A stretch of DNA of 64,000 nt from contig JAPLFY010000113.1 in the NCBI GenBank assembly GCA_026390435.1, forward strand, positions 1-64,000, given 5' to 3'. Positions within the stretch are counted from its first letter, which is position 1. Every line of letters starts with the position of its first letter. Shown in pieces: positions 1-64,000 of this stretch. The translations under genes were made by a program, and so were the position numbers. The stretch is from Pseudomonadota bacterium. GTDB lineage: Bacteria > Bdellovibrionota_B > Oligoflexia > Oligoflexales > CAIYRB01. The notes under the pieces were generated by a model, which saw only the letters and a list, made by a program, of their open reading frames with translations, made no database searches and had not been told where the DNA came from.

Positions 1-2
1 AT

Positions 3-119
3 GCTTTGACAGGCTTTGTCACGGGACGGGAACCGTCCTCAGGTGTGGAGGGTGGGGTTGCCCGCCCGCTGAAGCACGAAACTCAGACCATACCGGAGCG
101 CTCTCGTGAGAGAGCGTGA
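3..119 (+). CDS. tnpB: C-terminal end of an IS200/IS605-family TnpB (5' part outside the window)
   Basis: An open frame enters the window at its first bases and stops at TGA 117-119, giving 38 residues. It ends with Arg/Gly-rich sequence followed by the stretch GVARPLKHETQTIPER; a Pro-(Leu/Met/Val)-Lys-(Gln/His)-Glu-Thr tail is what IS605/IS1341-type TnpB proteins show after their RuvC/zinc-ribbon part. TnpB is an RNA-guided nuclease that keeps IS200/IS605 elements at their donor site. The catalytic part lies upstream of the window, so I cannot say whether the gene is intact. The coding end overlaps the structured RNA described next, as in known TnpB loci. An unrelated short tail is possible, but the tail plus the RNA structures make TnpB the best reading. 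Confidence 0.62.
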   Translation, partial: ALTGFVTGREPSSGVEGGVARPLKHETQTIPERSRERA

Positions 120-139
120 GGATTGGTCGGAGTAGTTCA
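24..139 (+). ncRNA. omegaRNA-like structured 3' end / right end of the IS605-type element
   Basis: Three hairpins follow one another across the tnpB stop codon. Bases 24-29 GGACGG pair with 33-38. Bases 50-56 GGGTGGG pair with 61-67 (one G-U). A long arm pairs ACTC-A-GACCA (81-90) with TGGTC-G-GAGT (124-133) around one A/G mismatch and encloses a 7-bp stem 99-105/110-116 capped by the GNRA loop GTGA. The run ends in AGTAGTTCA near 131-139, resembling the right end of many IS605-type elements. In studied systems the omegaRNA covers the 3' part of tnpB and the right end, and its guide is the flanking DNA, so bases from about 140 would be the guide. The exact 3' boundary is a guess. Confidence 0.45.
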
Positions 140-270
140 TAATTATGTCGTCTGACAGCATTTAGTCTTTGAACTCAGCCCGCAGAGCTCGTCGCTCCGC
201 GCTGAGCCCTTCGGGCGGTTTCCTCACTCATAAAACTTTACGGGCGCGTGTCGAGCATGAGAGCGTTAGA

Positions 271-621
271 TCATAGCTCAACAATCCGGCCCACAATCTC
301 GCAAGCTACAGTGATCAGCTCATCTGGCGCAGTTTCGACGTAGGATGCGTTGCGGGCGATGTAGTCCAAGCTCTTGAGCTGTTCCGTCATCACCGAGCCC
401 TTGGTCATCATCTGTTTGCCTAGGGGTAGATGGAAGCCGTGCCGTGGCGGAGTTGAGGTGATCGGGCAAACAAAGGCCAGCCCCAACTTGCGGTTGAAAT
501 CTCCGTGCGATACGACTAGGACTGGCCGTCGCTTGGCCTGCTCAAGGCCAGCCTTGGGATCCATATCAAGGAAGCAGATATCGCCGCGCTGCGGGTAGTA
601 AGTTTGGTTCTTCTTACTCAT
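271..621 (-). CDS. mazF: MazF/PemK-family endoribonuclease toxin
   Basis: A 116-residue protein of normal MazF length. It has the N-terminal beta-barrel signature RGDICFLDMDPKAGLEQ followed by KRRPVLVVS (the conserved G-x-E-Q-x-x-x-R-P-x-L-V segment), then CPITST and a C-terminal region with SLDYIARNA. MazF toxins cut single-stranded mRNA at short motifs and stop translation. The gene is the second of a two-gene minus-strand operon; its ATG overlaps the end of the antitoxin gene by 8 bases, the usual translational coupling. It sits between two pieces of mobile-element debris, which fits a horizontally acquired module. All conserved positions I can check are present, so it looks intact. Confidence 0.92.
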   Translation of the reverse strand: MSKKNQTYYPQRGDICFLDMDPKAGLEQAKRRPVLVVSHGDFNRKLGLAFVCPITSTPPRHGFHLPLGKQMMTKGSVMTEQLKSLDYIARNASYVETAPDELITVACEIVGRIVEL

Positions 622-871
622 CGTCGATCACGTCGCGGCCCGTGGCGCCCGGCTCCCGCCATTCGGGACTGCCGTCTTGCCGCGCTGCGCTTGGCGGGAC
701 GGTTGCCAATAGGTCCTTGAGGAATTGCACTTTGCGCACAATCAGGCAGTCGCCGCGGACAGTCAGTTGCAGTTCCTCTCCAAGGTGAAGCTGGAGAGCA
801 TCGACCACCGCTTTAGGGAGGCTGATAGCTGAGGAGTTCCCAACCTTTCTGAGCTTGGTGGTTTCCCCCAT
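614..871 (-). CDS. mazE: MazE-family AbrB-type antitoxin
   Basis: An 85-residue protein with an N-terminal swapped-hairpin AbrB/MazE DNA-binding domain: LRKVGNSSAISLPKAVV at about residues 7-23, then LGEELQLTVRGDCLIVRK. The acidic, probably disordered tail (ending DVIDDE) is the part that in this family wraps around and blocks MazF. It is the first gene of the pair and overlaps mazF by 8 bases. MazE proteins bind their own promoter, so autoregulation from the AT-rich stretch just upstream (about 872-930) is expected, although I see no clear palindrome. Start at ATG 871 is the only one that keeps the full AbrB fold. Confidence 0.9.
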   Translation of the reverse strand: MGETTKLRKVGNSSAISLPKAVVDALQLHLGEELQLTVRGDCLIVRKVQFLKDLLATVPPSAARQDGSPEWREPGATGRDVIDDE

Positions 872-934
872 GAATTTAACCTCTTAACGAATTAGTTTTA
901 CATGTTATTACATGGATAACTTATAATAACTCTG

Positions 935-1117
935 GTGTCAATGGCTGCAGCCACCAAGCTATTAAAGGCTGGGGATACGTTACTCGGCGATTCATTATTT
1001 TCTGCCTACTACGTCGTCACCAAAGCAGTGGCTGACCGGGTACACATTGTCACGGAGCTGAAGAAGACAAGTCAGTGGCGAATCAATCCCAAACTGGGTG
1101 ATCAAAACAAAAAATGA
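935..1117 (+). pseudogene. Remnant of an IS4-type DDE transposase
   Basis: The frame encodes about 60 residues matching the middle of IS4-type transposases: KAGDTLLGDSLFSAYYVV carries the second catalytic aspartate region (GD-x-L-x-x-D-x-x-(F/Y)) and KLGDQ corresponds to the K-x-L-G-x-x-D-H segment that follows. The frame is closed by a stop just upstream (917-919), so the N-terminus is missing. After KLGD the next frame reads on briefly as VIKTKNDYKRS, as a frameshift in the same family would give, before a stop at about 1180. There is no C-terminal catalytic Glu region. This is a decayed fragment, not a functional gene; the nominal GTG start is meaningless. Confidence 0.6.
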
Positions 1118-1151
1118 CTACAAAAGATCTAGGGCTTTCATTAGCTTAGCG

Positions 1152-1168
1152 CCAGTGCCCGACCCCCT
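1152..1168 (+). repeat. Copy 1 of a short dispersed motif, AGTGCC(C/T)GACCCCCT
   Basis: Bases 1154-1168 read AGTGCCCGACCCCCT. The same 15-mer with one change (AGTGCCTGACCCCCT) occurs on the minus strand at about 17711-17725, inside the end of ahpF. This copy lies right behind the IS4 remnant and just past the icmF stop codon. The motif resembles sequences that flank small REP-associated or IS-derived elements, but two copies alone do not establish that. Confidence 0.35.
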
Positions 1169-1173
1169 AGCCC

Positions 1174-4100
1174 TCACATAGACCGTCGGTACTGGCCACC
1201 AACTCGGTAAAGTGTGTTTACAATCTCGCCCAGACTTGCATGACGCACGGTGCTCATCAGCTCAGCAAAGATGTTGCCACCCTGCATCACGACTTGACTC
1301 AGATTGCGTAGCGCTTCTTCGCGACTTTCTTGCCGCGTATCTTTAAACGCTTGCAGGCGATCTAGCTGCTGATCCTTTTCATCGTAAGATGCGCGGATAA
1401 GCGGGATCTCGGGCCGTACGTATTCACCGCTCAGCACTTTTGGATTCAAGTAAGTATTCACGCCGATAATGGGCAGCTCGCCTGAGTGTTTCAGGCTTTC
1501 GTAGTGCAGGCTCTCTTCTTGGATTTTGGTCCGTTGGTACTGCGTTTCCATAGCTCCGAGTACGCCACCGCGACGGGAGATAGCTTCAAATTCTCGCAGT
1601 ACGGCCTCTTCTACCAAATCAGTCATGTACTCAATAAAATAAGAGCCCTGATTCACGTTCTGACAGAAGTTGGGGCCAAACTCCTGATTGATGATCATCT
1701 GGATGGCCATGGCGCGCCGCACACTCTCTTCTGTTGGTGTGGTGACGGCCTCGTCGTAGGCATTTGTGTGGAGTGAATTACAATTGTCGTACAGTGCGAG
1801 TAAAGCCTGCAGCGTTGTGCGAATGTCGTTGAAGTCCATTTCCTGGGCGTGAAGCGAGCGACCAGAAGTCTGGATGTGATACTTCAGCTTCTGAGAACGT
1901 TCATCCGACTGGTAGACATCGCGCATGGCGATGGCCCAAATGCGACGCGCAACGCGCCCCATCACGGCGTATTCCGGATCTAGGCCATTGGAGAAGAAAA
2001 AGGACAGGTTTGGCGCGAAATCATCGATCTGCATTCCGCGGGCTTTATAATACTCGACATAGGTGAAGCCGTTGGCGAGAGTAAACGCTAACTGGGTGAT
2101 TGGGTTCGCGCCGGCTTCGGCTATGTGATAGCCGGAAATCGAAACGCTGTAGTAATTGCGTATCTTCTTGTCGATGAAGTAGGACTGCACATCCCCCATC
2201 AATTTTAGGGCACATTCCGTCGAGAAAATGCAGGTGTTTTGCGCCTGATCTTCTTTCAAGATGTCGGCCTGCACGGTGCCACGCACGACCTGTAACGTCT
2301 GGTCGTAGATGTGGGTATGCTCGTCTGGGGTCGGCGCGCGTCCCTTTTCAGCATGGAACTTATCGATCTGCTGATCAATCGCTGTATTGAGAAACATCGC
2401 TAAAATGATGGGTGCAGGACCATTGATCGTCATGCTGACGCTGGTACTCGGTGAGCAGAGGTCGAAGCCGTTGTAGAGCATTTTCATGTCGTCTAACGTG
2501 GCAATCGATACCCCAGATTCACCGACCTTACCGTAAATATCTGGCCGTTTGTCGGGCTCGGATCCATAGAGCGTGACGCTATCGAAGGCGGTGCTAAGTC
2601 TCTTTGCGGGATCGTTCTTCGACAGATAATGAAATCTAGTGTTGGTACGAGCCGGTCCACCTTCGCCGGCGAACTGGCGCTTAGGTTCTTCCTGCTCGCG
2701 GCGGAAGGGAAAGACGCCGGCAGTGTAGGGAAATTCGCCAGGTACGTTTTCTTTTAATAGGAAGCGGAGCGTTTCCGCCTTACTTTCGGGAGACGGAAGC
2801 GCGATTTTGGGAAGTCTTTGTTGAGCGAGTGACATAAAAGTCGATTGGACCTTGATATCTTTACCACGGACTTTGTAGGTAAACTGGTCCGCCAAATACG
2901 CCGCGCGGATTTCGGCCCACCGCCCCAACTGGTCTTGCCGATGCGGATCAACATTCCGCCAAGCGACGGCCGCGGCGGCTTCTGTAGTATTTGCTTCTTC
3001 ATGATGTCCTATCTCCCGCAGATGCGTCGATGCAATATCGAGTGACTCAGCGGTGCGTGCAGACGCGATCTGCTCGGCACTGGCGGCGTGATAACGCCGC
3101 ACTGCGTGAGCAATCTCCGCTAAATAGTGAATTCTGTCATCCGGAATCAGCGCATCGCGGTTGCTGGATACGATGGAATACTGGCGATCTGCAGCCACTT
3201 GATAGCTACGGTCGCTGATCTTAGCGTTCAGTTTTTCTGCAAGCGCCCGATATAGCCCGTTAACTCCGTCGTCGCTGAAGCGGCTAGCGATGGTTCCGAA
3301 TACCGGATAATTCTCATCAGCAACGCGCTGGCCCTGGAATCTGGTACGACGAAGTTGCGTTCTCACGTCGCGCAGTGCGTCTGGTGCCTGCCTGCGCTCA
3401 AATTTGTTGACCGCAATGAGGTCGGCAAAGTCCAGCATGTCGATCTTCTCGAGCTGCGTCTGTGCCCCGTATTCGCAGGTCATCACGTACATAGAAATAT
3501 CAGCAACATCGACAATACCGGTGTCGCCTTGGCCAATACCACTAGTCTCGACGATGAGAAAGTCGAAGTCTTGACTGCGCATCACCTTGATTGCGTCCGA
3601 GGTGCTGCGAGCTAGTTCTCGCCCGGCGTCGCGCGTCGCTAGCGAACGAATAAAGACGCGTGGGTCGGCGGCAGAGTTGATGCGTATGCGGTCACCAAGC
3701 AGGGCGCCGCCCGTCTTCTTTTTCGAGGGGTCGATACATAAGAGACCTATGCGCACATCCGGAAAATCCCAGAGAAAGCGCATGATCAACTCATCAGTCA
3801 GTGAGCTTTTGCCGGCCCCGCCTGTACCGGTGATGCCGATGACCGGGATATTGGCGTAGCGTTTTTTGGGGTCGCCAATGATCTCGACCAGCTGCTGGGC
3901 ACTGAACTTACCGCTTTCGAGTAGGGTCAGGGCGCGCGCGAGCCTGGTTACCGGATTTGTCTGACGCTTACCCCAGTCGCCGTAGACGAAGTCGGCCTCG
4001 CACAGCATGTGGCCGATAATTCCATCTAAACCGGCGCGTTGGCCGTCTTCAGGGCTGTAGATTTTGGTGATGCCGAAGGCTTCCAGTTCGGCAATCTCGC

Positions 4101-4476
4101 GCGGTACAATCACGCCGCCGCCGCCGCCGAAGATCAAAACTTCAGTAGCGCCATTGGCATCGAGTAGCTCTCTAACATATTTAAAGAGCTCCATATGTCC
4201 GCCCTGGTAGGACGACAGAGCTACTGCTTGAGCATCTTCTTGAAGGACTGCCTGGACGATTTCAAGGGCGCTGCGATTGTGTCCTAAATGGACGACCTCG
4301 GCGCCGCGAGCTTGTAGTAGGCGTCGCATGATGTTGATGCTTGCATCGTGACCATCAAATAAAGCTGTGGCTGTGACAAAGCGGACTTTGTTCTTTGGGC
4401 TGTACACCGCGAGGTCTTGCGGTGACATTTCATTGAAGCGACGGCTGGCTGGCCCGACCGATTGCGAGGCGGACAT
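1174..4476 (-). CDS. icmF: Fused isobutyryl-CoA mutase with internal G-protein chaperone (IcmF)
   Basis: This adenosylcobalamin enzyme interconverts isobutyryl-CoA and n-butyryl-CoA. Three parts are visible in the order known for IcmF: an N-terminal B12-binding domain (DGHDASIN at about 41-48, with the cobalt-ligand His43), a MeaB-like GTPase with P-loop GITGTGGAGKSS (about 214-225), and the large mutase domain. PFRREQEEPKRQFAGEG in the mutase domain is the isobutyryl-type active-site segment rather than the methylmalonyl type (RPWTIRQYAG). Length, about 1100 residues, is normal. I start at ATG 4476 because GAGG lies 9 bases upstream; a TTG 15 bases earlier is in frame but lacks a ribosome site. 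It stands alone with no other branched-chain catabolic genes beside it, though etfBA lies 30 kb away. Confidence 0.93.
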   Translation of the reverse strand: MSASQSVGPASRRFNEMSPQDLAVYSPKNKVRFVTATALFDGHDASINIMRRLLQARGAEVVHLGHNRSALEIVQAVLQEDAQAVALSSYQGGHMELFKYVRELLDANGATEVLIFGGGGGVIVPREIAELEAFGITKIYSPEDGQRAGLDGIIGHMLCEADFVYGDWGKRQTNPVTRLARALTLLESGKFSAQQLVEIIGDPKKRYANIPVIGITGTGGAGKSSLTDELIMRFLWDFPDVRIGLLCIDPSKKKTGGALLGDRIRINSAADPRVFIRSLATRDAGRELARSTSDAIKVMRSQDFDFLIVETSGIGQGDTGIVDVADISMYVMTCEYGAQTQLEKIDMLDFADLIAVNKFERRQAPDALRDVRTQLRRTRFQGQRVADENYPVFGTIASRFSDDGVNGLYRALAEKLNAKISDRSYQVAADRQYSIVSSNRDALIPDDRIHYLAEIAHAVRRYHAASAEQIASARTAESLDIASTHLREIGHHEEANTTEAAAAVAWRNVDPHRQDQLGRWAEIRAAYLADQFTYKVRGKDIKVQSTFMSLAQQRLPKIALPSPESKAETLRFLLKENVPGEFPYTAGVFPFRREQEEPKRQFAGEGGPARTNTRFHYLSKNDPAKRLSTAFDSVTLYGSEPDKRPDIYGKVGESGVSIATLDDMKMLYNGFDLCSPSTSVSMTINGPAPIILAMFLNTAIDQQIDKFHAEKGRAPTPDEHTHIYDQTLQVVRGTVQADILKEDQAQNTCIFSTECALKLMGDVQSYFIDKKIRNYYSVSISGYHIAEAGANPITQLAFTLANGFTYVEYYKARGMQIDDFAPNLSFFFSNGLDPEYAVMGRVARRIWAIAMRDVYQSDERSQKLKYHIQTSGRSLHAQEMDFNDIRTTLQALLALYDNCNSLHTNAYDEAVTTPTEESVRRAMAIQMIINQEFGPNFCQNVNQGSYFIEYMTDLVEEAVLREFEAISRRGGVLGAMETQYQRTKIQEESLHYESLKHSGELPIIGVNTYLNPKVLSGEYVRPEIPLIRASYDEKDQQLDRLQAFKDTRQESREEALRNLSQVVMQGGNIFAELMSTVRHASLGEIVNTLYRVGGQYRRSM

Positions 4477-4540
4477 AAGCGAATACCTCAAACCCAGGGG
4501 TTATTAAGGGCTGGAGTGTAAATCAGCGCCGCCAAGCAAG

Positions 4541-5431
4541 TCAAAATTCTTTACGGAACCCCAGATGTAGGGTGTTGGTCACTAGTTTGTAGGAGCGGCT
4601 ACTGCTGTCTAGATTGCGTGCCGCAAGGCCGTAGCCACGGTATTCGCTGACATCAGCGATACTTACCTTGGCAATCTCGGTGTCGGCACCCATCTCCAGC
4701 CATACACCCGGCTGAAGCGGTATCAACGCGGCTGTGCCTCCTCCGGCTAACTTAGCGGTACTACCGGGGAAAAAGCTCCCTCCGAAAAAGCCACGCGGAC
4801 TGAATCCGAAATGAGCAATCGGGGCGTATTCCCCTCTGATTTCCCAGCTATATTTGCTGCGACTGAGTCGCATGCGGCCCGCGACGAGCGCAGCATTGAT
4901 GAAGTGCGATTCCGAGGTGTTGTTAAATCCAGTGCGGCGCAATTCGATCTGACCGGTAGAGACCAACTTATAATTGCCAAATCCCTCAGTCCGCACCACT
5001 GCAGAGCTTAGGTCGAGGCGCGAGTAGCTTGCATCTGCGGTGCCAGCCGCACCGGTGGCAGCACCCATCTTCATGCCAGTAAGCTCAAATACGCGCCAGC
5101 GCCAGCTACCACTGGCGTTTGTATCGAAGCCCAGAGAGCCGTAAATTGGCAAGCCCATATGAGTGAGATTTTCGGCTGCATCGGTCGTGCCATCTGCACG
5201 GACACCAGTGCGCCGATTCATCGGTACTTGTATGTCCTGAAACGATCCGACACCGCTGCCAACGGTAACGAAAACCCCAGTCGGTTGTTTTTCGGTCTTT
5301 AAGATCGGACCTAGTCCCAGAGCCTCTAAGGCCTGATAATTATCTACATCCTGGGCATTAGCGACAGATGGTAGGCAAATCAAGGCAGCAATAAAACACG
5401 CTGGAACAAGGCGGCTCACGGTCAACTCCAC
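4541..5431 (-). CDS. Secreted, outer-membrane-like protein of unknown function
   Basis: A 296-residue protein with a clear Sec signal peptide (hydrophobic core LVPACFIAALICLPSV, cleavage after ANA at about residue 26). The mature part is rich in Gly, Ser and alternating hydrophobic residues and ends in LHLGFRKEF; a terminal Phe after an amphipathic strand is the beta-signal recognised by the Bam complex. I therefore expect an outer-membrane beta barrel, but recognise no family. It lies 64 bases upstream of icmF on the same strand and may share a transcript, although no functional link is evident. Confidence 0.7.
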   Translation of the reverse strand: MELTVSRLVPACFIAALICLPSVANAQDVDNYQALEALGLGPILKTEKQPTGVFVTVGSGVGSFQDIQVPMNRRTGVRADGTTDAAENLTHMGLPIYGSLGFDTNASGSWRWRVFELTGMKMGAATGAAGTADASYSRLDLSSAVVRTEGFGNYKLVSTGQIELRRTGFNNTSESHFINAALVAGRMRLSRSKYSWEIRGEYAPIAHFGFSPRGFFGGSFFPGSTAKLAGGGTAALIPLQPGVWLEMGADTEIAKVSIADVSEYRGYGLAARNLDSSSRSYKLVTNTLHLGFRKEF

Positions 5432-5564
5432 GTCAACGACAGCTTCGGGGGCAGCAAATCAAATTCAGCAGCAACAAGCAACTTCCAACGCCGGGCGAGC
5501 GCAGTCCGGCAAAAGCCCCAGAAGCAAATCCGAGGCCATAAAAATCATCAATAATTAAAGCGGC

Positions 5565-7505
5565 TTATTTTATGGCGGCGCGTCGCGACGGCAACCCCCC
5601 GTCAAATTTATAGGCACTTGCAGGATGTGGTTGCGTGGACTTGGCCGCATCTGCCCCCTCCTGCGAGGTCGGAGCTGAGCGCATGAAGGCTGCCCAAGCT
5701 CGGCTCGTTTCGGCCACGGCTTCAGCATGAGTCACAGCTACCTTGGCGCTGCCGTGTTCTGCGCCTAGCCAAAGTGTGCTGACTACCGTCGGTGTGAGAC
5801 CAACAAACCAAGCGTTGTGTAAATCCTCTGTCACTGCGGCCATGCCTGCAGCTAGCGGTGATACGCCTCGAGCACCCTTGGCGTGACCTTCGGCAATGGC
5901 ACTGCGCAAACCGCTGAGAACAGCCGCAGCTGTTGCTGTGGTCATCGCCGGTTCCGATTGATTAGGTAAATATTGGTAGATCAACTGACCGTGAGCATCG
6001 ACGATGCGCTCTATGAGGTACGGCGAGATCAACTGACCGCCGTTAATGAAGGCGGCGAAAGCAACGGCGGCTTGAGTCGGGGTAGCGCTGCCGCTACCAA
6101 TGGCTAAGCTAAAGTCGCTGGGGCCAAATTGTAGACCTAAGCGCCGCGCAAAGTGCCTAACTGAACCTTGGCCGAGTGCCGCGAAGAGTGGCACGCCTGC
6201 GGAGGCATCGCCGCTCCTTAAGAGTTCCACTAGAGTTGGCATGCCGCTATCACCGAGCGATTTCTCGGTGGGAATTTTCTCGTTGGCGAGGGGATCATCA
6301 CCTACGCGACTGTCCAATCGGTAACCACTCTCTAGAGCTAAACCGACATATATGGGCAGAAATAAGGCCCCGAGTGGTCGCTTAGTCGCTGCGGTGCGAT
6401 TGAATTGAGTATCTTGAAAGGTGCCGCCTCCTTGCATGGCAAGGATTGCGCCGCTGCGAGGGTCGATGCTTACGAGCGCCCCTTGTAACTCATCACTGGG
6501 ATTTTTTAGCTTCGATGTTGCCTTGCGTTCTTTGCGCTGCGCTTCTCGAATAAGCCGTGCTAACTCCCTGTCAGCAGAATTTTGCAGGTTGGAATCTAAA
6601 GTCGTATAAATTTTTAGACCCTCCCGCGCAAGGGCTAGCGTGCCGAATTTACGGCTGAGCTCTTGTGCTACGGCGCCTATGAAATACGGTGCTGTTTGTG
6701 AGTAGTCTTCGGGGCCGCTAGCGACTTCAACTTTTTGCTGAGCCCACATAGTTGCCGTCGTCCGGGTGATGTAGCCATCCTCACTTAAACGAGCAAGGAT
6801 CACGCGTTGACGTTGCTCTGCGACGGTTCTGTGTTTGTGAGGTGCATAAGCTGTTGGGCTTTTTGCCAGTCCTGCAATGAGTGCAGCCTCTCCGAGGTTG
6901 AGTTGCCGCGCGTGTTTGCGAAAGTAGTTGCGCGCCGCAGCTTCCACGCCGTAGCTACCGTTTCCCAGGTAAATTTTGTTTAGATAAAGCTCTAAGATCT
7001 GATCTTTAGTTAGGCGTCTTTCTATGGCAACAGCCAATACAGCTTCCTTCGCCTTGCGTTGCCAAGTTTTACTTTGGTCCAGGAAGTACAGCCGAGCTAG
7101 CTGCTGCGTGATAGTGCTAGCCCCTTGCCTTACCCGTCCGCCACGAAGGTTCACTAGCGCCGCGCGCAAGATCGCTGATGGGCTGATACCGAAGTGATGA
7201 TAGAAGTCTTTATCTTCTGCACTTAAGAAAGCCTGGATGACCGATTTAGGTATCTGTTCCAGACGTAGATAAAAGCGACGCTCGCCCGCAAACTCGCCTA
7301 TTTTGTTGCCGTTGCGGTCAAAAATTTCTGTGGCGAGCGCATCGGCGCTTTGTGTCAGGAGATTTATCTGCTGTACTTGGACTGCAATACTGTCGCGAAT
7401 CTGCAGTGTGTATAGCGCACCGGCAAGAGCTGTGGTGATCGATAGCACCAAGCCAAAGGCTAAACTGACGCCGAATATATTTTTACTAAAACTGGGGCTA
7501 GGCAT
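5565..7505 (-). CDS. Class A penicillin-binding protein: intact glycosyltransferase, degenerate transpeptidase
   Basis: A 646-residue PBP1A/1C-like protein anchored by one N-terminal membrane segment (about 9-35). The GT51 glycosyltransferase domain, which polymerises lipid II, is complete: SAEDKDFYHHFG with catalytic Glu97, GASTITQQLARLY (128-140) and LNKIYLGNGSYGVEAAA (175-191). The transpeptidase domain is recognisable and full length, but the active-site motifs are gone. Where class A PBPs read (R-Q-P)-G-S-x-F-K-P, this has RPLGALFLP (376-384), losing both the nucleophile Ser and the Lys. The K-T-G-T-T box is replaced by AAGMAAVTED (552-561) just before the conserved AWFVGLTP. So it can probably make glycan strands but not crosslinks. 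Confidence 0.9.
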   Translation of the reverse strand: MPSPSFSKNIFGVSLAFGLVLSITTALAGALYTLQIRDSIAVQVQQINLLTQSADALATEIFDRNGNKIGEFAGERRFYLRLEQIPKSVIQAFLSAEDKDFYHHFGISPSAILRAALVNLRGGRVRQGASTITQQLARLYFLDQSKTWQRKAKEAVLAVAIERRLTKDQILELYLNKIYLGNGSYGVEAAARNYFRKHARQLNLGEAALIAGLAKSPTAYAPHKHRTVAEQRQRVILARLSEDGYITRTTATMWAQQKVEVASGPEDYSQTAPYFIGAVAQELSRKFGTLALAREGLKIYTTLDSNLQNSADRELARLIREAQRKERKATSKLKNPSDELQGALVSIDPRSGAILAMQGGGTFQDTQFNRTAATKRPLGALFLPIYVGLALESGYRLDSRVGDDPLANEKIPTEKSLGDSGMPTLVELLRSGDASAGVPLFAALGQGSVRHFARRLGLQFGPSDFSLAIGSGSATPTQAAVAFAAFINGGQLISPYLIERIVDAHGQLIYQYLPNQSEPAMTTATAAAVLSGLRSAIAEGHAKGARGVSPLAAGMAAVTEDLHNAWFVGLTPTVVSTLWLGAEHGSAKVAVTHAEAVAETSRAWAAFMRSAPTSQEGADAAKSTQPHPASAYKFDGGLPSRRAAIK

Positions 7506-7700
7506 GCTTTAATTTTAGCACGGAATGTGTCACTCGCTGTCAGCGCAGATACGTAGCCGACTTCCCTCAATAAGTTATTTTAATCTAATAATATCAGTTT
7601 GTTGCAGAAAATCAGGGCGTCTACTCGCTAAGCTCAGAGGGATGTTGCCCACTGCGGTAAAGGCGCATAGACTGCTGCGAATGGAGGCTCCAGCAACGGC

Positions 7701-8909
7701 ATGCAGCAACAACCCAAGTCTAAGATCGCTTCACTTGCGGTCATCTACCTGACAGTGTTTATCGATCTACTAGGCTTTGGCATCATTCTGCCACTGCTGC
7801 CCTTCTACGCGGTGCAATTTGGCGCTTCCGGCCTTTGGGTCGGGATTCTAGGGACGGCGTATTCAGCCGCGCAATTTGCGGGCGCTCCTATCATCGGTCG
7901 TTTATCCGACAAGTACGGACGCCGACCGGTCTTGATTGCAGCCTTGTTTGGTTCCGTGGTGTCACTGACCATCGCAGGCTTCGCGACTAATCTTTACCTG
8001 CTGATTACGGCTCGGGCTTTGGCCGGGCTTTTCGGCGGCAGCATCGCAGCGGCGCAAGCCTATGTGGCTGACGTAACAACCCCGGCTGAGCGATCCAAAT
8101 ATATGGGACTACTCGGGGCCTCCATCGGCATGGGCTTTGTCTTTGGACCTGCCATCGGAGCGTCTTTGTCCGGATTCGGATTCGGTACTGCTGCATTAGT
8201 GGCCGCAGCTATAGCCGCTGTCAATTTAGTGGCGGCTCTATTTTTACTAAAAGAATCGCGCACGGTTAGTGGGGCCGAAAGTCGCAGGGCGTTTGCCTTC
8301 GCGGGCTTAAGACATGCGCTACAGAATGATGCTATCCGCTCGGTTCTAGCTGCGACTTTTCTCTGCACATTGGCTTTCGTTGCAATGGAAACCACCTACG
8401 CCCTTCTCGGGTCACGCCGCTTTGGATTGACTCCACATGCTCTCGGCTATGTCTTTACCTATATCGGTATCGTAGTGGTGATCGTTCAGGGTGGTCTCAT
8501 CGGTCGGGTGGTGAAGATTTGGGGTGAGCGACGAGTCGCCATGGTTGGTGCGGTCATCATGATGAGCGGCCTGATCGCTGTGGCGATGGCACCTACCCTG
8601 ACTTGGTCGATTGCATCCTTGGGACTCCTTTCGGCTGGGCAGGCCTTTACATCTCCGACATTAGCGACGATGCTATCTAGATGTGCTAATCGCGATGAAC
8701 AGGGTGGAGTCTTGGGTCTTAGCCAGTCGCTTGCGGCGGCGGCTCGCGGCATCATGCCTGTGATGGCTGGTTGGCTTTTTGATTTCCATGCGGCCCTGCC
8801 GTATCTGGTAGGAGCCACAGTCTGCTTTTTGGCGGCGGGAATCATTGGCGCCGCCGGATCGGCTGGGCTCGTGGTAAAGCCGGAGCAAGGTGCGGCCAAG
8901 ATTGGGTAA
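7701..8909 (+). CDS. MFS drug/proton antiporter, TetA-like
   Basis: A 402-residue, 12-helix Major Facilitator protein of the DHA1 group. After the first helix come motif A, GRLSDKYGRRPVLI (loop 2-3), the R-A-L-A-G-L motif B region, and a motif C-like stretch SIGMGFVFGPAIGAS in helix 5, which is typical of antiporters that export drugs. Substrate cannot be told from sequence; tetracycline-type or other small hydrophobic compounds are candidates. ATG 7701 is preceded by GGAGG at 7684. It is divergent from the PBP gene, and the next gene follows after 17 bases with its own strong ribosome site, so the two may be co-transcribed. Confidence 0.9.
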   Translation: MQQQPKSKIASLAVIYLTVFIDLLGFGIILPLLPFYAVQFGASGLWVGILGTAYSAAQFAGAPIIGRLSDKYGRRPVLIAALFGSVVSLTIAGFATNLYLLITARALAGLFGGSIAAAQAYVADVTTPAERSKYMGLLGASIGMGFVFGPAIGASLSGFGFGTAALVAAAIAAVNLVAALFLLKESRTVSGAESRRAFAFAGLRHALQNDAIRSVLAATFLCTLAFVAMETTYALLGSRRFGLTPHALGYVFTYIGIVVVIVQGGLIGRVVKIWGERRVAMVGAVIMMSGLIAVAMAPTLTWSIASLGLLSAGQAFTSPTLATMLSRCANRDEQGGVLGLSQSLAAAARGIMPVMAGWLFDFHAALPYLVGATVCFLAAGIIGAAGSAGLVVKPEQGAAKIG

Positions 8910-8926
8910 CGCGGGTAGGAGGGCTC

Positions 8927-10042
8927 TTGCAGCGACTACGTTTGACCTGGTGGATACTTCTGATTCTTCTGGCAACTAGTGATCTAATCGCTGCCTCAGA
9001 GAATCCAATCGGTCACATAGCGGTCTGGCATCATCATCGTCCTGCCGTTAAAAGTGTCATGTTGTCGCCCTCTATACCTGGCCGAGTTCTGGCCAATAGC
9101 CTCGTGCAAATTGCCTCGGTACCGGAAGGGTTGGTTCCCAACTCCGATAATTGCTACTGCTTTGATGCCTCCGACGATCGTCTAGCTTACGTTCATACAT
9201 ACTATTACGCGCATAATGCGATCTCGAACTATAACGCGATACTTCGTGAACTTCGTCTGCCGCAGTTGCGAGATGTAATTATCACGTTAATTAAAGATCC
9301 CACGGCTCCTACGTCCGCGTCCGTCGTGCGGAAGCGTCACCCAAATATTACGGTGCGTTATTCCAGTCCGGCGATCGATCCCTTTACGATTGATCGCGAA
9401 ATTGGTCGCTTGATTTTGGGGTTGCTGGTGCCACATTTCCGCCAAAGAATTTCGGGACCAGAAAACGTGCTATCGCCACGCTTACAAGCTGAAGAAGACG
9501 GCGTCGAAGACGGCACAGCAAATATTCTGGCGGCACTCGAGTTAGGTACTGCAGGGAGCTTGGCTCATACGGCGGATACTTTAGATGCTCCTGTCGTAGA
9601 AGATGTCGACTCTTTTGTTCGCTTTCCGGATGTGGTGACCACGCGTCGTCAGGTCGTTAAGGAGCTCATCGATGCACCACGTTTTGCCGCTCGTTATCCT
9701 GTGCATGTCGGTAAGCTCCAGAAGAGTTTGGAAGACCCCGTCCAGGCAGAAAGCCTAAACCAACTCGACGAAAATGCGACATCTGCCATCCTGAACCAGC
9801 CGCTGTGGCACGCGGCGATCCGTTATGGCTTTCGTCCGACCAAAATCTTAGTGCTAAAGGCCTTGGCCGGTTGGTCGTCGCCTGATTATGGCTATGTGGC
9901 ATCCGGCCGTGAATTGGTGATGCAGGCTCAAATTATGGGACAAAAATGGGCGGATTTCCTTAGTGAAGAATATCAGCGTCGCGGGTTGCCGGTTCCTGAC
10001 GCCCGCCTCGAGCTGAGGCCAAACGAAACTCCTGCGAGGTGA
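8927..10042 (+). CDS. Secreted protein of unknown function, possibly a degenerate metallopeptidase-like fold
   Basis: A 371-residue protein with a Sec signal peptide (WWILLILLATSDLIAAS). Start is TTG 8927, chosen because AGGAGGG lies at 8917-8923; no ATG gives a full signal peptide. The segment YVHTYYYAHNAISNYNAIL followed by a conserved-looking strand and DPFTIDREIGRLILG resembles the run-up to the zinc helix of M4/M36-type peptidases, but an HExxH motif is absent (DREIGR sits where it would be). That relationship is speculative. Its stop is 3 bases before the next ATG, so it is in an operon with the phosphatase gene. Confidence 0.6.
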   Translation: MQRLRLTWWILLILLATSDLIAASENPIGHIAVWHHHRPAVKSVMLSPSIPGRVLANSLVQIASVPEGLVPNSDNCYCFDASDDRLAYVHTYYYAHNAISNYNAILRELRLPQLRDVIITLIKDPTAPTSASVVRKRHPNITVRYSSPAIDPFTIDREIGRLILGLLVPHFRQRISGPENVLSPRLQAEEDGVEDGTANILAALELGTAGSLAHTADTLDAPVVEDVDSFVRFPDVVTTRRQVVKELIDAPRFAARYPVHVGKLQKSLEDPVQAESLNQLDENATSAILNQPLWHAAIRYGFRPTKILVLKALAGWSSPDYGYVASGRELVMQAQIMGQKWADFLSEEYQRRGLPVPDARLELRPNETPAR

Positions 10043-10045
10043 CTT

Positions 10046-10879
10046 ATGCGCAGCCTAGAATCAGTTGCGACAACAAAGAGATTGGAGTTTGCTGTGGCCG
10101 CAGCCAAAGCTGCCGGCGCGATAACTCTACGCTACTTTCAAAATAGCTCGCTCCGAGTTGAGACCAAATTAGATAAGTCGGTAGTTACAGATGCAGATCG
10201 CTTGGCCGAGCGTCAATTGCGTGATGCTATTGCGCAAGATTTTCCTGACGATGCGATCGTTGGTGAAGAGTATGGCGAAATTGAAGGTAGTAGTGGTTGG
10301 ACTTGGTACCTAGATCCGATTGATGGCACACAGGCATTTGTTCGCGGAGTGCCGCTTTTTGGCACGCTAATCGGCGTGGAATATCGCGGAGAATCAAAAG
10401 TTGGCGTTATTTTCCTGCCTGCACTTGGTGAGATCGTTTATGCCGGGCGAGGTCTTGGGTGTCACTGGGAAAGGGGTATGCACTGGGACGGACTATGTGG
10501 CTTTTCCCAGGTAGCTAAGACAAAGGCAGTCGTATCAACGGTAAACAATTTAAAAGAGGCTATGTTTTGCACCACATGGATGCAGAGCTTTGTCGATACC
10601 AATAGAGTGAATACGTTTACGCGCCTTTGTGAAGCCACGGGCGTATTTCGTGGTTGGGGCGACTGCTATGGATACGCACTTGTTGCCACCGGGCGCGCCG
10701 AGATTATGGTCGATCCGCAACTCAATGTCTGGGATGCTGCCCCGATGTTAGTGATCTTAGAAGAGGCAGGTGGGCGCTATACCACTTTTGCAGGTCACCC
10801 TGACATCCACGCAGGCAGTGGTGTCGCTAGCAATGGACAGCTGCATGAAGCGACGCTTAAAGTGATTGGTGAGAGCTAG
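10046..10879 (+). CDS. Inositol-monophosphatase-family phosphatase, HisN (histidinol-phosphatase)-like
   Basis: A 277-residue enzyme with all metal-binding motifs of the family: VVTDADRLAE (about 52-61), the acidic GEEYGE, the hallmark DPIDGTQAFVRG and the C-terminal NVWDAAPMLVILEEAGG. The sequence DGT-x-x-F-V-R-G-V-P-L-F-G-T-L-I is closest to the histidinol-phosphatase HisN branch rather than SuhB, so histidine biosynthesis is the best guess; myo-inositol or other sugar phosphates are alternatives. ATG 10046 follows GAGG and comes 3 bases after the preceding stop. Confidence 0.85.
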   Translation: MRSLESVATTKRLEFAVAAAKAAGAITLRYFQNSSLRVETKLDKSVVTDADRLAERQLRDAIAQDFPDDAIVGEEYGEIEGSSGWTWYLDPIDGTQAFVRGVPLFGTLIGVEYRGESKVGVIFLPALGEIVYAGRGLGCHWERGMHWDGLCGFSQVAKTKAVVSTVNNLKEAMFCTTWMQSFVDTNRVNTFTRLCEATGVFRGWGDCYGYALVATGRAEIMVDPQLNVWDAAPMLVILEEAGGRYTTFAGHPDIHAGSGVASNGQLHEATLKVIGES

Positions 10880-10990
10880 ATATAATCCCCGAGTCCTTGA
10901 ATGATTCGATACATCTGCAAAAAAAGCTAAAGTATTTCGGATAAAATGCCGATACGAGAGTGCGCCGTTGGTGCTTTTAGAGGATCAAAC

Positions 10991-11824
10991 ATGACAAAGA
11001 GTGGATTGCTATGGCTGCATCTGGTTCTATCCTATGGCCTCATGTCATCTATTTCATGTAAACCAACCGAAGCTCCCCCACCCAGAATTACTGTGCCACA
11101 ATCTGGTGCAAGCAATTCACAGGGTGGGTATAACTCAGATGGCGCAGCGGCTGACGGCACAAAAAATCAGGCCGGCACTGGTGGTTCAAAAGTCATAGCT
11201 CCAAAACAGGATCTAGGTATTCCAGCTCCAGCTACCGACAATCTTGCGACAAATTCTCCAACAAATGTAGGATCGACCGCAGCTCCAGGTTTTGCTGATT
11301 TATTCTCTAATGGCGGTGCCATAACGTCGCTCATTGGTCAATTTCTCGGCAATTCTGGCGGTCTCGGCAATTTAACTAGTCTATTTGGCGGCGGTGCTCA
11401 GAATTTTACTGGTGCACCGAATAATACAGCCGCGACTAGTGCACCAGTGACACCGCAATCAGTCGATGAGTTAAGAAAAGCGTGCATGGATGCAATTAAC
11501 CAATACAGGTCGTCTATTGGGCGATCTGCGCTGACTCTCAAGGCCGATGCTGGTGCTTGTTTGGATAAGCAGTCTGCAGACGACGGTGCGGTTGGCGGAG
11601 CTCACCGAAATTTTGGCAAATGTGGCGAATCAGCTCAAGATGAGTGTCCAGGATGGGGCGGTGATCCTGGGACTGCGCAAGCTGGTTGCTTAAAAATGAT
11701 GTGGGCAGAGGGTCCAGGCGGTGGACACTATGAGAACATGGCAAATTCTGGATATCGGCAAGTTGCGTGTGGTTACGCTCAAGTCGGTGGCAAATGGTGG
11801 ATGATCCAGAATTTTTATCGCTGA
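10991..11824 (+). CDS. CAP-domain (SCP/PR1-like) lipoprotein
   Basis: The 277-residue product starts at ATG 10991, with AGAGGA at about 10978-10983; an upstream in-frame ATG (10946) would spoil the signal peptide. An N-terminal hydrophobic segment leads to SSISC, a slightly atypical lipobox, then a long Ser/Thr/Asn/Gly-rich linker (about 25-160). The C-terminal 115 residues form a CAP domain: CMDAINQYRSSIG, a short GGAHRNFGKCGES, GPGGGHYENM and GKWWMIQNFY, with several Cys pairs. Bacterial CAP proteins act outside the cell; functions are poorly known. It is convergent with the next gene, separated by one base. Confidence 0.82.
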   Translation: MTKSGLLWLHLVLSYGLMSSISCKPTEAPPPRITVPQSGASNSQGGYNSDGAAADGTKNQAGTGGSKVIAPKQDLGIPAPATDNLATNSPTNVGSTAAPGFADLFSNGGAITSLIGQFLGNSGGLGNLTSLFGGGAQNFTGAPNNTAATSAPVTPQSVDELRKACMDAINQYRSSIGRSALTLKADAGACLDKQSADDGAVGGAHRNFGKCGESAQDECPGWGGDPGTAQAGCLKMMWAEGPGGGHYENMANSGYRQVACGYAQVGGKWWMIQNFYR

Positions 11825-11825
11825 T

Positions 11826-12692
11826 CTACTTTGTCAGCAGGTTTAAAATTTCTGCAACAACAGCTTCGTCTTTGGCGATGTCGATATGCGCCGACTGAGA
11901 GTTGTTAAAATCTTTCTTTGTGTTTTGCGCCACCTCGATTATTCCGGAGTGTAGGACTGTCTGGTCTTCTTGGTAGAAATTTAGCCAAGTTTTGGCGTGA
12001 CTTTCGATACCCGTGATCGTTTCAGTCCTGAAGTCTGAAGGGGATTCTGTGCAGCCTTTTTCAGGACTTGTATTAAACAAAGAATTTAAAAAATTAGAAG
12101 TGGTGCAATTCACCATGCTGATCGGGTCGATAGTGACCAGCCCCATGAGGTTAGTGGATTCATCCAACTCGCTGACTAATTTCATGGAAGTCCAGCCACC
12201 ATACGAGTAGCCGACCACAAACGCATCGGGATTAGTGACGGTGGCAACCATGTCTTTAAATTTTTTTATAAAATCAGGCACCGAGGAATTGAGTAATTTC
12301 TTTGGATCAGCCGATGTCGAGTAGTAAATTTTACTTGGATCGGTAGTGTAACAAGAGACGACATACATAGGATTTGGTTTATTGTTTTTTTTAGCGGCTG
12401 CTAGAACTTTGCTCAATATAGCGGCCATGTTTGTGCCTTGGATGGTATCTGCGGTGTCGGCAAAATTTGGGCAGGTGAAGAAGCCGTCAATGAGAGCGAA
12501 TATCGGTGTCGGCTCTCCAGATCCACCGGGTAATGACCCGCCGGTTTTGGCTTTTTTTGATGGTTCCGAGACGGATGGCTGATTTCCGGCATCGCGAGTC
12601 GTTTTTGATGCGCTCGCTTGTGAACAGCCGGTCGTAAGTAAAATAAACGCTGAAAAAGCACAGATGATTCGGCGCAGGGAATTTGTAGGCAT
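11826..12692 (-). CDS. Lipoprotein with alpha/beta-hydrolase fold
   Basis: A 288-residue lipoprotein: signal peptide with lipobox LTTGC (lipid Cys23), a low-complexity Lys/Ser/Pro linker, then a single domain. GYSYGGW is a G-x-S-x-G nucleophile elbow; TIDPISM and the C-terminal SAHIDIAKD supply plausible Asp and His of a catalytic triad. The closest general family is serine hydrolases/lipases (thioesterase-like), substrate unknown. The upstream region (12693-12919) is AT-rich and contains a short palindrome AAGTTTTTAAACTT (12751-12764) but no recognisable gene. Transcribed toward the CAP-domain gene. Confidence 0.72.
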   Translation of the reverse strand: MPTNSLRRIICAFSAFILLTTGCSQASASKTTRDAGNQPSVSEPSKKAKTGGSLPGGSGEPTPIFALIDGFFTCPNFADTADTIQGTNMAAILSKVLAAAKKNNKPNPMYVVSCYTTDPSKIYYSTSADPKKLLNSSVPDFIKKFKDMVATVTNPDAFVVGYSYGGWTSMKLVSELDESTNLMGLVTIDPISMVNCTTSNFLNSLFNTSPEKGCTESPSDFRTETITGIESHAKTWLNFYQEDQTVLHSGIIEVAQNTKKDFNNSQSAHIDIAKDEAVVAEILNLLTK

Positions 12693-12919
12693 ATATAGTC
12701 CTGTCTAATCCGTATTCAAATTTCCCACTATACGATCCTTATCGGAAAGAAAGTTTTTAAACTTAAAAATAACTATATTTATCTTTAAATACAGATCTTT
12801 GCATCTTTTTCCAGGTCCTCGCCCGAGCCTTCAAATAAACATGGAATATTTTGTGCAGTCTCATGGCTAGTACTGCTGATTCGCGGGCATTAATAATGGA
12901 CTGTTGATCGAGGGACATC

Positions 12920-14380
12920 ATGAGCAAGCATCTACTTTACTTTGGTCTTTTACTGGCTTCCTGCGGGCGTCATGGTGAAACGCCGCAGATGGCGGCCGAG
13001 CCCTCGGTAGGTGCAGTGGCCGCTGCGCCGACCTTACCTGTCAACGCTGTAGCGCCGATTAGTGAAGCGACAGCCAGTGCCCAAGAAAATTTTGGCAACT
13101 CATCCTTCGCCATTGCGGCCGCTTCATCGGCTCGTCTTGGCCAAAGAATACCTAATATGACGCCCTTCCCGAACTCACGGGGTTACGCTGCTACTTACAG
13201 CACAAAGGGATTTATCGATCTAGAAAATGCGTTCTTCAAATCTTTTGGAACTAATGGAAGAACCTGTGCCACTTGTCACTCGCCCTCTACCGGCTGGACC
13301 GTAAACCCAGCCGACATTCAATCTCGTTTTTTACGGACTAATGGTTTGGATCCGATCTTCAGGACAAATGACGGATCTAATTGTGCCAAGGCCGATGTAT
13401 CAACACCGGCGGCTCGTTGGCGTTCCTACTCGCTACTGTTGAGTAAAGGTCTATTTCGGGTGGAGATGCCGATTCCGACCGATGGCGAGTTTGAATTAGT
13501 CGCTGCTACTGGTGTTTATTGCAATAACCCGATGGCAAATAGTGTCCTTCAACTTTTCCGCCGTCCCTTGCCATCAACAAATCTCAAGTTTACCGCTGCG
13601 GTGATGTGGGACGGTCGTGAGTCTGCCCCTGGCCTGACTGTTGCGCAGGCTCTGAGTAAGCAGGCTAACGATGCGATGGTTGGCCATGCCCAAGCGCTGT
13701 CTCAGCTACCCCAAGCAACTCGTGATGAAATAGTGGAATTCGAGACTAGTTTATTTACAGCGCAAGTTTCATCGCTGGCAAATTTAGTTGCAGATGGCGC
13801 TCGCGGTGGTCCACAAGTTATGGCTACGTTGCCATTTTCTATTGGCATCAATGACACGCCAATCAATCCAGTTGTGTTTGATATTTTTGATGCATGGAAG
13901 ACTAGGGCTCGTTCGGCTGGTCAGGCAGCAATTGCTCGCGGCCAAACTGTTTTTAACACCAAAAAATTCCGCATCGTCGGTGTCTCTGGTCAGGACTCTC
14001 AGGATTTCGTCGGTAGCTGTGCAACTTGTCACAACACACCAAACGTAGGCAGTTACTCGGTTCCGGAATTCTTCAATATCGGTATCGGTAGTGCAACTAG
14101 CCGGACGCTAGATATGCCTCTTTACACTGTAAAGAATAAAGTTACTGGTGCAACGGTCGCGGTGTCCGACCTCGGCCGAGCTATGGTGACTGGTAAGTGG
14201 GAGGATATTGGTAGATTTAAGCCCTCTAATCTGAGAGCTGTGGCGACACGCGCACCTTATTTCCATGATGGCTCTGCGACGAGTTTAGAGGACGTGGTCG
14301 GTTTCTATAGCAAACGGTTTAATATCGGCTTCACTCCGATGGAGCGTGCAGACCTAGTGGCCTTCCTGAGATCACTGTAA
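12920..14380 (+). CDS. Di-heme cytochrome c peroxidase/MauG-like lipoprotein
   Basis: A 486-residue lipoprotein (lipobox LLASC, lipid Cys15) with two c-type heme sites, CATCH at residues 116-120 and 367-371, spaced as in the di-heme cytochrome c peroxidase/MauG superfamily. The end of the second domain, APYFHDGSATSLEDVVGFY, is a strong family signature. Such proteins reduce H2O2 or carry out long-range oxidations in the periplasm. Its neighbour on the other side is oxyR, so a role in periplasmic peroxide handling is a reasonable inference. It lies convergent to oxyR, 5 bases apart, and has its own upstream region. Confidence 0.87.
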   Translation: MSKHLLYFGLLLASCGRHGETPQMAAEPSVGAVAAAPTLPVNAVAPISEATASAQENFGNSSFAIAAASSARLGQRIPNMTPFPNSRGYAATYSTKGFIDLENAFFKSFGTNGRTCATCHSPSTGWTVNPADIQSRFLRTNGLDPIFRTNDGSNCAKADVSTPAARWRSYSLLLSKGLFRVEMPIPTDGEFELVAATGVYCNNPMANSVLQLFRRPLPSTNLKFTAAVMWDGRESAPGLTVAQALSKQANDAMVGHAQALSQLPQATRDEIVEFETSLFTAQVSSLANLVADGARGGPQVMATLPFSIGINDTPINPVVFDIFDAWKTRARSAGQAAIARGQTVFNTKKFRIVGVSGQDSQDFVGSCATCHNTPNVGSYSVPEFFNIGIGSATSRTLDMPLYTVKNKVTGATVAVSDLGRAMVTGKWEDIGRFKPSNLRAVATRAPYFHDGSATSLEDVVGFYSKRFNIGFTPMERADLVAFLRSL

Positions 14381-14385
14381 TTTCT

Positions 14386-15327
14386 TCATATACCAATCGT
14401 TCTTTGTGCTAGTCCGGCTTTGAGGAGTTCGCTAGGAATACAAGATTTGATCGTTTCGATTAGTTTACTGAGGATCCCCGAACGGACAAAAGAGTGATGG
14501 ACGACTAGACTTACTTCTCGTGTCGGAATTGGAGTGGAAAAGGGAATGACGCTGCCGCTGCGGCGTGATTCCCAGCGACGAGCTAGATCGGGAAGGACGG
14601 TGTAGCCGTGACCCGTTTCTACCAGTCGGCAGAGAGTCTCTAAACTCCCACTCGCAAATTGCAAATCGCCGACCTTGGGGTTTTTGATCCGGCTCTGCCG
14701 ACAGACACGCAAGCTTTGCTCGCGGAGGCAGTGGCCTTCGGCAAGTAAAAGTAAGTTTTCATTTTTAAGGTCCTGATCGCTGACCGTGTCTAGTTTAGCT
14801 AATGCGCTCTGCTTAGCTGCATACACATAAAATGGCTCATTAAAAAGGGGATGCTCGACCAGTGAGTCCTCCCCTAATGGCGTTGCTAATAGTCCGACAT
14901 CGAGCTTATTGCGTTTTAATCCTTCAATAATGTCCGAGGTCCGACTTTCCTCGATGATCAGTTGCACCTTCGGGTATGAAGATTGAAATTTAGCGAGAAA
15001 AAGTGGCAGCAGATAAGGGGATAGTGTGGGGATTACGGCTAAGCGTAATTCGCCGGAGATATCGTCGCGTGCCTCGCTGATAAGTTCCTCAATAACAGCC
15101 GTTTGACTGATCACGACCCGGCTCTGATCTAAAATCTTTAGGCCGATTGGAGTCGGTTTGATTGGCTGCATGCTGCGATCGAAGATGACGACTCCGAGGT
15201 CGTCTTCCAATTTTTTGATCTGCATCGACAACGTTGGCTGGGTGACGTGACAGGCTTTGGCTGCTTGGCGGAAGTTGCCGTAGCGCTCGAGTGCCACAAG
15301 ATAGCCGAGCTGGGTCAGTGTGATCAT
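14386..15327 (-). CDS. oxyR: LysR-family peroxide sensor OxyR
   Basis: A 313-residue LysR-type regulator: N-terminal winged helix-turn-helix (residues about 5-63, QAAKACHVTQPTLSMQIKKL) and a substrate-binding-type effector domain. GHCLREQSLRVC at 198-209 contains the redox pair Cys200 and Cys209 with the same 9-residue spacing as Cys199/Cys208 in E. coli OxyR, which form a disulfide on oxidation by H2O2. It is transcribed away from ahpC; the intergenic palindrome (15399-15443) is the likely operator controlling both directions. ATG 15327 has only a weak ribosome site. Confidence 0.93.
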   Translation of the reverse strand: MITLTQLGYLVALERYGNFRQAAKACHVTQPTLSMQIKKLEDDLGVVIFDRSMQPIKPTPIGLKILDQSRVVISQTAVIEELISEARDDISGELRLAVIPTLSPYLLPLFLAKFQSSYPKVQLIIEESRTSDIIEGLKRNKLDVGLLATPLGEDSLVEHPLFNEPFYVYAAKQSALAKLDTVSDQDLKNENLLLLAEGHCLREQSLRVCRQSRIKNPKVGDLQFASGSLETLCRLVETGHGYTVLPDLARRWESRRSGSVIPFSTPIPTREVSLVVHHSFVRSGILSKLIETIKSCIPSELLKAGLAQRTIGI

Positions 15328-15398
15328 GGCCTACTTGCTCTCCAGAAGGCGTGGCGCACGCGTAGTAATCCTCAATATTACAGGTAGTTGCTCGTACG

Positions 15399-15443
15399 AT
15401 CAATAAAATCTATCAACCTATAAATATTATAGATTTTATTGAT
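15399..15443. promoter_or_regulatory. Perfect 15-bp inverted repeat, candidate OxyR operator
   Basis: ATCAATAAAATCTAT (15399-15413) and ATAGATTTTATTGAT (15429-15443) are exact reverse complements separated by 15 bases, midway between oxyR and ahpC. The arms carry CTAT/ATAG elements like those of OxyR sites, although the spacing differs from the E. coli four-block consensus. It could also form an RNA hairpin if transcribed. Position and symmetry make an oxyR-ahpC operator most likely. Confidence 0.6.
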
Positions 15444-15535
15444 TGCAGGAAACAGCCGATGATTGTTTTGAAAGTAAGAGAGAGGCACTCAGCCCTCGCT
15501 GCTTTAAATCCAATAATTTTATGAAGGAGTCCAGC

Positions 15536-16102
15536 ATGGCTAGCATCATCAATTCAAAAATCCCAGAGTTCAAAGTCCAGGCATATCACAATGACAATTT
15601 CAAAACGGTGAGCAGTACCGATCTACAGGGTAAATGGTCGGTGTTCTTTTTTTACCCTGCCGATTTCACCTTTGTCTGTCCTACCGAATTAGGTGACATG
15701 GCCGACAAATATGCAGAACTCAAAAAAATGGGAGTCGAAGTCTACTCGGTTAGCACCGACACCCACTTTACCCATAAGGCTTGGCACGACGCATCGGACA
15801 CCATTAAGAAAATCCAATTTCCCATGCTTGCTGACCCAACAGGCCACCTGTCACGAGCCTTTGGTGTCTACATCGACGAGGAGGGTCTCGCCTACCGGGG
15901 CACCTTCGTCGTAGATCCAGAAGGTGCGATCAAAATTGCCGAGATTCATGACAACGGCATCGGCCGTAATGCTGACGAACTAGTGCGGAAGATTCAGGCG
16001 GCTCAGTTTGTCGCTACACACAAAGGTGAAGTTTGCCCCGCTAAATGGCGCCCAGGGCAAGAGACTCTCAAGCCAGGTCTAGACCTTGTTGGGAAAATCT
16101 AA
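15536..16102 (+). CDS. ahpC: Alkyl hydroperoxide reductase subunit C (2-Cys peroxiredoxin)
   Basis: The 188-residue product starts at ATG 15536, just after AAGGAGT (15524-15530); the frame is open further upstream, but without family homology. Typical AhpC: peroxidatic Cys48 in ADFTFVCPTE and resolving Cys167 in GEVCPAKWRPGQ, both at standard distance. It reduces H2O2, organic peroxides and peroxynitrite in the cytoplasm and is recycled by AhpF, encoded 68 bases downstream. Likely induced by OxyR through the operator upstream. Confidence 0.97.
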   Translation: MASIINSKIPEFKVQAYHNDNFKTVSSTDLQGKWSVFFFYPADFTFVCPTELGDMADKYAELKKMGVEVYSVSTDTHFTHKAWHDASDTIKKIQFPMLADPTGHLSRAFGVYIDEEGLAYRGTFVVDPEGAIKIAEIHDNGIGRNADELVRKIQAAQFVATHKGEVCPAKWRPGQETLKPGLDLVGKI

Positions 16103-16106
16103 GCAA

Positions 16107-16140
16107 GAGGGTGCGGGCAGCATACTGCTCGGACTCCCTC
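16107..16140 (+). promoter_or_regulatory. Hairpin between ahpC and ahpF
   Basis: GAGGG (16107-16111) pairs with CCCTC (16136-16140), and GGGCAG (16115-16120) with CTGCTC (16125-16130, one G-U), around a CATA loop. No T-run follows, so it is unlikely to be a full terminator. A hairpin here would fit partial attenuation or mRNA protection giving more AhpC than AhpF. Confidence 0.4.
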
Positions 16141-16170
16141 ATTCCAGCATTTACTAGGGGAGCTAAGACC

Positions 16171-17733
16171 ATGCTAGATCAAAGTATCATTAGCCAATTG
16201 CAGTTAGTGTTCAGTGGGATAACGAGCGCGATTGAGCTGGTCGTATCACCTAGTCACCATCGGCAGCAGGGGGAACTCGATGAGATGTTGGCATCGATTG
16301 CCGCTACATCGCCAAAGATCAGCATCCGCGTGTCGGATGAGTTGAGCGAGGTGCCAAGGTTCGCTATTTACTGCGATGGTGTGGCAGCCGGCGTCAACTT
16401 CCGTGGCATACCAGGTGGACATGAGTTCACATCGTTGATCGTTGCAGTCCTTAACGTGGCGGGTCTAGGCAAAATGCCGGACGACGGGCTGAAACAGCGG
16501 ATTAGGGCGCTTAAGTCTGGTCTTAAAATCAGAACCTATGTTTCGCTGAGCTGTGAGAATTGTCCGGATATCGTGCAAGCCTTGAACCGCATTGCGGTGA
16601 TCAACCCTGGCGTGGAACACACGATGATTGACGGGGGCATGGTCCCAGAAGAGGTCGAAAAACTCGACCTTCAGGGAGTGCCTGCGGTTTATGTTGGCGA
16701 TGAATTAATTCATTCTGGTCGCGGTGCGCTCGCAGATCTTCTCGCTAAGTTGGAAGCTAAGTTTGCGGATCAAGATGCGGCCCCAGTCGTTCGAGAACTC
16801 GGTCACTTCGAAGTAGCCGTGATCGGCGGCGGTCCAGCTGGTGCATCTGCTGCGATTTACAGTGCTCGCAAAGGGCTAAAGACGGTGCTCATCGCTGAGC
16901 GTTTAGGCGGTCAGCTCCAAGAGACAAAGGGGATCGAAAATTTGATCTCTGTCGTCTACACCGAGGGCCCAAAGTTGTCGGCCAACTTTGAAGAACACAT
17001 GCGGGCCTATCCAATCCAGATACTCGAGCATCGGCGCGTGCGTACGATCAGCAATGAGACGGTCCGTCAGATTCAGTTGGAAAGCGGTGAGTCGCTCAGC
17101 TGTGATGCTTTGATTGTGGCGACAGGAGCCAAGTGGCGCGAACTCAATGTGCCGGGCGAACGTGAGTATCTTGGCCGCGGCGTTGCGTTTTGCCCTCATT
17201 GCGATGGACCGTTTTATAAAGGTAAAAAAGTCGCTGTCATAGGCGGTGGCAACTCCGGGGTAGAAGCCGCAATCGATTTAGCGGGGATTGCCAGTGATGT
17301 GGTGCTCATTGAATACGGAGATCAACTCAAAGCCGATTCAGTTCTGATCGATAAGCTAAAGTCACTCAGCAATGCAAAAATAATGACTAATGCTAAGACC
17401 AGCGAGATCGTTGGCGATGGGAGTAAGGTAAATACCTTGGTTTATCAAGACCGCGCGAGTGGTGAAGAAAAGCGTTTGAGTCTGGATGGAGTGTTTGTTC
17501 AGATCGGTCTACTGCCGAACAGTGCGTTGGTTAAAGATATGGTGGAGATTAACAAGTGCGGCGAGATCGTGATTGATCCTAAAGGTCGCACGTCGGTGTC
17601 AGGAATTTATGCGGCCGGTGATGTGACGACGATACCATTCAAACAAATCGTCATCGCTATGGGTGAGGGTGCGAAGGTGGCGCTCACTGCATTCGAAGAT
17701 CGAATGCGGCAGGGGGTCAGGCACTCTCTGTAA
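16171..17733 (+). CDS. ahpF: Alkyl hydroperoxide reductase subunit F (NADH:peroxiredoxin reductase)
   Basis: The 520-residue flavoprotein starts at ATG 16171 behind AGGGGAG. Order of parts: N-terminal tandem thioredoxin folds with SCENCPDIVQ (the N-terminal C-x-x-C that passes electrons to AhpC), the FAD-binding VAVIGGGPAGASAAIYSA, the active disulfide CPHCDGPF, and the NADH-binding VAVIGGGNSGVEAAI; GIYAAGDVTT near the end binds FAD. Length equals that of E. coli AhpF. Second gene of the ahpCF operon. Its last codons contain a copy of the AGTGCCTGACCCCCT motif on the opposite strand. Confidence 0.96.
   Translation: MLDQSIISQLQLVFSGITSAIELVVSPSHHRQQGELDEMLASIAATSPKISIRVSDELSEVPRFAIYCDGVAAGVNFRGIPGGHEFTSLIVAVLNVAGLGKMPDDGLKQRIRALKSGLKIRTYVSLSCENCPDIVQALNRIAVINPGVEHTMIDGGMVPEEVEKLDLQGVPAVYVGDELIHSGRGALADLLAKLEAKFADQDAAPVVRELGHFEVAVIGGGPAGASAAIYSARKGLKTVLIAERLGGQLQETKGIENLISVVYTEGPKLSANFEEHMRAYPIQILEHRRVRTISNETVRQIQLESGESLSCDALIVATGAKWRELNVPGEREYLGRGVAFCPHCDGPFYKGKKVAVIGGGNSGVEAAIDLAGIASDVVLIEYGDQLKADSVLIDKLKSLSNAKIMTNAKTSEIVGDGSKVNTLVYQDRASGEEKRLSLDGVFVQIGLLPNSALVKDMVEINKCGEIVIDPKGRTSVSGIYAAGDVTTIPFKQIVIAMGEGAKVALTAFEDRMRQGVRHSL
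17711..17725 (-). repeat. Copy 2 of the AGTGCC(C/T)GACCCCCT motif
   Basis: The minus strand reads AGTGCCTGACCCCCT inside the last codons of ahpF, one base different from the copy at 1154-1168. It forms a Gln-Gly-Val-Arg-His tail on AhpF that the family does not require, as if a short insertion had supplied the stop region. Confidence 0.35.
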
Positions 17734-17843
17734 CATGCTGAAAGTACTTTATTATTATAGATTTCAGTGAATTGCATCCAGTTCTTGATCTATATTTTAC
17801 GCAAAATCGACATATAATGTATAATAGTATATACCATTACTAG

Positions 17844-17858
17844 TTTATCGGCGATAAA
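17844..17858. promoter_or_regulatory. 15-bp palindrome upstream of hipBA
   Basis: TTTATCG-G-CGATAAA is a perfect inverted repeat about 50 bases before the hipB start, next to several TATAAT-like stretches (17813-17835). HipB antitoxins bind TATCC-type palindromes in their own promoter, so this is a candidate operator; the half-site differs from the E. coli one. Confidence 0.45.
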
Positions 17859-17908
17859 GGCTATAGAAAATTCGAGTTAGACGGTAATTTGAATAATAGT
17901 TTATACAA

Positions 17909-18274
17909 ATGAGTGATTCTTTGAACAAAGAAATATCCAATAGACGAGGCAACCGTGCCGTAATCCTGCCCAAGACTAAGCGCCATCTTGCGCTTATGGG
18001 GGAGGGGTTGAAATTGGCTCGCCTACGCCGGGGGTGGTCGGCGGAAAATCTAGCCGTTCGTGCCGGAGTCTCTCGCGGCACACTACTTGCCATTGAAAAA
18101 GGGTCGCCTAGTGTCACCATGGGACATTATGCGGCGGTATTATTTGCATTAGGTTTGGATAAAGATCTCGCTTTGCTCGGTAGTCAGGACGAGGAGGGCA
18201 GGCGCCTGCAAGACATGAACCTGACGCGCCGTGCCACGCGGCGCAAGAAGAAGAATGGGCCGCATGAGGTATAA
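17909..18274 (+). CDS. hipB: HipB-like helix-turn-helix antitoxin
   Basis: A 121-residue protein with an XRE/Cro helix-turn-helix: KLARLRRGWSAENLAVRAGV then SRGTLLAIEKGSPSVTMGHY, about residues 34-73. The N-terminal 30 and the basic C-terminal 25 residues (RRATRRKKKNG) extend beyond the domain. It precedes and overlaps hipA by 11 bases, the standard antitoxin-first arrangement. It should repress its own promoter through the palindrome upstream and hold the kinase inactive. ATG 17909 has no clear Shine-Dalgarno; an internal ATG at Met30 is a possible alternative start. Confidence 0.85.
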   Translation: MSDSLNKEISNRRGNRAVILPKTKRHLALMGEGLKLARLRRGWSAENLAVRAGVSRGTLLAIEKGSPSVTMGHYAAVLFALGLDKDLALLGSQDEEGRRLQDMNLTRRATRRKKKNGPHEV

Positions 18275-19523
18275 GCCGCACAGTATCTTTGTTTTTGCTG
18301 ATTGGGCCGCACTCGGGAGCCCTAGGCTCATAGGGACTCTGCATGTTGGTTATGTTAGAGGCAAAGAGGTGCCTTGGTTTGAGTACAGTGATGCCTGGCT
18401 CAAAAGTGGCCTAGCATTGGAATTTGATCCGGAATTGAAGCCACTGCGCGACAAGATTTACCCGGCGCAGGGATTCTTTGGAGCCTTCGCCGATGCGTCG
18501 CCGGATCGCTGGGGTCGCAAGCTTATGCTTCGCCGTGAAGCCCGGCAGTCTAAGAGCGAGGGGCGAGCCGCAAAATTACTCACCCAGGTAGATTTCTTGC
18601 TTGGTGTTGATGATTTCGCCAGAATGGGAGCTCTACGTTTTAAGAATGACCTGGATGGGCCATTTCTTGACGCTGGTGATCAAGGTGCTTGCCCACCATT
18701 GACCGAGCTTCGCGCTCTGCAGCACGCGTCCTTGATGATTGATAGCGATGACGAGCGCAAGGTGGACGCAGCTCTGAAGCTGTTGTTGCGTCCTGGTGGT
18801 TCACTTGGGGGCGCACGGCCCAAGGCAAACGTGATCGACCCTAGTGGTGCTTTGTGGATTGCTAAGTTTCCTAGCGATGCCGATGATCATGATATCGGTG
18901 GATGGGAGGAGCTGACGGCTCAACTAGCACGCGGTGCCGGCATCGACGTAAGCAGGTCCAGGGCGGAGAAGCTTGGTGGGCACCGACACCATACTTTTCT
19001 GACGGTACGCTTTGATCGCGAGGGTCCGAGGCGACGTTTGCTTTACGCATCTGCTATGACACTTTTAATGAAGCGCGACGGCGAAAGTGAAGACTGCAGT
19101 TATCTCGACCTGCTGGAAGTACTGGCGCAAAAGGGCGCGTCACCGAAGCGAGACTTTCCCGAGCTTTGGCGCAGAATAGTCTTTTCCGTTTGCGTCTCCA
19201 ATTCCGATGATCATCTCAGAAATCATGGCTTTCTTTATGACCACGTCCACGGGGGCTGGGCCTTGGCACCTGCTTTTGATCTTAATCCAAATCCGCACGC
19301 CACCGGTCTGACTTTAGCCATTGACGAGCACGATAACGCACTAAGTCTCGATCTAGCTATGACAGTAGCGCCGTATTTTCAAATGACCGCAGCTACTGCT
19401 AAGGAGACCATGGAGCACATCAAAAAGTCTGTTCGTGGCTGGAGGACTATTGCTAAAAGATTACACCTTAAGCCATCGGAGTGTGAGTTGATGGCTGAGG
19501 CATTCGAGCGAGACATCAAGTAG
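18264..19523 (+). CDS. hipA: HipA-family serine/threonine kinase toxin
   Basis: The 419-residue product starts at ATG 18264, overlapping the hipB stop; an in-frame GTG 33 bases upstream adds residues with no homology. Family motifs in order: FADASPDRWGRKLM (N-terminal subdomain), the glycine-rich GGSLGGARPKA, the VRFDR segment, the catalytic loop SNSDDHLRNHGFLY (N-x-D-D-H-x-x-N) and the metal-binding APAFDLNPNP. In E. coli HipA phosphorylates glutamyl-tRNA synthetase and induces dormancy; other HipA-like kinases have other targets. All catalytic positions are present. Confidence 0.9.
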   Translation: MRYKPHSIFVFADWAALGSPRLIGTLHVGYVRGKEVPWFEYSDAWLKSGLALEFDPELKPLRDKIYPAQGFFGAFADASPDRWGRKLMLRREARQSKSEGRAAKLLTQVDFLLGVDDFARMGALRFKNDLDGPFLDAGDQGACPPLTELRALQHASLMIDSDDERKVDAALKLLLRPGGSLGGARPKANVIDPSGALWIAKFPSDADDHDIGGWEELTAQLARGAGIDVSRSRAEKLGGHRHHTFLTVRFDREGPRRRLLYASAMTLLMKRDGESEDCSYLDLLEVLAQKGASPKRDFPELWRRIVFSVCVSNSDDHLRNHGFLYDHVHGGWALAPAFDLNPNPHATGLTLAIDEHDNALSLDLAMTVAPYFQMTAATAKETMEHIKKSVRGWRTIAKRLHLKPSECELMAEAFERDIK

Positions 19524-19568
19524 AGAAATTTCGCTAGGTTAAATTGCGGCCCATGATTTTGACTTAAT

Positions 19569-20063
19569 TCAGCGGAGGCTGATATCGCTTTTGCTGCAGT
19601 CCATGCCAAAGCGGTAACCATCGTCACGATAGAGTGCGGACGTGGGAAAATCCTCTGTTTCCGGCCAAAAGGATATGGACGCATCTATGATTGGCTCGGC
19701 GCCGGTTATCTTGGCGCTGAGGTAGTTTGTTCTGAAGTGCTCGGTTCGCGATGGGGGAATGAAAATTCCATTAAATGTCCCGACGAGTTTGAGTTTGTCT
19801 TCACCTGGGAGTTGAGTGGTGAGATCGACGCGCCCCATGACTCTATAGCCCTCAGAAGTTTTTTCCGTAATATTTAGGATGCCATCAGCGGTCCCGACTA
19901 TGTCGGTCTTGGCGAACTGCGTGCAATGCAGATGGATGACACCCGAGCCTTTGCTTGAGCTCTTAAAAGACTCGAGGTCAGTGGCACCGTTCTTTTTTGC
20001 ATTGCAAGCTGACAGATGCACACTACATAGCGCTAATATCGCAAATCCAATCTTCTTAAACAT
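19569..20063 (-). CDS. Small lipoprotein of unknown function
   Basis: A 164-residue lipoprotein beginning MFKKIGFAILALC and with lipobox HLSAC. I start at ATG 20063 because it gives a normal lipoprotein signal; a GTG 18 bases upstream is in frame. The mature part is predicted mostly beta (GRVDLTTQLPGEDKLKLVGT) and ends with a Cys. It follows another lipoprotein gene of similar size after 27 bases on the same strand; both have one late Cys (DCSKSD here, LKCSSL there) and may be distant relatives, though I cannot align them convincingly. Confidence 0.68.
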   Translation of the reverse strand: MFKKIGFAILALCSVHLSACNAKKNGATDLESFKSSSKGSGVIHLHCTQFAKTDIVGTADGILNITEKTSEGYRVMGRVDLTTQLPGEDKLKLVGTFNGIFIPPSRTEHFRTNYLSAKITGAEPIIDASISFWPETEDFPTSALYRDDGYRFGMDCSKSDISLR

Positions 20064-20090
20064 AAGCTTGACCCCAGTCACTACTTGAGT

Positions 20091-20624
20091 TCAGTTTACC
20101 TTGCTCAGACTGCTGCATTTTAAGTCGCTTTTGACGAAAGGCAGGATGCCAGCAATCTTCATGGTACTTGAGTAATATACAGACTCTGGCTCAGCCAAAC
20201 TACCTTTGATCGTTAGTTTGTGGTGAATATCTGGCACATCCCAGAAGATTGGTTTGCCGCTACCTTCCAGCGCTAAATCACCGCCCAGCCAACCGCGCCC
20301 AACTTTAAGGTCACCTGATTTTATGTTCGTCGCGGAATTGAATTCGCCGGGCATATTATAAATGCCGTAAAGACCAGACGCTGGTGCTGGGATTTTATAA
20401 TCGACAGTATAGGTGCCCGAAAGCTTGGCACCAGTAAGTTCATTGTTGTCATTTAAACGCAGCTCGACGGTGCAGCTGACGCCGTTGTCATTAGTACCGA
20501 CAAATTTTGTTTGATTCGTTAAGCTTAGTTCTGTGGCTGCTGACTTAATGCTAGAGCTTTTGGTCTCATGGCCACAGCTAGTGATAAGTAGCGCAGTCGT
20601 CAGCGCAAGTAAGTTCCACTTCAT
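20091..20624 (-). CDS. Small lipoprotein of unknown function
   Basis: A 177-residue lipoprotein with signal MKWNLLALTTALLITSC (lipobox ITSC, lipid Cys17). The mature part is beta-rich with GTNDNGVSCTVELRLNDN and a conserved-looking LTGAKLSGTYTVDY, and ends LKCSSLSKVN; the two late Cys residues could pair. No family recognised. First of two consecutive lipoprotein genes. The 281 bases upstream (20625-20905) hold no gene that I can support. Confidence 0.68.
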   Translation of the reverse strand: MKWNLLALTTALLITSCGHETKSSSIKSAATELSLTNQTKFVGTNDNGVSCTVELRLNDNNELTGAKLSGTYTVDYKIPAPASGLYGIYNMPGEFNSATNIKSGDLKVGRGWLGGDLALEGSGKPIFWDVPDIHHKLTIKGSLAEPESVYYSSTMKIAGILPFVKSDLKCSSLSKVN

Positions 20625-20905
20625 GATTAGGTACTCCAGTCTCAGCGCAATTAGCTTTTTCCATCGCAGCTAACAGTATGCAAGTTCCTGGCCAGTTGTG
20701 GCATGCTTTCGCTGTCCAGCATCGTTGGGAAAAACCCAGCGATTATCCTAACTAAAAACCATCTTTCTAACTTAGGGCGGGGCCGGGCCACTGTCCTTTA
20801 TGTGTCCATATTGTCGAATAAATTGGCACAGATCTGGGTACCACGTAAGTCAAATTTTCAGAAGTCTTAGTCGAAGGTCATGTTGATGGTTTAGCGATGC
20901 AAAGA

Positions 20906-21547
20906 TTAACCTAAATTGTTGACCGTCTCGCTGTCTCGTTTAGATACAGGCGTTGGCTGCTTATTAATCTTTTTTATTTCGTATCCCGGATACTTTCCTT
21001 GCCGAATGGATGCCACAAATTCGTGGCGTGTCATGATTTTTTTATTTGTGATGTCGAAGAAAATTAAATTGCGGTTACTTTGGTCTTCTTCCACCGTGAT
21101 AACGATTTGATTTTTTGCTGGTACAATCAGACCAAGGCCAAAATATTTACGTGAATCTTTAGGTGAGCATATCAGCTCATTGTTTTTGAGCGAGTTATGA
21201 ATCGCCTTTAATAACTTATAGTCGCTCTTAATGGTCTTGCCATATTTTCTGCCAACAGAGTTATTAAATAAATCCATATTTATTTCATCTGGATCTTGGT
21301 TGGCTGAAATTGATGGTATCAGTTCATTTAATCGTCCAAATATATCCGCAGCCATGGCGCTATATTCTTGTGTAAATACTGCACTAACATATGCGTGCCG
21401 AAATGCGTCTACATCCGTATTGTGAAAGATTGGGTCGGATTCCTTGAATTTACCTTCAGTGTTCCTCGGTAGCTTTCTGATCGCACTATCAAAATATTCA
21501 TACGCGCGATTTTTAGCTTGTTCACGCAAGCTGAGTGGAGACTTCAT
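20906..21547 (-). CDS. DUF6973-like protein, possible secreted or polymorphic-toxin-type effector
   Basis: A 213-residue protein. The core motifs DVDAFRHAYVSAVFTQEY and NMDLFNNSVGRKYG (D-A-F-R-H-A-Y, then M-D-L-x-N-N-x-x-G-R) match what I recall of the DUF6973 family, with conserved His, Asp and Asn residues that look catalytic or metal-binding. The tail IMTRHEFVASIRQGKYPGYE and TPVSKRD...NNLG is also family-like. No signal peptide. It overlaps the preceding membrane-protein gene by 4 bases (ATGA), so the two are translated together. The region is AT-richer than its neighbours, suggesting transfer. Toxin activity is inference only. Confidence 0.6.
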   Translation of the reverse strand: MKSPLSLREQAKNRAYEYFDSAIRKLPRNTEGKFKESDPIFHNTDVDAFRHAYVSAVFTQEYSAMAADIFGRLNELIPSISANQDPDEINMDLFNNSVGRKYGKTIKSDYKLLKAIHNSLKNNELICSPKDSRKYFGLGLIVPAKNQIVITVEEDQSNRNLIFFDITNKKIMTRHEFVASIRQGKYPGYEIKKINKQPTPVSKRDSETVNNLG

Positions 21548-21897
21548 TTAGGGGCCTTCGATGTACTCGAGATGTTTCTGCAAGCTAGGGGTATAGCAAA
21601 TAAAGGTAGTATTAATGAGATCGGATCAACCAGGTAGCAGACTACAGGAAATAATATTACGCTGGGCAATAAGGCTAATAATTTAAATTTTTTATATAGG
21701 TGGAACAAGTTTGTAGTGCTCAATAAAAGCCCAAAACTACAAAATAAGCATATACTCCCGACGAATAGCCCCATTCTGGGCGTTAGACCATCTATGCTTG
21801 GAAAAAACGACAAGAAGCCGAAAAGCCACCAGGCGAAAAATCCAGTCGACACCCAAATAAATAAATTAATTGCCGAGGCAAAAAGGCCTGTTTCCAT
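21544..21897 (-). CDS. Small four-helix membrane protein, partner of the DUF6973-like protein
   Basis: A 117-residue, very hydrophobic protein with about four membrane segments (LFIWVSTGFFAWWLFGFLSF, GLFVGSICLFCSFGLLL, LLALLPSVILFPVVCYLV, ISLILPLFAIPLAC). It is unlike any family I can name. It precedes and overlaps the DUF6973-like gene by 4 bases. A small membrane protein beside a putative effector could be an immunity protein or an anchor/export partner; neither is shown by the sequence. AT-rich like its partner. Confidence 0.58.
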   Translation of the reverse strand: METGLFASAINLFIWVSTGFFAWWLFGFLSFFPSIDGLTPRMGLFVGSICLFCSFGLLLSTTNLFHLYKKFKLLALLPSVILFPVVCYLVDPISLILPLFAIPLACRNISSTSKAPK

Positions 21898-21967
21898 CTC
21901 AAACTGACCTCAGGTTTAGAAAGGTATTTTAGTCGCTCTTTTGCATTCCTGTAAGATTACCTTGTGA

Positions 21968-24790
21968 TCAACTCAGGACCAAACCCGCAGGTAAACTTTC
22001 TCCAAAGAGCAGCATCTTAGCCTCGGTATCCACCGGGACGAATTCACGCACCAAGCGCATCTGTTCAGCGCTGGCACCAGTCTCGCCCAGTTTAGCCAAA
22101 AACTGTCCGCGTGCGGCATCGGATAAATCGTACTCGCGGTCTCCAATCATCCGTCCAGCCTGCGTCAAGAACAGCGAGAGTTTGCTGAACGCGGCATCAC
22201 CGCGGTTGATCTTTTTCAGTTCATCAAACCAGCCCACGACTAGTTCGGGGCGTGCGATAGTATGCGGCCCACCGTAAAGTGGGACGCGACTGGCAATGCG
22301 AGCTAAGGCCCACATGCGTTGATTGACGAATTTTTGTCTGCCGGCTGCTAGCTGTTGCGTTAGATGCTGCCCGAGGCGAATTTTCTGCATCATGTCGACC
22401 CGCTCTAGCGATCCAGCCAATAAATACAATTCCGGCGAGGCATCATCTTTGCGCAGTGCGGGGAAGATACGTTCAAAGAGCTGTTCTTGTTGCTCGCGCA
22501 GAAGTCCGCCAGCCACTCGGCGCCACATGATCCACCACTGCTCTTCTGCCTGCTTTTCTTTGGGAAAGCTTAGGCCTTGTTGAAAGCAGCGCCACAGTTC
22601 TTGCGTGCGCCATTCGTCAAGTTCGCAGCCATACCCAGGGCGCAGGCTATACCCTGCAAGGTATAACCATTGAGTCTCATGATTTAATGAACGGCCGCGG
22701 CGCGTCATCCCTGTGGCTAAATGTGGCCATAGCCCGCGCAGTAGCGATGTGTCCCAGTCCTCGCGAGGTGCACCGAGGGTGTCTTCTAAATCTTTGACTA
22801 AATTTTTGGGCGCGCCTAGTTGCTCGTCGCGCCTCTTCTTGCCGTAAAGTGTGTCCAGCTTATCGACAGCAATAGCAATTTTATTGGCGGGAAAACGACT
22901 CGTCGCCAATTTTGCCGATGCCGCGGGCGTTGCCGTCTGGGAGCGAGCAGACGCACCCCGCACATTAAAATCAAGCTGCCAACGCTTTACGTTAGTTTGA
23001 TCAAATTGATGAACTAAATAAAGACAGAGTAGTCCCGTCTCTGCCACTGACGTTTCAAGCTGCACCGAGATGAGCTTGTCATCCTTCTTGCCGGCAAGAT
23101 CAATGCGCGTATGCAGTGGGGGTAGGGGGTGGAAGCTGTCTCGGCTGGCAACACCGGCAACGACTATATCGCCCAGATGATCATCGGCTCTTGTCGTTGA
23201 GGTAAATAACTGGAAGCGTACCGGGGAGTCAGCGCGTAGCTTCAGGTCTAAACTGTCTAGTTTGAGCGGGGTAACACCGTCGTAACCTTTGGGTACGATG
23301 CACATTAGGTTAGGGCCTGTAACATCACCACCTTTGTCTTTATCAGCAACATCCACTTCGACATAAACCGAACGCGCATAACCGCCCTTGATCAGAGCCT
23401 CTGGCTGATGCCGCAAAGCTGCATAATGTGCGGCACCAAGGGCAACGGCTAGATCCATGTCGGCACTAGCTAGCACCACTGGCTCAGATCCATTTTGCCA
23501 CTCAGTAATTTGCTCTAATAAAGTGCGGCGCAGAATGGCTGGCCTTAGCGTGCCACCATTGAAAAGCACTGCATCAATCTGATGATTGGCAACAAACTGC
23601 GCAATATGGCGGGTGATAGCACCGTCTTGCGCATAGGGCAGGCCAAGTTGAGTCAGTCCTTGGCGTTGACGGCGGGGCACGTCTGTCGCTGCAGCTAGCG
23701 GGAAAAATCCAGAGACCACAAGGTCTCTGATTTCTGCGCGGCGCAAACTCGCGGTGCGCGCAGTCGCCATCAAGCTGGAGCCCTCACCAGCGATGGAGAC
23801 AAATAGTTCTGCATCTAGTTCTTCATCGGAATTGGTAGCCGCCGCATCGGCGCTTAAGGCGCTCTCTTTGAGTTGCCGCGTACCAAAGGCCAGTTGTGCC
23901 CATTCGCGCGAGGACAGGCGATTGCCATCGCCAACAAGCTTATGCTCAAGCGCGTGCGCTAGACTCAAATCGATATTGTCGCCACCTAGTAGCAGATGTT
24001 CACTAACGGCAACTCGGGTAATGTCTGGCTGTCCCTGTGGTCTTGGATCGACTCGAAATAGGCTGAAATCGCTAGTGCCGCCGCCGATATCGACGATCAG
24101 GACGTTAAATGCTTCTGCCTTCGGTAAGTCGTGGCGGCCGTTTAGCCAATGATAAAAAGCAGCCTGCGGCTCTTCCAGTAAACGCACTCTTTCGGCGGGG
24201 TATCCCGCCTGCATGGCTGCCGCGAGCGTTAACCCTTGTGCCGCCTCATCAAAGGAAGCAGGTACCGTAATGACGATGTCTTGCTCTTCGAAGCGTGCAC
24301 TTGCTGCATCTTTTGCTACGAGTAGATTCCAAGCTTCACGAAGATGCTGTAGGTATGCCGCAGAGACCTCGACTGGTGATCTGCGTTCATCGCCGACTAG
24401 GTCACCTACATGCCAGGGCAAAATGCGTTCTTCCCGGTCAACACCGTCATGACATAACCAAGACTTTGCCTGGTGAATCACGCGACCCGGCACCTGGCTG
24501 CTCTGCCAACGCGCAAATTTGCCGACAACAAAATCTGGCAGAGACCCTTCGGCGTGCTGAGGTAGAGCGAGCTGACCGCGCCTCCATTCCGACTTGGGCG
24601 GCAGGTAGTAGTACGAAGGGAGCGTCGGCGCCCTTACTACGGAACCATCACTCTCCCACTGAGGGATTTCTAATACCTGCGTTGGACTGCCATGCGCGCT
24701 TAAATCAACATAGGCCAAGGCGCAGTTAGTGGTGCCTAGGTCGATGCCAATAGCGTAGCGTGCACGTGATCCCGAATTAATGTTGTTCAT
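21968..24790 (-). CDS. Hsp70-family protein with long C-terminal DUF3731-like region
   Basis: A 940-residue Hsp70 relative. The N-terminal nucleotide-binding domain has GIDLGTTNCALAYVD (phosphate 1), DIGGGTSDFSLFRVD (phosphate 2) and VLFNGGTLRP. Instead of a DnaK peptide-binding domain and lid, it continues with a long helical region (from about residue 620) rich in Trp/Arg, which I assign to DUF3731 from family knowledge. The gene overlaps the upstream Hsp70-family gene by 14 bases and is last of the three-gene operon DUF2760-Hsp70-Hsp70. Such proteins are not the housekeeping DnaK; no DnaJ or GrpE is nearby. Client and cellular role are unknown. Confidence 0.85.
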   Translation of the reverse strand: MNNINSGSRARYAIGIDLGTTNCALAYVDLSAHGSPTQVLEIPQWESDGSVVRAPTLPSYYYLPPKSEWRRGQLALPQHAEGSLPDFVVGKFARWQSSQVPGRVIHQAKSWLCHDGVDREERILPWHVGDLVGDERRSPVEVSAAYLQHLREAWNLLVAKDAASARFEEQDIVITVPASFDEAAQGLTLAAAMQAGYPAERVRLLEEPQAAFYHWLNGRHDLPKAEAFNVLIVDIGGGTSDFSLFRVDPRPQGQPDITRVAVSEHLLLGGDNIDLSLAHALEHKLVGDGNRLSSREWAQLAFGTRQLKESALSADAAATNSDEELDAELFVSIAGEGSSLMATARTASLRRAEIRDLVVSGFFPLAAATDVPRRQRQGLTQLGLPYAQDGAITRHIAQFVANHQIDAVLFNGGTLRPAILRRTLLEQITEWQNGSEPVVLASADMDLAVALGAAHYAALRHQPEALIKGGYARSVYVEVDVADKDKGGDVTGPNLMCIVPKGYDGVTPLKLDSLDLKLRADSPVRFQLFTSTTRADDHLGDIVVAGVASRDSFHPLPPLHTRIDLAGKKDDKLISVQLETSVAETGLLCLYLVHQFDQTNVKRWQLDFNVRGASARSQTATPAASAKLATSRFPANKIAIAVDKLDTLYGKKRRDEQLGAPKNLVKDLEDTLGAPREDWDTSLLRGLWPHLATGMTRRGRSLNHETQWLYLAGYSLRPGYGCELDEWRTQELWRCFQQGLSFPKEKQAEEQWWIMWRRVAGGLLREQQEQLFERIFPALRKDDASPELYLLAGSLERVDMMQKIRLGQHLTQQLAAGRQKFVNQRMWALARIASRVPLYGGPHTIARPELVVGWFDELKKINRGDAAFSKLSLFLTQAGRMIGDREYDLSDAARGQFLAKLGETGASAEQMRLVREFVPVDTEAKMLLFGESLPAGLVLS

Positions 24791-26684
24791 GGGCTCTTAA
24801 GTTGAATTCTAGGTTCCATTTGCGACCTGAGGTCGTGTCCTTCATATAGACTTGCAGCATGCCCATTTCGTTAACGACAGCATCTAGGCTTACGGGGATG
24901 ACTTTACCCTCGTTCTTGCTCTCGCTCTCGCCATCAGATTTGAGTGTGAGGCTGAGTTGAGCGTTTTCATCTAAGCTATGCGCCGCGTCATCGACAACTG
25001 TGCCGGGTTTGTCACCAGCACGCACGGTAGAGGAGAAAAAGCGGAACTCTACGGGCTCACCAATGACGAGACCAAATTGCTGATCTTTAAGCTCGATCTC
25101 GGTCCCCTCATCCGTTCCCTGAGGCACTAGACAAAGCCCGCGCACTTTCGGTTCGATACCGGGTACTGCGGGTGCGACTTCTTCTAGGCCAACGTAATAA
25201 GAACGCGCAGTGCCACTCTGTACTCTGATGCCGCGCCCTGTGCTGCGCAGTTTTCCGTAGTAGGTGGCGCCACGTGCTACGGCCAGGTCATAGTCAGCGC
25301 CCGTTAGTTCTTTAACACTGCTACCGCTCCAAGTGGAAAGTAGCTCAACAATGCGTTGGCGTAAGGCCGGAGCTCGAAAAACACCGCCATTAAACAGCAC
25401 TGCTGTCGGCAGTAGTGCTTCGTTTTGCAGGTTAGCCCCGACTAACGTTTGTAGCTGCGGATTGGACGCTACATTTTGTGCGGAGCGACGGAGGAAGCGA
25501 GCCAAGTGTCTGCTGATGGCCGCATCACTTTCGTAATGTAGGCCAAACTCTTGAATGCCGGCTGACCGTCTGGTCTTTGGCATTTCGTCGAGTCGTGTGC
25601 GCGGGAGAAAACCCTCGACGATAGTCGACAAGACTTGTGCGCGTGTGAGCTCCGTAGTCACTGTTCCTGCGAATAGACTAGAACCACGACTAGCGACTGC
25701 GATGGGGAGCGACGTGAGGTCTTCGCTGATTAGTAGACGCTCTTTAGCTGAGCGAGCAGCTGCGACTAGTGCGAGAAATTGCCAGTGATCGACGCTACGT
25801 CCCTGTGCTTCGAGCTGCTGCTTTAGTCCATAAGCAAGCGCCAAGTCCATGTTGTCGCCACCGAGCAGCAAATGCTCGCCAACGCTAATACGTTCAAGAT
25901 GCAACTGGCCTTGGTCCTCGCCGACAGCAATCAAACTAAAGTCGCATGTGCCGCCACCGACATCACAGACAAGGATGACTTCGCCGGGTTGCACTTGCTT
26001 GCGCCAGTCGCGACCATTTGCGTCTAGCCAGGCGTAAAATGCGGCCAATGGTTCTTCCAGAAGTACCGGGTCACCAAGGCCAGCATCGCGTGCCGCAGCA
26101 TGGGTCAGTGCTCGTGCCACTTCGTCAAACGAAGCCGGTACGGTTAATACTACCGTGCAGTCAGCGGCACTGACGTTCTCGCCAGCGTTTTTGCGGTCAT
26201 TAACGAAGGCTGCGCCTAGGTGCTCCAGATAACGCTTTGATGCTTGGACAGGAGAACACTTGCCTTCAGTAATCTCGGATCGCCACGGTAGCAATGCGGC
26301 TTGCCGGTCAGCTTGGCTGGCGCAGAGCCAGGATTTAGCGGATGACACAACCCGATCGGGCACTTCGGCACCCCGGTCACGAGCCCACTTACCAACTAGG
26401 TTAGCTATGCTAGGAACGTTACTTTGCCCATCACTCGTCCATGGCAACTGCGCTGCCGCGCTCGCGAGCTCACCGCTATGTGGAATGTAGAGGAACGACG
26501 GCAGGGTGGTTTGGCTGCCAACTTGTCCCGGTCCAAACACCTGCGGAATCTCTAGCACCTCGACCCTCGAATCAGCCCTAGATTCAGTCGATTCTAGGGT
26601 CGATTCTATTTTGCTGTAGGTCAGAGCTGAGTTGGTTGTGCCTAAATCGATGCCGACTACATATGGGATCTGCTTGTCAGTCAC
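24777..26684 (-). CDS. Hsp70-family protein (YegD-like)
   Basis: A 635-residue Hsp70 relative with GIDLGTTNSALTYSK, VCDVGGGTCDFSLI and LFNGGVFRAP marking an intact nucleotide-binding domain. The C-terminal 120 residues form a short beta region but I see no canonical helical lid. A 20-residue insert near the N-terminus, IESTLESTESRADSRVEV, lies between the first phosphate loop and the conserved VLEIPQ; its DNA is a small cluster of GAATC(G) repeats (26565-26612). It is the middle gene of the DUF2760-Hsp70-Hsp70 operon; the paralogue downstream shares order and motifs, indicating an old duplication. Confidence 0.86.
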   Translation of the reverse strand: MTDKQIPYVVGIDLGTTNSALTYSKIESTLESTESRADSRVEVLEIPQVFGPGQVGSQTTLPSFLYIPHSGELASAAAQLPWTSDGQSNVPSIANLVGKWARDRGAEVPDRVVSSAKSWLCASQADRQAALLPWRSEITEGKCSPVQASKRYLEHLGAAFVNDRKNAGENVSAADCTVVLTVPASFDEVARALTHAAARDAGLGDPVLLEEPLAAFYAWLDANGRDWRKQVQPGEVILVCDVGGGTCDFSLIAVGEDQGQLHLERISVGEHLLLGGDNMDLALAYGLKQQLEAQGRSVDHWQFLALVAAARSAKERLLISEDLTSLPIAVASRGSSLFAGTVTTELTRAQVLSTIVEGFLPRTRLDEMPKTRRSAGIQEFGLHYESDAAISRHLARFLRRSAQNVASNPQLQTLVGANLQNEALLPTAVLFNGGVFRAPALRQRIVELLSTWSGSSVKELTGADYDLAVARGATYYGKLRSTGRGIRVQSGTARSYYVGLEEVAPAVPGIEPKVRGLCLVPQGTDEGTEIELKDQQFGLVIGEPVEFRFFSSTVRAGDKPGTVVDDAAHSLDENAQLSLTLKSDGESESKNEGKVIPVSLDAVVNEMGMLQVYMKDTTSGRKWNLEFNLRAHEQH

Positions 26685-26699
26685 AGTCTCGACTCCGGA

Positions 26700-27359
26700 T
26701 TAAGATAATTCAACTTCTGCGGGCGCAATCACACGTTCAGGCGAACCGCTGACTGCTGACGCAGGGGTGCGTTGCTCTGGCAGTTTGACACTGGTCGTTA
26801 ACCAGCCTCGGTGCAGCAGTCTGCCGGTAAACGGTGGCTCACCAATGACGCGGCCAAGGAGACGGTAGCTGTGAGCATCGTAATCTTTGTTTAGGGTTAA
26901 AGAGGAACCCTCGGCGTTTTGCGCGACCGGTTTGATTTCAAAATAGTCGCGCAGGACCGCGCTGCAACCTTGATGCACGACACGGGCGGCTGCACCAACC
27001 TGCGCATCAGGGTACTTGCTTACGTCATCCATTAAGAAGTCGAGGAGTCTGCCTTTTTGTTGCATCAGGCCGAGGAATCCAAGAACCTCGTTTTCGCCTG
27101 TCGCGGCGGGTATATTGCTTGTAGCCATCGGCGCGACTTGCGCAGCTGCCGGTTTTGCCACGGTATCGGTAGCGCCGATGCTTACGGGTGCCTCGCTGCT
27201 GACTTGAAGGGTCGGGCGTAGGGCTAAAAAACCACTCACTAAACTAAAAAGTAGTAAGCCACTGTTGCGCAGGGTGGCGAACTCGGCCGACGCATCGGCA
27301 CCGAAGAAATAGGCCGCTGAAAGTAGTGCTAATACCAATGATACAAATAGCTTAGACAT
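26700..27359 (-). CDS. DUF2760 family membrane-anchored protein
   Basis: A 219-residue protein with two hydrophobic N-terminal segments (LFVSLVLALLSAAYFFG and GLLLFSLVSGFLAL), a variable linker, then a conserved soluble domain: LGLMQQKGRLLDFLMDDVSK, YPDAQVGAAARVVHQGC and EGSSLTLNKDYDAHSYRLLG. These are the hallmarks of DUF2760. In other proteobacteria DUF2760 genes sit directly before paired Hsp70-like genes, as here (15-base gap). The conserved pairing suggests a membrane-linked chaperone complex. Ribosome site GGAGAAAT precedes ATG 27359. Confidence 0.86.
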   Translation of the reverse strand: MSKLFVSLVLALLSAAYFFGADASAEFATLRNSGLLLFSLVSGFLALRPTLQVSSEAPVSIGATDTVAKPAAAQVAPMATSNIPAATGENEVLGFLGLMQQKGRLLDFLMDDVSKYPDAQVGAAARVVHQGCSAVLRDYFEIKPVAQNAEGSSLTLNKDYDAHSYRLLGRVIGEPPFTGRLLHRGWLTTSVKLPEQRTPASAVSGSPERVIAPAEVELS

Positions 27360-27540
27360 TATTTCTCCTGCTTCATGCTAGCGCTCTGCCAAGTCCGGCA
27401 TAGTCATAATCGACTCTGCTCACGTGAACAAGTGGGTAAAACGCTCATTCTTTTGGGAAAGTTAGGTTTTTATGTAAAGTTATTAAGCAATAATTCCGAA
27501 GAGAGGCTGTCTGAACAACGCTGTGTCGTGAGTCATTGGG

Positions 27541-28056
27541 ATGCAACCTATGAGTACCATTCGAAATAGCCGCCTTCGGTACGCGCCGGTCGTGCTCCTT
27601 TGCACACTTTTTGGCTGCAACAATGGCGCGGTGTCGGGGGCGAGTTCCCCGGTGGCTTTCTCCGGCGACAGCTCGAGCTTGAATGCAAATATTCAGGCGC
27701 CACCTTCAGCCGTGCGTAAGGGCAGCTTTACGGTCTGGGCGCATCCAGAGAATCCGCAGCCAAACCAAGAGTATGTGATTTATACGAGTATCAGGCTGCC
27801 GCGCGGCACAGAGGATTACGACGCGGGTGATATATCTGGTCAGTTGATCGGCACCGATGGTTTTGCGATCCCTGTGGGTGGCGCTAAAAATCCATTTTCG
27901 AAATTCGTGTTTTCCGCGGAAAAAGCTAAGGCCATAGTCACCACGCGTGTGCCCGGTGCGGCAACTTCAGGAATACGCGATGAAATCTCTATTAATTCAA
28001 AGCTCCTGAGCGAGAAGCAAAGCTTAACGCTTATTTTTGGCTCGGAGAAGGAGTGA
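27541..28056 (+). CDS. Lipoprotein of unknown function
   Basis: A 171-residue lipoprotein: hydrophobic segment RYAPVVLLCTLFGC with lipobox LFGC, then a Ser/Ala-rich linker and a beta-rich domain (FTVWAHPENPQPNQEYVIYT). No family recognised. Two in-frame starts (27541 and 27550) are both possible and neither has a strong ribosome site. Convergent with bamD, ending 24 bases from its stop. Confidence 0.62.
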   Translation: MQPMSTIRNSRLRYAPVVLLCTLFGCNNGAVSGASSPVAFSGDSSSLNANIQAPPSAVRKGSFTVWAHPENPQPNQEYVIYTSIRLPRGTEDYDAGDISGQLIGTDGFAIPVGGAKNPFSKFVFSAEKAKAIVTTRVPGAATSGIRDEISINSKLLSEKQSLTLIFGSEKE

Positions 28057-28080
28057 GGCTGGTCGGCAGCACGACCCCCT

Positions 28081-28875
28081 TCATGTTTTGCGGCGATTGA
28101 CGCTGGTTTCATAATCCGCCAGCAAGCGGCGGAAATTATCCGCGCGTTCTTTGATCTGGGCAGCGGTCATGGTCTTGAAATACAGGTTTTTATCACTTGC
28201 AGGATCTTTGGCTTTTGCCTCAGCGACATAATCAAGAGCCTTGATGCCGTAGCGCAATGCCTCGATTCTTAAATCGTCGTATTCGCCAAATTCATCAGCT
28301 AACTGAATCGCAACGAAAGCACAGGCATGATAAATCTCTTGCTTGCAGTAAAAACGGGCGACAAAGAGGATACTCTCCGCTACCCGGCGCTTACCTTTGG
28401 CGACTAGGTCTCGAGCTTGCTTGGCATAGGGACTGTCTGGCATCCGCTCGATGAGCTTCTGCCATTCTCTGATCGCCTTCTGGGTGTATTCTTGTTCCCG
28501 GTCAACTTCATCCGGTGCATCCTTCCAGTAGCTCTCACCAATTTGGAAGTAGGCATAGTCTACTTTGGGGTGCTTCGGGTGTAATTTGGCAAACTGCTCA
28601 TAAGCAAGAGCAGCTTCGGTATAATGACCAAGCTCAAACTGGGAGTTGGCGATCAACAGGTCAGCCTCGGCGGCAAACTTGCTGTAGGGAAAGCGAGACT
28701 TGAATTCGCCCAGGCGCTGAAGGGCGATCTCATAATTCTCATCATCGTACGGTCCTTTGGCGATGCCGAACGACTTTTGCGGATCATTCGGATCAAACTC
28801 TTTCTCAGAGCACGCCGTCAGAAATAAGATGTAAGCTATCGTACAGACAAAAGGAACTAGTGACTTTCGCAGCAT
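28081..28875 (-). CDS. bamD: Outer-membrane assembly lipoprotein BamD
   Basis: The 264-residue lipoprotein starts at ATG 28875 (AAGGAG 8 bases upstream); lipobox FLTAC precedes a TPR-rich protein. PYDDENYEIALQRLGEFKSRFPYSKFAAEADLLI and the following repeats match the BamD/YfiO TPR array. BamD is an essential part of the Bam complex that inserts beta-barrel proteins in the outer membrane, from the periplasmic side. The quoted stretch spans the first TPR (about residues 43-76). Confidence 0.9.
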   Translation of the reverse strand: MLRKSLVPFVCTIAYILFLTACSEKEFDPNDPQKSFGIAKGPYDDENYEIALQRLGEFKSRFPYSKFAAEADLLIANSQFELGHYTEAALAYEQFAKLHPKHPKVDYAYFQIGESYWKDAPDEVDREQEYTQKAIREWQKLIERMPDSPYAKQARDLVAKGKRRVAESILFVARFYCKQEIYHACAFVAIQLADEFGEYDDLRIEALRYGIKALDYVAEAKAKDPASDKNLYFKTMTAAQIKERADNFRRLLADYETSVNRRKT

Positions 28876-29084
28876 CTGCGCAACTCCTTGCAATCAACAG
28901 GCTTCAAAAGGAAGCAAAATTGCCGATACTATGAATATGCAAAGGCTCCCTTTTCATAGCGCCGCGGACGTTCCTGACGTTAACCTACGTGTGGGCGCTA
29001 CCGCCAATCATTTAAATGGATTGGCCCAAGATTGATGAGTTAAATCGGCCGACTTGGATCTTGTACCCCCTAAGGACACTTTGA

Positions 29085-30083
29085 GTGACGAATCAAGAAC
29101 GCAACGAAGCGGGCGGTGGTGAGCCAGGAATCTGGCGCCGGGCGCAGCGGCATTATTGGCTGGTGATTTTCGCCATTCTGCTGCTTTCATTGCTGATTCA
29201 CGTCCTTTCTGTGGTGGAGCTGGGGCATCATCAAGCACACAAGTCGCACCTGCCGGTAGTGAAGCAGGCACCGGTGAAATTTCACGTCACGCACCAGCCA
29301 AAGCGGCCTGCAGCGAAAAAGAGTCCGTTGGAAAAGCCGACAGAGCCAGATTCGATGCCAAAGATCTTGGAGGCGCCTCAGACCAAGACCGAGCGGCCCG
29401 AGCGCGCCGACTATGCCGGTACCGTCAATCACAAGACGACCAAAGAAACACGCCTCAGCAACAAGCTCAAGCGCGAGAAGGCGGCCGATGCCGGCCAGAA
29501 GGGCAAGCCGGACGTGGCCGAGGCGCGCCAGGCCGGGCCTGAATCGCCGGCACGTCCTGAGGCCACGCCGCAGCCGCTACAAAAGCTCAAGCAAAGCGAG
29601 AGTCGGTTTAAGAGCCGGGCGGGTAATTTGGCAGTCGATGCCTTTCAGCCAAAACCGCGCAATATCTACGAGGCCTTGCTGCCGACGGGGGCAGCTGATT
29701 TGCCTGGGCAGATGACTGCTGGCTACCAAGATTTTGTCGACGAAAAGGTGACAGAAGGTGACCGCATCGACATTAATACCTCGGAGTACCGCTACATCGG
29801 TTACTTTACCAGCATGCGTAAAGCGATTGAGCTGGTGTGGAACTATCCCCTCGATGCTGCCCGTAAAGGCGAGCAGGGCGAGGTTGGATTGGAGTTTATC
29901 ATCGGTAAAGATGGCCACGTGACGCAGGTGCGTGTGCTCAGGTCTTCCGGCTACTTGATCCTCGACCAGGCGATCATGGAGGCTATTAAGCTGGCTTCGC
30001 CCTTTTCCCCGTTACCTGATGGCTTTGGCAAGAGTCGACTGGTGGTGACGGGCTCGTTCCGCTACATTCTGAACGGTCTTTAG
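29085..30083 (+). CDS. TonB-family energy-transducing protein
   Basis: A 332-residue protein starting at GTG 29085 with AAGGA 8 bases upstream. One membrane helix near the N-terminus (WLVIFAILLLSLLIHVLSVV, about 24-43), a long Pro/Lys/Ala-rich periplasmic spacer (about 70-180), and a C-terminal TonB domain: GEVGLEFIIGKDGHVTQVRV and a final beta strand. TonB transmits proton-motive force from ExbBD to outer-membrane receptors; some homologues serve other energised processes. No ExbBD or receptor lies beside it, so it might be a stand-alone paralogue. GC-rich spacer DNA reflects the Pro/Ala content. Confidence 0.85.
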   Translation: MTNQERNEAGGGEPGIWRRAQRHYWLVIFAILLLSLLIHVLSVVELGHHQAHKSHLPVVKQAPVKFHVTHQPKRPAAKKSPLEKPTEPDSMPKILEAPQTKTERPERADYAGTVNHKTTKETRLSNKLKREKAADAGQKGKPDVAEARQAGPESPARPEATPQPLQKLKQSESRFKSRAGNLAVDAFQPKPRNIYEALLPTGAADLPGQMTAGYQDFVDEKVTEGDRIDINTSEYRYIGYFTSMRKAIELVWNYPLDAARKGEQGEVGLEFIIGKDGHVTQVRVLRSSGYLILDQAIMEAIKLASPFSPLPDGFGKSRLVVTGSFRYILNGL

Positions 30084-30259
30084 GTCTCGAATTCAAATTA
30101 TCAACATCTTGATTTAATTGATATTTGTTATAAATTGGCAGAAAAAATCTGTACATTTTTTGCACAGTGGTTATAGTCCGGGCCTTGTCGGTTTGGTCCC
30201 GAACGCGGTACGCTAGACCTTTAAGCCTTAAATTTCTCCCACGAAGGACCCGCCATCTC

Positions 30260-31753
30260 TTGACCCGCTGGCACTCCATCTTTATTTCTTTGTCGCTCTT
30301 GACCACTTGGAGCTGCGCCTCATTTGAAGCTGAGGTGCCCGAGCGTGATCACGACAGCGAGCCAGTGGCAGTAGGCACAAGCGCCGGCGATGGTAAGCAT
30401 TTTACCCTGAAAGACGTTGCTGACGTCGAGTCCGATGACGTTGGGGACCGCGAAGTCGCCGACGCAGACGATGGCGATCGTGAGGCCAATGACGACGATG
30501 ACGAAGACGATGATGAGAGCTTGGCGGACGTGGTCGAGGATTTCGAAGAGGGTTTTTGTGCCGACGACATCTACGCTCAGTATTTAATGGAACGTTACCG
30601 TGCCGAGCACACTGGGCATAAGTTATCAGAGGGCAAGACCGAAAAGCGCAGTAGCCGCTCTCGCCGAAATCGCCGGGAAGATGCCCGCTATTTTAAAAAT
30701 CACTCCAGCTTCGCGGCACTTGCCTATGCCCATTCCGTAATGGCTGGCCCGACCTCACCTTACCTAGGTGCCATCCCCATCGTCATCAACGACAAGGTGG
30801 ATTTTTGGGTTCATTACTTCAAGACATCTGGTCGCGGCATGTTTATGCGTTGGTTAGTCCGCGGCGAGACGATTAAGCCCCAAGTGCAGCCGATATTGCA
30901 GGATAGCGGCGTGCCGATGGAGTTCTTTTACCTGGCGATGATTGAGTCAGGATTGAGCAACCACGCTAATAGCCGAGCCCGTGCCATTGGAACTTGGCAG
31001 TTTATGCGCGGTACAGCCAAGCTCTATGGTCTGAAGATCAATCACTGGGTGGACGAACGCCGCGATCCAACCAAGTCGACGCTGGCTGCAGCCCGGTATC
31101 TCAAGGAACTCTATCTTGAGCTCGGTGATTGGCACCTAGCTATGGCTGCATACAATGCTGGTCCTGGTCGCGTCCGTCGCGCCATAAAAACCAATGGTAA
31201 CGCGGATTTCTGGAAGCTTTGCGAAGACCGCGTCCTGGCCAAAGAAACTAAAGAATACGTACCTAAAGTGCTGGCAGCCATTTTGTTAGCTGCCGATCCG
31301 GAGGCTCACGGGTTTAGGGTCCATTCCACCGAGGTAGCTGACGCTGCCGATACGACCGTTCTCATCAAGCGTCCTGTTCGCCTAGACGAGATAGCGAATC
31401 GCTTGGGCTTATCGCTGAGGACCTTGAAAAATTGGAATCCAGAGCTCCTCCGCAATATGACACCGCCAACCCGGGGTGGTTATCCACTGCGGCTAAGCGC
31501 TGCTTATGCCAGCCGCTTCCCGCAGCTTGAGCCTCGCCTTACTACTGCGGATATTAAAAGTGTCGGTATGCACACGGTCCGTAGTGGTGACACATTTGGC
31601 CGAATTGCCCGTCAATATGGTATTCCGGTTAGGCAATTAATGGAGCTGAACCCAGATGTTGCCGCGAAAAAGTTGAAGCCTGGTGTCAGTATCCTCGTCC
31701 CAGCCATCGAAACTGTCTCGACAGTCAATGCCGGTAATCCAGATCTGCTCTGA
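30260..31753 (+). CDS. Membrane-bound lytic transglycosylase, MltD-like, with LysM
   Basis: I start at TTG 30260 (AAGGA 11 bases upstream), which gives the lipoprotein signal IFISLSLLTTWSC; a GTG 93 bases earlier is in frame but adds an unlikely leader. After an acidic stretch (about residues 55-95, run DDDDEDDDE) comes a GH23 SLT domain: catalytic Glu in MIESGLSNHANS, then AIGTWQFMRGTA and AMAAYNAGPGRVRRAI. A degenerate LysM-like segment and a clear LysM (HTVRSGDTFGRIARQYGIP) end the protein. The enzyme cuts glycan strands with 1,6-anhydro ends, at the inner face of the outer membrane. Adjacent TonB gene, same strand, 176 bases away. Confidence 0.87.
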   Translation: MTRWHSIFISLSLLTTWSCASFEAEVPERDHDSEPVAVGTSAGDGKHFTLKDVADVESDDVGDREVADADDGDREANDDDDEDDDESLADVVEDFEEGFCADDIYAQYLMERYRAEHTGHKLSEGKTEKRSSRSRRNRREDARYFKNHSSFAALAYAHSVMAGPTSPYLGAIPIVINDKVDFWVHYFKTSGRGMFMRWLVRGETIKPQVQPILQDSGVPMEFFYLAMIESGLSNHANSRARAIGTWQFMRGTAKLYGLKINHWVDERRDPTKSTLAAARYLKELYLELGDWHLAMAAYNAGPGRVRRAIKTNGNADFWKLCEDRVLAKETKEYVPKVLAAILLAADPEAHGFRVHSTEVADAADTTVLIKRPVRLDEIANRLGLSLRTLKNWNPELLRNMTPPTRGGYPLRLSAAYASRFPQLEPRLTTADIKSVGMHTVRSGDTFGRIARQYGIPVRQLMELNPDVAAKKLKPGVSILVPAIETVSTVNAGNPDLL

Positions 31754-31775
31754 CTCTGCTCTGACTCTGCTCTGA
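31745..31775 (+). repeat. 11-bp tandem repeat over the mltD-like stop codon
   Basis: CTGCTCTGACT occurs 2.8 times in a row. The first copy contains the stop codon (TGA 31751-31753), so the protein ends within the repeat. Slippage here would add or remove untranslated sequence. Confidence 0.85.
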
Positions 31776-31864
31776 GGCTTCGGGCTTTTAAGCAAGAAAT
31801 TCAGCCTCGCGGAGCCCAGCAGCAGAGGTATACACTCCAACATAATTTGTTGGAGGGCACAGGC

Positions 31865-32785
31865 ATGAACCAAGAGATTGATGGCCGTAAGACTCGCAAT
31901 CAAGTCCAGTCACTCCCGGAACATAGCAAAATCAGCTTTACCGCGAAGTTAGTTGCGCATGGCCGTGCAAGGACCGATATACCCTTCGCGGGCGACGTGG
32001 CTGACGCGGTTGGAGCCAAGGCCGTGTATGACGAGACTATGGGGCCAGCAGGCGGGGCTCTGGGGTCGCTGGACTGGTTTGATGCCATGCTTGAGGCTCG
32101 CTATAAGAGCCTAACCGCCGCGATCAAGCGGAGCGGTTGCAAGCAGGTTCTCGAGTTCGCCAGCGGCGTCTCGCTGCGCGGCTTAGCGTTGACCAGGTCG
32201 CCTGATCTAGTTTTTGTCGAGACTGATTTGCCGGCAATTTCTGCTGAGAAAGTGGCGATCGTAGAAAAGCTTCAGCACAAATACGCTATTCCAGTGGCGC
32301 CTAATTTGCACTTTCACGAAGCCAATATTTTGGACTGGGAGCAAATTGAAAAGACGCTCGTACATTTCACGCCCGGTGAGCCGGTGATCATCATCCATGA
32401 AGGGCTGTTCCCTTATTTGACGCGTGCAGAGAAGGCGATCGCCGCGAAGAACATACACCGGATCCTCAGCCTTTTTGGTGGTGTTTGGGTGACGCCTGAT
32501 TTCCATTCAAAAGATGATCCAGTTACAGAACTCTGGAGCAAAGATGCGATGGGAGCTGCAGCTAAAGAGATTGGCTCTAAAACGGGTCGTGACTTTGAAG
32601 ACAATAGCTTTGCATCTGAAAGTGACATGACTGCCTTTCTGTCGGAGGCAGGATTTAACCTCAAAATTCGTCTGCAACTTGATGGTGGTTTTGAGTTAAG
32701 CAGTCTCAAGCAGCATCGTATTGAGCCGACAATTCTCGCATTATTGCAGCAGCATTTGCGGTTATTTGAGATGACTTTGGCTTGA
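31865..32785 (+). CDS. SAM-dependent methyltransferase, leucine carboxyl methyltransferase type
   Basis: The 306-residue product starts at ATG 31865 with GGAGGG 8 bases upstream. The SAM-binding region is QVLEFASGVSLRGLAL (motif I, E-x-x-x-G-x-S-x-R), then VETDLP (acidic ribose contact) and VIIIHEGLFPYLTRAEK (motif IV plus the conserved G-L-x-x-Y-L). This order is that of the LCM/TcmP family (PF04072). These enzymes methylate carboxyl or hydroxyl groups in a wide range of substrates; the target cannot be inferred. Confidence 0.78.
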   Translation: MNQEIDGRKTRNQVQSLPEHSKISFTAKLVAHGRARTDIPFAGDVADAVGAKAVYDETMGPAGGALGSLDWFDAMLEARYKSLTAAIKRSGCKQVLEFASGVSLRGLALTRSPDLVFVETDLPAISAEKVAIVEKLQHKYAIPVAPNLHFHEANILDWEQIEKTLVHFTPGEPVIIIHEGLFPYLTRAEKAIAAKNIHRILSLFGGVWVTPDFHSKDDPVTELWSKDAMGAAAKEIGSKTGRDFEDNSFASESDMTAFLSEAGFNLKIRLQLDGGFELSSLKQHRIEPTILALLQQHLRLFEMTLA

Positions 32786-32863
32786 GTGCTGATGACCACG
32801 CTGGCAACGTGGTAGCATGGTGGGGCGTAGTTATTGGGTTGACGATAAACAAGGGTGCAGCAA

Positions 32864-34015
32864 ATGTTTGAACGCGCTTTATTTACTCCCAATCGCCTTT
32901 TTTGCCCGGGCCCAACGCCAGTACCAAAAGAAGTGATCCAAGCTTCGACAGAGACCTCGATCTATCATCGCAGTGACGAGTTCTATAAAGTTTTTCGTCG
33001 CTGTACGGATCGATTGGCTCCGATCTTCGGCACGCGCACATCTCCGGTGATCCTTACGGCCTCCGGTAGCGGAGCGATGGAGGCGGTCCTCGTCAGTCTC
33101 ACTGATATCGATGACGAAGTTGTCGTCGTCAATGGCGGTAAATTTGGTGAACGCTGGGAAAAGTTGGCCAAGACCTATCAGTGCCGTACGGAAGTGGTCA
33201 GCGTACCGTGGGGGCAGGCGCCGACTAGCGACATGATTTTGGCAGCAGTTCGGCGCCAAAAGAATACGCGCGCCATTTTCATCCAGGCCAATGAAACGTC
33301 GACTGGCGCCTATTACAACATCGAAAAACTTGCGGGTGAAATTAGGCAACACTACAAGGGTCTACTGTGCGTCGATGCGATTTCCTCATTAATTGCCCAT
33401 CCCATGCAGATGGATGCATGGCAAATTGATGCGGTGATCTCTGGCAGTCAAAAAGGCTTTGGCCTACCGCCCGGACTTGCCTTTGCCGCGCTGTCGGACC
33501 GGGCCTGGGGTCAGCTGTCGAAGCGGCCCAGATTTTATTTTGATCTGGAGAAGGAGCGCAAGGGGCAAGCTGACGGACGTTCCGCGTGGACGCCTGCGGC
33601 TAGTCTGATTTTTGCGCTCGATGCTGCCTTGCATATCTTGCACGAAGCTGGAATTGATAAAGTCCTTAAGCATCATGCAGATTTAGCGAAGGCAGCGCGC
33701 GCTGCCACAACGGCAATGGGTCTTGAACTTTTTGCCGTTACGGCACCGTCCAATACCCTGACGGCGATGACCGTGCCGTCTGGAGTCGACGGGCAGCGCT
33801 TGTTAAAGAGGTTGCGGCACCGATTCGGCATGTTCTTTGCCGGTGGCCAAGACGAGTTGAAAGGCAAAATAGTGCGGTTTTCTCACCTTGGCTTTGTCAG
33901 CCGCTTTGACTTGCTCGATGGCATTGCGGCGCTTGAGTTTGCCCTCAAGGAAGAAGGCTTTCACCTTGAGGTCGGTAACGGGGTAAAAGCGGCCATGCAG
34001 AGCTTGGTATCATAG
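32864..34015 (+). CDS. Class V aminotransferase (serine/alanine-glyoxylate type)
   Basis: A 383-residue PLP enzyme. ATG 32864 follows AAGGGTG; a GTG 9 bases upstream is in frame. Family features: N-terminal RLFCPGPTPVPKEV, LTASGSGAMEAVL (phosphate binding), CVDAISSLIAHPMQMD with the PLP-ring aspartate, and SGSQKGFGLPPGLAF with the Schiff-base Lys. The overall pattern fits serine-pyruvate/alanine-glyoxylate aminotransferases (AgxT/PucG), with substrate unknown. It lies upstream of etfBA but 100 bases apart, so the operon is uncertain. Confidence 0.83.
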   Translation: MFERALFTPNRLFCPGPTPVPKEVIQASTETSIYHRSDEFYKVFRRCTDRLAPIFGTRTSPVILTASGSGAMEAVLVSLTDIDDEVVVVNGGKFGERWEKLAKTYQCRTEVVSVPWGQAPTSDMILAAVRRQKNTRAIFIQANETSTGAYYNIEKLAGEIRQHYKGLLCVDAISSLIAHPMQMDAWQIDAVISGSQKGFGLPPGLAFAALSDRAWGQLSKRPRFYFDLEKERKGQADGRSAWTPAASLIFALDAALHILHEAGIDKVLKHHADLAKAARAATTAMGLELFAVTAPSNTLTAMTVPSGVDGQRLLKRLRHRFGMFFAGGQDELKGKIVRFSHLGFVSRFDLLDGIAALEFALKEEGFHLEVGNGVKAAMQSLVS

Positions 34016-34117
34016 GCGGCCGCAGTTAATTTGTGACAGGAAAATGACATTTCCCGCAGTGACGACTCGCTAGCGGTTTGGTAAGGTTTGGGTCGTACAA
34101 AGAGGGAGGTAGAGCTC

Positions 34118-34909
34118 TTGAAGATCCTCGTTTTATTGAAGCAGACTCCAGATACCGAGTCGAAGATCCAAATCAGTGCTGACGGCGCCAAGATTGAGAC
34201 CGCGGCATTAAAGTACATCATCAATCCCTATGATGAATTCGCTATCGAAGAGGCCTTAAAAATCAAAGAGAAGGCCGGCAGTGGCGAGGTCGTGATCGCC
34301 AGTTTTGCTGGCGATTCCGCCAAGGAACTGATCGTCAAGGGACTAGCCATGGGCTGTGATCGCGGCCTTTTGATCGGCAGCGAGGGCCTTGAGGGTGCCG
34401 ATTCTCTGACCGTGGCCAAGGTGCTAGCAGCGGCTGTTAAAGCGGAAAGCTCTGATCTGGTCTTAGTTGGGAAGCAAGCCATTGACGACGACAACATGCA
34501 CGTCGGCATCATGGTGGCAGAGCTTCTCAAGTGGCCGCACGTGAACGTCGTCACTAAACTGGCACTGAATGGCAAAACCGCAACCGTCGAGCGTGAAGTC
34601 GAAGGTGGTCAGGTTGAAGTATACGAAGTCCAGCTGCCAGCGGTGTTCGGGGCGCAAAAAGCGCTTAATACTCCTCGGTATGCCTCTCTTCCAGGCATTA
34701 TGAAAGCTAAGAAAAAGCCCTTGGACAGCAAGAAACCAGGTGATTTTGGCCTCGATGCTGCGGCGCTCAAGGCCGGCGTCAAGACAGTCATCCGTGGATT
34801 CCTACCGCCGCCAGAGAAGCCAGCGGGTAAGGTCTTCAAAGGTGAGGACGTCGCCGTCATGGTCGACAAAGTGGTGAAGCTGTTGCGTGAAGAAGCGAAA
34901 GTAATCTAA
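34118..34909 (+). CDS. etfB: Electron transfer flavoprotein beta subunit
   Basis: The 263-residue product starts at TTG 34118, because GGGAGGT sits 7 bases before it and the encoded sequence MKILVLLKQTPDTESK is the family N-terminus; no ATG is near. The signature VLVGKQAIDDDNMHVGIM (AMP-binding region) is present. EtfB with EtfA forms the FAD/AMP heterodimer that carries electrons from acyl-CoA dehydrogenases to the membrane. etfA follows 12 bases later. Confidence 0.95.
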   Translation: MKILVLLKQTPDTESKIQISADGAKIETAALKYIINPYDEFAIEEALKIKEKAGSGEVVIASFAGDSAKELIVKGLAMGCDRGLLIGSEGLEGADSLTVAKVLAAAVKAESSDLVLVGKQAIDDDNMHVGIMVAELLKWPHVNVVTKLALNGKTATVEREVEGGQVEVYEVQLPAVFGAQKALNTPRYASLPGIMKAKKKPLDSKKPGDFGLDAAALKAGVKTVIRGFLPPPEKPAGKVFKGEDVAVMVDKVVKLLREEAKVI

Positions 34910-34921
34910 GGGAGTCGGCGC

Positions 34922-35896
34922 ATGAAAGTTTTAGTTTTCATCGAGCAACGTGCAGGTAAAAGCAAATCGTCCGCGCTGGAAGCTCTCACCGTTGGTGCTC
35001 GCCTGGCAGGCGGTCCCGCGGATCTTGCCGCGGTCGTGATTGGTAAAGGTGTCGAAGGTATCGCAGCGCAGCTAAAGGGCTACGGCGCTGATACTGTATA
35101 TGTGGTCGATCACGCAGCTTTTGAACATTACAATCCAGTTAGCTACGCTGATGCAATTGAGGCCGCTGTAAAAGCTCACGGTGCAAAAGTTGTAGTTGGT
35201 CTAGCTGCACCGATGACGCGGGATGTGTTTCCGCGTTTGGCAGCTCGCTTGGACGGCGGCATTCTTACCGACGTCACTGCGATTGAAGCAGCCGGCGCGA
35301 ATCTGCACGGCGTGAAGCCTATGTATGCGGGTAAGGTCCTAGCAAAAGTCGAAACACAAAATGCGCCAGTGAGCTTTGTGTCTGTCAGGCCCAATATCTT
35401 CAAAGCTGAGAATAAGGGCACTGGCAACGCAGCTGTCAGCAAGCTTGAGCTAACGCCAGCTGCCGATAGCCGCATCAAGACTTTGGAAGTACGTAAGGGT
35501 GCCAATGAGCGTCCAGACTTAACGGAGGCACCTCTCATTGTCTCTGGCGGTCGCGCTATGGGCAGTGCCGATAACTTCAAGATCTTGGGCGAGCTTGCAG
35601 ATGTGCTTCATGCTACGGTTGGTGCGTCGCGCGCGGCTGTGGACTCTGGCTATGCTAGCCATGATATGCAGGTGGGACAGACCGGTAAAACGGTGAACCC
35701 AAATCTCTATATCGCTTGTGGTATCAGCGGGTCGATCCAGCACATGGCCGGTATGCGGACCTCAAAGGTGATCGTTGCCGTCAACACCGATCCAGAGGCA
35801 CCCATCTTTAAGGTGGCTACCTACGGCATCGTCGCTGACTTGTTCCAAGCGGCTCCGATTTTCACGACGAAGTTCAAAGCACTCTTAGAGAAGTAA
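34922..35896 (+). CDS. etfA: Electron transfer flavoprotein alpha subunit
   Basis: A 324-residue subunit with the conserved FAD-binding C-terminal domain: LIVSGGRAMGSADNFKIL, ASRAAVDSGYASHDMQVGQT, and YIACGISGSIQHMAGM followed by VAVNTDPEAPIFKVATYG. ATG 34922 follows GGGAG. Operon with etfB. Partner dehydrogenases and the ETF-quinone oxidoreductase are not in the window. Ends 5 bases from the stop of the opposite-strand gene. Confidence 0.95.
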   Translation: MKVLVFIEQRAGKSKSSALEALTVGARLAGGPADLAAVVIGKGVEGIAAQLKGYGADTVYVVDHAAFEHYNPVSYADAIEAAVKAHGAKVVVGLAAPMTRDVFPRLAARLDGGILTDVTAIEAAGANLHGVKPMYAGKVLAKVETQNAPVSFVSVRPNIFKAENKGTGNAAVSKLELTPAADSRIKTLEVRKGANERPDLTEAPLIVSGGRAMGSADNFKILGELADVLHATVGASRAAVDSGYASHDMQVGQTGKTVNPNLYIACGISGSIQHMAGMRTSKVIVAVNTDPEAPIFKVATYGIVADLFQAAPIFTTKFKALLEK

Positions 35897-35901
35897 ATAG
35901 T

Positions 35902-37068
35902 TTAGTGAAAGCTCACAGCGGCCTTACCCAGGTATAGGTCGTTGCCGAGGTAGACTCGGCACGTGAGCTCATGCAGCGTATCTGCGTGGGGAATATTGCG
36001 CTTACAAGAGAATGTCCGGAAGCCGCGCTCGTTGGTTTGGACGGTTCCGTCCGCCAAGGGTTTCGGTCCTAGGATGGCGGATAGGGAGATGCGATCGACG
36101 GCTTTGCCGTCGATCACCCATTCGTGTGTCACAGCCGCAGATACTCCACTAGGTGAGATTATAGGCGTGAAGCAACAAATCGCCTGATTAGCTGCCAAAG
36201 CTGCGACTAACTTGGTCCTGTCCTCGTCTTTCGGCCAGACTTCGCTAAGTTGATAGTTCGCAATGTTAACGCCAATGACTGGGTCTTTGAGCCAAATCGA
36301 GAGCAGTGGCAGCCGTAAGCGACTATGCAGCGGTATTTCCGCCAGAATAATGCTGAGAGCTATGAGCACGGGAATAAAGTGCTGTATGCGCCGTTGCTGC
36401 CACCGCAATGTTAAGTCCCAGGGCAGCGCGGCGATCAAGGCCACGGTTGCTAAATATAAATAGAAGTCGTCTAGGTGTTCAGGGAAATAAACTGGGAATG
36501 CGTAAGAAATGGCGATCGCAGCACCAAAGCAGCGGGTGATCGCCATGAACCATGGCAGCGTAGAGGCCTTGCTCCACCATGGATCAACTAAGCTAATTCC
36601 AGCGATGACCACTGTGGCACCAAGGGTCGCCCAGCCACCAGCCAAAACCAGAAGAGGGATGCAAAACATCGTAATATATTGCACGGCATACTGCGTGCCG
36701 AAGTTGGCAATACCAGCGACTAAACCGGGTTTCTGTACGAGGAATCGGCGGAGCCCACGTAGTTCATGACGGCGGCTAGCCAATCTACTCTCGTACTCCA
36801 GCCAAATGCGAAAGGCGGCTGAAACAATAACTAGCAAACCTAGGTAGGATAGTAACGACCGCGAGTGCTCGTAGTCGCGCTTGAGCAAGATGCCGGAGAT
36901 TAGACCCCAAAGAAAGGACAGTGCAGTCAGGGCAAAGTTGAGCTTGCGGCTGTGATTAGCCCACAAGCTCTGAAGTCGTTCTATGACCGGATGTTTCAAC
37001 GTCAGCGCCAAGGTTGCCGCCTGGCGCGACTTGCGCCGATGGTTATTGAAGGTCTCCCACCACTTCAC
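35902..37068 (-). CDS. DUF5924 membrane protein with C-terminal DUF2914
   Basis: A 388-residue protein with about six to eight membrane helices in the first 265 residues (for example LSYLGLLVIVSAAFRIWL, FIPVLIALSIILAEIPL) and a C-terminal extracytoplasmic domain with THEWVIDGKAVDRISL and ERGFRTFS, features I assign to DUF2914. The membrane part fits DUF5924. Function unknown. It overlaps the end of rimO by 26 bases, so it is probably translated from the same message. Confidence 0.77.
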   Translation of the reverse strand: MKWWETFNNHRRKSRQAATLALTLKHPVIERLQSLWANHSRKLNFALTALSFLWGLISGILLKRDYEHSRSLLSYLGLLVIVSAAFRIWLEYESRLASRRHELRGLRRFLVQKPGLVAGIANFGTQYAVQYITMFCIPLLVLAGGWATLGATVVIAGISLVDPWWSKASTLPWFMAITRCFGAAIAISYAFPVYFPEHLDDFYLYLATVALIAALPWDLTLRWQQRRIQHFIPVLIALSIILAEIPLHSRLRLPLLSIWLKDPVIGVNIANYQLSEVWPKDEDRTKLVAALAANQAICCFTPIISPSGVSAAVTHEWVIDGKAVDRISLSAILGPKPLADGTVQTNERGFRTFSCKRNIPHADTLHELTCRVYLGNDLYLGKAAVSFH

Positions 37069-38395
37069 CGACGAGGTCGTAGGAGTGCGTCTCGGTGATC
37101 TTCACCATTTGAATATGGCCGGCTTTTACCGGTCCGTCACCAATATAGACGACGCCGTCCACTTCGGGGGCCTGTACTGCTAGACGCCCTTGCCATACGA
37201 GTTCATGCTCTGGACTGGGGCCTTCGACTAGAACTGGTAAAACTTGGCCGGCATAGCTCTTTAGTAGCTCGCGGGAAACTTCACTTTGAACAGCCATCAC
37301 TTCCGCTAAACGGGCGTCTTTGACCTCTTCGCTGACTTGATCGTGCATTCGTCCCGCCACTGTGCCCTCTTCCTGGGAGTAGGAGAAACAGCCAAGGTGG
37401 CGGAAGCGTTGCTCGCCGACAAATTCCAGCAGCTCGGCAAAGTCAGCATCAGTCTCACCCGGGAAACCAACCATCACCGAGGTGCGGATCGCCACTCCCG
37501 GCACTCGCTCACGCACGCGGGCTAGGATTTCTACCAACTGCTTTTTGTTCACGTCGCGGTTCATGCGCTTCAAGATGTTGTCGCTAGCATGTTGGACTGG
37601 AATATCTAAGTACTTAACGATCTTGGGTTCGTTGGCGAAGAAGTCTAAGAATTCGTCGTTGATGTATTCAGGGTAGACGTAAAGGCAGCGAATCCACTGT
37701 AGTCCGGGTATAGCGACTAGGGCGCGCAAGAGTGGTAGCAGTTCATCGGTGCCGCGATCGCGACCAAAAGCCGCGAGATCTTGAGCAATCAGGTTGACCT
37801 CGATGACACCTTCGCTGACTAATTTTTCGACTTCTTTGACGACTGAGCTGATCGGGCGAGAGCGCAGGCGACCGCGGATGGCCGGGATAATACAGAAGGA
37901 GCAGTTGTGCTGGCATCCTTCCGCTACTTTTACATAGGCCGAATGGCGCGCGAGAGTGTTAACGCGCGGCATGTCTTCGTTATAGAGATAGTGCGTGCGC
38001 TTCGCATGGACACTGCCTTGTTCGGCGGGGTCGTCTAGTAGAGCGCTAATTTTAGTAAACTCATCGGTGCCGATAAATAAATCGACCTCGGGTAGACCCT
38101 TTGCCAGCTGCGTCTTGTAGCGCTGTGTCAAACAACCAGTCACTACCACTTTTAAGCCTGGCTTTTGCTCCTTGAGCGCAGCGGCCTTCAAGATGGTGTC
38201 GATGCTTTCTTCCTTGGCGGCTGCGATAAAGCCGCAAGTGTTGATCACGATGGCGTCAGCAGCCGTAGGTTCGTCCGTGGACACCCAACCAGTGCCCATC
38301 ATCGTGCCTAGCATGACCTCAGAGTCGACGCGGTTGCGCGCGCATCCGAGAGAGATGAGGTGGACCTTACGAGCGGCTTGGGTTAGAGGATCCAT
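37043..38395 (-). CDS. rimO: Ribosomal protein S12 methylthiotransferase RimO
   Basis: A radical-SAM methylthiotransferase of 450 residues from ATG 38395 (AAGGAG 10 bases upstream; an ATG 21 bases earlier would swallow that site). Cys of the first Fe-S cluster lie in SLGCARNRVDSEVM and VINTCGF/VVTGC; the radical-SAM cluster is CQHNCSFCIIPAIRG (C-x3-C-x2-C). A TRAM domain ends the protein. The VDSEVMLG segment is RimO- rather than MiaB-like. RimO thiomethylates Asp at position 88/89 of S12. Confidence 0.94.
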   Translation of the reverse strand: MDPLTQAARKVHLISLGCARNRVDSEVMLGTMMGTGWVSTDEPTAADAIVINTCGFIAAAKEESIDTILKAAALKEQKPGLKVVVTGCLTQRYKTQLAKGLPEVDLFIGTDEFTKISALLDDPAEQGSVHAKRTHYLYNEDMPRVNTLARHSAYVKVAEGCQHNCSFCIIPAIRGRLRSRPISSVVKEVEKLVSEGVIEVNLIAQDLAAFGRDRGTDELLPLLRALVAIPGLQWIRCLYVYPEYINDEFLDFFANEPKIVKYLDIPVQHASDNILKRMNRDVNKKQLVEILARVRERVPGVAIRTSVMVGFPGETDADFAELLEFVGEQRFRHLGCFSYSQEEGTVAGRMHDQVSEEVKDARLAEVMAVQSEVSRELLKSYAGQVLPVLVEGPSPEHELVWQGRLAVQAPEVDGVVYIGDGPVKAGHIQMVKITETHSYDLVGEVVGDLQ

Positions 38396-38540
38396 AGAGT
38401 GCTGTCTCCTTAACATTTTTAAGAGACGTGCCTATTATCATAAAACTGGTTAAAATTCAAAAATCAGCTTATTTACCAGTATAATCAATGACTAATATTT
38501 TAAATGGGGGCCTCTTTGGCAGGCCGGGTGGGGTGAATTT

Positions 38541-39440
38541 ATGGAAGGCTTGATCGCCGTCAATGGCAAGGTTACAGCACCAGAGGCTGCGCTGGTTCCG
38601 GCCCTAGATCGTGGCTTGCTCTACGGCGATGGCGTATTTGAGGTTTTCGTCGCCTTTGGCACCCAAATTCTCGATATGGAGCGGCATTTTGAGCGCCTGC
38701 GTGCATCGGCAGAGGCTCTTGAGTTTACCATCCCGTGGTCAAATGCTGAGATGGCCTTCGAGCTATCAGACTTAGTTAGCCGGGTGCCTGCGGCTAAGAA
38801 ATATATCCGCCTAGCCGTCACTAGGGGCAGTGGTCTGAGCTTGAAATTACCCGCAGGTGCCACGCCCAATCGCTACGTATACTGCTTGCCGGCGGCACAA
38901 GAGCTGCCGCGTGTTTACCGTGAGGGGCTGAGTCTTAGGCGGCTTATCAAAGCCGGGGGCGCCAGGGGAGCTGCCCCGAAGACGGGCAACTATCTGGCCA
39001 GTGTCATGGGCCTGGCTAAGGCACAGAAAGAGGGCTTCGACGAAATTTTATGGACGAATTCCGAAGGCGAAGTCACCGAGGCAGCAACGGCCAATATCTT
39101 TTTTCTATCTAGAGTTGGCGATAACGTAGCATTTCTGACGCCGCCCGCTCAAAGTGGCATCCTACTTGGCATCACCCGCAGCACCTTGATCGAATTGATG
39201 CAAAATGCAGGTATTCCAGTCCAAGAACAAACTATATTTGTTGATGAGCTGCCTCGCTTTGATGAGGCTTTTGTCTGTTCGACAGTGCGCGGGCTAGTTC
39301 CGGTATCGGCGATAGACAAGCATAAGCTCCACACGGCAAGACCAGGCTCCGTCTTCCGTCATATAGAGAGACTCTATATGACGTGGGTGGAGACGCAGCT
39401 AGGCTACCGTGTTGACTGGGCTAGCGGACAGCCGCTGTAG
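38541..39440 (+). CDS. Class IV aminotransferase (branched-chain or aminodeoxychorismate-lyase type)
   Basis: A 299-residue fold-type IV PLP enzyme. DRGLLYGDGVFEV is the N-terminal signature; KTGNYLASVMGLAKAQKEG carries the Schiff-base Lys; EVTEAATANIFFL and SGILLGITRSTLIEL bind the PLP phosphate. IlvE, D-amino-acid aminotransferase and PabC share these, so the substrate is open. ATG 38541 follows GGGGTGA. It ends 4 bases from the fliW stop on the other strand. Confidence 0.88.
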   Translation: MEGLIAVNGKVTAPEAALVPALDRGLLYGDGVFEVFVAFGTQILDMERHFERLRASAEALEFTIPWSNAEMAFELSDLVSRVPAAKKYIRLAVTRGSGLSLKLPAGATPNRYVYCLPAAQELPRVYREGLSLRRLIKAGGARGAAPKTGNYLASVMGLAKAQKEGFDEILWTNSEGEVTEAATANIFFLSRVGDNVAFLTPPAQSGILLGITRSTLIELMQNAGIPVQEQTIFVDELPRFDEAFVCSTVRGLVPVSAIDKHKLHTARPGSVFRHIERLYMTWVETQLGYRVDWASGQPL

Positions 39441-39444
39441 CCGC

Positions 39445-39990
39445 TTATTTGCCGCTTACTTTGGTCTGGGCCTGCTCTTGTTTGCCGCTCTCTTGGGTCG
39501 CTTTGGCTTTTTCGATAGCCTCCTGAACAGCGACCGATCCGGCAGCAGTGCTCTGCTTCTTGATCTCTTCCATGATGTTATGACGCGTAGTGTAGGCAGA
39601 GTGGCTGAGGACCAACTGTTTGCCGCGGCGATTTTGCAGATTGAAAACCAGCGGTGCCTTCAGGTTAGCAGTCATATTTTGTGGATTAGTCGGGATCGTG
39701 ATGATCACTGAGATGACCGCGTCTTCTTCAGCTTTCAGTTCCAAATCCAAGACTTCCGCTTCAGTGACTTCAACCACATAGTCCGGTTTGAACAGTAGTG
39801 GGTTGATCAAGACAAAAGCGATAGCGCCGTCATCCAACGATTGAAGCCATTTAAATGGCGATTCTTTGTCGTGATCCAAAAGGACATAGCGCTTCAGCTC
39901 AGGGAAGCCAATCAGGCCTGCCGGTAGTTCGATCAGATCCTCGCTCTTCACTTCGATCTCGCCGAACCTAGTCGTTTTAACCTTGATCAA
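39445..39990 (-). CDS. fliW: Flagellar assembly factor FliW
   Basis: A 181-residue FliW: starts VKTTRFGEIEVKSEDLIELP, with the conserved GLIGFPELKRYVLLDHD and SPFKWLQSLDD, and a long charged C-terminal tail (about 145-181) beyond the usual 150 residues. FliW binds flagellin, and when free blocks CsrA allosterically, so flagellin translation follows secretion. It lies downstream of csrA, the common arrangement in bacteria using this switch. Last gene of the flagellar cluster. Confidence 0.94.
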   Translation of the reverse strand: MIKVKTTRFGEIEVKSEDLIELPAGLIGFPELKRYVLLDHDKESPFKWLQSLDDGAIAFVLINPLLFKPDYVVEVTEAEVLDLELKAEEDAVISVIITIPTNPQNMTANLKAPLVFNLQNRRGKQLVLSHSAYTTRHNIMEEIKKQSTAAGSVAVQEAIEKAKATQESGKQEQAQTKVSGK

Positions 39991-40114
39991 GGCCGCCTCC
40001 CATGGGTCGCGGACATGCTGCTCCCGCTTTTTTGCCGCACACTACATCTTAAAAATTTCTTGCAAGATAATCTATCTCTCTATGGTAAACCATTTTGTTA
40101 ATAGCAGGCAATAG

Positions 40115-40411
40115 CTAGTCCGATCCTTGTCCCCTTGGGCCCTTGATGTACTTCCTAATCGGGACCTGGCCAACAGCCCTTGCATCAGCCCCGAGGATAC
40201 CTTGAGCTTGGCCGACATGGACCGGATCCGGTTGCGACGCGGCACGATTTTCGTCAAGGATCTTTTGGTAGATTTCTTCACGATGGACTGTGGTTGCCGG
40301 TGCGGCTTTGATACCGAGTCGGACCTGCTTACCTTTGATTTGCATGACGACAATTTTTACGTCGTCACCGATGGCGATACCTTCGCCAACTTTGCGGGTT
40401 AATACAAGCAA
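40115..40411 (-). CDS. csrA: Carbon storage/flagellin translation regulator CsrA (TTG start)
   Basis: I place the start at TTG 40411: the product then begins MLVLTRKVGEGIAIGDD, the exact canonical CsrA N-terminus, and GGAGGG lies 7 bases upstream (40424-40419). An ATG at 40426 directly before that GGAGGG would add five residues and lose its ribosome site. VRLGIKAAP and REEIYQKI complete the RNA-binding dimer fold. The protein has 98 residues; about 35 C-terminal residues (GILGADARAVGQVPIRKYIK) extend past the usual 61-65. CsrA binds GGA in mRNA leaders; here a GGA lies in the csrA ribosome site itself, allowing autoregulation. Confidence 0.92.
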   Translation of the reverse strand: MLVLTRKVGEGIAIGDDVKIVVMQIKGKQVRLGIKAAPATTVHREEIYQKILDENRAASQPDPVHVGQAQGILGADARAVGQVPIRKYIKGPRGQGSD

Positions 40412-40552
40412 GCCAGAACCCTCCATGGTTCTATTTGGGCGAAGCGCTCCGCGCCCATTAGATTGTCTCTGAATAGTCAATTATCGCTTAATAAACTGCA
40501 TATATCTAGTCGGTCGCTCTAAGCCGGCAGTCGCTGCCACAGCTTTTAGTGA

Positions 40553-41452
40553 TTATTGCAGGAAGTTCAAAAGTGAGGGTTGCAGTAGCTTGGTCGATGC
40601 CATCAGTGTGCCTTGGAGTACGGCTTCGGTGCGCTTGAACTCGGAACTAGCGTGGTACATATCGGAATCTTGCACTTTAGATAGTTGGCCGCGCAGCGTG
40701 GTCTCGTCGCCACTGAGGCGGGCGCCAGTGTCGTTGATTGCTGTGCTCATAGCGCCTACAGAAGCAATGCCAGCACTGGTCTTATCCAACTGATGCTCCA
40801 GCTCGTTCATGGCCCTATGAATGGAATCGGGATCATTATTATGCATGCCATTGTAGAGAAGATTCAGGCTTTCGATCATGTTGAAATGCCCCTTTTTCAT
40901 CTCTTCAGGCGTCGCTTCAAAGACATCGCGGCCATTTAAGCTAACAGGGCGAAAGTTGCCCGAGGATAGCTCCAAATGCACGATCCCATCGTCGCCCATG
41001 AAGTCTCCGTCGAGATTCAGCGTTGGCGTTTGATTGCGAAATCCACCAAAGACATAACGGCCGTTGAAGGTAGAATTACCCAGCGTGATGATCTCGTCCA
41101 TGATCTCTCTAATCTCGCGTGAGGTGGCTTCGCGACTAGATGGGTCGTATGTGCTGTTAGACATGGCGACCGAAAGTTCCTTAGCGCGGATCAGGTTGTT
41201 GTTGATTGCTTGCAGAGCCTCTTCGCTACGCTCGAGAAAGCCCTTGGAGTATTCGATATTAGTCTGAAATTGACGCACATTTTCAATTTGGTCACGAAAC
41301 CTGATAATTTGGCTAGATCCCACCGGGTCATCGGATAGTTTTTCAATCCGGCGCTGTGACGACAGTTCCTCCATAGCATTTGAATTCTGTTCCTTCGCAT
41401 CATTGATGCGACCGGCAACAGTTTCATAGCGTAGGCGTTCAGAGATTCTCAT
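40553..41452 (-). CDS. flgL: Flagellar hook-filament junction protein FlgL (HAP3)
   Basis: A 299-residue flagellin-like HAP: N-terminal MRISERLRYETVAGRINDAK and EKLSDDPVGSSQIIRFRD, the conserved D0/D1 helices, and the C-terminal helix VLQGTLMASTKLLQPSLLNF. FlgL with FlgK forms the junction between hook and filament. It is exported by the flagellar type III system, hence no signal peptide. Follows flgK by 11 bases. Confidence 0.95.
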   Translation of the reverse strand: MRISERLRYETVAGRINDAKEQNSNAMEELSSQRRIEKLSDDPVGSSQIIRFRDQIENVRQFQTNIEYSKGFLERSEEALQAINNNLIRAKELSVAMSNSTYDPSSREATSREIREIMDEIITLGNSTFNGRYVFGGFRNQTPTLNLDGDFMGDDGIVHLELSSGNFRPVSLNGRDVFEATPEEMKKGHFNMIESLNLLYNGMHNNDPDSIHRAMNELEHQLDKTSAGIASVGAMSTAINDTGARLSGDETTLRGQLSKVQDSDMYHASSEFKRTEAVLQGTLMASTKLLQPSLLNFLQ

Positions 41453-41463
41453 GGTTCAAAGTC

Positions 41464-42888
41464 TCAGCGTTTCATGCTTAAAACGGTATCAAGCATTTCA
41501 TCTATAGTAGTGATCACCTTCGATGATGCGGTAAAGTTAGCTTGCCATTTCATCATGTTGGTGGCTTCTTCGTCGAGAGACACGCCCGCAACGGATTCGC
41601 GCTGTTTGTTGAGGTCTTTGACTAGTAAGTCGGAGGCTTGCCGGGCATGCTCCGCCCTTTGCGTATTCATGCCTAGATTTGCCGTAAAGTTAGCGTAGAA
41701 TTCATTTAGACAGTTGTTTTCATCGGCAAATATCTTTGCATCTTTCAGTTTGATCATGGAGTTGACGTTGATGTTGTCGCCAGGAGCTAGTGCGCTTGAT
41801 GCTGCCGAAATTGCGTGAGCCGAGGCTTGAATAGCATCGTCGACATCTAGGTCAGCAGCGGCATCAGCGACGTTAAGGGGGACTTTAAAGAAGTTGCGCC
41901 CGGTGCTTTCCGCGTAGTCGCCAATACCGTAGCCAAATTGGTGCACGCGGTTTACTTCACTGGCAAAGGTGTGCGCCATCTGATTATTTTTTGATAAAAG
42001 ACCCGTAATGTCCTTGTCGCGCACTTGGATAAAGGCCTCTAAGGACCCACCTTCCATGCGATTTGTGACGTTGCGAGCATGGTGGTCATCCCAATCAGTG
42101 ATGGTAACATCGTAAAGACCATCATTTTCGAAATTGCGAATGACGCCAAACTTGGCCGAATTGCGTCCCTCGACTAGGGTGACTTGGTCAGGACCGCGGA
42201 TGCAGAGCATGCCATATTGATCCTCATAGTACTTAATCTCAACTTGACCACTGAGATCACGAACCAGGCGATCGCGTTGATCTCGCAAGTCATTAGCGAA
42301 TGCGCCTTGTCCCGTCTCTGAAGTTTGAATTTTGACGTTCAGCTTGGCGATTTCCTTGAGCTGTTCCGTCATTTTTCCGGTCATGTCGAAGATGCGCTCG
42401 TTCAGAACCTTACGATTTTCTTTTAAATCGCTGTCGACGCGGCGAAATGCTGAGACTGCATCGCGGCCGGTTTCGACCACGGTAGTGCGGACGGTTTCGT
42501 CAGTGGGGAAGCTGGATAGGGTCTGCAAGCTGTTGAAGAAGCGAGTGACTTGGTCCGACACACTAGAATTGAGTTCAGGACTGAAGACTCTTTCAATGCT
42601 TTTGAGGGAGTCTGCGCGCGCAGCAGAGCGTCCGGAATCCTGATAAGTATTATTAAGCTGATTTTCTACAAATTGGTCGTGCGAGCGCGAGACGCTGGCA
42701 AGTGAGGCACCGTTGCCGATGAGCACGCCATGCGATTCCAGCGGGTCATTTTGTCTGATATTGACCTGTTGGCGTGAGAATCCTTCAACTTGCGCATTGG
42801 CAATGTTATGGCCGGCCGTATCGACACCTTGGCGTGTCGTTAGCAGGGCCTCTGAGCCAACGGTAAGTGTGTGAAAAAGTCCCGACAT
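41464..42888 (-). CDS. flgK: Flagellar hook-associated protein FlgK (HAP1)
   Basis: A 474-residue HAP1. SEALLTTRQGVDTAGHNIAN and TEGFSRQ-like VEGFSRQQVNIRQ at the N-terminus form the rod/hook D0 motif; EEATNMMKWQANFTASSKVI and the terminal MLDTVLSMKR helix are the C-terminal partner. A small hairpin (CGCC-AAAAA-GGCG, 42896-42908) and a GGA lie directly before the ATG, a position where CsrA could act, though this is conjecture. It precedes flgL. Confidence 0.95.
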   Translation of the reverse strand: MSGLFHTLTVGSEALLTTRQGVDTAGHNIANAQVEGFSRQQVNIRQNDPLESHGVLIGNGASLASVSRSHDQFVENQLNNTYQDSGRSAARADSLKSIERVFSPELNSSVSDQVTRFFNSLQTLSSFPTDETVRTTVVETGRDAVSAFRRVDSDLKENRKVLNERIFDMTGKMTEQLKEIAKLNVKIQTSETGQGAFANDLRDQRDRLVRDLSGQVEIKYYEDQYGMLCIRGPDQVTLVEGRNSAKFGVIRNFENDGLYDVTITDWDDHHARNVTNRMEGGSLEAFIQVRDKDITGLLSKNNQMAHTFASEVNRVHQFGYGIGDYAESTGRNFFKVPLNVADAAADLDVDDAIQASAHAISAASSALAPGDNINVNSMIKLKDAKIFADENNCLNEFYANFTANLGMNTQRAEHARQASDLLVKDLNKQRESVAGVSLDEEATNMMKWQANFTASSKVITTIDEMLDTVLSMKR

Positions 42889-42976
42889 TCCAAGCGCCTT
42901 TTTGGCGTGAGCGAATCCTTAAGATATATACCTGAGCCCAGATCTTTAACGGAGACAGGGCCCTAAAAAGAGGACA

Positions 42977-43564
42977 CTAAGCCTTCGCTCTAAAGCCACT
43001 ATTGCGACCAGCAGCTTTTTGAACGCCATTCGAATTGTAGGACACTGCCACCTGCTCGCTGACTTCCTGCCAAAAGCGGTAGCTCTCCTGATAGTTACTC
43101 ATCATATGTGTAACGAGGTATTTGTTGGCTTCAATTTGTGGCTTGATCTCTATATAGAGGGCAAGAAAATCTGTGACCTGTTTTGCAAAGCCACTAGCGA
43201 CGTGGGTTAGAACTTGACTGGCGAAAACCTCTGAATCCTGAGCCTGAGCGAGGTCGCTAATGGCGTCTCGGTATTGGGTCAGAGTGGTCGGGCGTTCTCT
43301 GCCTGGCCATTGGATTTGCACCAACTTTGCCAAGCGCTCGCCAGCAAGTGTCATACTACCGAAGTGGACCTCAATGCGGCCACCAATGGTTTCTTTGAGT
43401 TCGCATGCAGTCGTGACTAAGCCAAATTCGCGTCGGGCGATTGCTTGGTGCTCGCGCTCAATGACGCTAGGCATCTGCTGATAAGCCTCTTGGAGCCCAG
43501 CCAAGCACTCTTTCAGACGCGACGCCACCTCAATGACTTGCTCCACAAATGTGGTCTGAGCCAT
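42977..43564 (-). CDS. flgN: FlgN-like flagellar export chaperone
   Basis: The 195-residue product starts at ATG 43564, 5-6 bases after GGGAGGC; an ATG 12 bases upstream would be out of place. It is nearly all helical with no membrane segment (ASRLKECLAGLQEAYQQMPS). Sequence similarity to FlgN is weak but position, between flgM and flgK, and size suit FlgN, which escorts FlgK and FlgL to the export gate. Gln/Lys-rich C-terminus. Confidence 0.68.
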   Translation of the reverse strand: MAQTTFVEQVIEVASRLKECLAGLQEAYQQMPSVIEREHQAIARREFGLVTTACELKETIGGRIEVHFGSMTLAGERLAKLVQIQWPGRERPTTLTQYRDAISDLAQAQDSEVFASQVLTHVASGFAKQVTDFLALYIEIKPQIEANKYLVTHMMSNYQESYRFWQEVSEQVAVSYNSNGVQKAAGRNSGFRAKA

Positions 43565-43588
43565 AGCGCCTCCCATGACGAAAAGGGA

Positions 43589-43981
43589 TTACCGTTCGTT
43601 ATCTGCCAGATGGTCTTTGATAGCTTCGCGGAGCATGCCGTCAGCAATTTTGCCTGGATCAGGTTGGTAGCTACCTTCGTCAATTTGTTTCTTGAGAGCG
43701 GCCACCTTGTCTTCTCGAATGTCAGGTGTGTCTCGGGCGATATTCAACGCTTTTCGGTAACCGTCAGCGCGGCTTTTTGCTGAGTCAGAAATGCTGACTC
43801 CGTAGTCCTTACCGCTTTTGGCATTGGCGGCGGCAAGAGGATCACCCGTAACCTGAGTGGCTGGGTTGACCTTGGTTGCATCGCGGACTTTGCCGGCTTC
43901 CGCTTGAGCGGGTGCGGCACCAGCGGGGTTAAGTCCCTCGGGAGCTTTTGGGGTGTTACTGCCAATACGGCTAGTGCTCAT
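43589..43981 (-). CDS. flgM: Anti-sigma-28 factor FlgM
   Basis: A 130-residue protein, longer than the 97 of Salmonella, with an unstructured Ala/Pro/Asn-rich N-terminal half and the sigma-binding C-terminal half: REDKVAALKKQIDEGSYQPD then KIADGMLREAIKDHL. FlgM holds FliA until the hook is finished and is then exported. A 14-bp palindrome (44000-44013, CTAGTA-GA-TACTAG) lies just upstream of its start. Confidence 0.88.
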   Translation of the reverse strand: MSTSRIGSNTPKAPEGLNPAGAAPAQAEAGKVRDATKVNPATQVTGDPLAAANAKSGKDYGVSISDSAKSRADGYRKALNIARDTPDIREDKVAALKKQIDEGSYQPDPGKIADGMLREAIKDHLADNER

Positions 43982-44104
43982 GAGTTACCTCGGCGCGTCC
44001 TAGTAGATACTAGAAGGAATACTTAGCACGAAATTGATGGAAACTGGGTGAGAAAAAGATGAGATCTGATGTTCTACTCGTGGTAGCTGCTTATTCGGTT
44101 GCTG

Positions 44105-44542
44105 CTATTCATTGTCGCCTGTTTTGCCAGCCACCGCAATCCCTGGGGCGGTGGCAGTAGCCTTGTAAGCTTTAATACCTGCGGCTTTTTCTGTAATAGG
44201 TGTGGAACTTGGGCGGCTTTGGGCTTGGGAAGTTAGCAAAAATGACTCAATGTTGTCAGCTAGTCCGGTATGTCGCTGAGCCGCCATCATTTTTGCGTAT
44301 TCGTCATCTAGCATCGAGCTATAAATCTCTTCCGCATTACCGCCATCAATGAGGCCTGACTTTTGGACGGTATCCCTCATCGACTTAAGCACAATATTGA
44401 GAAAGAGCGATTCGAAATCTTCTGCAGCTTGCTTAATAGTGGTGCGGTCGCTATCCGAGACCTTGGTCCTGAGATCGGCCAGGACCTTGTCCTGGGTCAT
44501 GGCGACGGAATTCTTTAAGTTTATGCTGAGGTCGTTAGCCAT
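44105..44542 (-). CDS. flgJ: Flagellar rod-binding protein FlgJ (rod-cap domain only)
   Basis: A 145-residue protein equal to the N-terminal rod-binding domain of FlgJ: AAEDFESLFLNIVLKSMRDT, SGLIDGGNAEEIYSSMLDDEYAKMMAAQ (about residues 62-89) and ADNIESFLL. The muramidase domain found in enteric FlgJ is missing, as in most non-gamma lineages, so peptidoglycan opening must be done by another enzyme. One base after flgI. Confidence 0.9.
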   Translation of the reverse strand: MANDLSINLKNSVAMTQDKVLADLRTKVSDSDRTTIKQAAEDFESLFLNIVLKSMRDTVQKSGLIDGGNAEEIYSSMLDDEYAKMMAAQRHTGLADNIESFLLTSQAQSRPSSTPITEKAAGIKAYKATATAPGIAVAGKTGDNE

Positions 44543-44543
44543 G

Positions 44544-45563
44544 TCAGATGAACCTTAGTTCTGCGTTAATCGCGCCCGAGGCGTGCAAGGATTGTAAGAT
44601 CCCAACTAAATCAGCGGGTTTTACCCCTAAACTGTTTAGTGTTTCCAGTAGGTCACCCACGGTAGCGCCCCCAACAGCAACTACACTTTTCGGTGGGCTT
44701 TTATCGGCCTTGCCGCCCTTTGCGCCGATCTTAATCGTCAAGTCGCCATGAGCGATGGCTACGGGTGCCACGATGACGCTGGCACCCATGACCACAGTGC
44801 CGGTTCGTTCGTTGACGACGACGACAGCCTTAGTGTCGTCCTCGACCCGCATCGACTCTAATTCAGCAATGAATTCAACTAGTCGTCCTTGGAATTCGGG
44901 CGGCATCAAAACCTCGACGCTGCCGACGTCCTTGGGGTTTGCGTAAAACCCTTTTAGTTTAGTGTTGATCATCTCAGCGATCCGAGAGGCTGTAGTGAAA
45001 TCTGCCCTTAGCAGGCTAAGAATCAATTCGCCGTTGTTCGCTATGCTAGGCTGGAATTCCCGTTCGACGGAGGCTCCCTGCGGCACGCGTGCTACCGTCA
45101 GAACCTGTGGTCCACTACCGCTAGCTTGACCTACCACGACGGATCCTTGCGCAACGGCAAATACTTCGCTGTTGCCTGCGTGTAGAGTCGTCAAAATCAA
45201 GGTGCCGCCAGCTAGACTTCGGGCATCCCCGATGGCGGAGACTTTCACGTCAAACACATCACCGATGCGAGCGAACGGTGGTAATTCCCCGGTGACTAGC
45301 ACTGCTGCCATGTTGCCAGCGACTACGTCCGCTTCACGGGTTTTCATGCCCATGCGCGTCAGCATATTGGCAATCATTTTATTAGTAGTGAGCGACTTTT
45401 TGCTGTCGCCCGTTGACTTCAATCCGACAATGAGTCCGAATCCATTGACAAAGTTGCTTCGAACGCCGCGTACACGCACTAGATCTTTCAGGCGCGTTGT
45501 GGTGCCGAATGCTGCGCTGCTGGTCATCGCGATCAGAAATAAAATGAATCTTAATTTACCCAT
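44544..45563 (-). CDS. flgI: Flagellar P-ring protein FlgI
   Basis: The 339-residue precursor starts at ATG 45563 (GGAGG 9 bases upstream), giving signal peptide LRFILFLIAMTSSAAFG; the open frame continues upstream inside flgH but is not used. Motifs: LKDLVRVRGVRSNFVNGFGL, SAIGDARSLAGGTLILT, VVVNERTGTVVMG and the C-terminal SLGVKPADLVGILQSLHASG. FlgI polymerises around the rod in the peptidoglycan layer. Its start overlaps the flgH stop by 8 bases. Confidence 0.95.
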   Translation of the reverse strand: MGKLRFILFLIAMTSSAAFGTTTRLKDLVRVRGVRSNFVNGFGLIVGLKSTGDSKKSLTTNKMIANMLTRMGMKTREADVVAGNMAAVLVTGELPPFARIGDVFDVKVSAIGDARSLAGGTLILTTLHAGNSEVFAVAQGSVVVGQASGSGPQVLTVARVPQGASVEREFQPSIANNGELILSLLRADFTTASRIAEMINTKLKGFYANPKDVGSVEVLMPPEFQGRLVEFIAELESMRVEDDTKAVVVVNERTGTVVMGASVIVAPVAIAHGDLTIKIGAKGGKADKSPPKSVVAVGGATVGDLLETLNSLGVKPADLVGILQSLHASGAINAELRFI

Positions 45564-46638
45564 TTTTGTTGCCTCCGGCATCGGCTTTAGCCTGCTCTTT
45601 TGAAGCTGCTGGAGCGGGGCCTTTTTCTGCTGGTTTCGCGCCTGCGGCGGCTTGTTTAGTTGGATTTTGACCGTTGTCACTGGTCGCATTAGCTGCTTTA
45701 GCAGCCTCTTGATCCTTTAGAGTGTCTTCGATCAGGCGCATCTTGGCGTCTGTCTCAGCCTTTTTCTTGCCGAGCTCCTCACGCTGCTTCGCGACTAGTC
45801 TGCGCTCGTCGCCGAACGATTTGATGCGATTCTCCAGTTTTTCCTGAGTTTCTTGTAGGCGCTGCTTTTGATCTGCCAGATCCTGGGCCTGCTTTGATTT
45901 TGCTTCGTCGAATCCACTTAGTCTCAATGAATATTCGTCTTCCCATGCAGACGAACTACGCTCGGTCATTTCGCCTGATTTGCTTTCGGCGAAGCGGACG
46001 TCGAGCAGGTCGTCAGTGGTCAAGTCGTCACCAGATGATAGTCGGTCATAGGGAATGCGGGCCCTGACATCGACGTCATTCATTTTATCCTGGTGTTGTG
46101 ATGTTCGCTTAAGCATAGCTAGGACATCGCCATTGTCGAAGCGGTGGGCAATTTGCATTTTAAAGGACTTGAGCAGTGATGGTTTATCTTTCTCAGCCGG
46201 TGTCAAGTCTGGAAGAGATTTTAACAATTCATCTTCCATCTCGTCCGTTCCCGCTGTTTTGGCGTCTTTTTCTTTGTTTTTTGCTTTATTCTTGTCAGAT
46301 GCTGATTTCTTGTCGTCTTGCCTGTTAGGCTGGACATTGATGGTTAGGAAGCGACCAATGTTTAGGGGGCCCTTGGGTGTGAATAAATAATTCCGCTCAT
46401 CATCTGGATTGAATAGCGACCCAGAATCATTGGTGCGGTCGTTGTTTTTGATCTGTACAGTTTTTTGCTTAACATAAAGAGCTGGTGTGGAGGGCCCCTC
46501 TATATTTTTTCCCTCGCCTACAAGATGATCAGATTCTTTGGTGAAAAGATCTGGGTTGCGACCTGAATACTTCGTAAGCTTTGGCGAGCAAGCAAAAAGA
46601 GCAAATAAAAAGACTAGGAGCAGGTACGGCTGGGGCAT
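45556..46638 (-). CDS. flgH: Divergent FlgH-like L-ring lipoprotein with long coiled-coil tail
   Basis: The 360-residue lipoprotein starts at ATG 46638 (AGGTG upstream; a GTG 9 bases earlier is possible), lipobox LFAC. GSLFNPDDERNYLFTP and IGRFLTINVQPNR align with the SLW/SLF and G-D-I-x-T-I segments of FlgH; NGDVLAM and AWEDEYSLRLSGF resemble the later strands. After about residue 245 the homology ends and a tail follows: coiled coil (KLENRIKSFGDERRLVAKQ) and an Ala/Lys/Pro-rich end. FlgH is normally about 230 residues. An internal Lys/Asp-rich insert (about 105-135) is also unusual. Position between flgA and flgI supports the call. Confidence 0.75.
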   Translation of the reverse strand: MPQPYLLLVFLFALFACSPKLTKYSGRNPDLFTKESDHLVGEGKNIEGPSTPALYVKQKTVQIKNNDRTNDSGSLFNPDDERNYLFTPKGPLNIGRFLTINVQPNRQDDKKSASDKNKAKNKEKDAKTAGTDEMEDELLKSLPDLTPAEKDKPSLLKSFKMQIAHRFDNGDVLAMLKRTSQHQDKMNDVDVRARIPYDRLSSGDDLTTDDLLDVRFAESKSGEMTERSSSAWEDEYSLRLSGFDEAKSKQAQDLADQKQRLQETQEKLENRIKSFGDERRLVAKQREELGKKKAETDAKMRLIEDTLKDQEAAKAANATSDNGQNPTKQAAAGAKPAEKGPAPAASKEQAKADAGGNKNG

Positions 46639-46647
46639 CGGGTTCAC

Positions 46648-47730
46648 CTAAAATACATGTTGCACGGTGTGGGCATCGATCACGCGAACTCGCATCTTCT
46701 TTTTCGTCGCGGGAAACTGAGCTTCGATCACTTGTCCGGTTATTCCATCGGCCATTACTTTTACTGAGCCGCTTACCGCTACGTCTCCTTCGCTCATCAT
46801 CAGAGTCACCATCTGACCCCGATGTACGAGTCGCGGTAATTCGACGTCACTAGCGAGCAACGGTGATCCACTTGGTAATGGCCGACGCAGACGATGCTGG
46901 ATCAAATCAGAGGTCGAGGCGACGAATTGATGGCCGCCGCGCATAATGGGACGCATTTCGGTCTTGATATCTTCAGCGCTGATATCGATACCTTTTGCCA
47001 AAGCCTTAGCTGTCACAGGGATCAGCGCGCTCACCGTGATATGAGTCGCAGCGGAATAGCTAGTGACTGCTCCGTCATCATCTTGCGGGTGGCAGTTAAA
47101 TTTGAGCCGAACATTACCACTGAGGTTGCGAATCACCCAATCCGGATCCTCCAGATGTTCCTTACTTAACTCTGGGAACTCGATGGCATATTCTCCTGGG
47201 CGCAACTTGAGACCTGGCGTTAGCATGACTCGGTCGACGCTAGCACCCAGAGCATCGTCCTCCGCATATGCTTCACTAAGTATCCCTTTAAGTACGGATT
47301 CGACGCGTTCTTCTGTTAAAGGCACAGATGAGGCAGTGATCTTAACAACTTTGGCCCCTGCGAGCCTAATGTCAGCGTTAGGCCACTCTTTTTTTAGGAC
47401 TGCACGTACTCTGTCCGGGTGCCATGCAACAGTACGGCCAGCCTCTGGGCTCGGTCCAACGTCAATCCCGTAAACCTCGTCACATACCTGACGAATACCG
47501 GTGCATGTCGCTAATTTACCGAGGAATAGTCGGTCGCCGTCAACATCAACGACAGAGTGAAAACTGAGTGTAGCCGCCATCGAGACTTGGGGTGCCATCT
47601 CGAGATCAGGTGCGATGAGCTGCGGTGCCTCTTCCGCAGCGCCCTGAGTGGAGCAAAAAGACCAGCATAGAATGGCCCCAATTTGTGCGCAAAATGATCT
47701 CAATTTATTGAAGAAGAATTGGCACGTCAT
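46648..47730 (-). CDS. flgA: P-ring assembly chaperone FlgA
   Basis: A 360-residue periplasmic protein with signal peptide and a C-terminal SAF domain: AKGIDISAEDIKTEMRPI, HRLRRPLPSGSPLLASDVEL and RGQMVTLMM...ITGQVIEA. FlgA helps FlgI subunits assemble into the P ring. The longer N-terminal region (about residues 50-240) is typical of delta-like lineages. Its ATG overlaps the flgG stop by one base (TAATG). Several Cys in the N-terminal part may form disulfides. Confidence 0.88.
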   Translation of the reverse strand: MTCQFFFNKLRSFCAQIGAILCWSFCSTQGAAEEAPQLIAPDLEMAPQVSMAATLSFHSVVDVDGDRLFLGKLATCTGIRQVCDEVYGIDVGPSPEAGRTVAWHPDRVRAVLKKEWPNADIRLAGAKVVKITASSVPLTEERVESVLKGILSEAYAEDDALGASVDRVMLTPGLKLRPGEYAIEFPELSKEHLEDPDWVIRNLSGNVRLKFNCHPQDDDGAVTSYSAATHITVSALIPVTAKALAKGIDISAEDIKTEMRPIMRGGHQFVASTSDLIQHRLRRPLPSGSPLLASDVELPRLVHRGQMVTLMMSEGDVAVSGSVKVMADGITGQVIEAQFPATKKKMRVRVIDAHTVQHVF

Positions 47731-48509
47731 TAGCGTATTGCCACCGTCGCTTGCAACATTTGGTCGCCGGTTTGAATGACTTTCGAGTTCATCTCGTAAG
47801 CGCGCTGACCAGAGATCATATTGACCATTTCTTCCACGATATTTACGTTGGCAGCCTCTAACTGTGTGTGGTAGATGGCGCCGCTGCCGTTCTGATTGGC
47901 GATGCCGACAACCGGCTCGCCGCTGGCCTCAGTGGCAGTGTAAAGGTTGCGACCCTTCGATTGCAGGCCCATTGGGTTAATGAAGTTAGCGAGCTGAATT
48001 TGACCGATATCTTGTTTCTCTGCGCCGACATTGACCGTCACGACACCGTCCATACCTACGGTCATATTCGTCGCGCCTTGTGGACGGGTAATTTCGTCAA
48101 CTAGCGGGAATCCGTCGGCGGTAACGAGGCGGCCAGAATTGTCCCATTTAAAGTTACCGTCTCTGGTATAGGCTGTAGTTCCGTCTTCTAGTTGGACACG
48201 GAAGAAGCCTTGGCCCTCGACCATGAAGTCCGTTTCGTTGCCGGTTAACTTGACGGCACCTGTGGTAAACATCTTGTCTACCGAAGACAAGCGGGTACCC
48301 GAACCGATCTGGATGCCGCTAGGTACGACTGTTCCTGTCGTGGTGTTTTGGCCTGGAGCTTTTATCGTTTGATAAAGCAGGTCATGAAAGTTGGCGCGCG
48401 ACTTCTTGAACGCATTAGTATTTATGTTGGCCAAGTTGTTGGACGTGACGTCGATGTTTTGTTGCATCGCTTCCATGCCCGTGGCCGCTGTGTAAAGAAG
48501 TCGCATCAT
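47730..48509 (-). CDS. flgG: Distal rod protein FlgG
   Basis: A 259-residue rod protein: MRLLYTAATGMEAMQQNIDV and NNLANINTNAFKKSRANFHD (N-terminal rod motif), GIQIGSGTRLSS, and C-terminal EMVNMISGQRAYEMNSKVIQ. The QTIKAPGQNTTTGTV segment near 45-60 contains the FlgG-specific insertion that stiffens the distal rod. No signal peptide; exported by the flagellar system. Downstream of flgF by 42 bases. Confidence 0.96.
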   Translation of the reverse strand: MMRLLYTAATGMEAMQQNIDVTSNNLANINTNAFKKSRANFHDLLYQTIKAPGQNTTTGTVVPSGIQIGSGTRLSSVDKMFTTGAVKLTGNETDFMVEGQGFFRVQLEDGTTAYTRDGNFKWDNSGRLVTADGFPLVDEITRPQGATNMTVGMDGVVTVNVGAEKQDIGQIQLANFINPMGLQSKGRNLYTATEASGEPVVGIANQNGSGAIYHTQLEAANVNIVEEMVNMISGQRAYEMNSKVIQTGDQMLQATVAIR

Positions 48510-48551
48510 GAGTTCTGATCTCCACCAAAATTAAACACATAAACTGAGATA

Positions 48552-49340
48552 TTAAGCTCTGATATCGCCTAGCTGATTGCTGGATTTCTGCATAATCTGA
48601 TCATAATCGTTGATAGATTTTTGATAGGCCTCGTAGGACCTGTGCGCCATGATCATGTCAGTTAAATTCTTGATTGCGTTGACGTTTGAACCTTCTAGAA
48701 AGCCTTGCCTTACTTGCGGATGAGCGACTAGCGATAGGCCCTCTGGCTTGCCTGCATAGTGGAGCAGGTTGTCGCCGACACGTTCAAGGCTAGAACCATC
48801 CGCTGTTTTAAAGAATTGCAGTCTATCAATGAGGTGTTTGTCTTGCCAGACTTCGCCGGCATCGTTGATCTCAAAGGCTCCTGCGCGAACAACGATGTTC
48901 CCTTTTTCGCCCATGACCGGCATGCCGTCTTTATTCGAGAGCACACCATCGCGGCTGACGGAAAGTGAGCCGTTACGGGTATAGCGCATGCCATCTGGAG
49001 TATTCACGCCAAGCAGGCCTTCGCCTTCAATCATGATGTCAGTTGGATTGCCTGTCGAGATTGCGGGACCTTGGGTCTCGTCGCGCATCACATCAGCGAT
49101 GCCAACATACGCCATTTCGTTACCGCGTATGTTCATCAGCTGTTCGACATCTACCTTGTAGTTTGCCGGCGGTAGAGGGCTATTGTAGTTTTTCTCTGGT
49201 TCAGCCTCGAGGAGGGTGAAGGAGACGCGATCTCCTTTGAAACCTACGGTATTCATGTTCGCCATGTTGTTGGCGATGGTTTCTAACACGCGCTCTTGAG
49301 CGATGGCTCCGGATAGTGGCGAGTAGATGTTCTTTAGCAT
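48552..49340 (-). CDS. flgF: Proximal rod protein FlgF
   Basis: A 262-residue rod protein of the FlgF/FlgG family: LSGAIAQERVLETIANNMAN, MNTVGFKGDR and C-terminal SNVNAIKNLTDMIMAHRSYE. It differs from FlgG in lacking the distal-rod insertion. First gene of the minus-strand flagellar run; the sigma-54 promoter lies about 90 bases upstream. ATG 49340. Confidence 0.92.
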   Translation of the reverse strand: MLKNIYSPLSGAIAQERVLETIANNMANMNTVGFKGDRVSFTLLEAEPEKNYNSPLPPANYKVDVEQLMNIRGNEMAYVGIADVMRDETQGPAISTGNPTDIMIEGEGLLGVNTPDGMRYTRNGSLSVSRDGVLSNKDGMPVMGEKGNIVVRAGAFEINDAGEVWQDKHLIDRLQFFKTADGSSLERVGDNLLHYAGKPEGLSLVAHPQVRQGFLEGSNVNAIKNLTDMIMAHRSYEAYQKSINDYDQIMQKSSNQLGDIRA

Positions 49341-49429
49341 GAGTCTTTGTTCCGCAGAGTAGTGAGTGCTGAAGTCAGGGATGACCGTTGAGATGAGTGA
49401 CGAGATTCGGGGTATGGCAACCTACTTAA

Positions 49430-49446
49430 AGCAACTTTAGTGCCAA
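49430..49446 (-). promoter_or_regulatory. Sigma-54 (RpoN) promoter driving the flgF operon
   Basis: The minus strand reads TTGGCAC-TAAAG-TTGCT: a complete -24 (TGGCAC) and -12 (TTGCT) with the required 5-base gap, matching the sigma-54 consensus. Transcription would start near 49418 and reach the flgF ATG at 49340 after about 78 bases. RpoN-driven rod and hook genes, activated by an FleQ/FlrC/FlgR-type enhancer protein, are common in polar flagellates. Confidence 0.82.
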
Positions 49447-49721
49447 GATTGTAACGCGCTGCGTGTCAGATGTTTGGCTGGGTAATAAGCTAAGAGAATG
49501 CGGACGATAAATGTCTATCTTTGGGAATCATGCAGTAGCCAGATTGGCGGTGGCCCGTAGCTCTATAGGAGGAAAACATTACCGGGTGTCAAATTATTTT
49601 GGCGCTAAAGCGTCAATCACGTGACGAGATTCAGACAATTGGCACATGAGCGTCAATCATTCCGCCCAGCATGGTGTAGGAATGGTCTAAGTAGTCGGAA
49701 AATGACTGGTGCAGTGTTACC
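49447..49721. other. Intergenic region between the flgF promoter and the ExoD-like gene
   Basis: No gene that I can support. It contains a direct 12-bp repeat, GTGACGAGATTC, at 49621-49632 matching 49397-49408 on the other side of the promoter, and GCGTCAATCA twice (49608-49617 and 49649-49658). The region would be where an enhancer-binding protein acts on the sigma-54 promoter, so these repeats are candidates for such sites. Confidence 0.4.
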
Positions 49722-50432
49722 ATGATGACGCGGAGCATTGCGGTATTTGAGGTCTGCGCAGAGGTGCACTTGCTTAACGATAAAGAGAGCAATGAGATCA
49801 TCAAATCAAGGCAGAGCTTCACTGCGGATCTTGATGCTATTGAAACTTTGGTCAAAGCTCACAGGGTAAAGGTCGAGGAGATAGAACGAGTTCTCGACGG
49901 ACGTGGCTTTGCATCCTTAGCTCTGATTCTGAGTTTGCCTTTTGTGCAGCCTATCCCGTTGCCAGGTCTTTCGATGGTGTTTGGCGTGGCTTTTATGGCG
50001 CTCGGACTGCGCTTAGTGTTGGGCCGTGCTGGGGGTCTGCCTCAGTGGGTCAGGCGACGGGAGATTGATGGTGTGACGCTTCAGAAGATGATCCACGGTG
50101 CTCGCAAAATCTTTGCCTACGTCGAACGATTTTTTAAACCAAGGCTGGCATTGGCGCTGCGGCCACCTTTAGAGTCTCTCGTGGGTCTCGGGATCATGCT
50201 TAGCGGCTTTGCCATGACATTGCCGCTACCTCCGGTGGTTTTGTTTTCTAACTCGCTACCAGCATGGGCGATTATCTGCCTTTGTTTGGGCTACCTAGAG
50301 CGGGATGGACTAGTGGTTGTCATAGGTCATGTGGTGGCACTAGCTACATGGGTCTATTATGCTTTCTGGTGGGAAGCGGTAAAGTTAGCTTGGTCAAGTG
50401 TGGGACCTTACCTACCGCCTTTTATGAAGTGA
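49722..50432 (+). CDS. ExoD-like membrane protein
   Basis: A 236-residue membrane protein with an N-terminal helical part (TLVKAHRVKVEEIERVLDGR) and about four membrane segments, including LILSLPFVQPIPLPGLSMVF, the signature Pro-rich segment of the ExoD family (PF06055), and GIMLSGFAMTLPLPP. ExoD was first linked to exopolysaccharide production and alkali tolerance in rhizobia; its biochemical role is unknown. The downstream photolyase-like gene follows after 13 bases. ATG 49722 lacks a strong ribosome site. Confidence 0.8.
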   Translation: MMTRSIAVFEVCAEVHLLNDKESNEIIKSRQSFTADLDAIETLVKAHRVKVEEIERVLDGRGFASLALILSLPFVQPIPLPGLSMVFGVAFMALGLRLVLGRAGGLPQWVRRREIDGVTLQKMIHGARKIFAYVERFFKPRLALALRPPLESLVGLGIMLSGFAMTLPLPPVVLFSNSLPAWAIICLCLGYLERDGLVVVIGHVVALATWVYYAFWWEAVKLAWSSVGPYLPPFMK

Positions 50433-50445
50433 TTGAGGCAGCCTT

Positions 50446-51639
50446 ATGGATCTCACGCGCGAAGCTGGATTAAAGCGACTTGCCGAATTTGTTGCCGGGC
50501 CGCTGACTAACTATACCTCTTGTCGGAACCTTGATCTCGGATATGGTCGCCATACCGAAGTCGTATCAAAGTTGTCTCCTTACATAAGAATGCGCTTAGT
50601 CCTCGAATCCGAGGTGATTGCAGCTTCACTACAGCGATTTCCCGCGCCGACTATATCCAAGTGGATTGACGAGGTCATTTGGAGGACTTATTGGAAGGGG
50701 TGGCTAGAGCATTCACCACAGGTTTGGAAGGATTACGTCACAGCAGTTGCTCAACTTGAGCAGGATGGGTGGCGAGAGCGAGTGAATTATACAGACGCTG
50801 TTTCTGGTAAATCGAGTATCGCTTGCATTGATGATTGGGTTAGGGAACTTAAAGACACAGGTTATTTGCATAACCATGCTCGGATGTGGTTTGCCAGTAT
50901 TTGGATTTTTACTCTGCAACTACCTTGGGAGTTAGGAGCAGATTTTTTTCTGCGCCATCTATTCGACGGTGACGCCGCAGCTAATACCTTGTCATGGCGA
51001 TGGGTGGCAGGACTTCATACGTCAGGAAAGCGGTATGTTGCCTCGGCCTCTAATATTGAACGGTGGACTGAGGGGCGGGTGCGAGTCACAGAGACATTAG
51101 CAACAGAATTAGAAGCTATCCAGCGAGCGCCGCGGGACGCAGATCACAACAATGCAAGTGAACGCGTATCAGACCAAAGTTTTTCATTCAGAAGTGGCGA
51201 ACGACAAATTCTGCTGATTCATCCCGAGGATTTAACTCCGGAATATTCGTCATTATCTACCGAGGCATTCGACGCTGTTGTGGTGACTGATTTTTCGCAG
51301 ACACCGTTAGCTAATTTTTTTTCGGATCAAATTATGCGCTCACATCGGCAAGCATTAGACGACTGTGTTCAACGCGTGCAGATGCATTTTAGTACACAGG
51401 TTGTTAGATTAGCACCGAATGAATTGGCACCATTCGCACAGGAACGAGGACTAAAATCCTGGACCTGCTTCAAGCCGATGGTAGGTCTTTGGCAGGAAGC
51501 TTGGCTACCTAACCTGGGTCGAGCAAAACAATCAGTCGCTTTTGTCCAGCGTGAATGGGACCAACGCCTACTCCCTTTTACTAAAAAAGGGTTTTTTCAG
51601 TTCAGAAAAAGCGCTTGGGCTGTAGGCTTTGATCCATAA
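50446..51639 (+). CDS. Photolyase/cryptochrome-like protein with N-terminal FAD domain (permuted order)
   Basis: A 397-residue protein. The first 245 residues are the helical FAD-binding domain of photolyases: LSPYIRMRLVLESEV, DEVIWRTYWKGWLEH, DTGYLHNHARMWFASIW and DGDAAANTLSWRWVAG, the segments that hold FAD. In photolyases an alpha/beta antenna domain precedes this; here nothing does. Instead a C-terminal region (about 250-397) with ILLIHPEDLTPEY, FDAVVVTDFS and SWTCFKPMVGLWQEAW looks like an alpha/beta domain, so the order may be circularly permuted. Blue-light sensing or DNA repair are both possible. Confidence 0.75.
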   Translation: MDLTREAGLKRLAEFVAGPLTNYTSCRNLDLGYGRHTEVVSKLSPYIRMRLVLESEVIAASLQRFPAPTISKWIDEVIWRTYWKGWLEHSPQVWKDYVTAVAQLEQDGWRERVNYTDAVSGKSSIACIDDWVRELKDTGYLHNHARMWFASIWIFTLQLPWELGADFFLRHLFDGDAAANTLSWRWVAGLHTSGKRYVASASNIERWTEGRVRVTETLATELEAIQRAPRDADHNNASERVSDQSFSFRSGERQILLIHPEDLTPEYSSLSTEAFDAVVVTDFSQTPLANFFSDQIMRSHRQALDDCVQRVQMHFSTQVVRLAPNELAPFAQERGLKSWTCFKPMVGLWQEAWLPNLGRAKQSVAFVQREWDQRLLPFTKKGFFQFRKSAWAVGFDP

Positions 51640-51644
51640 AAGGG

Positions 51645-52079
51645 CTAGTGAAGCAACTTGTCCCTAATCGAGTCGTACGCGTCTTTCAGACGATTTAGAG
51701 CTTGTTTAGCATCGTCATTGGCACTCGTTCCTAGCTTTTTGATGTTGCGCTCAGTTGTATCTATGCGCTTACGTAATTTTGCGGCTGCTACCTTTGCATC
51801 AGCCACCCCCAGAGTCATTTCCAGGCGCGCTTCATCTAGCGCAGCTCTGGGTTTTGTTTGTGCCTGACGCAGTCGAGCAGCAGCAGCTAGGATTTCTTCT
51901 TTCCTTTTGTTCCAGACCGCCTCTACTTCCATAAGTCCCAAATGAGCCTTTAGCTGCGTCCTGCCTGCGAGAGTCTCAGTTTTTTGCGCAAATTCTTTTA
52001 ACTTGCCATCGACTTGATCCAAGAAGGACTCAATGTTCATTTTTTTGGATTTTTCTTCGGAGGTTTTTCTCGGTTCCAT
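51645..52079 (-). CDS. Coiled-coil protein of unknown function
   Basis: A 144-residue, all-helical cytoplasmic protein with heptad-like repeats (VAAAKLRKRIDTTERNIKKL), rich in Lys, Ala and Glu. No signal peptide or membrane segment. Convergent with the photolyase-like gene, 5 bases apart. I recognise no family. ATG 52079 lacks a clear Shine-Dalgarno, but the acidic/basic amphipathic pattern runs through the whole frame, supporting a real gene. Confidence 0.6.
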   Translation of the reverse strand: MEPRKTSEEKSKKMNIESFLDQVDGKLKEFAQKTETLAGRTQLKAHLGLMEVEAVWNKRKEEILAAAARLRQAQTKPRAALDEARLEMTLGVADAKVAAAKLRKRIDTTERNIKKLGTSANDDAKQALNRLKDAYDSIRDKLLH

Positions 52080-52212
52080 GGCCTAATCACTCCTGCTGGA
52101 ATAGAAGCACGTGTCTATTAGTAAGCAAGGTTCATGCCATTAAGTTCTGGAACTAGGGCGATCAGAGAGTGGTAATTGCCACATGTTTATCCGTTCTCTA
52201 GGCTGGTCATCT

Positions 52213-53625
52213 TCAAAACTGCGCTTTATAAAGGCGTTTGATCACTCGCATGCTGTATTTCTCTAAGTTTTTGCCTTTGGCGTTGAGTATTTCGTCAATC
52301 TTGGCGTGTAGCAGGGGGCACTGCGGGTAAATCGCCGTCAAGCGCTCTGGTGGTAACATTTTCTCAACGATTGGCGTGCCAAGGGCCGCACGGCGGCCAA
52401 GGTCTGCAATTTGGCCGGGGAGAACGGCACCAATGCGGACCAATCTTTGGAGAGCAGATGTCGGTAACGCAGCTAGCAAGTCAGGCATGTCGCTTTGGCT
52501 GCGTCTGAGTACCCAATTGAGATGCGCATGCCACAATTTAATCTGTAGAGGCAAAGAGAGGTTCCTGGTTTCGTTGTAGGAAAACCAGAGTCGTGGTGGT
52601 GCCTTTAGTAAATAGGGAAACCACCATAATGGACCGCCGTGTGGTGCCAGGGTCAAGGCGCCAGTTTGTGCTGCCGTGGAATGCGTTAGATACAGCTCCA
52701 GATTGTTTTCAAAACGGCCATCGCGAGCGCGGTCGGCAAGGTCGTTTGCGCTTGGAGCCTTCCACATTGGATTAGGCAGATCGTCGAGTTCAGCGTAACG
52801 GTCAAGTAATCCGACGATATGAAGATCCGCATTAGAAATTGCATCGAGCCATGCACTAACACTTAGGCGAGTCTCTCTTGGGTGCAAAAATGTGTCGGCG
52901 AATCGTGCATTATTATTTATTGTGTTCGCCCCAAGTTGATTGATGCGATCTGCTAGTGAAGGCGATGCGGCAACTGCCAGTGCCAGCAATTCTTTGGCAT
53001 GTCTAATGTCATCCGATGACAGTCGATCGATCCCAAGCAACGCGAACATGCGTTGTAGATGGTGAATCCAGGTGCGCGCTTCACCGTTGTAAACCATCAG
53101 CCGGATAGTGCCACCGTGTACCAGGCGTGAACTGATAAGCTGCAAAGTCTCGCTCGGATTTGGCATGTGATGCAGCACACCGTAGACATCGATATGACTA
53201 AAAGTGCGTGGTGTTTGGGCTTGGAGATATTGATCTAGATCGGCGCGAGCGAATTTTGTTCGTCTAGGATCCCATAGGCAGCGCCAACGGGCACGGCGCA
53301 GACTGCTAGCTGACAAGTCTACGCTAATGACTTTATGCCTGGCCGGCTCCCATTTACGAATCACATACGGAAGGATCTCACCGCCTCCGCCGATAAGTAC
53401 GGTGGCCGACGTTTTTACGCCACTAGGAATTAATGCGGTACCACTTGTGCCGTAAAGATCTGAAACTAAAGTGCTGGCAAAGTTGGAATGGGTGAGGTAA
53501 CCGTCCTGCCACCGTGGCGTTGCCAGTAGTGGGTAGCGCGGATAGGGATATGCCTCATATAATGACCGGACTGCGGAGGTGATTGCATCCGGCACTTTAT
53601 TGGAGATTTGCTTTATGTCCGTCAT
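52213..53625 (-). CDS. Class I SAM-dependent methyltransferase
   Basis: A 470-residue protein beginning with RSLYEAYPYPRYP, a signature at the start of a group of small-molecule or tRNA-like methyltransferases, then ATVLIGGGGEILPYVIRKW (glycine-rich motif I), VISVDLSASSLRRAR (motif II), FSHIDVYGVLHHMPNP (motif IV) and GGTIRLMVYNGEAR. The C-terminal 200 residues are Leu-rich and helical and may bind the substrate. Substrate unknown. Stands alone with 255 bases of AT-rich DNA upstream. Confidence 0.83.
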   Translation of the reverse strand: MTDIKQISNKVPDAITSAVRSLYEAYPYPRYPLLATPRWQDGYLTHSNFASTLVSDLYGTSGTALIPSGVKTSATVLIGGGGEILPYVIRKWEPARHKVISVDLSASSLRRARWRCLWDPRRTKFARADLDQYLQAQTPRTFSHIDVYGVLHHMPNPSETLQLISSRLVHGGTIRLMVYNGEARTWIHHLQRMFALLGIDRLSSDDIRHAKELLALAVAASPSLADRINQLGANTINNNARFADTFLHPRETRLSVSAWLDAISNADLHIVGLLDRYAELDDLPNPMWKAPSANDLADRARDGRFENNLELYLTHSTAAQTGALTLAPHGGPLWWFPYLLKAPPRLWFSYNETRNLSLPLQIKLWHAHLNWVLRRSQSDMPDLLAALPTSALQRLVRIGAVLPGQIADLGRRAALGTPIVEKMLPPERLTAIYPQCPLLHAKIDEILNAKGKNLEKYSMRVIKRLYKAQF

Positions 53626-53765
53626 GAGGCACCACCTTCTGCGCTATTAACGGCGTTTATGACGTCGCGCTAGATTTTATTCTGTCATTTTTTATCGAAA
53701 TTTTCCTCTTTTTATACATCCCGTCAGTATGCTCATTGCCTAGCTTACTTATTATTTAAATAATC

Positions 53766-53810
53766 TTGACTCTATGCAAGCAAGTGGGATTATCAGCCAT
53801 GAAGGCTGAT
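53766..53810 (+). promoter_or_regulatory. Possible promoter with hairpin before the small secreted-protein gene
   Basis: TTGACT (53766-53771) and GATTAT (53788-53793) form a -35/-10 pair 16 bases apart. The inverted repeat ATCAGCC-ATGAA-GGCTGAT (53792-53810) overlaps the -10, so it could be an operator or a hairpin at the 5' end of the message. Gene start is 53881. Confidence 0.35.
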
Positions 53811-53880
53811 ACCTATTTAATTAGGAATAAAAGCCGGTGTCTTTATTTTCGTAAGATTCTTTTACTCTATTGGAGGCATT

Positions 53881-54372
53881 ATGAAATCGATTCGAAATTT
53901 TGGACTCAAAATAATGTTGGGAACTGTAGTCGTGGCGAGTGCATCCGCAGCATTTGCTGATTCTTATGTCGGTGGTGATGGGCTGTCGTATCCATACTGT
54001 ACAAAAAATATGCCGGCCGGAAGCGGCTTTGGTTGGCAACCGGAACTGAATGGACCAAATGGTGGTTCCTGTAAGATTCCGGAATTACGTTTTGTATTAA
54101 ACAACAAGTCAACAATTGATATCTCGATCAGTTTGAGTTGTGCCGATACGAACGCTGTTTTTATTAATCCATGGAAGGGTTACTCGTTGAAGCCTGGTGG
54201 GCAGGTCTCCACCACTTGCGACGGTCCGAATTGGATCTATATCCAGTACAACAACGGGGTCGATACTAAGGACCTCGTGGTTGCTGTCGCATCAGTAAGT
54301 GCCAGAAATGTGACTAAGGATTTCGTCAATCGAGCTGATGGAAAAGGGGTTGAGCTCGTACCCGCGAACTAG
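53881..54372 (+). CDS. Small secreted Cys-containing protein of unknown function
   Basis: A 163-residue protein starting at ATG 53881 with TGGAGG just before. Signal peptide LGTVVVASASAAFA, cleavage near residue 27. The mature part has four Cys (YPYC, GGSCK, LSCAD, STTCD) that could form two disulfides, and many Asn/Gly/aromatic residues. No family recognised. It stands alone in an AT-rich setting. Its own promoter candidate lies upstream. Confidence 0.68.
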   Translation: MKSIRNFGLKIMLGTVVVASASAAFADSYVGGDGLSYPYCTKNMPAGSGFGWQPELNGPNGGSCKIPELRFVLNNKSTIDISISLSCADTNAVFINPWKGYSLKPGGQVSTTCDGPNWIYIQYNNGVDTKDLVVAVASVSARNVTKDFVNRADGKGVELVPAN

Positions 54373-54752
54373 TTTCTAACGCGCAAAATGCGTCTGCAGC
54401 TGTCCAAGTCCGGGCGGCGGAACGTGTCGATTCCTGTCGGTCTCGTTCGCCGCTTGATATTGTCCCACTCGGTAAATGTGCTGGCACTTTTGATTCCTGC
54501 GACGACAGAGATTTTACTGAAAAGGCTTCAACTCTGCGTTGCTCTTGGAAAAAAGTCCCGTGATGTCTGCGGAAATCGCACCATATTCCAAATAACATAG
54601 TGTAATTAAAGCTAGTATTGCTAATTCGGCCGAGGGGCTGGCTGGCGTTGTGAAGCTTTGTGCTGAACCTGCTGTCTATTGCAACGATTAGGCGTGGGAA
54701 ATTTGGCTGTAGTAGTTCATTTATAAGGATCACCGATTGCCCCGGGGGAGCC
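54373..54752. other. 380-base region between secreted-protein gene and ligA
   Basis: I see no supportable gene: frames on both strands are short and lack ribosome sites or family features. No strong hairpin with a T-run is apparent. It presumably contains the ligA promoter. Confidence 0.4.
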
Positions 54753-56681
54753 ATGACGCGCAAAAGTACTTATCATGCGGACCGCATTGCCGAGTTGGCA
54801 GACGCGATTGTGCATCATAAGCGTGCCTATTACGGTGGCAAGCCCGAGATATCGGACGTCTCTTACGACAAGCTTGAGGATGAACTTCGCCTTCTTGCGG
54901 CGGAGCACCCAGCCCTGAGTATGGTCGGCGGGGAGCTGATCTCTGATCTGCCGAAAGTGTCTCATGCACAACCTATGCTCAGCTTGCAGAAGACCTATGA
55001 GACAGCGGAGCTCCTGCGCTGGGCCAATGCTGAATGGGTGGTCGGCACTCTAAAAGTGGACGGCGTCAGTCTAAGTTTAATTTATGAAAATGGTTCATTA
55101 GCTCTGGCGAAGACGCGCGGCAATGGCCTAGTCGGAGAAGACGTCACAGCCAAGATTCGTTGGGTGAGCGATGTCTTGCCGCAGATTAGTTTAAACGGCA
55201 CGGTTGAGATTCGCGGCGAGCTTTATTGTAGCGAGAGCAACTTCGTCCGACTTGCCGAGGAGATGCAGGCTTTAGGTTTGGATCGACCAAACAGTCCGCG
55301 CAACATTGTCGCCGGTCTTTTGGGACGTAAAACCTATGGTGAGCTTGCTCGACATTTTAATTTCTTTGGCTTCAGTGTGAGCGGCCAAGATCAGGATCTC
55401 GAGCAAAAGTCAGAGATGGACCAGTTAAACTGGCTAGGTGCAGCAGGCTTTCGCCTGCCGTCGCCGCAGCGTCTGAAGGGTGAGGCTGCGGTGCAGGCTT
55501 ATCTAGATCAGGTGAAGGAAGCGATGTCCGATGGCGAGGTGCCGGCAGACGGGGCAGTGTTTAGCTACGACAGTGTGGCAAAACAACATGCTCTCGGTAA
55601 TACTGCGCACCACCCGCGATTTAAGATGTCCTTTAAGTGGCAAGGCGAGACCGCGATCAGTGTCATTAGCGGAATCACGTGGGCTACCTCGCGTCTGGGA
55701 ATAGTTACGCCAGTAGCTGTCATTGAACCTGTCACTCTGAGTAGCGCTGTCATCACTAACGTGACGTTACATAACGCTGCGCATGTGAAAACTTTCGCTT
55801 TAAAAGTCGGCGACAAGATCGAAATCGTCCGCTCTGGCGAGGTGATTCCCAAGTTTCTGCAAGTCGTAAAAGCAGCCGATGGTGACGTTGAATTGCCTAA
55901 GGACTGTCCATCCTGCGGTAGTCATCTCAACTATGATGATGTGCGTTTGGTGTGCCAGAATCACGATGCGTGTCCGGCCCAGCATCTGGGTAGTATCCTC
56001 AACTGGATTCGCGCCGCCGAGATTGATGATTTGAGCGAGAAGCGTTTGGCGTCGCTCATGGCAGCTAGTTTAGTGAAGACAATCCCCGATTTATATCGGT
56101 TGAAGCTGGAAGATTTTTATCAGATCCCCCAGACCAAAGAAAAAATGGCGGCAAAATTATTTGCCAACATCGACAAGAGCCGGCATTTGCCGCTGTCCCG
56201 CTTTCTTAGCGGTCTTGGTATCGAGGGCGCCGGTGTGACCACCTGGGAGAAGCTGCTGGCGGAAGCGCCAACACTCACCGATCTATTTGCTTTCTCGGTC
56301 GAGAAAATTGCGGCGATTGAGGGTTTTGCCGATAAAACGGCGACACAACTAGTCGCTGGGCTAAAGGCAAAAAAGCCAATTATTGATGCGCTACTAGCTG
56401 CGGGGGTCAAACCAGAGGCGGCGACGGCTCCGGCGAGTGACGGCCCATTGGCCGGTAAACAATTAGTGATTACCGGGTCGCTTAGTCGTCCGCGCGCAGA
56501 CATTGAAAAAGAAATCAAAGCCGCGGGCGGGCGCGTCGGTACTGCGGTCAGCTCGGCGACTTATGCCGTGGTGACTGAAGACGAAACGTCGACGTCAAGC
56601 AAGATGGTCAAGGCCCGCAAGCTGGGTATTCCTGTATGGAACGAAGTAGCTCTTAAGCAGGCATTACAGGGAGAGAGCTGA
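54753..56681 (+). CDS. ligA: NAD-dependent DNA ligase LigA
   Basis: The 642-residue product starts at ATG 54753 with GGGGGAG 2 bases upstream (the frame is open upstream but unrelated). Domain order is standard: Ia NAD-binding (YDKLEDELR), adenylation with catalytic Lys101 in TLKVDGVSLS, OB fold, a C4 zinc finger (CPSCGSHLNYDD...CQNHDACPAQ), helix-hairpin-helix and a C-terminal BRCT. It joins nicks during replication and repair. Slightly shorter than the usual 670 residues but no domain is missing. Confidence 0.96.
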   Translation: MTRKSTYHADRIAELADAIVHHKRAYYGGKPEISDVSYDKLEDELRLLAAEHPALSMVGGELISDLPKVSHAQPMLSLQKTYETAELLRWANAEWVVGTLKVDGVSLSLIYENGSLALAKTRGNGLVGEDVTAKIRWVSDVLPQISLNGTVEIRGELYCSESNFVRLAEEMQALGLDRPNSPRNIVAGLLGRKTYGELARHFNFFGFSVSGQDQDLEQKSEMDQLNWLGAAGFRLPSPQRLKGEAAVQAYLDQVKEAMSDGEVPADGAVFSYDSVAKQHALGNTAHHPRFKMSFKWQGETAISVISGITWATSRLGIVTPVAVIEPVTLSSAVITNVTLHNAAHVKTFALKVGDKIEIVRSGEVIPKFLQVVKAADGDVELPKDCPSCGSHLNYDDVRLVCQNHDACPAQHLGSILNWIRAAEIDDLSEKRLASLMAASLVKTIPDLYRLKLEDFYQIPQTKEKMAAKLFANIDKSRHLPLSRFLSGLGIEGAGVTTWEKLLAEAPTLTDLFAFSVEKIAAIEGFADKTATQLVAGLKAKKPIIDALLAAGVKPEAATAPASDGPLAGKQLVITGSLSRPRADIEKEIKAAGGRVGTAVSSATYAVVTEDETSTSSKMVKARKLGIPVWNEVALKQALQGES

Positions 56682-56692
56682 GGCTCTTAGCC

Positions 56693-57088
56693 TCAGGGCT
56701 TTTGCCAGGGAAGTTCACCCTTAAGAAGGTCGCGGTAGCATAGCTTTTTATCATCAGTGCAGACGAAAGCCGTAAGGGTGTAGCTGACGACGCCCTTTGT
56801 TTGGCTGGGTTTGGCGATGGTTGTGGCACTAAAGCCCGGGAGCGCCTTATCTAACGCCGCTTTATTCCATTTCATCTGGCTAAAGCTAAGGCCCGGGGCT
56901 TCTTTCAGTTCCAAGCTCCATGGGGCGTCTTGATTGACGTGCAGGCCATTGCCGGCATTTATTTTGAATTCTAATTTCAGGTTCTCGCCTGCGGGCACGG
57001 CCTTAGCTTCAACACTGCTATGAGTTTGCGGGGCTTCTGGCGCTGCCATTGCCATTGCGGATGAGAATATAAAAGCGATTAGATTCAT
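56693..57088 (-). CDS. Small periplasmic protein, DsbD-alpha-like
   Basis: A 131-residue secreted protein (signal peptide NLIAFIFSSAMAMA). One beta-rich domain with GNGLHVNQDAPWSLELKEAPG, and near the end FVCTDDKKLCYRD, where two Cys six residues apart resemble the Cys pair of DsbD N-terminal domains. The tail GELPWQKP is conserved-looking. A role in thiol chemistry is plausible but weakly supported. Convergent with ligA and 23 bases downstream of rsh on the same strand. Confidence 0.55.
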   Translation of the reverse strand: MNLIAFIFSSAMAMAAPEAPQTHSSVEAKAVPAGENLKLEFKINAGNGLHVNQDAPWSLELKEAPGLSFSQMKWNKAALDKALPGFSATTIAKPSQTKGVVSYTLTAFVCTDDKKLCYRDLLKGELPWQKP

Positions 57089-57111
57089 CTACATGGTCCT
57101 CATTTTTGATC

Positions 57112-59391
57112 TTATTTCTTGTTAATCCGGTGAGTGCTCATCCGTTCCACTTTTTGAACGAATGGGATCGACTCAACTTTACGAATGATCGCCTGCAGCT
57201 GCGTTAGGCTTTGCAGAGTCATTTCAAATTCTAAAATTCCTGATAGGTCTGGGGTCACGCGAATTTGTGCGCGCTGTATATTAGCGCCGCAAGACGAGAT
57301 AGCACTAGTCACCTCAGCCAACACACCTTGTCGATCTTTCGCGGTGACGCGGAGGAAAGCCGCATGCTGGCCACGGCTATCTTCTGATTCTTGTGCCCAG
57401 TGTACTTCGACACGTCGCTGTGGATCTAAATCAAGTGCGCGTTGACAACTGCCCCGGTGCACAGTGACACCGCGCCCACGCGTGATAAAGCCGACTACAG
57501 ACTCCCCGGGCAGGGGATGGCAGCAGCGGGCAAAGTTGATCAGAACGTTTTCGATGCCATGCACCAAAATGCCGACGTTCTCTCCACCTTTTTTCTCGCC
57601 TGCACCGGTGCGCGATTTTTCGGAGCCTTGCTTGAGTGCATCGGTTTTTTCCGGGACCTTAGGCTGGCGCGCAGGAAAAGCGCGACTCAGCAGCTCATTC
57701 GGGTTTACTTTGCCGTATCCGATCGCCACCAGCACATCTTCTAGCGTGCTCTCTTTGCCGAATCGGCAGATGGGTTCGATCTCAGCACTTTTCAACTTGT
57801 CGAAATCCAGGCCAAAATGATGCAGTTCCTGCGCCAGCATCTCTTTTCCAAGTGCTCGACTGCGATCTCGCTGTTCCGAGCGCAGGTAGGAGCGGATTTT
57901 GTTCCGCGCCTTCGACGTCGTAACGAAGCTCAGCCAGTCTTTGCCCGGCTTTTGGTGCGGCGCCGTCAGGATCTCGACAATATCGCCGTTTTTTAGTGTC
58001 TTCTTGATCGGAATCATGCGGCCGTTAACTTTGGCTCCGACCGTAGTAATCCCGATTTTGGTATGGACATTGAACGCAAAGTCCAGTGCTGTCGCGCCGG
58101 CAGGTAATTGAATGACGTCGCCTTTTGGAGTGAATACGAAGATCTCTTCCTGAAAGAGATCAACTTTCACGGCCTCCAGAAATTCGTCTGGATCTTTGAT
58201 CTCTTTTTGCCATTCCATGATCTGACGCAGCCAGGAGAACTTTTTCAGATCGGCATTGCCAGATCCCTGCGGTGCGTTTTTCTCTTTGTACATCCAATGA
58301 GCTGCGACACCGAGTTCGCATGTTTGGTTCATCTCGTGAGTGCGAATCTGGATCTCTGCTGGCTCGCCATTAGGACGAATCACTGTCGTATGAAGTGACT
58401 GATAAAGGTTGGCCTTTGGCATCGCAATGTAGTCTTTAAAGCGCCCAGGCATCGGCTTCCACATGGCATGGACAACGCCGAGTGCTTCGTAGCAGTCTTT
58501 GACATTGTCGACAATAATGCGGAAGGCAAAGAGATCGTGAATATCTTCAAACTCTAGGCCGCGCTCAACCATCTTTTTATAAATGGAATAGAAATGCTTG
58601 GGTCTGCCGTAGACCACGAGGTTAGTGAAACCGTATTTAGCCAACTCATTGGCCAAGATAGTCCGAACATCCGCGATATATGATTCTCGTTCAGCGCGCT
58701 TGATTGATACCTTATTGCTGATGTCGCGGTAGAGCTCATATTTGAGCTCGCGCATGCATAAGTCTTCCATCTCGCTTTTGATGCCGTACAGTCCGAGCCT
58801 ATTAGCTAACGGGGCATAAATTTCTAAAGTTTCTTCGGCAATACGTTGCCGCTTCACTTGGGCGAGGTTGTCGAGGGTGCGCATATTATGCAGGCGGTCA
58901 GCTAATTTAACTAAGATGACTCGCAGATCCTGGGCCATGGCCAGGACCATCTTGCGAAAGTTTTCAGCTAGGCGCTCCTGACTTGAGCGAAATTTGATCT
59001 TGCTGATCTTGGTTAGGCCGTCCACCAGATTGCTGACATCTTGGCCAAACTCTCTCTCTATGTCCTCAAGGGTGGCATCGGTATCTTCGACGGTATCGTG
59101 CAAGATCGCAGCAACGATTGAACCTATGTCGATGCGAAGCGAGGTCAGGATGTTGGCAACCGCGAGCGGGTGCGTGATGTAGGGTTCGCCGGAGCGCCGC
59201 TTTTGATCCCGGTGATGGTGCGCGGCAAATTGATAGGCCTTCTGGATGGTGTCCAGCTTTTCCTCGCGCATGTAAGACTGCAGGTTGCCGACGAGTTCTC
59301 GATAGATCACGTCAGGATCCTGGTCCGCGGGTAAGTTTGCCGTGGGCTCTTTTTGCGTGAGATCGGCCTGACTGGGGCGATTTGAATTCAT
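57112..59391 (-). CDS. rsh: Bifunctional (p)ppGpp synthetase/hydrolase (Rel/SpoT family)
   Basis: A 759-residue long RSH. The HD hydrolase centre is intact (HDTVEDTD at 98-105, plus HHHRDQKRRSGEPYITHP). The synthetase has YGRPKHFYSIYKKM (RxK-type, as in bifunctional Rel/SpoT) and FKDYIAMPKANLYQSLHT; in most homologues the residue before Y-Q-S is Gly, here Leu (Leu329). TGS (about 415-475) and a C-terminal ACT domain complete it. It makes and degrades the stringent-response alarmone. gmk, the GMP kinase that is a target of ppGpp in several bacteria, is immediately upstream in the same direction. Confidence 0.95.
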   Translation of the reverse strand: MNSNRPSQADLTQKEPTANLPADQDPDVIYRELVGNLQSYMREEKLDTIQKAYQFAAHHHRDQKRRSGEPYITHPLAVANILTSLRIDIGSIVAAILHDTVEDTDATLEDIEREFGQDVSNLVDGLTKISKIKFRSSQERLAENFRKMVLAMAQDLRVILVKLADRLHNMRTLDNLAQVKRQRIAEETLEIYAPLANRLGLYGIKSEMEDLCMRELKYELYRDISNKVSIKRAERESYIADVRTILANELAKYGFTNLVVYGRPKHFYSIYKKMVERGLEFEDIHDLFAFRIIVDNVKDCYEALGVVHAMWKPMPGRFKDYIAMPKANLYQSLHTTVIRPNGEPAEIQIRTHEMNQTCELGVAAHWMYKEKNAPQGSGNADLKKFSWLRQIMEWQKEIKDPDEFLEAVKVDLFQEEIFVFTPKGDVIQLPAGATALDFAFNVHTKIGITTVGAKVNGRMIPIKKTLKNGDIVEILTAPHQKPGKDWLSFVTTSKARNKIRSYLRSEQRDRSRALGKEMLAQELHHFGLDFDKLKSAEIEPICRFGKESTLEDVLVAIGYGKVNPNELLSRAFPARQPKVPEKTDALKQGSEKSRTGAGEKKGGENVGILVHGIENVLINFARCCHPLPGESVVGFITRGRGVTVHRGSCQRALDLDPQRRVEVHWAQESEDSRGQHAAFLRVTAKDRQGVLAEVTSAISSCGANIQRAQIRVTPDLSGILEFEMTLQSLTQLQAIIRKVESIPFVQKVERMSTHRINKK

Positions 59392-59412
59392 GCTTTCTTG
59401 ATCCCGCCTAGT

Positions 59413-59433
59413 TTCTAGAGTGTACCTCTAGAA
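59413..59433 (-). promoter_or_regulatory. 8-bp inverted repeat in the gmk-rsh gap
   Basis: TTCTAGAG-TGTAC-CTCTAGAA is a perfect 8-bp palindromic pair with a 5-base loop, 22 bases before the rsh ATG. On the transcript it forms a stable hairpin; no T-run follows, so it is unlikely to be a terminator. It could tune rsh translation or bind a dimeric regulator. Confidence 0.4.
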
Positions 59434-59511
59434 GTCGCAATACGTCGATCTGCGAGCGTAATTACGGTGGTTTTTATCCAAGTGGCATGAGTCGGTTGGG
59501 TGTGAAAGGGG

Positions 59512-60186
59512 TTAGGTCGGGGTAGCAAACTCAAGGGCAAGCTTCTGAATCCAGGGGGCATTCGCGAACTCATCCAAAAGTTGGTGACAGAGGGCCTCGC
59601 CCTCGGTATGCCCAATTTTAGATGATTGTCCTTTGATTACAATGGCTTCCAGCTCTTTGTAGGCAGCGTCTAACGAGTAATTGACGATAAAATGATCGTA
59701 CAAAGTACCGTTTGCAACCTCGGTCTTAGCGGTCATTAGCCGGCGCCAACGCACTGCCATGGGCTCGGTCCCTCGTTGCTCCAACCTTTGCCACAACGTG
59801 GCAACCGAGGGTGGGAGGACGAAGATCGACTTAGCCTCTGGTAAGGACTTATGTGCTTGTCTCCAGCCTTGGACGTCGATCTCGAGCAAGGCGATTTTGC
59901 TAGCATGAGCCAAACGCCTGATTTCATCCCTGGGCGTTCCATAAAGTGTGCCGAATACCTCAGCGTATTCAAGCATCTCACCGCGGTCGATGAGCTCCTG
60001 AAAGCGTTCTGTAGTGACGAAATGATAATGGACGCCCTCTACTTCACCCTGACGCTTGGACCTAGTGGTATAGCTGACGGACATTTCCACTTCTGGGTGA
60101 TCACTGACAAGGCGGCGATTCAGCGTGGTCTTGCCCGTTCCTGAGGGAGCGGAGACCACGAATACTTTGGTTTGGAGATTAGCCAT
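59512..60186 (-). CDS. gmk: Guanylate kinase
   Basis: A 224-residue GMP kinase. P-loop SAPSGTGKTTL, the GMP-binding SYTTRSKRQGE and VHYHFV, and the lid region with RWRRLMTAKTE. Converts GMP to GDP with ATP, feeding GTP and hence ppGpp synthesis by the neighbouring rsh. ATG 60186 chosen over the TTG six bases upstream; neither has a strong ribosome site. In many proteobacteria gmk and spoT are similarly close. Confidence 0.94.
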   Translation of the reverse strand: MANLQTKVFVVSAPSGTGKTTLNRRLVSDHPEVEMSVSYTTRSKRQGEVEGVHYHFVTTERFQELIDRGEMLEYAEVFGTLYGTPRDEIRRLAHASKIALLEIDVQGWRQAHKSLPEAKSIFVLPPSVATLWQRLEQRGTEPMAVRWRRLMTAKTEVANGTLYDHFIVNYSLDAAYKELEAIVIKGQSSKIGHTEGEALCHQLLDEFANAPWIQKLALEFATPT

Positions 60187-60321
60187 GTTCAAAGTTGAGT
60201 TCCCGCTGGTATCTGCTTAGTTCGGGGGGCATCCACATGTTCGAATGCTGACGCTAAAAATGAGAGGGTGTGATAGCAAGATTCTCTCACATCGGCCATG
60301 AAAAATCAGGGTATCGACCAG

Positions 60322-60666
60322 TTATTCAATGGCGAAGAGTGTGCCCAGCAGGTCGCTTTCGCGCTCTAGCAGCTGCACAGCGCGGGTGATAGCGTCAATT
60401 TTGGCTGCAGCGAGCTCATCTTGGAATGTGTAGCCAGACGTCAGAGCATTGACGGTAAATCCAAGGGTACGCAGCGCCGCCTTTACATCATGACGCCGCT
60501 TAGCGAGTGAGCGTGCGGTTGGGGTATCAGCTCCGTAAAGAAGGACAACCGGCACTAGATTAGTGCTCTGTGCTTGTTGAAAAAGCTGCGACACAGCTGG
60601 GAGAGCCGGGGGGCATGGGTCGCCTGGTCGCAGAATAGTGAATTCACCCTTACCGTCTTGGCGCAT
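60322..60666 (-). CDS. Small protein of unknown function
   Basis: A 114-residue cytoplasmic protein with a strong ribosome site (AGGAGGGAG 9 bases before ATG 60666). Segments VVLLYGADTPTARSLAKRRH and KAALRTLGFTVNALTSGYTF look like a small alpha/beta fold. No family recognised. Divergent from the subtilisin-like gene and upstream of gmk by 135 bases on the same strand. Confidence 0.6.
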   Translation of the reverse strand: MRQDGKGEFTILRPGDPCPPALPAVSQLFQQAQSTNLVPVVLLYGADTPTARSLAKRRHDVKAALRTLGFTVNALTSGYTFQDELAAAKIDAITRAVQLLERESDLLGTLFAIE

Positions 60667-60786
60667 ACAAATTGCTCCCTCCTAGCTTCCGTCCACGTCC
60701 TAGGGCATTTTCAGACATCGAATAGCCTTCTTAGTCTTAAGACTCAGTCTCGCTTTTACCCGCCTGCAATCGTAGAATCAAATTAT

Positions 60787-62583
60787 ATGAAATCCGCCGT
60801 CTTAAGAGTATCAGTCCTTATGTTGTTCGGTCTTGCCGGTTGCGGCCAGAACCCGGCTGCATCTCTACAGCCGAAAGAGGCGCCAGTAGTACGCCTGGCG
60901 ACAGCCGGCGAGATGGCCACGGGTCGAGTGGTCAAAAACAGTTATATCGTGACCTTTCGTAGTCAGCCTGGGGCATCATTGCTTCGTTTTGCCTCTTTTC
61001 GTGACGAGTATCGGCATCATTTCAGCTATCTGGCAGCGGATCACTTGATAGATCCAAGAATCAAGGACCTGCGTTATCTAGGGACTGTTGATTTGGCATA
61101 TCCTCATGATCCGAATCTACGGGATGCGCTGGCTCCGCCGCGAGCTCTTAGGTTTGTTTGGGATAAAACCAAATTAGATGAATTGCCGGCAGCTATCACT
61201 GCGATTGATTTTACCTCGCAGGATGCCGCAGTCTCAATGTTAAAAGAGTGGGAAAGCAATAAGGCTATTTGGTTTGCGGAACCAAATTATACCAGTAAAT
61301 TACAGACCAATCCTTATACTCCCGAGTTAGCGACCAAATATCAAGATGCTGGTATTTGGTGGCATCAAAAAATTAAATTGCCGCAGGCGCTACAAAAATT
61401 AGCAGCGGCGAATTTCTCGACTACGCAGACACCGGTGATCGCGGTTCTAGATAGCGGCGTTGACATTGAGCATCCCCGCTTGAAAAATCACATCTTCACC
61501 AATCCATCGCCAGGGGCCTCGGGCTGTAGCGATGATTTACATGGCTGCGATACTACAAAGGGAACGCGCGGCTCACTCGGAGTGGGCAATGTAGCGCCTT
61601 ACAGTCTGACTGCCTACAATACATCCTGTGAATCAAATGGGTCACCGGCGGATGTTGATGTCTGCGAACATGGTACGCATGTGGCTGGGATTATCGCAGC
61701 CGATTTAAGTACCGACTCAGGTGACGACTTTGGCGGAGGTTTTGGTGCCGCCGTCGGTGGTGTCTGTCCCGTGTGTAAAGTATTACCGATTAAAATTATT
61801 TCCGATATTGACGGTAGCGGGGCTGCGTCGGATGAGTCGATTATTAACGCGATGCAGTACGTGGCACTATTTCGTAGCGGTGACAAAGGAGCCGTCCGAA
61901 TCGTAAACTCGTCGTTCGGAAAATATGCCTCGAATCGCGCGGTTGAATTACTCGTCAGTGTGCTCGGTGAGTCATCGAGTCAAATACTTGTTGTGGCGGC
62001 AGCGAGCAACGAGGACTCGATGCTGCGCTCTTTTCCAGCGGCTTATCCTGGGGCTATCGGAGTGGCTGCGACGGGCCAGGGTGATGAAAAGGCGAGTTAC
62101 TCTAACTTTGGTCCCTGGGTGCATGTCTCAGCACCCGGCGGCAATAGTGCTACTGGATCGGAAATCACCTCGACTCTGCCAGGTGGCCGATATGGGGACA
62201 AGCAGGGGACTTCCATGGCAGCGCCTGTGGTCGCAGGAGTCGCTGGGTTGATCTTGTCTTATGATCAGAATCGTAGCGTCGAGGATCTGCGCAATAGCAT
62301 CATTTCCACAGCAGATCCTCGGATCTACGACCCAGGTATTAATGATGGCATCAATTATCTTTACTACGATCCTTTGATTCGCGGGTCGCCAAATCGTTGG
62401 CCTTTGCTTGGATCTGGTATCGTCGATGCTGAGGCTGCACTAGACGGGCAGTCTGTGACCTACTCGGGAACCGTATACAACCGCGTCCAATCTGGTTGTG
62501 GTAGCGTTGCGGTTACAGACAAAGCAGAGTTTGGCAGCTGGTGGCTCCTCCTTCTGCCGGTATTGATAGCGGTGATTTTATGA
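60787..62583 (+). CDS. Subtilisin-like serine protease lipoprotein
   Basis: The 598-residue product starts at ATG 60787, giving lipoprotein signal VLMLFGLAGC; the frame is open upstream without homology. After a propeptide-like domain (NSYIVTFRSQ) comes a complete S8 catalytic domain: Asp222 in AVLDSGVDIEHP, His295 in HGTHVAGIIAAD and Ser476 in GTSMAAPVVAGVAGLIL. The end, SGCGSVAVTDKAEFGSWWLL followed by a hydrophobic helix, looks like a Cys-type C-terminal sorting signal but lacks a basic cluster. The stop overlaps the start of the next gene (ATGA). Confidence 0.87.
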   Translation: MKSAVLRVSVLMLFGLAGCGQNPAASLQPKEAPVVRLATAGEMATGRVVKNSYIVTFRSQPGASLLRFASFRDEYRHHFSYLAADHLIDPRIKDLRYLGTVDLAYPHDPNLRDALAPPRALRFVWDKTKLDELPAAITAIDFTSQDAAVSMLKEWESNKAIWFAEPNYTSKLQTNPYTPELATKYQDAGIWWHQKIKLPQALQKLAAANFSTTQTPVIAVLDSGVDIEHPRLKNHIFTNPSPGASGCSDDLHGCDTTKGTRGSLGVGNVAPYSLTAYNTSCESNGSPADVDVCEHGTHVAGIIAADLSTDSGDDFGGGFGAAVGGVCPVCKVLPIKIISDIDGSGAASDESIINAMQYVALFRSGDKGAVRIVNSSFGKYASNRAVELLVSVLGESSSQILVVAAASNEDSMLRSFPAAYPGAIGVAATGQGDEKASYSNFGPWVHVSAPGGNSATGSEITSTLPGGRYGDKQGTSMAAPVVAGVAGLILSYDQNRSVEDLRNSIISTADPRIYDPGINDGINYLYYDPLIRGSPNRWPLLGSGIVDAEAALDGQSVTYSGTVYNRVQSGCGSVAVTDKAEFGSWWLLLLPVLIAVIL

Positions 62584-63017
62584 ATGCAGTGATTCATCTG
62601 TTTGCGGGTTTAGGTGGGATCGTTCTGGCTGTATTATGGATTCGGACCAGGCACCAACTTAACTTTGCTCGCACCTTGCTCCTAAGTCAGAAAACTAACG
62701 AAGACCAGCAGCGCGTCTTGGTTTCTACCCCCTTAGACTTCCTCAAGCAGCTTAGTGCTGTTTTAGGGATAAACCTGGAGGTAGATACGGTGGGATCCGG
62801 GCGCCATGGGCGAATGAACCCCCGAGTTTGGACGGAAATTTTTTTGCGGCACGGCATTACCTTGATACGATGCATCAAGGTTAATGGTAGTGACGATCTA
62901 GTTGTGGAAGTCGAACTCAAGCAGGGTATAGCAGATGCTGCGTTGGTGGAGCGGCTACAGGCAGCTACCGGTGGTATGGTGGCTATAAGACTTCGGCCAA
63001 CCGACTCTAGTAAATAA
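62580..63017 (+). CDS. Small membrane-anchored protein of unknown function
   Basis: A 145-residue protein: N-terminal membrane helix (LFAGLGGIVLAVLWI) and a soluble domain with SWQ-like VEVELKQGIADAALVERLQA. ATG 62580 overlaps the protease stop by 4 bases, so translation is coupled and the two may work together, for example as anchor or regulator. No family recognised. Confidence 0.62.
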   Translation: MNAVIHLFAGLGGIVLAVLWIRTRHQLNFARTLLLSQKTNEDQQRVLVSTPLDFLKQLSAVLGINLEVDTVGSGRHGRMNPRVWTEIFLRHGITLIRCIKVNGSDDLVVEVELKQGIADAALVERLQAATGGMVAIRLRPTDSSK

Positions 63018-63059
63018 TAAGCGTAATCCAGGGTGCACGCCCTGATACAAGGAGCTAAC

Positions 63060-64000
63060 ATGCGATTCCTCCCTTTAGTTTTAGCCATACTGGCGCTACT
63101 GCCGATGCATGCGTGTACGACTGCAGAAAAAGCCGATTCCACTGAGGTGCGGAAATTAACCATGCCTCCGCCCAAGATCGACGATCAGCTTTCATTAAAA
63201 CTGGCGCTCAAAGCGGGTGTTGACTACGGTGGAGACACGCTGACGGCGGTCAAACGCTTAATTAAGAAGCGTGATCAAGGGGCGGCGGCTGCGGCATTAT
63301 TGCGCGTCATGATTCACGATAATTTGCAGAGTTACGACCAAGCTCAGTTGATCAATTCTGGGCATCTTTATGCTGCCATGCCGGTGCCGCTGCAGCCGGA
63401 GGTCTTTCGTGAGTTAGTTGGTTCAGGCCGCGTACTAGCGCAGCAACTCGGTTGGCAGTTGGCGGCAGTTAAGCCCTCCGAGGCGCTCGCTAAGGCTATT
63501 GATATAGAACTGTCGCGGGCGCTAGCCGAGGGCGAGGATGATTCTGTGACGATCCCTCAAATGGCGAATGCAGTTCGCGCCAATCACTTGGGCAGTGCTT
63601 ATACGTTAATGCGTGTTGGTCTTTTGGCAAAAGGTGATGAGGAATTTGCCCAAGCGATGATTCACTTGGATCCACAACGCGCTTCAGACGATTTTTTAAT
63701 ATACTTGGCGATTCCCACTGCAGAAGAACTACGGCAACTCAGTCTGTCTAGCATTAACTTGTACACCAGTGTGGCGATACTGCGGCACCTTAAGGCCCAC
63801 CCACCAACCGCAGGAATAACGGGCTTTGACCACTTATTTTACTTTGCAGTCTCACGCAACTTAACGCTGGCAGAGCAAGCGCAATCAGTTCTTGAACAGT
63901 ACATACCCCAGCGCACCGAGTTACTGGCCCAGGCTCTAGCCAAAATGCCTGGATGGGTTCAGATAGCATATCTTGAGAGCGTCAGAAGGCACATTACTGC
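63060..64000 (+). CDS. Lipoprotein of unknown function (3' end outside the window)
   Basis: An open frame from ATG 63060 (AAGGAG at 63049-63054) runs to the window end, 313 codons so far. Signal PLVLAILALLPMHAC suggests a lipoprotein. The remainder is helical and Leu/Ala-rich with a repeat-like feel (ALLRVMIHDNLQSYDQAQLI), possibly a TPR or HEAT-type array. No family recognised. A small hairpin (CAGGG...CCCTG, 63029-63044) precedes the ribosome site. May form an operon with the two genes upstream (42-base gap). Confidence 0.62.
   Translation, partial: MRFLPLVLAILALLPMHACTTAEKADSTEVRKLTMPPPKIDDQLSLKLALKAGVDYGGDTLTAVKRLIKKRDQGAAAAALLRVMIHDNLQSYDQAQLINSGHLYAAMPVPLQPEVFRELVGSGRVLAQQLGWQLAAVKPSEALAKAIDIELSRALAEGEDDSVTIPQMANAVRANHLGSAYTLMRVGLLAKGDEEFAQAMIHLDPQRASDDFLIYLAIPTAEELRQLSLSSINLYTSVAILRHLKAHPPTAGITGFDHLFYFAVSRNLTLAEQAQSVLEQYIPQRTELLAQALAKMPGWVQIAYLESVRRHIT

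Follow-up and report, generated by a model that had tools for sequence, protein, structure and literature searches.

Class A PBPs are regarded as enzymes with two cooperating activities, and a non-catalytic role of their transpeptidase (TP) domain is hard to study, given that the available mutants are artificial. In E. coli, PBP1c (PbpC) represents another subfamily than the protein described here, and it retains its SxxK motif. It was proposed as a class A PBP for conditions needing extra glycosyltransferase (GT) activity (PMC6131605), and the equivalog score of our protein for this subfamily lies far under the cut-off. The TP-dead E. coli PBP1b(S510A), on the other side, polymerises lipid II and functions in cells, and wall synthesis in E. 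coli can be kept up by such a TP-inactive class A PBP together with partners (PMC5089857, PMC6428754). We liken the natural protein described here, in which the TP active site is erased (hence pseudo-TP), to PBP1b S510A accompanied by YcbB or LdtD, where the GT is active and there is no DD-transpeptidase activity; GT activity would be the shared part. In contrast, S510A is an engineered point mutant, whereas the loss in the pseudo-TP protein is natural, ancient, extends to all three TP motifs, and shows no link to an L,D-transpeptidase. Our searches, which covered the open-access literature, returned no natural class A PBP family whose TP site is erased, and within that scope the novelty of this one is provisional.

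Motifs and predicted fold of the window protein

The window, that is, the whole stretch of 64,000 nucleotides analysed here (contig JAPLFY010000113.1, order Oligoflexales), comes from a draft genome of 153 contigs. The pseudo-TP gene reads from an ATG at 7505 down to 5565 in a frameshift-free ORF (Table 1), and the earlier description of it as a full-length gene therefore stands; promoter and terminator scans of the sequence gave no signal above chance. The protein shares its topology, its GT51 domain, and its TP fold with the PBP1A-type class A PBPs (TIGR02074), and it matches that model over its whole length with 457.7 bits, but the cut-off of 508.75 is not reached, the SxxK, SxN, and KTG motifs are lost, and the protein is shorter. 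MtgA (TIGR02070) has GT51 activity only, which the pseudo-TP protein would in effect share, but MtgA has no TP-derived domain, which is extra in our protein, and the score of 145.6 bits also remains under the cut-off of that model (182.65).

Table 1. Coordinates of the pseudo-TP gene, its domains and motifs, and the neighbouring genes of the conserved block in the window
Feature	Position	Strand	Basis
Whole gene, PBP1A-lineage class A protein with pseudo-transpeptidase, 646 aa	5565..7505	minus	ORF and translation
Predicted N-terminal membrane anchor, about residues 11-31	7413..7475	minus	Hydrophobic stretch; helix 4-47 in AlphaFold model
GT51 peptidoglycan glycosyltransferase domain, residues 66-240	6786..7310	minus	Pfam Transgly PF00912, 218 bits, E 7.6e-65; motifs intact
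E97 codon, first catalytic Glu of GT51	7215..7217	minus	Invariant in pseudo-TP family and intact-PBP alignments
E154 codon, second conserved GT51 Glu (RKxxE)	7044..7046	minus	Invariant in family alignment; 48/49 intact PBPs
Pseudo-transpeptidase domain, residues 342-573	5787..6482	minus	Pfam PF00905, AlphaFold, Foldseek
Erased SxxK: ALFL, residues 380-383, at start of helix 379-392	6357..6368	minus	49-PBP alignment
Erased SxN: GDA, residues 432-434	6204..6212	minus	49-PBP alignment
Erased KTGT: MAAV, residues 555-558, on strand 553-558	5832..5843	minus	49-PBP alignment
Secreted outer-membrane-barrel-type protein (by eye), downstream gene	4541..5431	minus	No Pfam match
IcmF-type (presumed family name) fused acyl-CoA mutase gene, downstream block marker	1174..4491	minus	Block map
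bamD	28081..28893	minus	Sole BamD match in genome; about 20 kb displaced from pseudo-TP gene
TonB-like gene, divergent from bamD, block member	29085..30083	plus	Block comparison
MltD-like lytic transglycosylase gene, block member	30167..31753	plus	45% identical to G007 SLT+LysM protein

Both of the catalytic Glu residues of the GT51 domain are present, and E97 is, by its motif, what we take to be the equivalent of E233 in E. coli PBP1b. The GT51 motifs as a whole are kept (E97, GASTITQQL, RKxxE with E154, and KxxILExYLN), as the earlier note had claimed, and they are likewise invariant in 21 of 21 profiled relatives and kept in two further divergent ones (G008 and G034). A TP fold follows C-terminally to GT51, with the PF00905 model exceeding its cut-off of 22 at 44 bits, and it is in this second domain where the SxxK, SxN, and KTG motifs are missing. 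As a reference we used an alignment of 49 intact class A PBPs from many phyla, in which S380, K383, S432, N434, K555, G557, and T558 (numbering of the window protein) are found in 49/49 sequences and T556 in 46/49. At the columns S380, K383, S432, N434, K555, T556, G557, and T558, the residues of the window protein are A, L, G, A, M, A, A, and V. The alignment with these homologues upheld the two lesions noted earlier, in the SxxK and KTG boxes, and it added a third one, in SxN; no intact SxxK or KTG was found at another place in the TP domain. None of the 21 profiled members of the family keeps K383, N434, K555, or T558. On the other hand, TP positions that are invariant in intact PBPs and belong to the fold are kept by the family, namely G359 (20 of 21 members), R376 (21), P384 (20), W566 (20), and G581 (21). 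The pattern of the family, as read from these alignments, is one of a retained fold with the catalysis dropped.

The structural prediction points in the same direction. The AlphaFold model of the window protein has a mean pLDDT of 85.4, mostly 80-94 in the TP block except for a loop at about 400-420, and helix alpha2 (379-392) starts at the expected SxxK site while strand beta3 (553-558) lies at the expected KTG site; the input alignment consisted mostly of intact PBPs, which could bias the model toward the canonical fold. The top Foldseek match was E. coli PBP1b (E 3e-31, TM 0.68), and S. aureus PBP2 was also matched (TM 0.70). The TP domain is thus predicted to still adopt the TP fold. Given that the fold and part of the groove remain, the domain might work as an enzyme by means of other residues, but across the family none of its Ser, Thr, Cys, Lys, or His residues shows strong conservation, which among polar residues is confined to R376, N369, R370, Q367, and D348, and we regard such an alternative activity as very improbable.

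Distribution, origin, and selection of the pseudo-TP family

Genes with the GT51 motifs kept and all TP motifs lost were found in all six genomes of the genus, with 50-93% identity, and also in other taxonomic families of the order, in at least 22 other species altogether. In a profile search, the family appeared in 21 of 43 genomes of the order, always with 569 bits or more, and the next-best proteins were intact PBP1A with 479 bits at most; as the profile was built from the same 21 members, this gap separates the family from intact PBP1A and leaves further members possible. G008 and G034 were the two members added to these 21, assigned by gene order, tree, and motif loss, and the former is a divergent protein of 567 aa. 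The window protein belongs to this family, as it keeps the GT51 motifs and the TP fold, has lost all three TP motifs, and falls in the one clade. Most proteins of the family fall 50-100 aa short of the length of the order's intact PBP1A. About half of the genomes of the order have no pseudo-TP gene, and the gene is therefore dispensable. In the sister families f12 and f13 no member was found, only intact and longer class A proteins among those sampled. A search at the level of the phylum comprised sequences of this one class. Two kinds of candidates were rejected, namely G054 (L133), an intact PBP1A cut by a contig end, and proteins of 837-874 aa from the sister families that match in the GT part alone, all of which were intact among those sampled. 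Separately, a 580-aa relative in a genome of 1.8 Mb (L255:5590-7329, G037:C39) shows degradation of its GT51 motif STITQQ as well as of its TP motifs; it is possibly a fully inactive member and was left out of the family count.

The draft state of the genome brings up the question of a sequencing error, an assembly chimera, or a recent pseudogene. A gene 93% identical and with the same lesions exists in an independent genome (L037), which excludes an error of sequencing or assembly, and besides the ORF is intact and constrained, with further relatives across the order that also have no TP motifs. This explanation, to which we gave next to no credence, was rejected by the independent orthologues and by the dN/dS values.

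In the GT-domain tree the family formed one split, with an SH-aLRT of 93 for 21 members (apart from the mislabelled L133) and of 89 for 23 members. With 21 members the UFBoot was 89 and the split was present in 93% of the bootstrap trees, in a tree that left out two long-branch rows, the outside protein L038 and the giant PBP L137. The family split was broken when L038 was included, and for this reason a single origin is likely and not proven.

Regarding selection, the dN/dS of the G000/G002 pair was 0.032 for the GT domain and 0.131 for the pseudo-TP domain, with 0.033 for the TP domain of the intact PBP1A of the same pair, and that of the G001/G003 pair was 0.060 and 0.074 for GT and pseudo-TP, respectively. 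A dN/dS of 0.07-0.13 means that the pseudo-TP domain is constrained, by purifying selection in both genus pairs, and in one of them less so than an active TP. It could be that the GT is the sole useful part of the protein and that the TP domain is passively eroding toward a monofunctional glycosyltransferase. The TP domain does evolve faster than the GT domain in most pairs (65% vs. 81% identity in G004/G005), the short divergent G008 protein exists, and PF00905 is matched in only 11 of the 21 members, which indicates that the domain is still eroding in some lineages. However, the dN/dS values are far below 1, all 23 confirmed members keep the TP-derived domain despite an identity of 26-40%, the 21 profiled ones share the fold residues, and a truncation would be easy, yet none is seen in confirmed members; furthermore, the TP of the intact PBP1A also outpaces its own GT in one pair. 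Passive erosion is, in our judgement, rather unlikely. The same altered version recurs in those many other species, usually in one conserved neighbourhood, and this gives the gene the look of an ancient redesign retained by selection, not of a gene in decay. The proposal that selection keeps the pseudo-transpeptidase is hence favoured by the constraint on the domain, by its conservation across the order, and by the conserved gene order.

Gene neighbourhood

The conserved order of the locus is bamD-PBP-OMP-murJ-icmF, where the identities of BamD, TonB, MltD, and MurJ were checked with curated models in G007, whose BamD homologue matches TIGR03302 with 159 bits. In the taxonomic families f2, f3, f7, f8, and f9, the pseudo-TP gene has bamD immediately upstream in the same orientation, and most of these families also have the TonB-like and MltD genes close by, in divergent orientation. 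The murJ gene is near the pseudo-TP gene in f2, f6, and f11, and icmF is downstream in f1, f2, and f11. Each genome with a BamD match has only one. The outer-membrane-type (OMP-like) protein of the window has a homologue in G007 (21% identity, E 6e-9), and the G007 copy follows the orthologous PBP. The icmF marker is also present in G004, G005, G007, and G023, and in G016 it occurs without the PBP. In genomes with an empty slot there is no space for a PBP, as the gene immediately after bamD is the OMP-like one in G015 and G021, and murJ in G016. In the window itself the block is split, with PBP-OMP-IcmF at 1-7.5 kb and the BamD, TonB, MltD, and Etf genes at 28-36 kb; the location still fits the bamD-murJ-icmF block, since PBP-OMP-IcmF is kept and the displaced bamD is on the same strand.

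These neighbours raise the idea of the pseudo-TP domain as a docking module that would tie glycan polymerisation to outer-membrane assembly via the BamD or TonB-like proteins encoded next to it. We hold this specific version to be unlikely; if true, docking to BamD or to the TonB-like protein would give the TP fold of a class A PBP a defined task other than catalysis. In any case, the bamD neighbourhood suggests a connection of wall synthesis with the assembly of the outer membrane that can be tested.

Some other genes of these regions were recorded in passing. Three genomes of genus g9 have members of one family of 800-aa proteins encoded directly after the pseudo-TP gene (L205:9043-11442, L211:2029-4386, and L212:9195-11654), with no clear Pfam or NCBIfam assignment for the one member scanned. 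In the window, two adjacent Hsp70-family ORFs of 940 and 635 aa (21968-26684, minus strand) and a HipA-like kinase ORF (18231-19523) were recognised by eye.

Wall enzymes of the same cell and the proposed division of labour

An intact class A PBP elsewhere in the genome was among the checks proposed beforehand, and it was found: the window's genome has an intact PBP1A (L002), as does every genome carrying the pseudo-TP gene. The same genome also encodes a giant class A PBP of 1302 aa with intact motifs (L137:850-4755, G000:C85), additional GT51 proteins, including a separate short one (L005), two more strong transpeptidase proteins resembling class B PBPs (664 and 611 aa), and one YkuD protein (G000:C150). 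In the giant PBP nearly 490 residues separate SxxK and KTG, and a single protein of 1100-1340 aa that matches in its GT part occurs in most genomes of the class.

The YkuD protein has to be considered, given that the earlier note had also suggested a partnership with an L,D-transpeptidase. The pseudo-TP protein would then be a dedicated polymerase for a wall with 3-3 cross-links, as TP-dead PBP1b is with YcbB or LdtD in the E. coli precedents (PMC5089857, PMC6428754). Nevertheless, in most genomes of the order the number of YkuD proteins is about one, irrespective of whether the pseudo-TP gene is present, G009, G017, and G024 carry the gene with no YkuD match, and no YkuD gene was recognised in the neighbourhoods inspected. 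The YkuD counts do not track the gene, and this partnership, left unsupported, appears quite improbable.

From the observed loss and retention of motifs, the predicted fold, the selection, the distribution, and the gene order, we consider it probable that this member of the PBP1A lineage polymerises glycan and is blind to beta-lactams, with a folded and inert TP kept as a structural or docking part while the cross-linking is made in trans by other PBPs, and that the loss of its active site predates the diversification of the order. In this division of labour, the membrane-anchored GT51 domain would polymerise lipid II into uncross-linked glycan strands. The folded but dead TP domain would neither cross-link peptides nor be acylated by beta-lactams, no binding of which is expected because the Ser that is acylated has been replaced by Ala. 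Under purifying selection, the inert TP may position the GT domain and dock cell-wall or outer-membrane proteins, and cross-linking of the strands in trans would fall to the cell's intact PBP1A and giant class A PBP together with its class B PBPs. A single loss of the active site would have preceded the radiation of the order, in a gene placed between bamD and murJ, and some lineages would later have lost the whole gene. If so, evolution has removed the catalysis and kept the fold across an order, beside an intact PBP1A, and this provides a natural system for the non-cross-linking roles of the TP domain, as well as a natural glycan polymerase that beta-lactams should be unable to acylate.

Two further proteins encoded in the genome (G000:C26) carry GT51 matches. 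In one of them (L138:1537-3501), a long N-terminal region, AsmA-like by eye, ends in GT51, and the genus and family f8 have more proteins of similar size (705-754 aa). The other one (L256:915-3980, 1022 aa) has a weak and divergent GT51 match of 61.6 bits together with intact TP-like motifs (GSTAKL and KTGTG), and it is possibly a mirror case, with the GT half being the degraded one.
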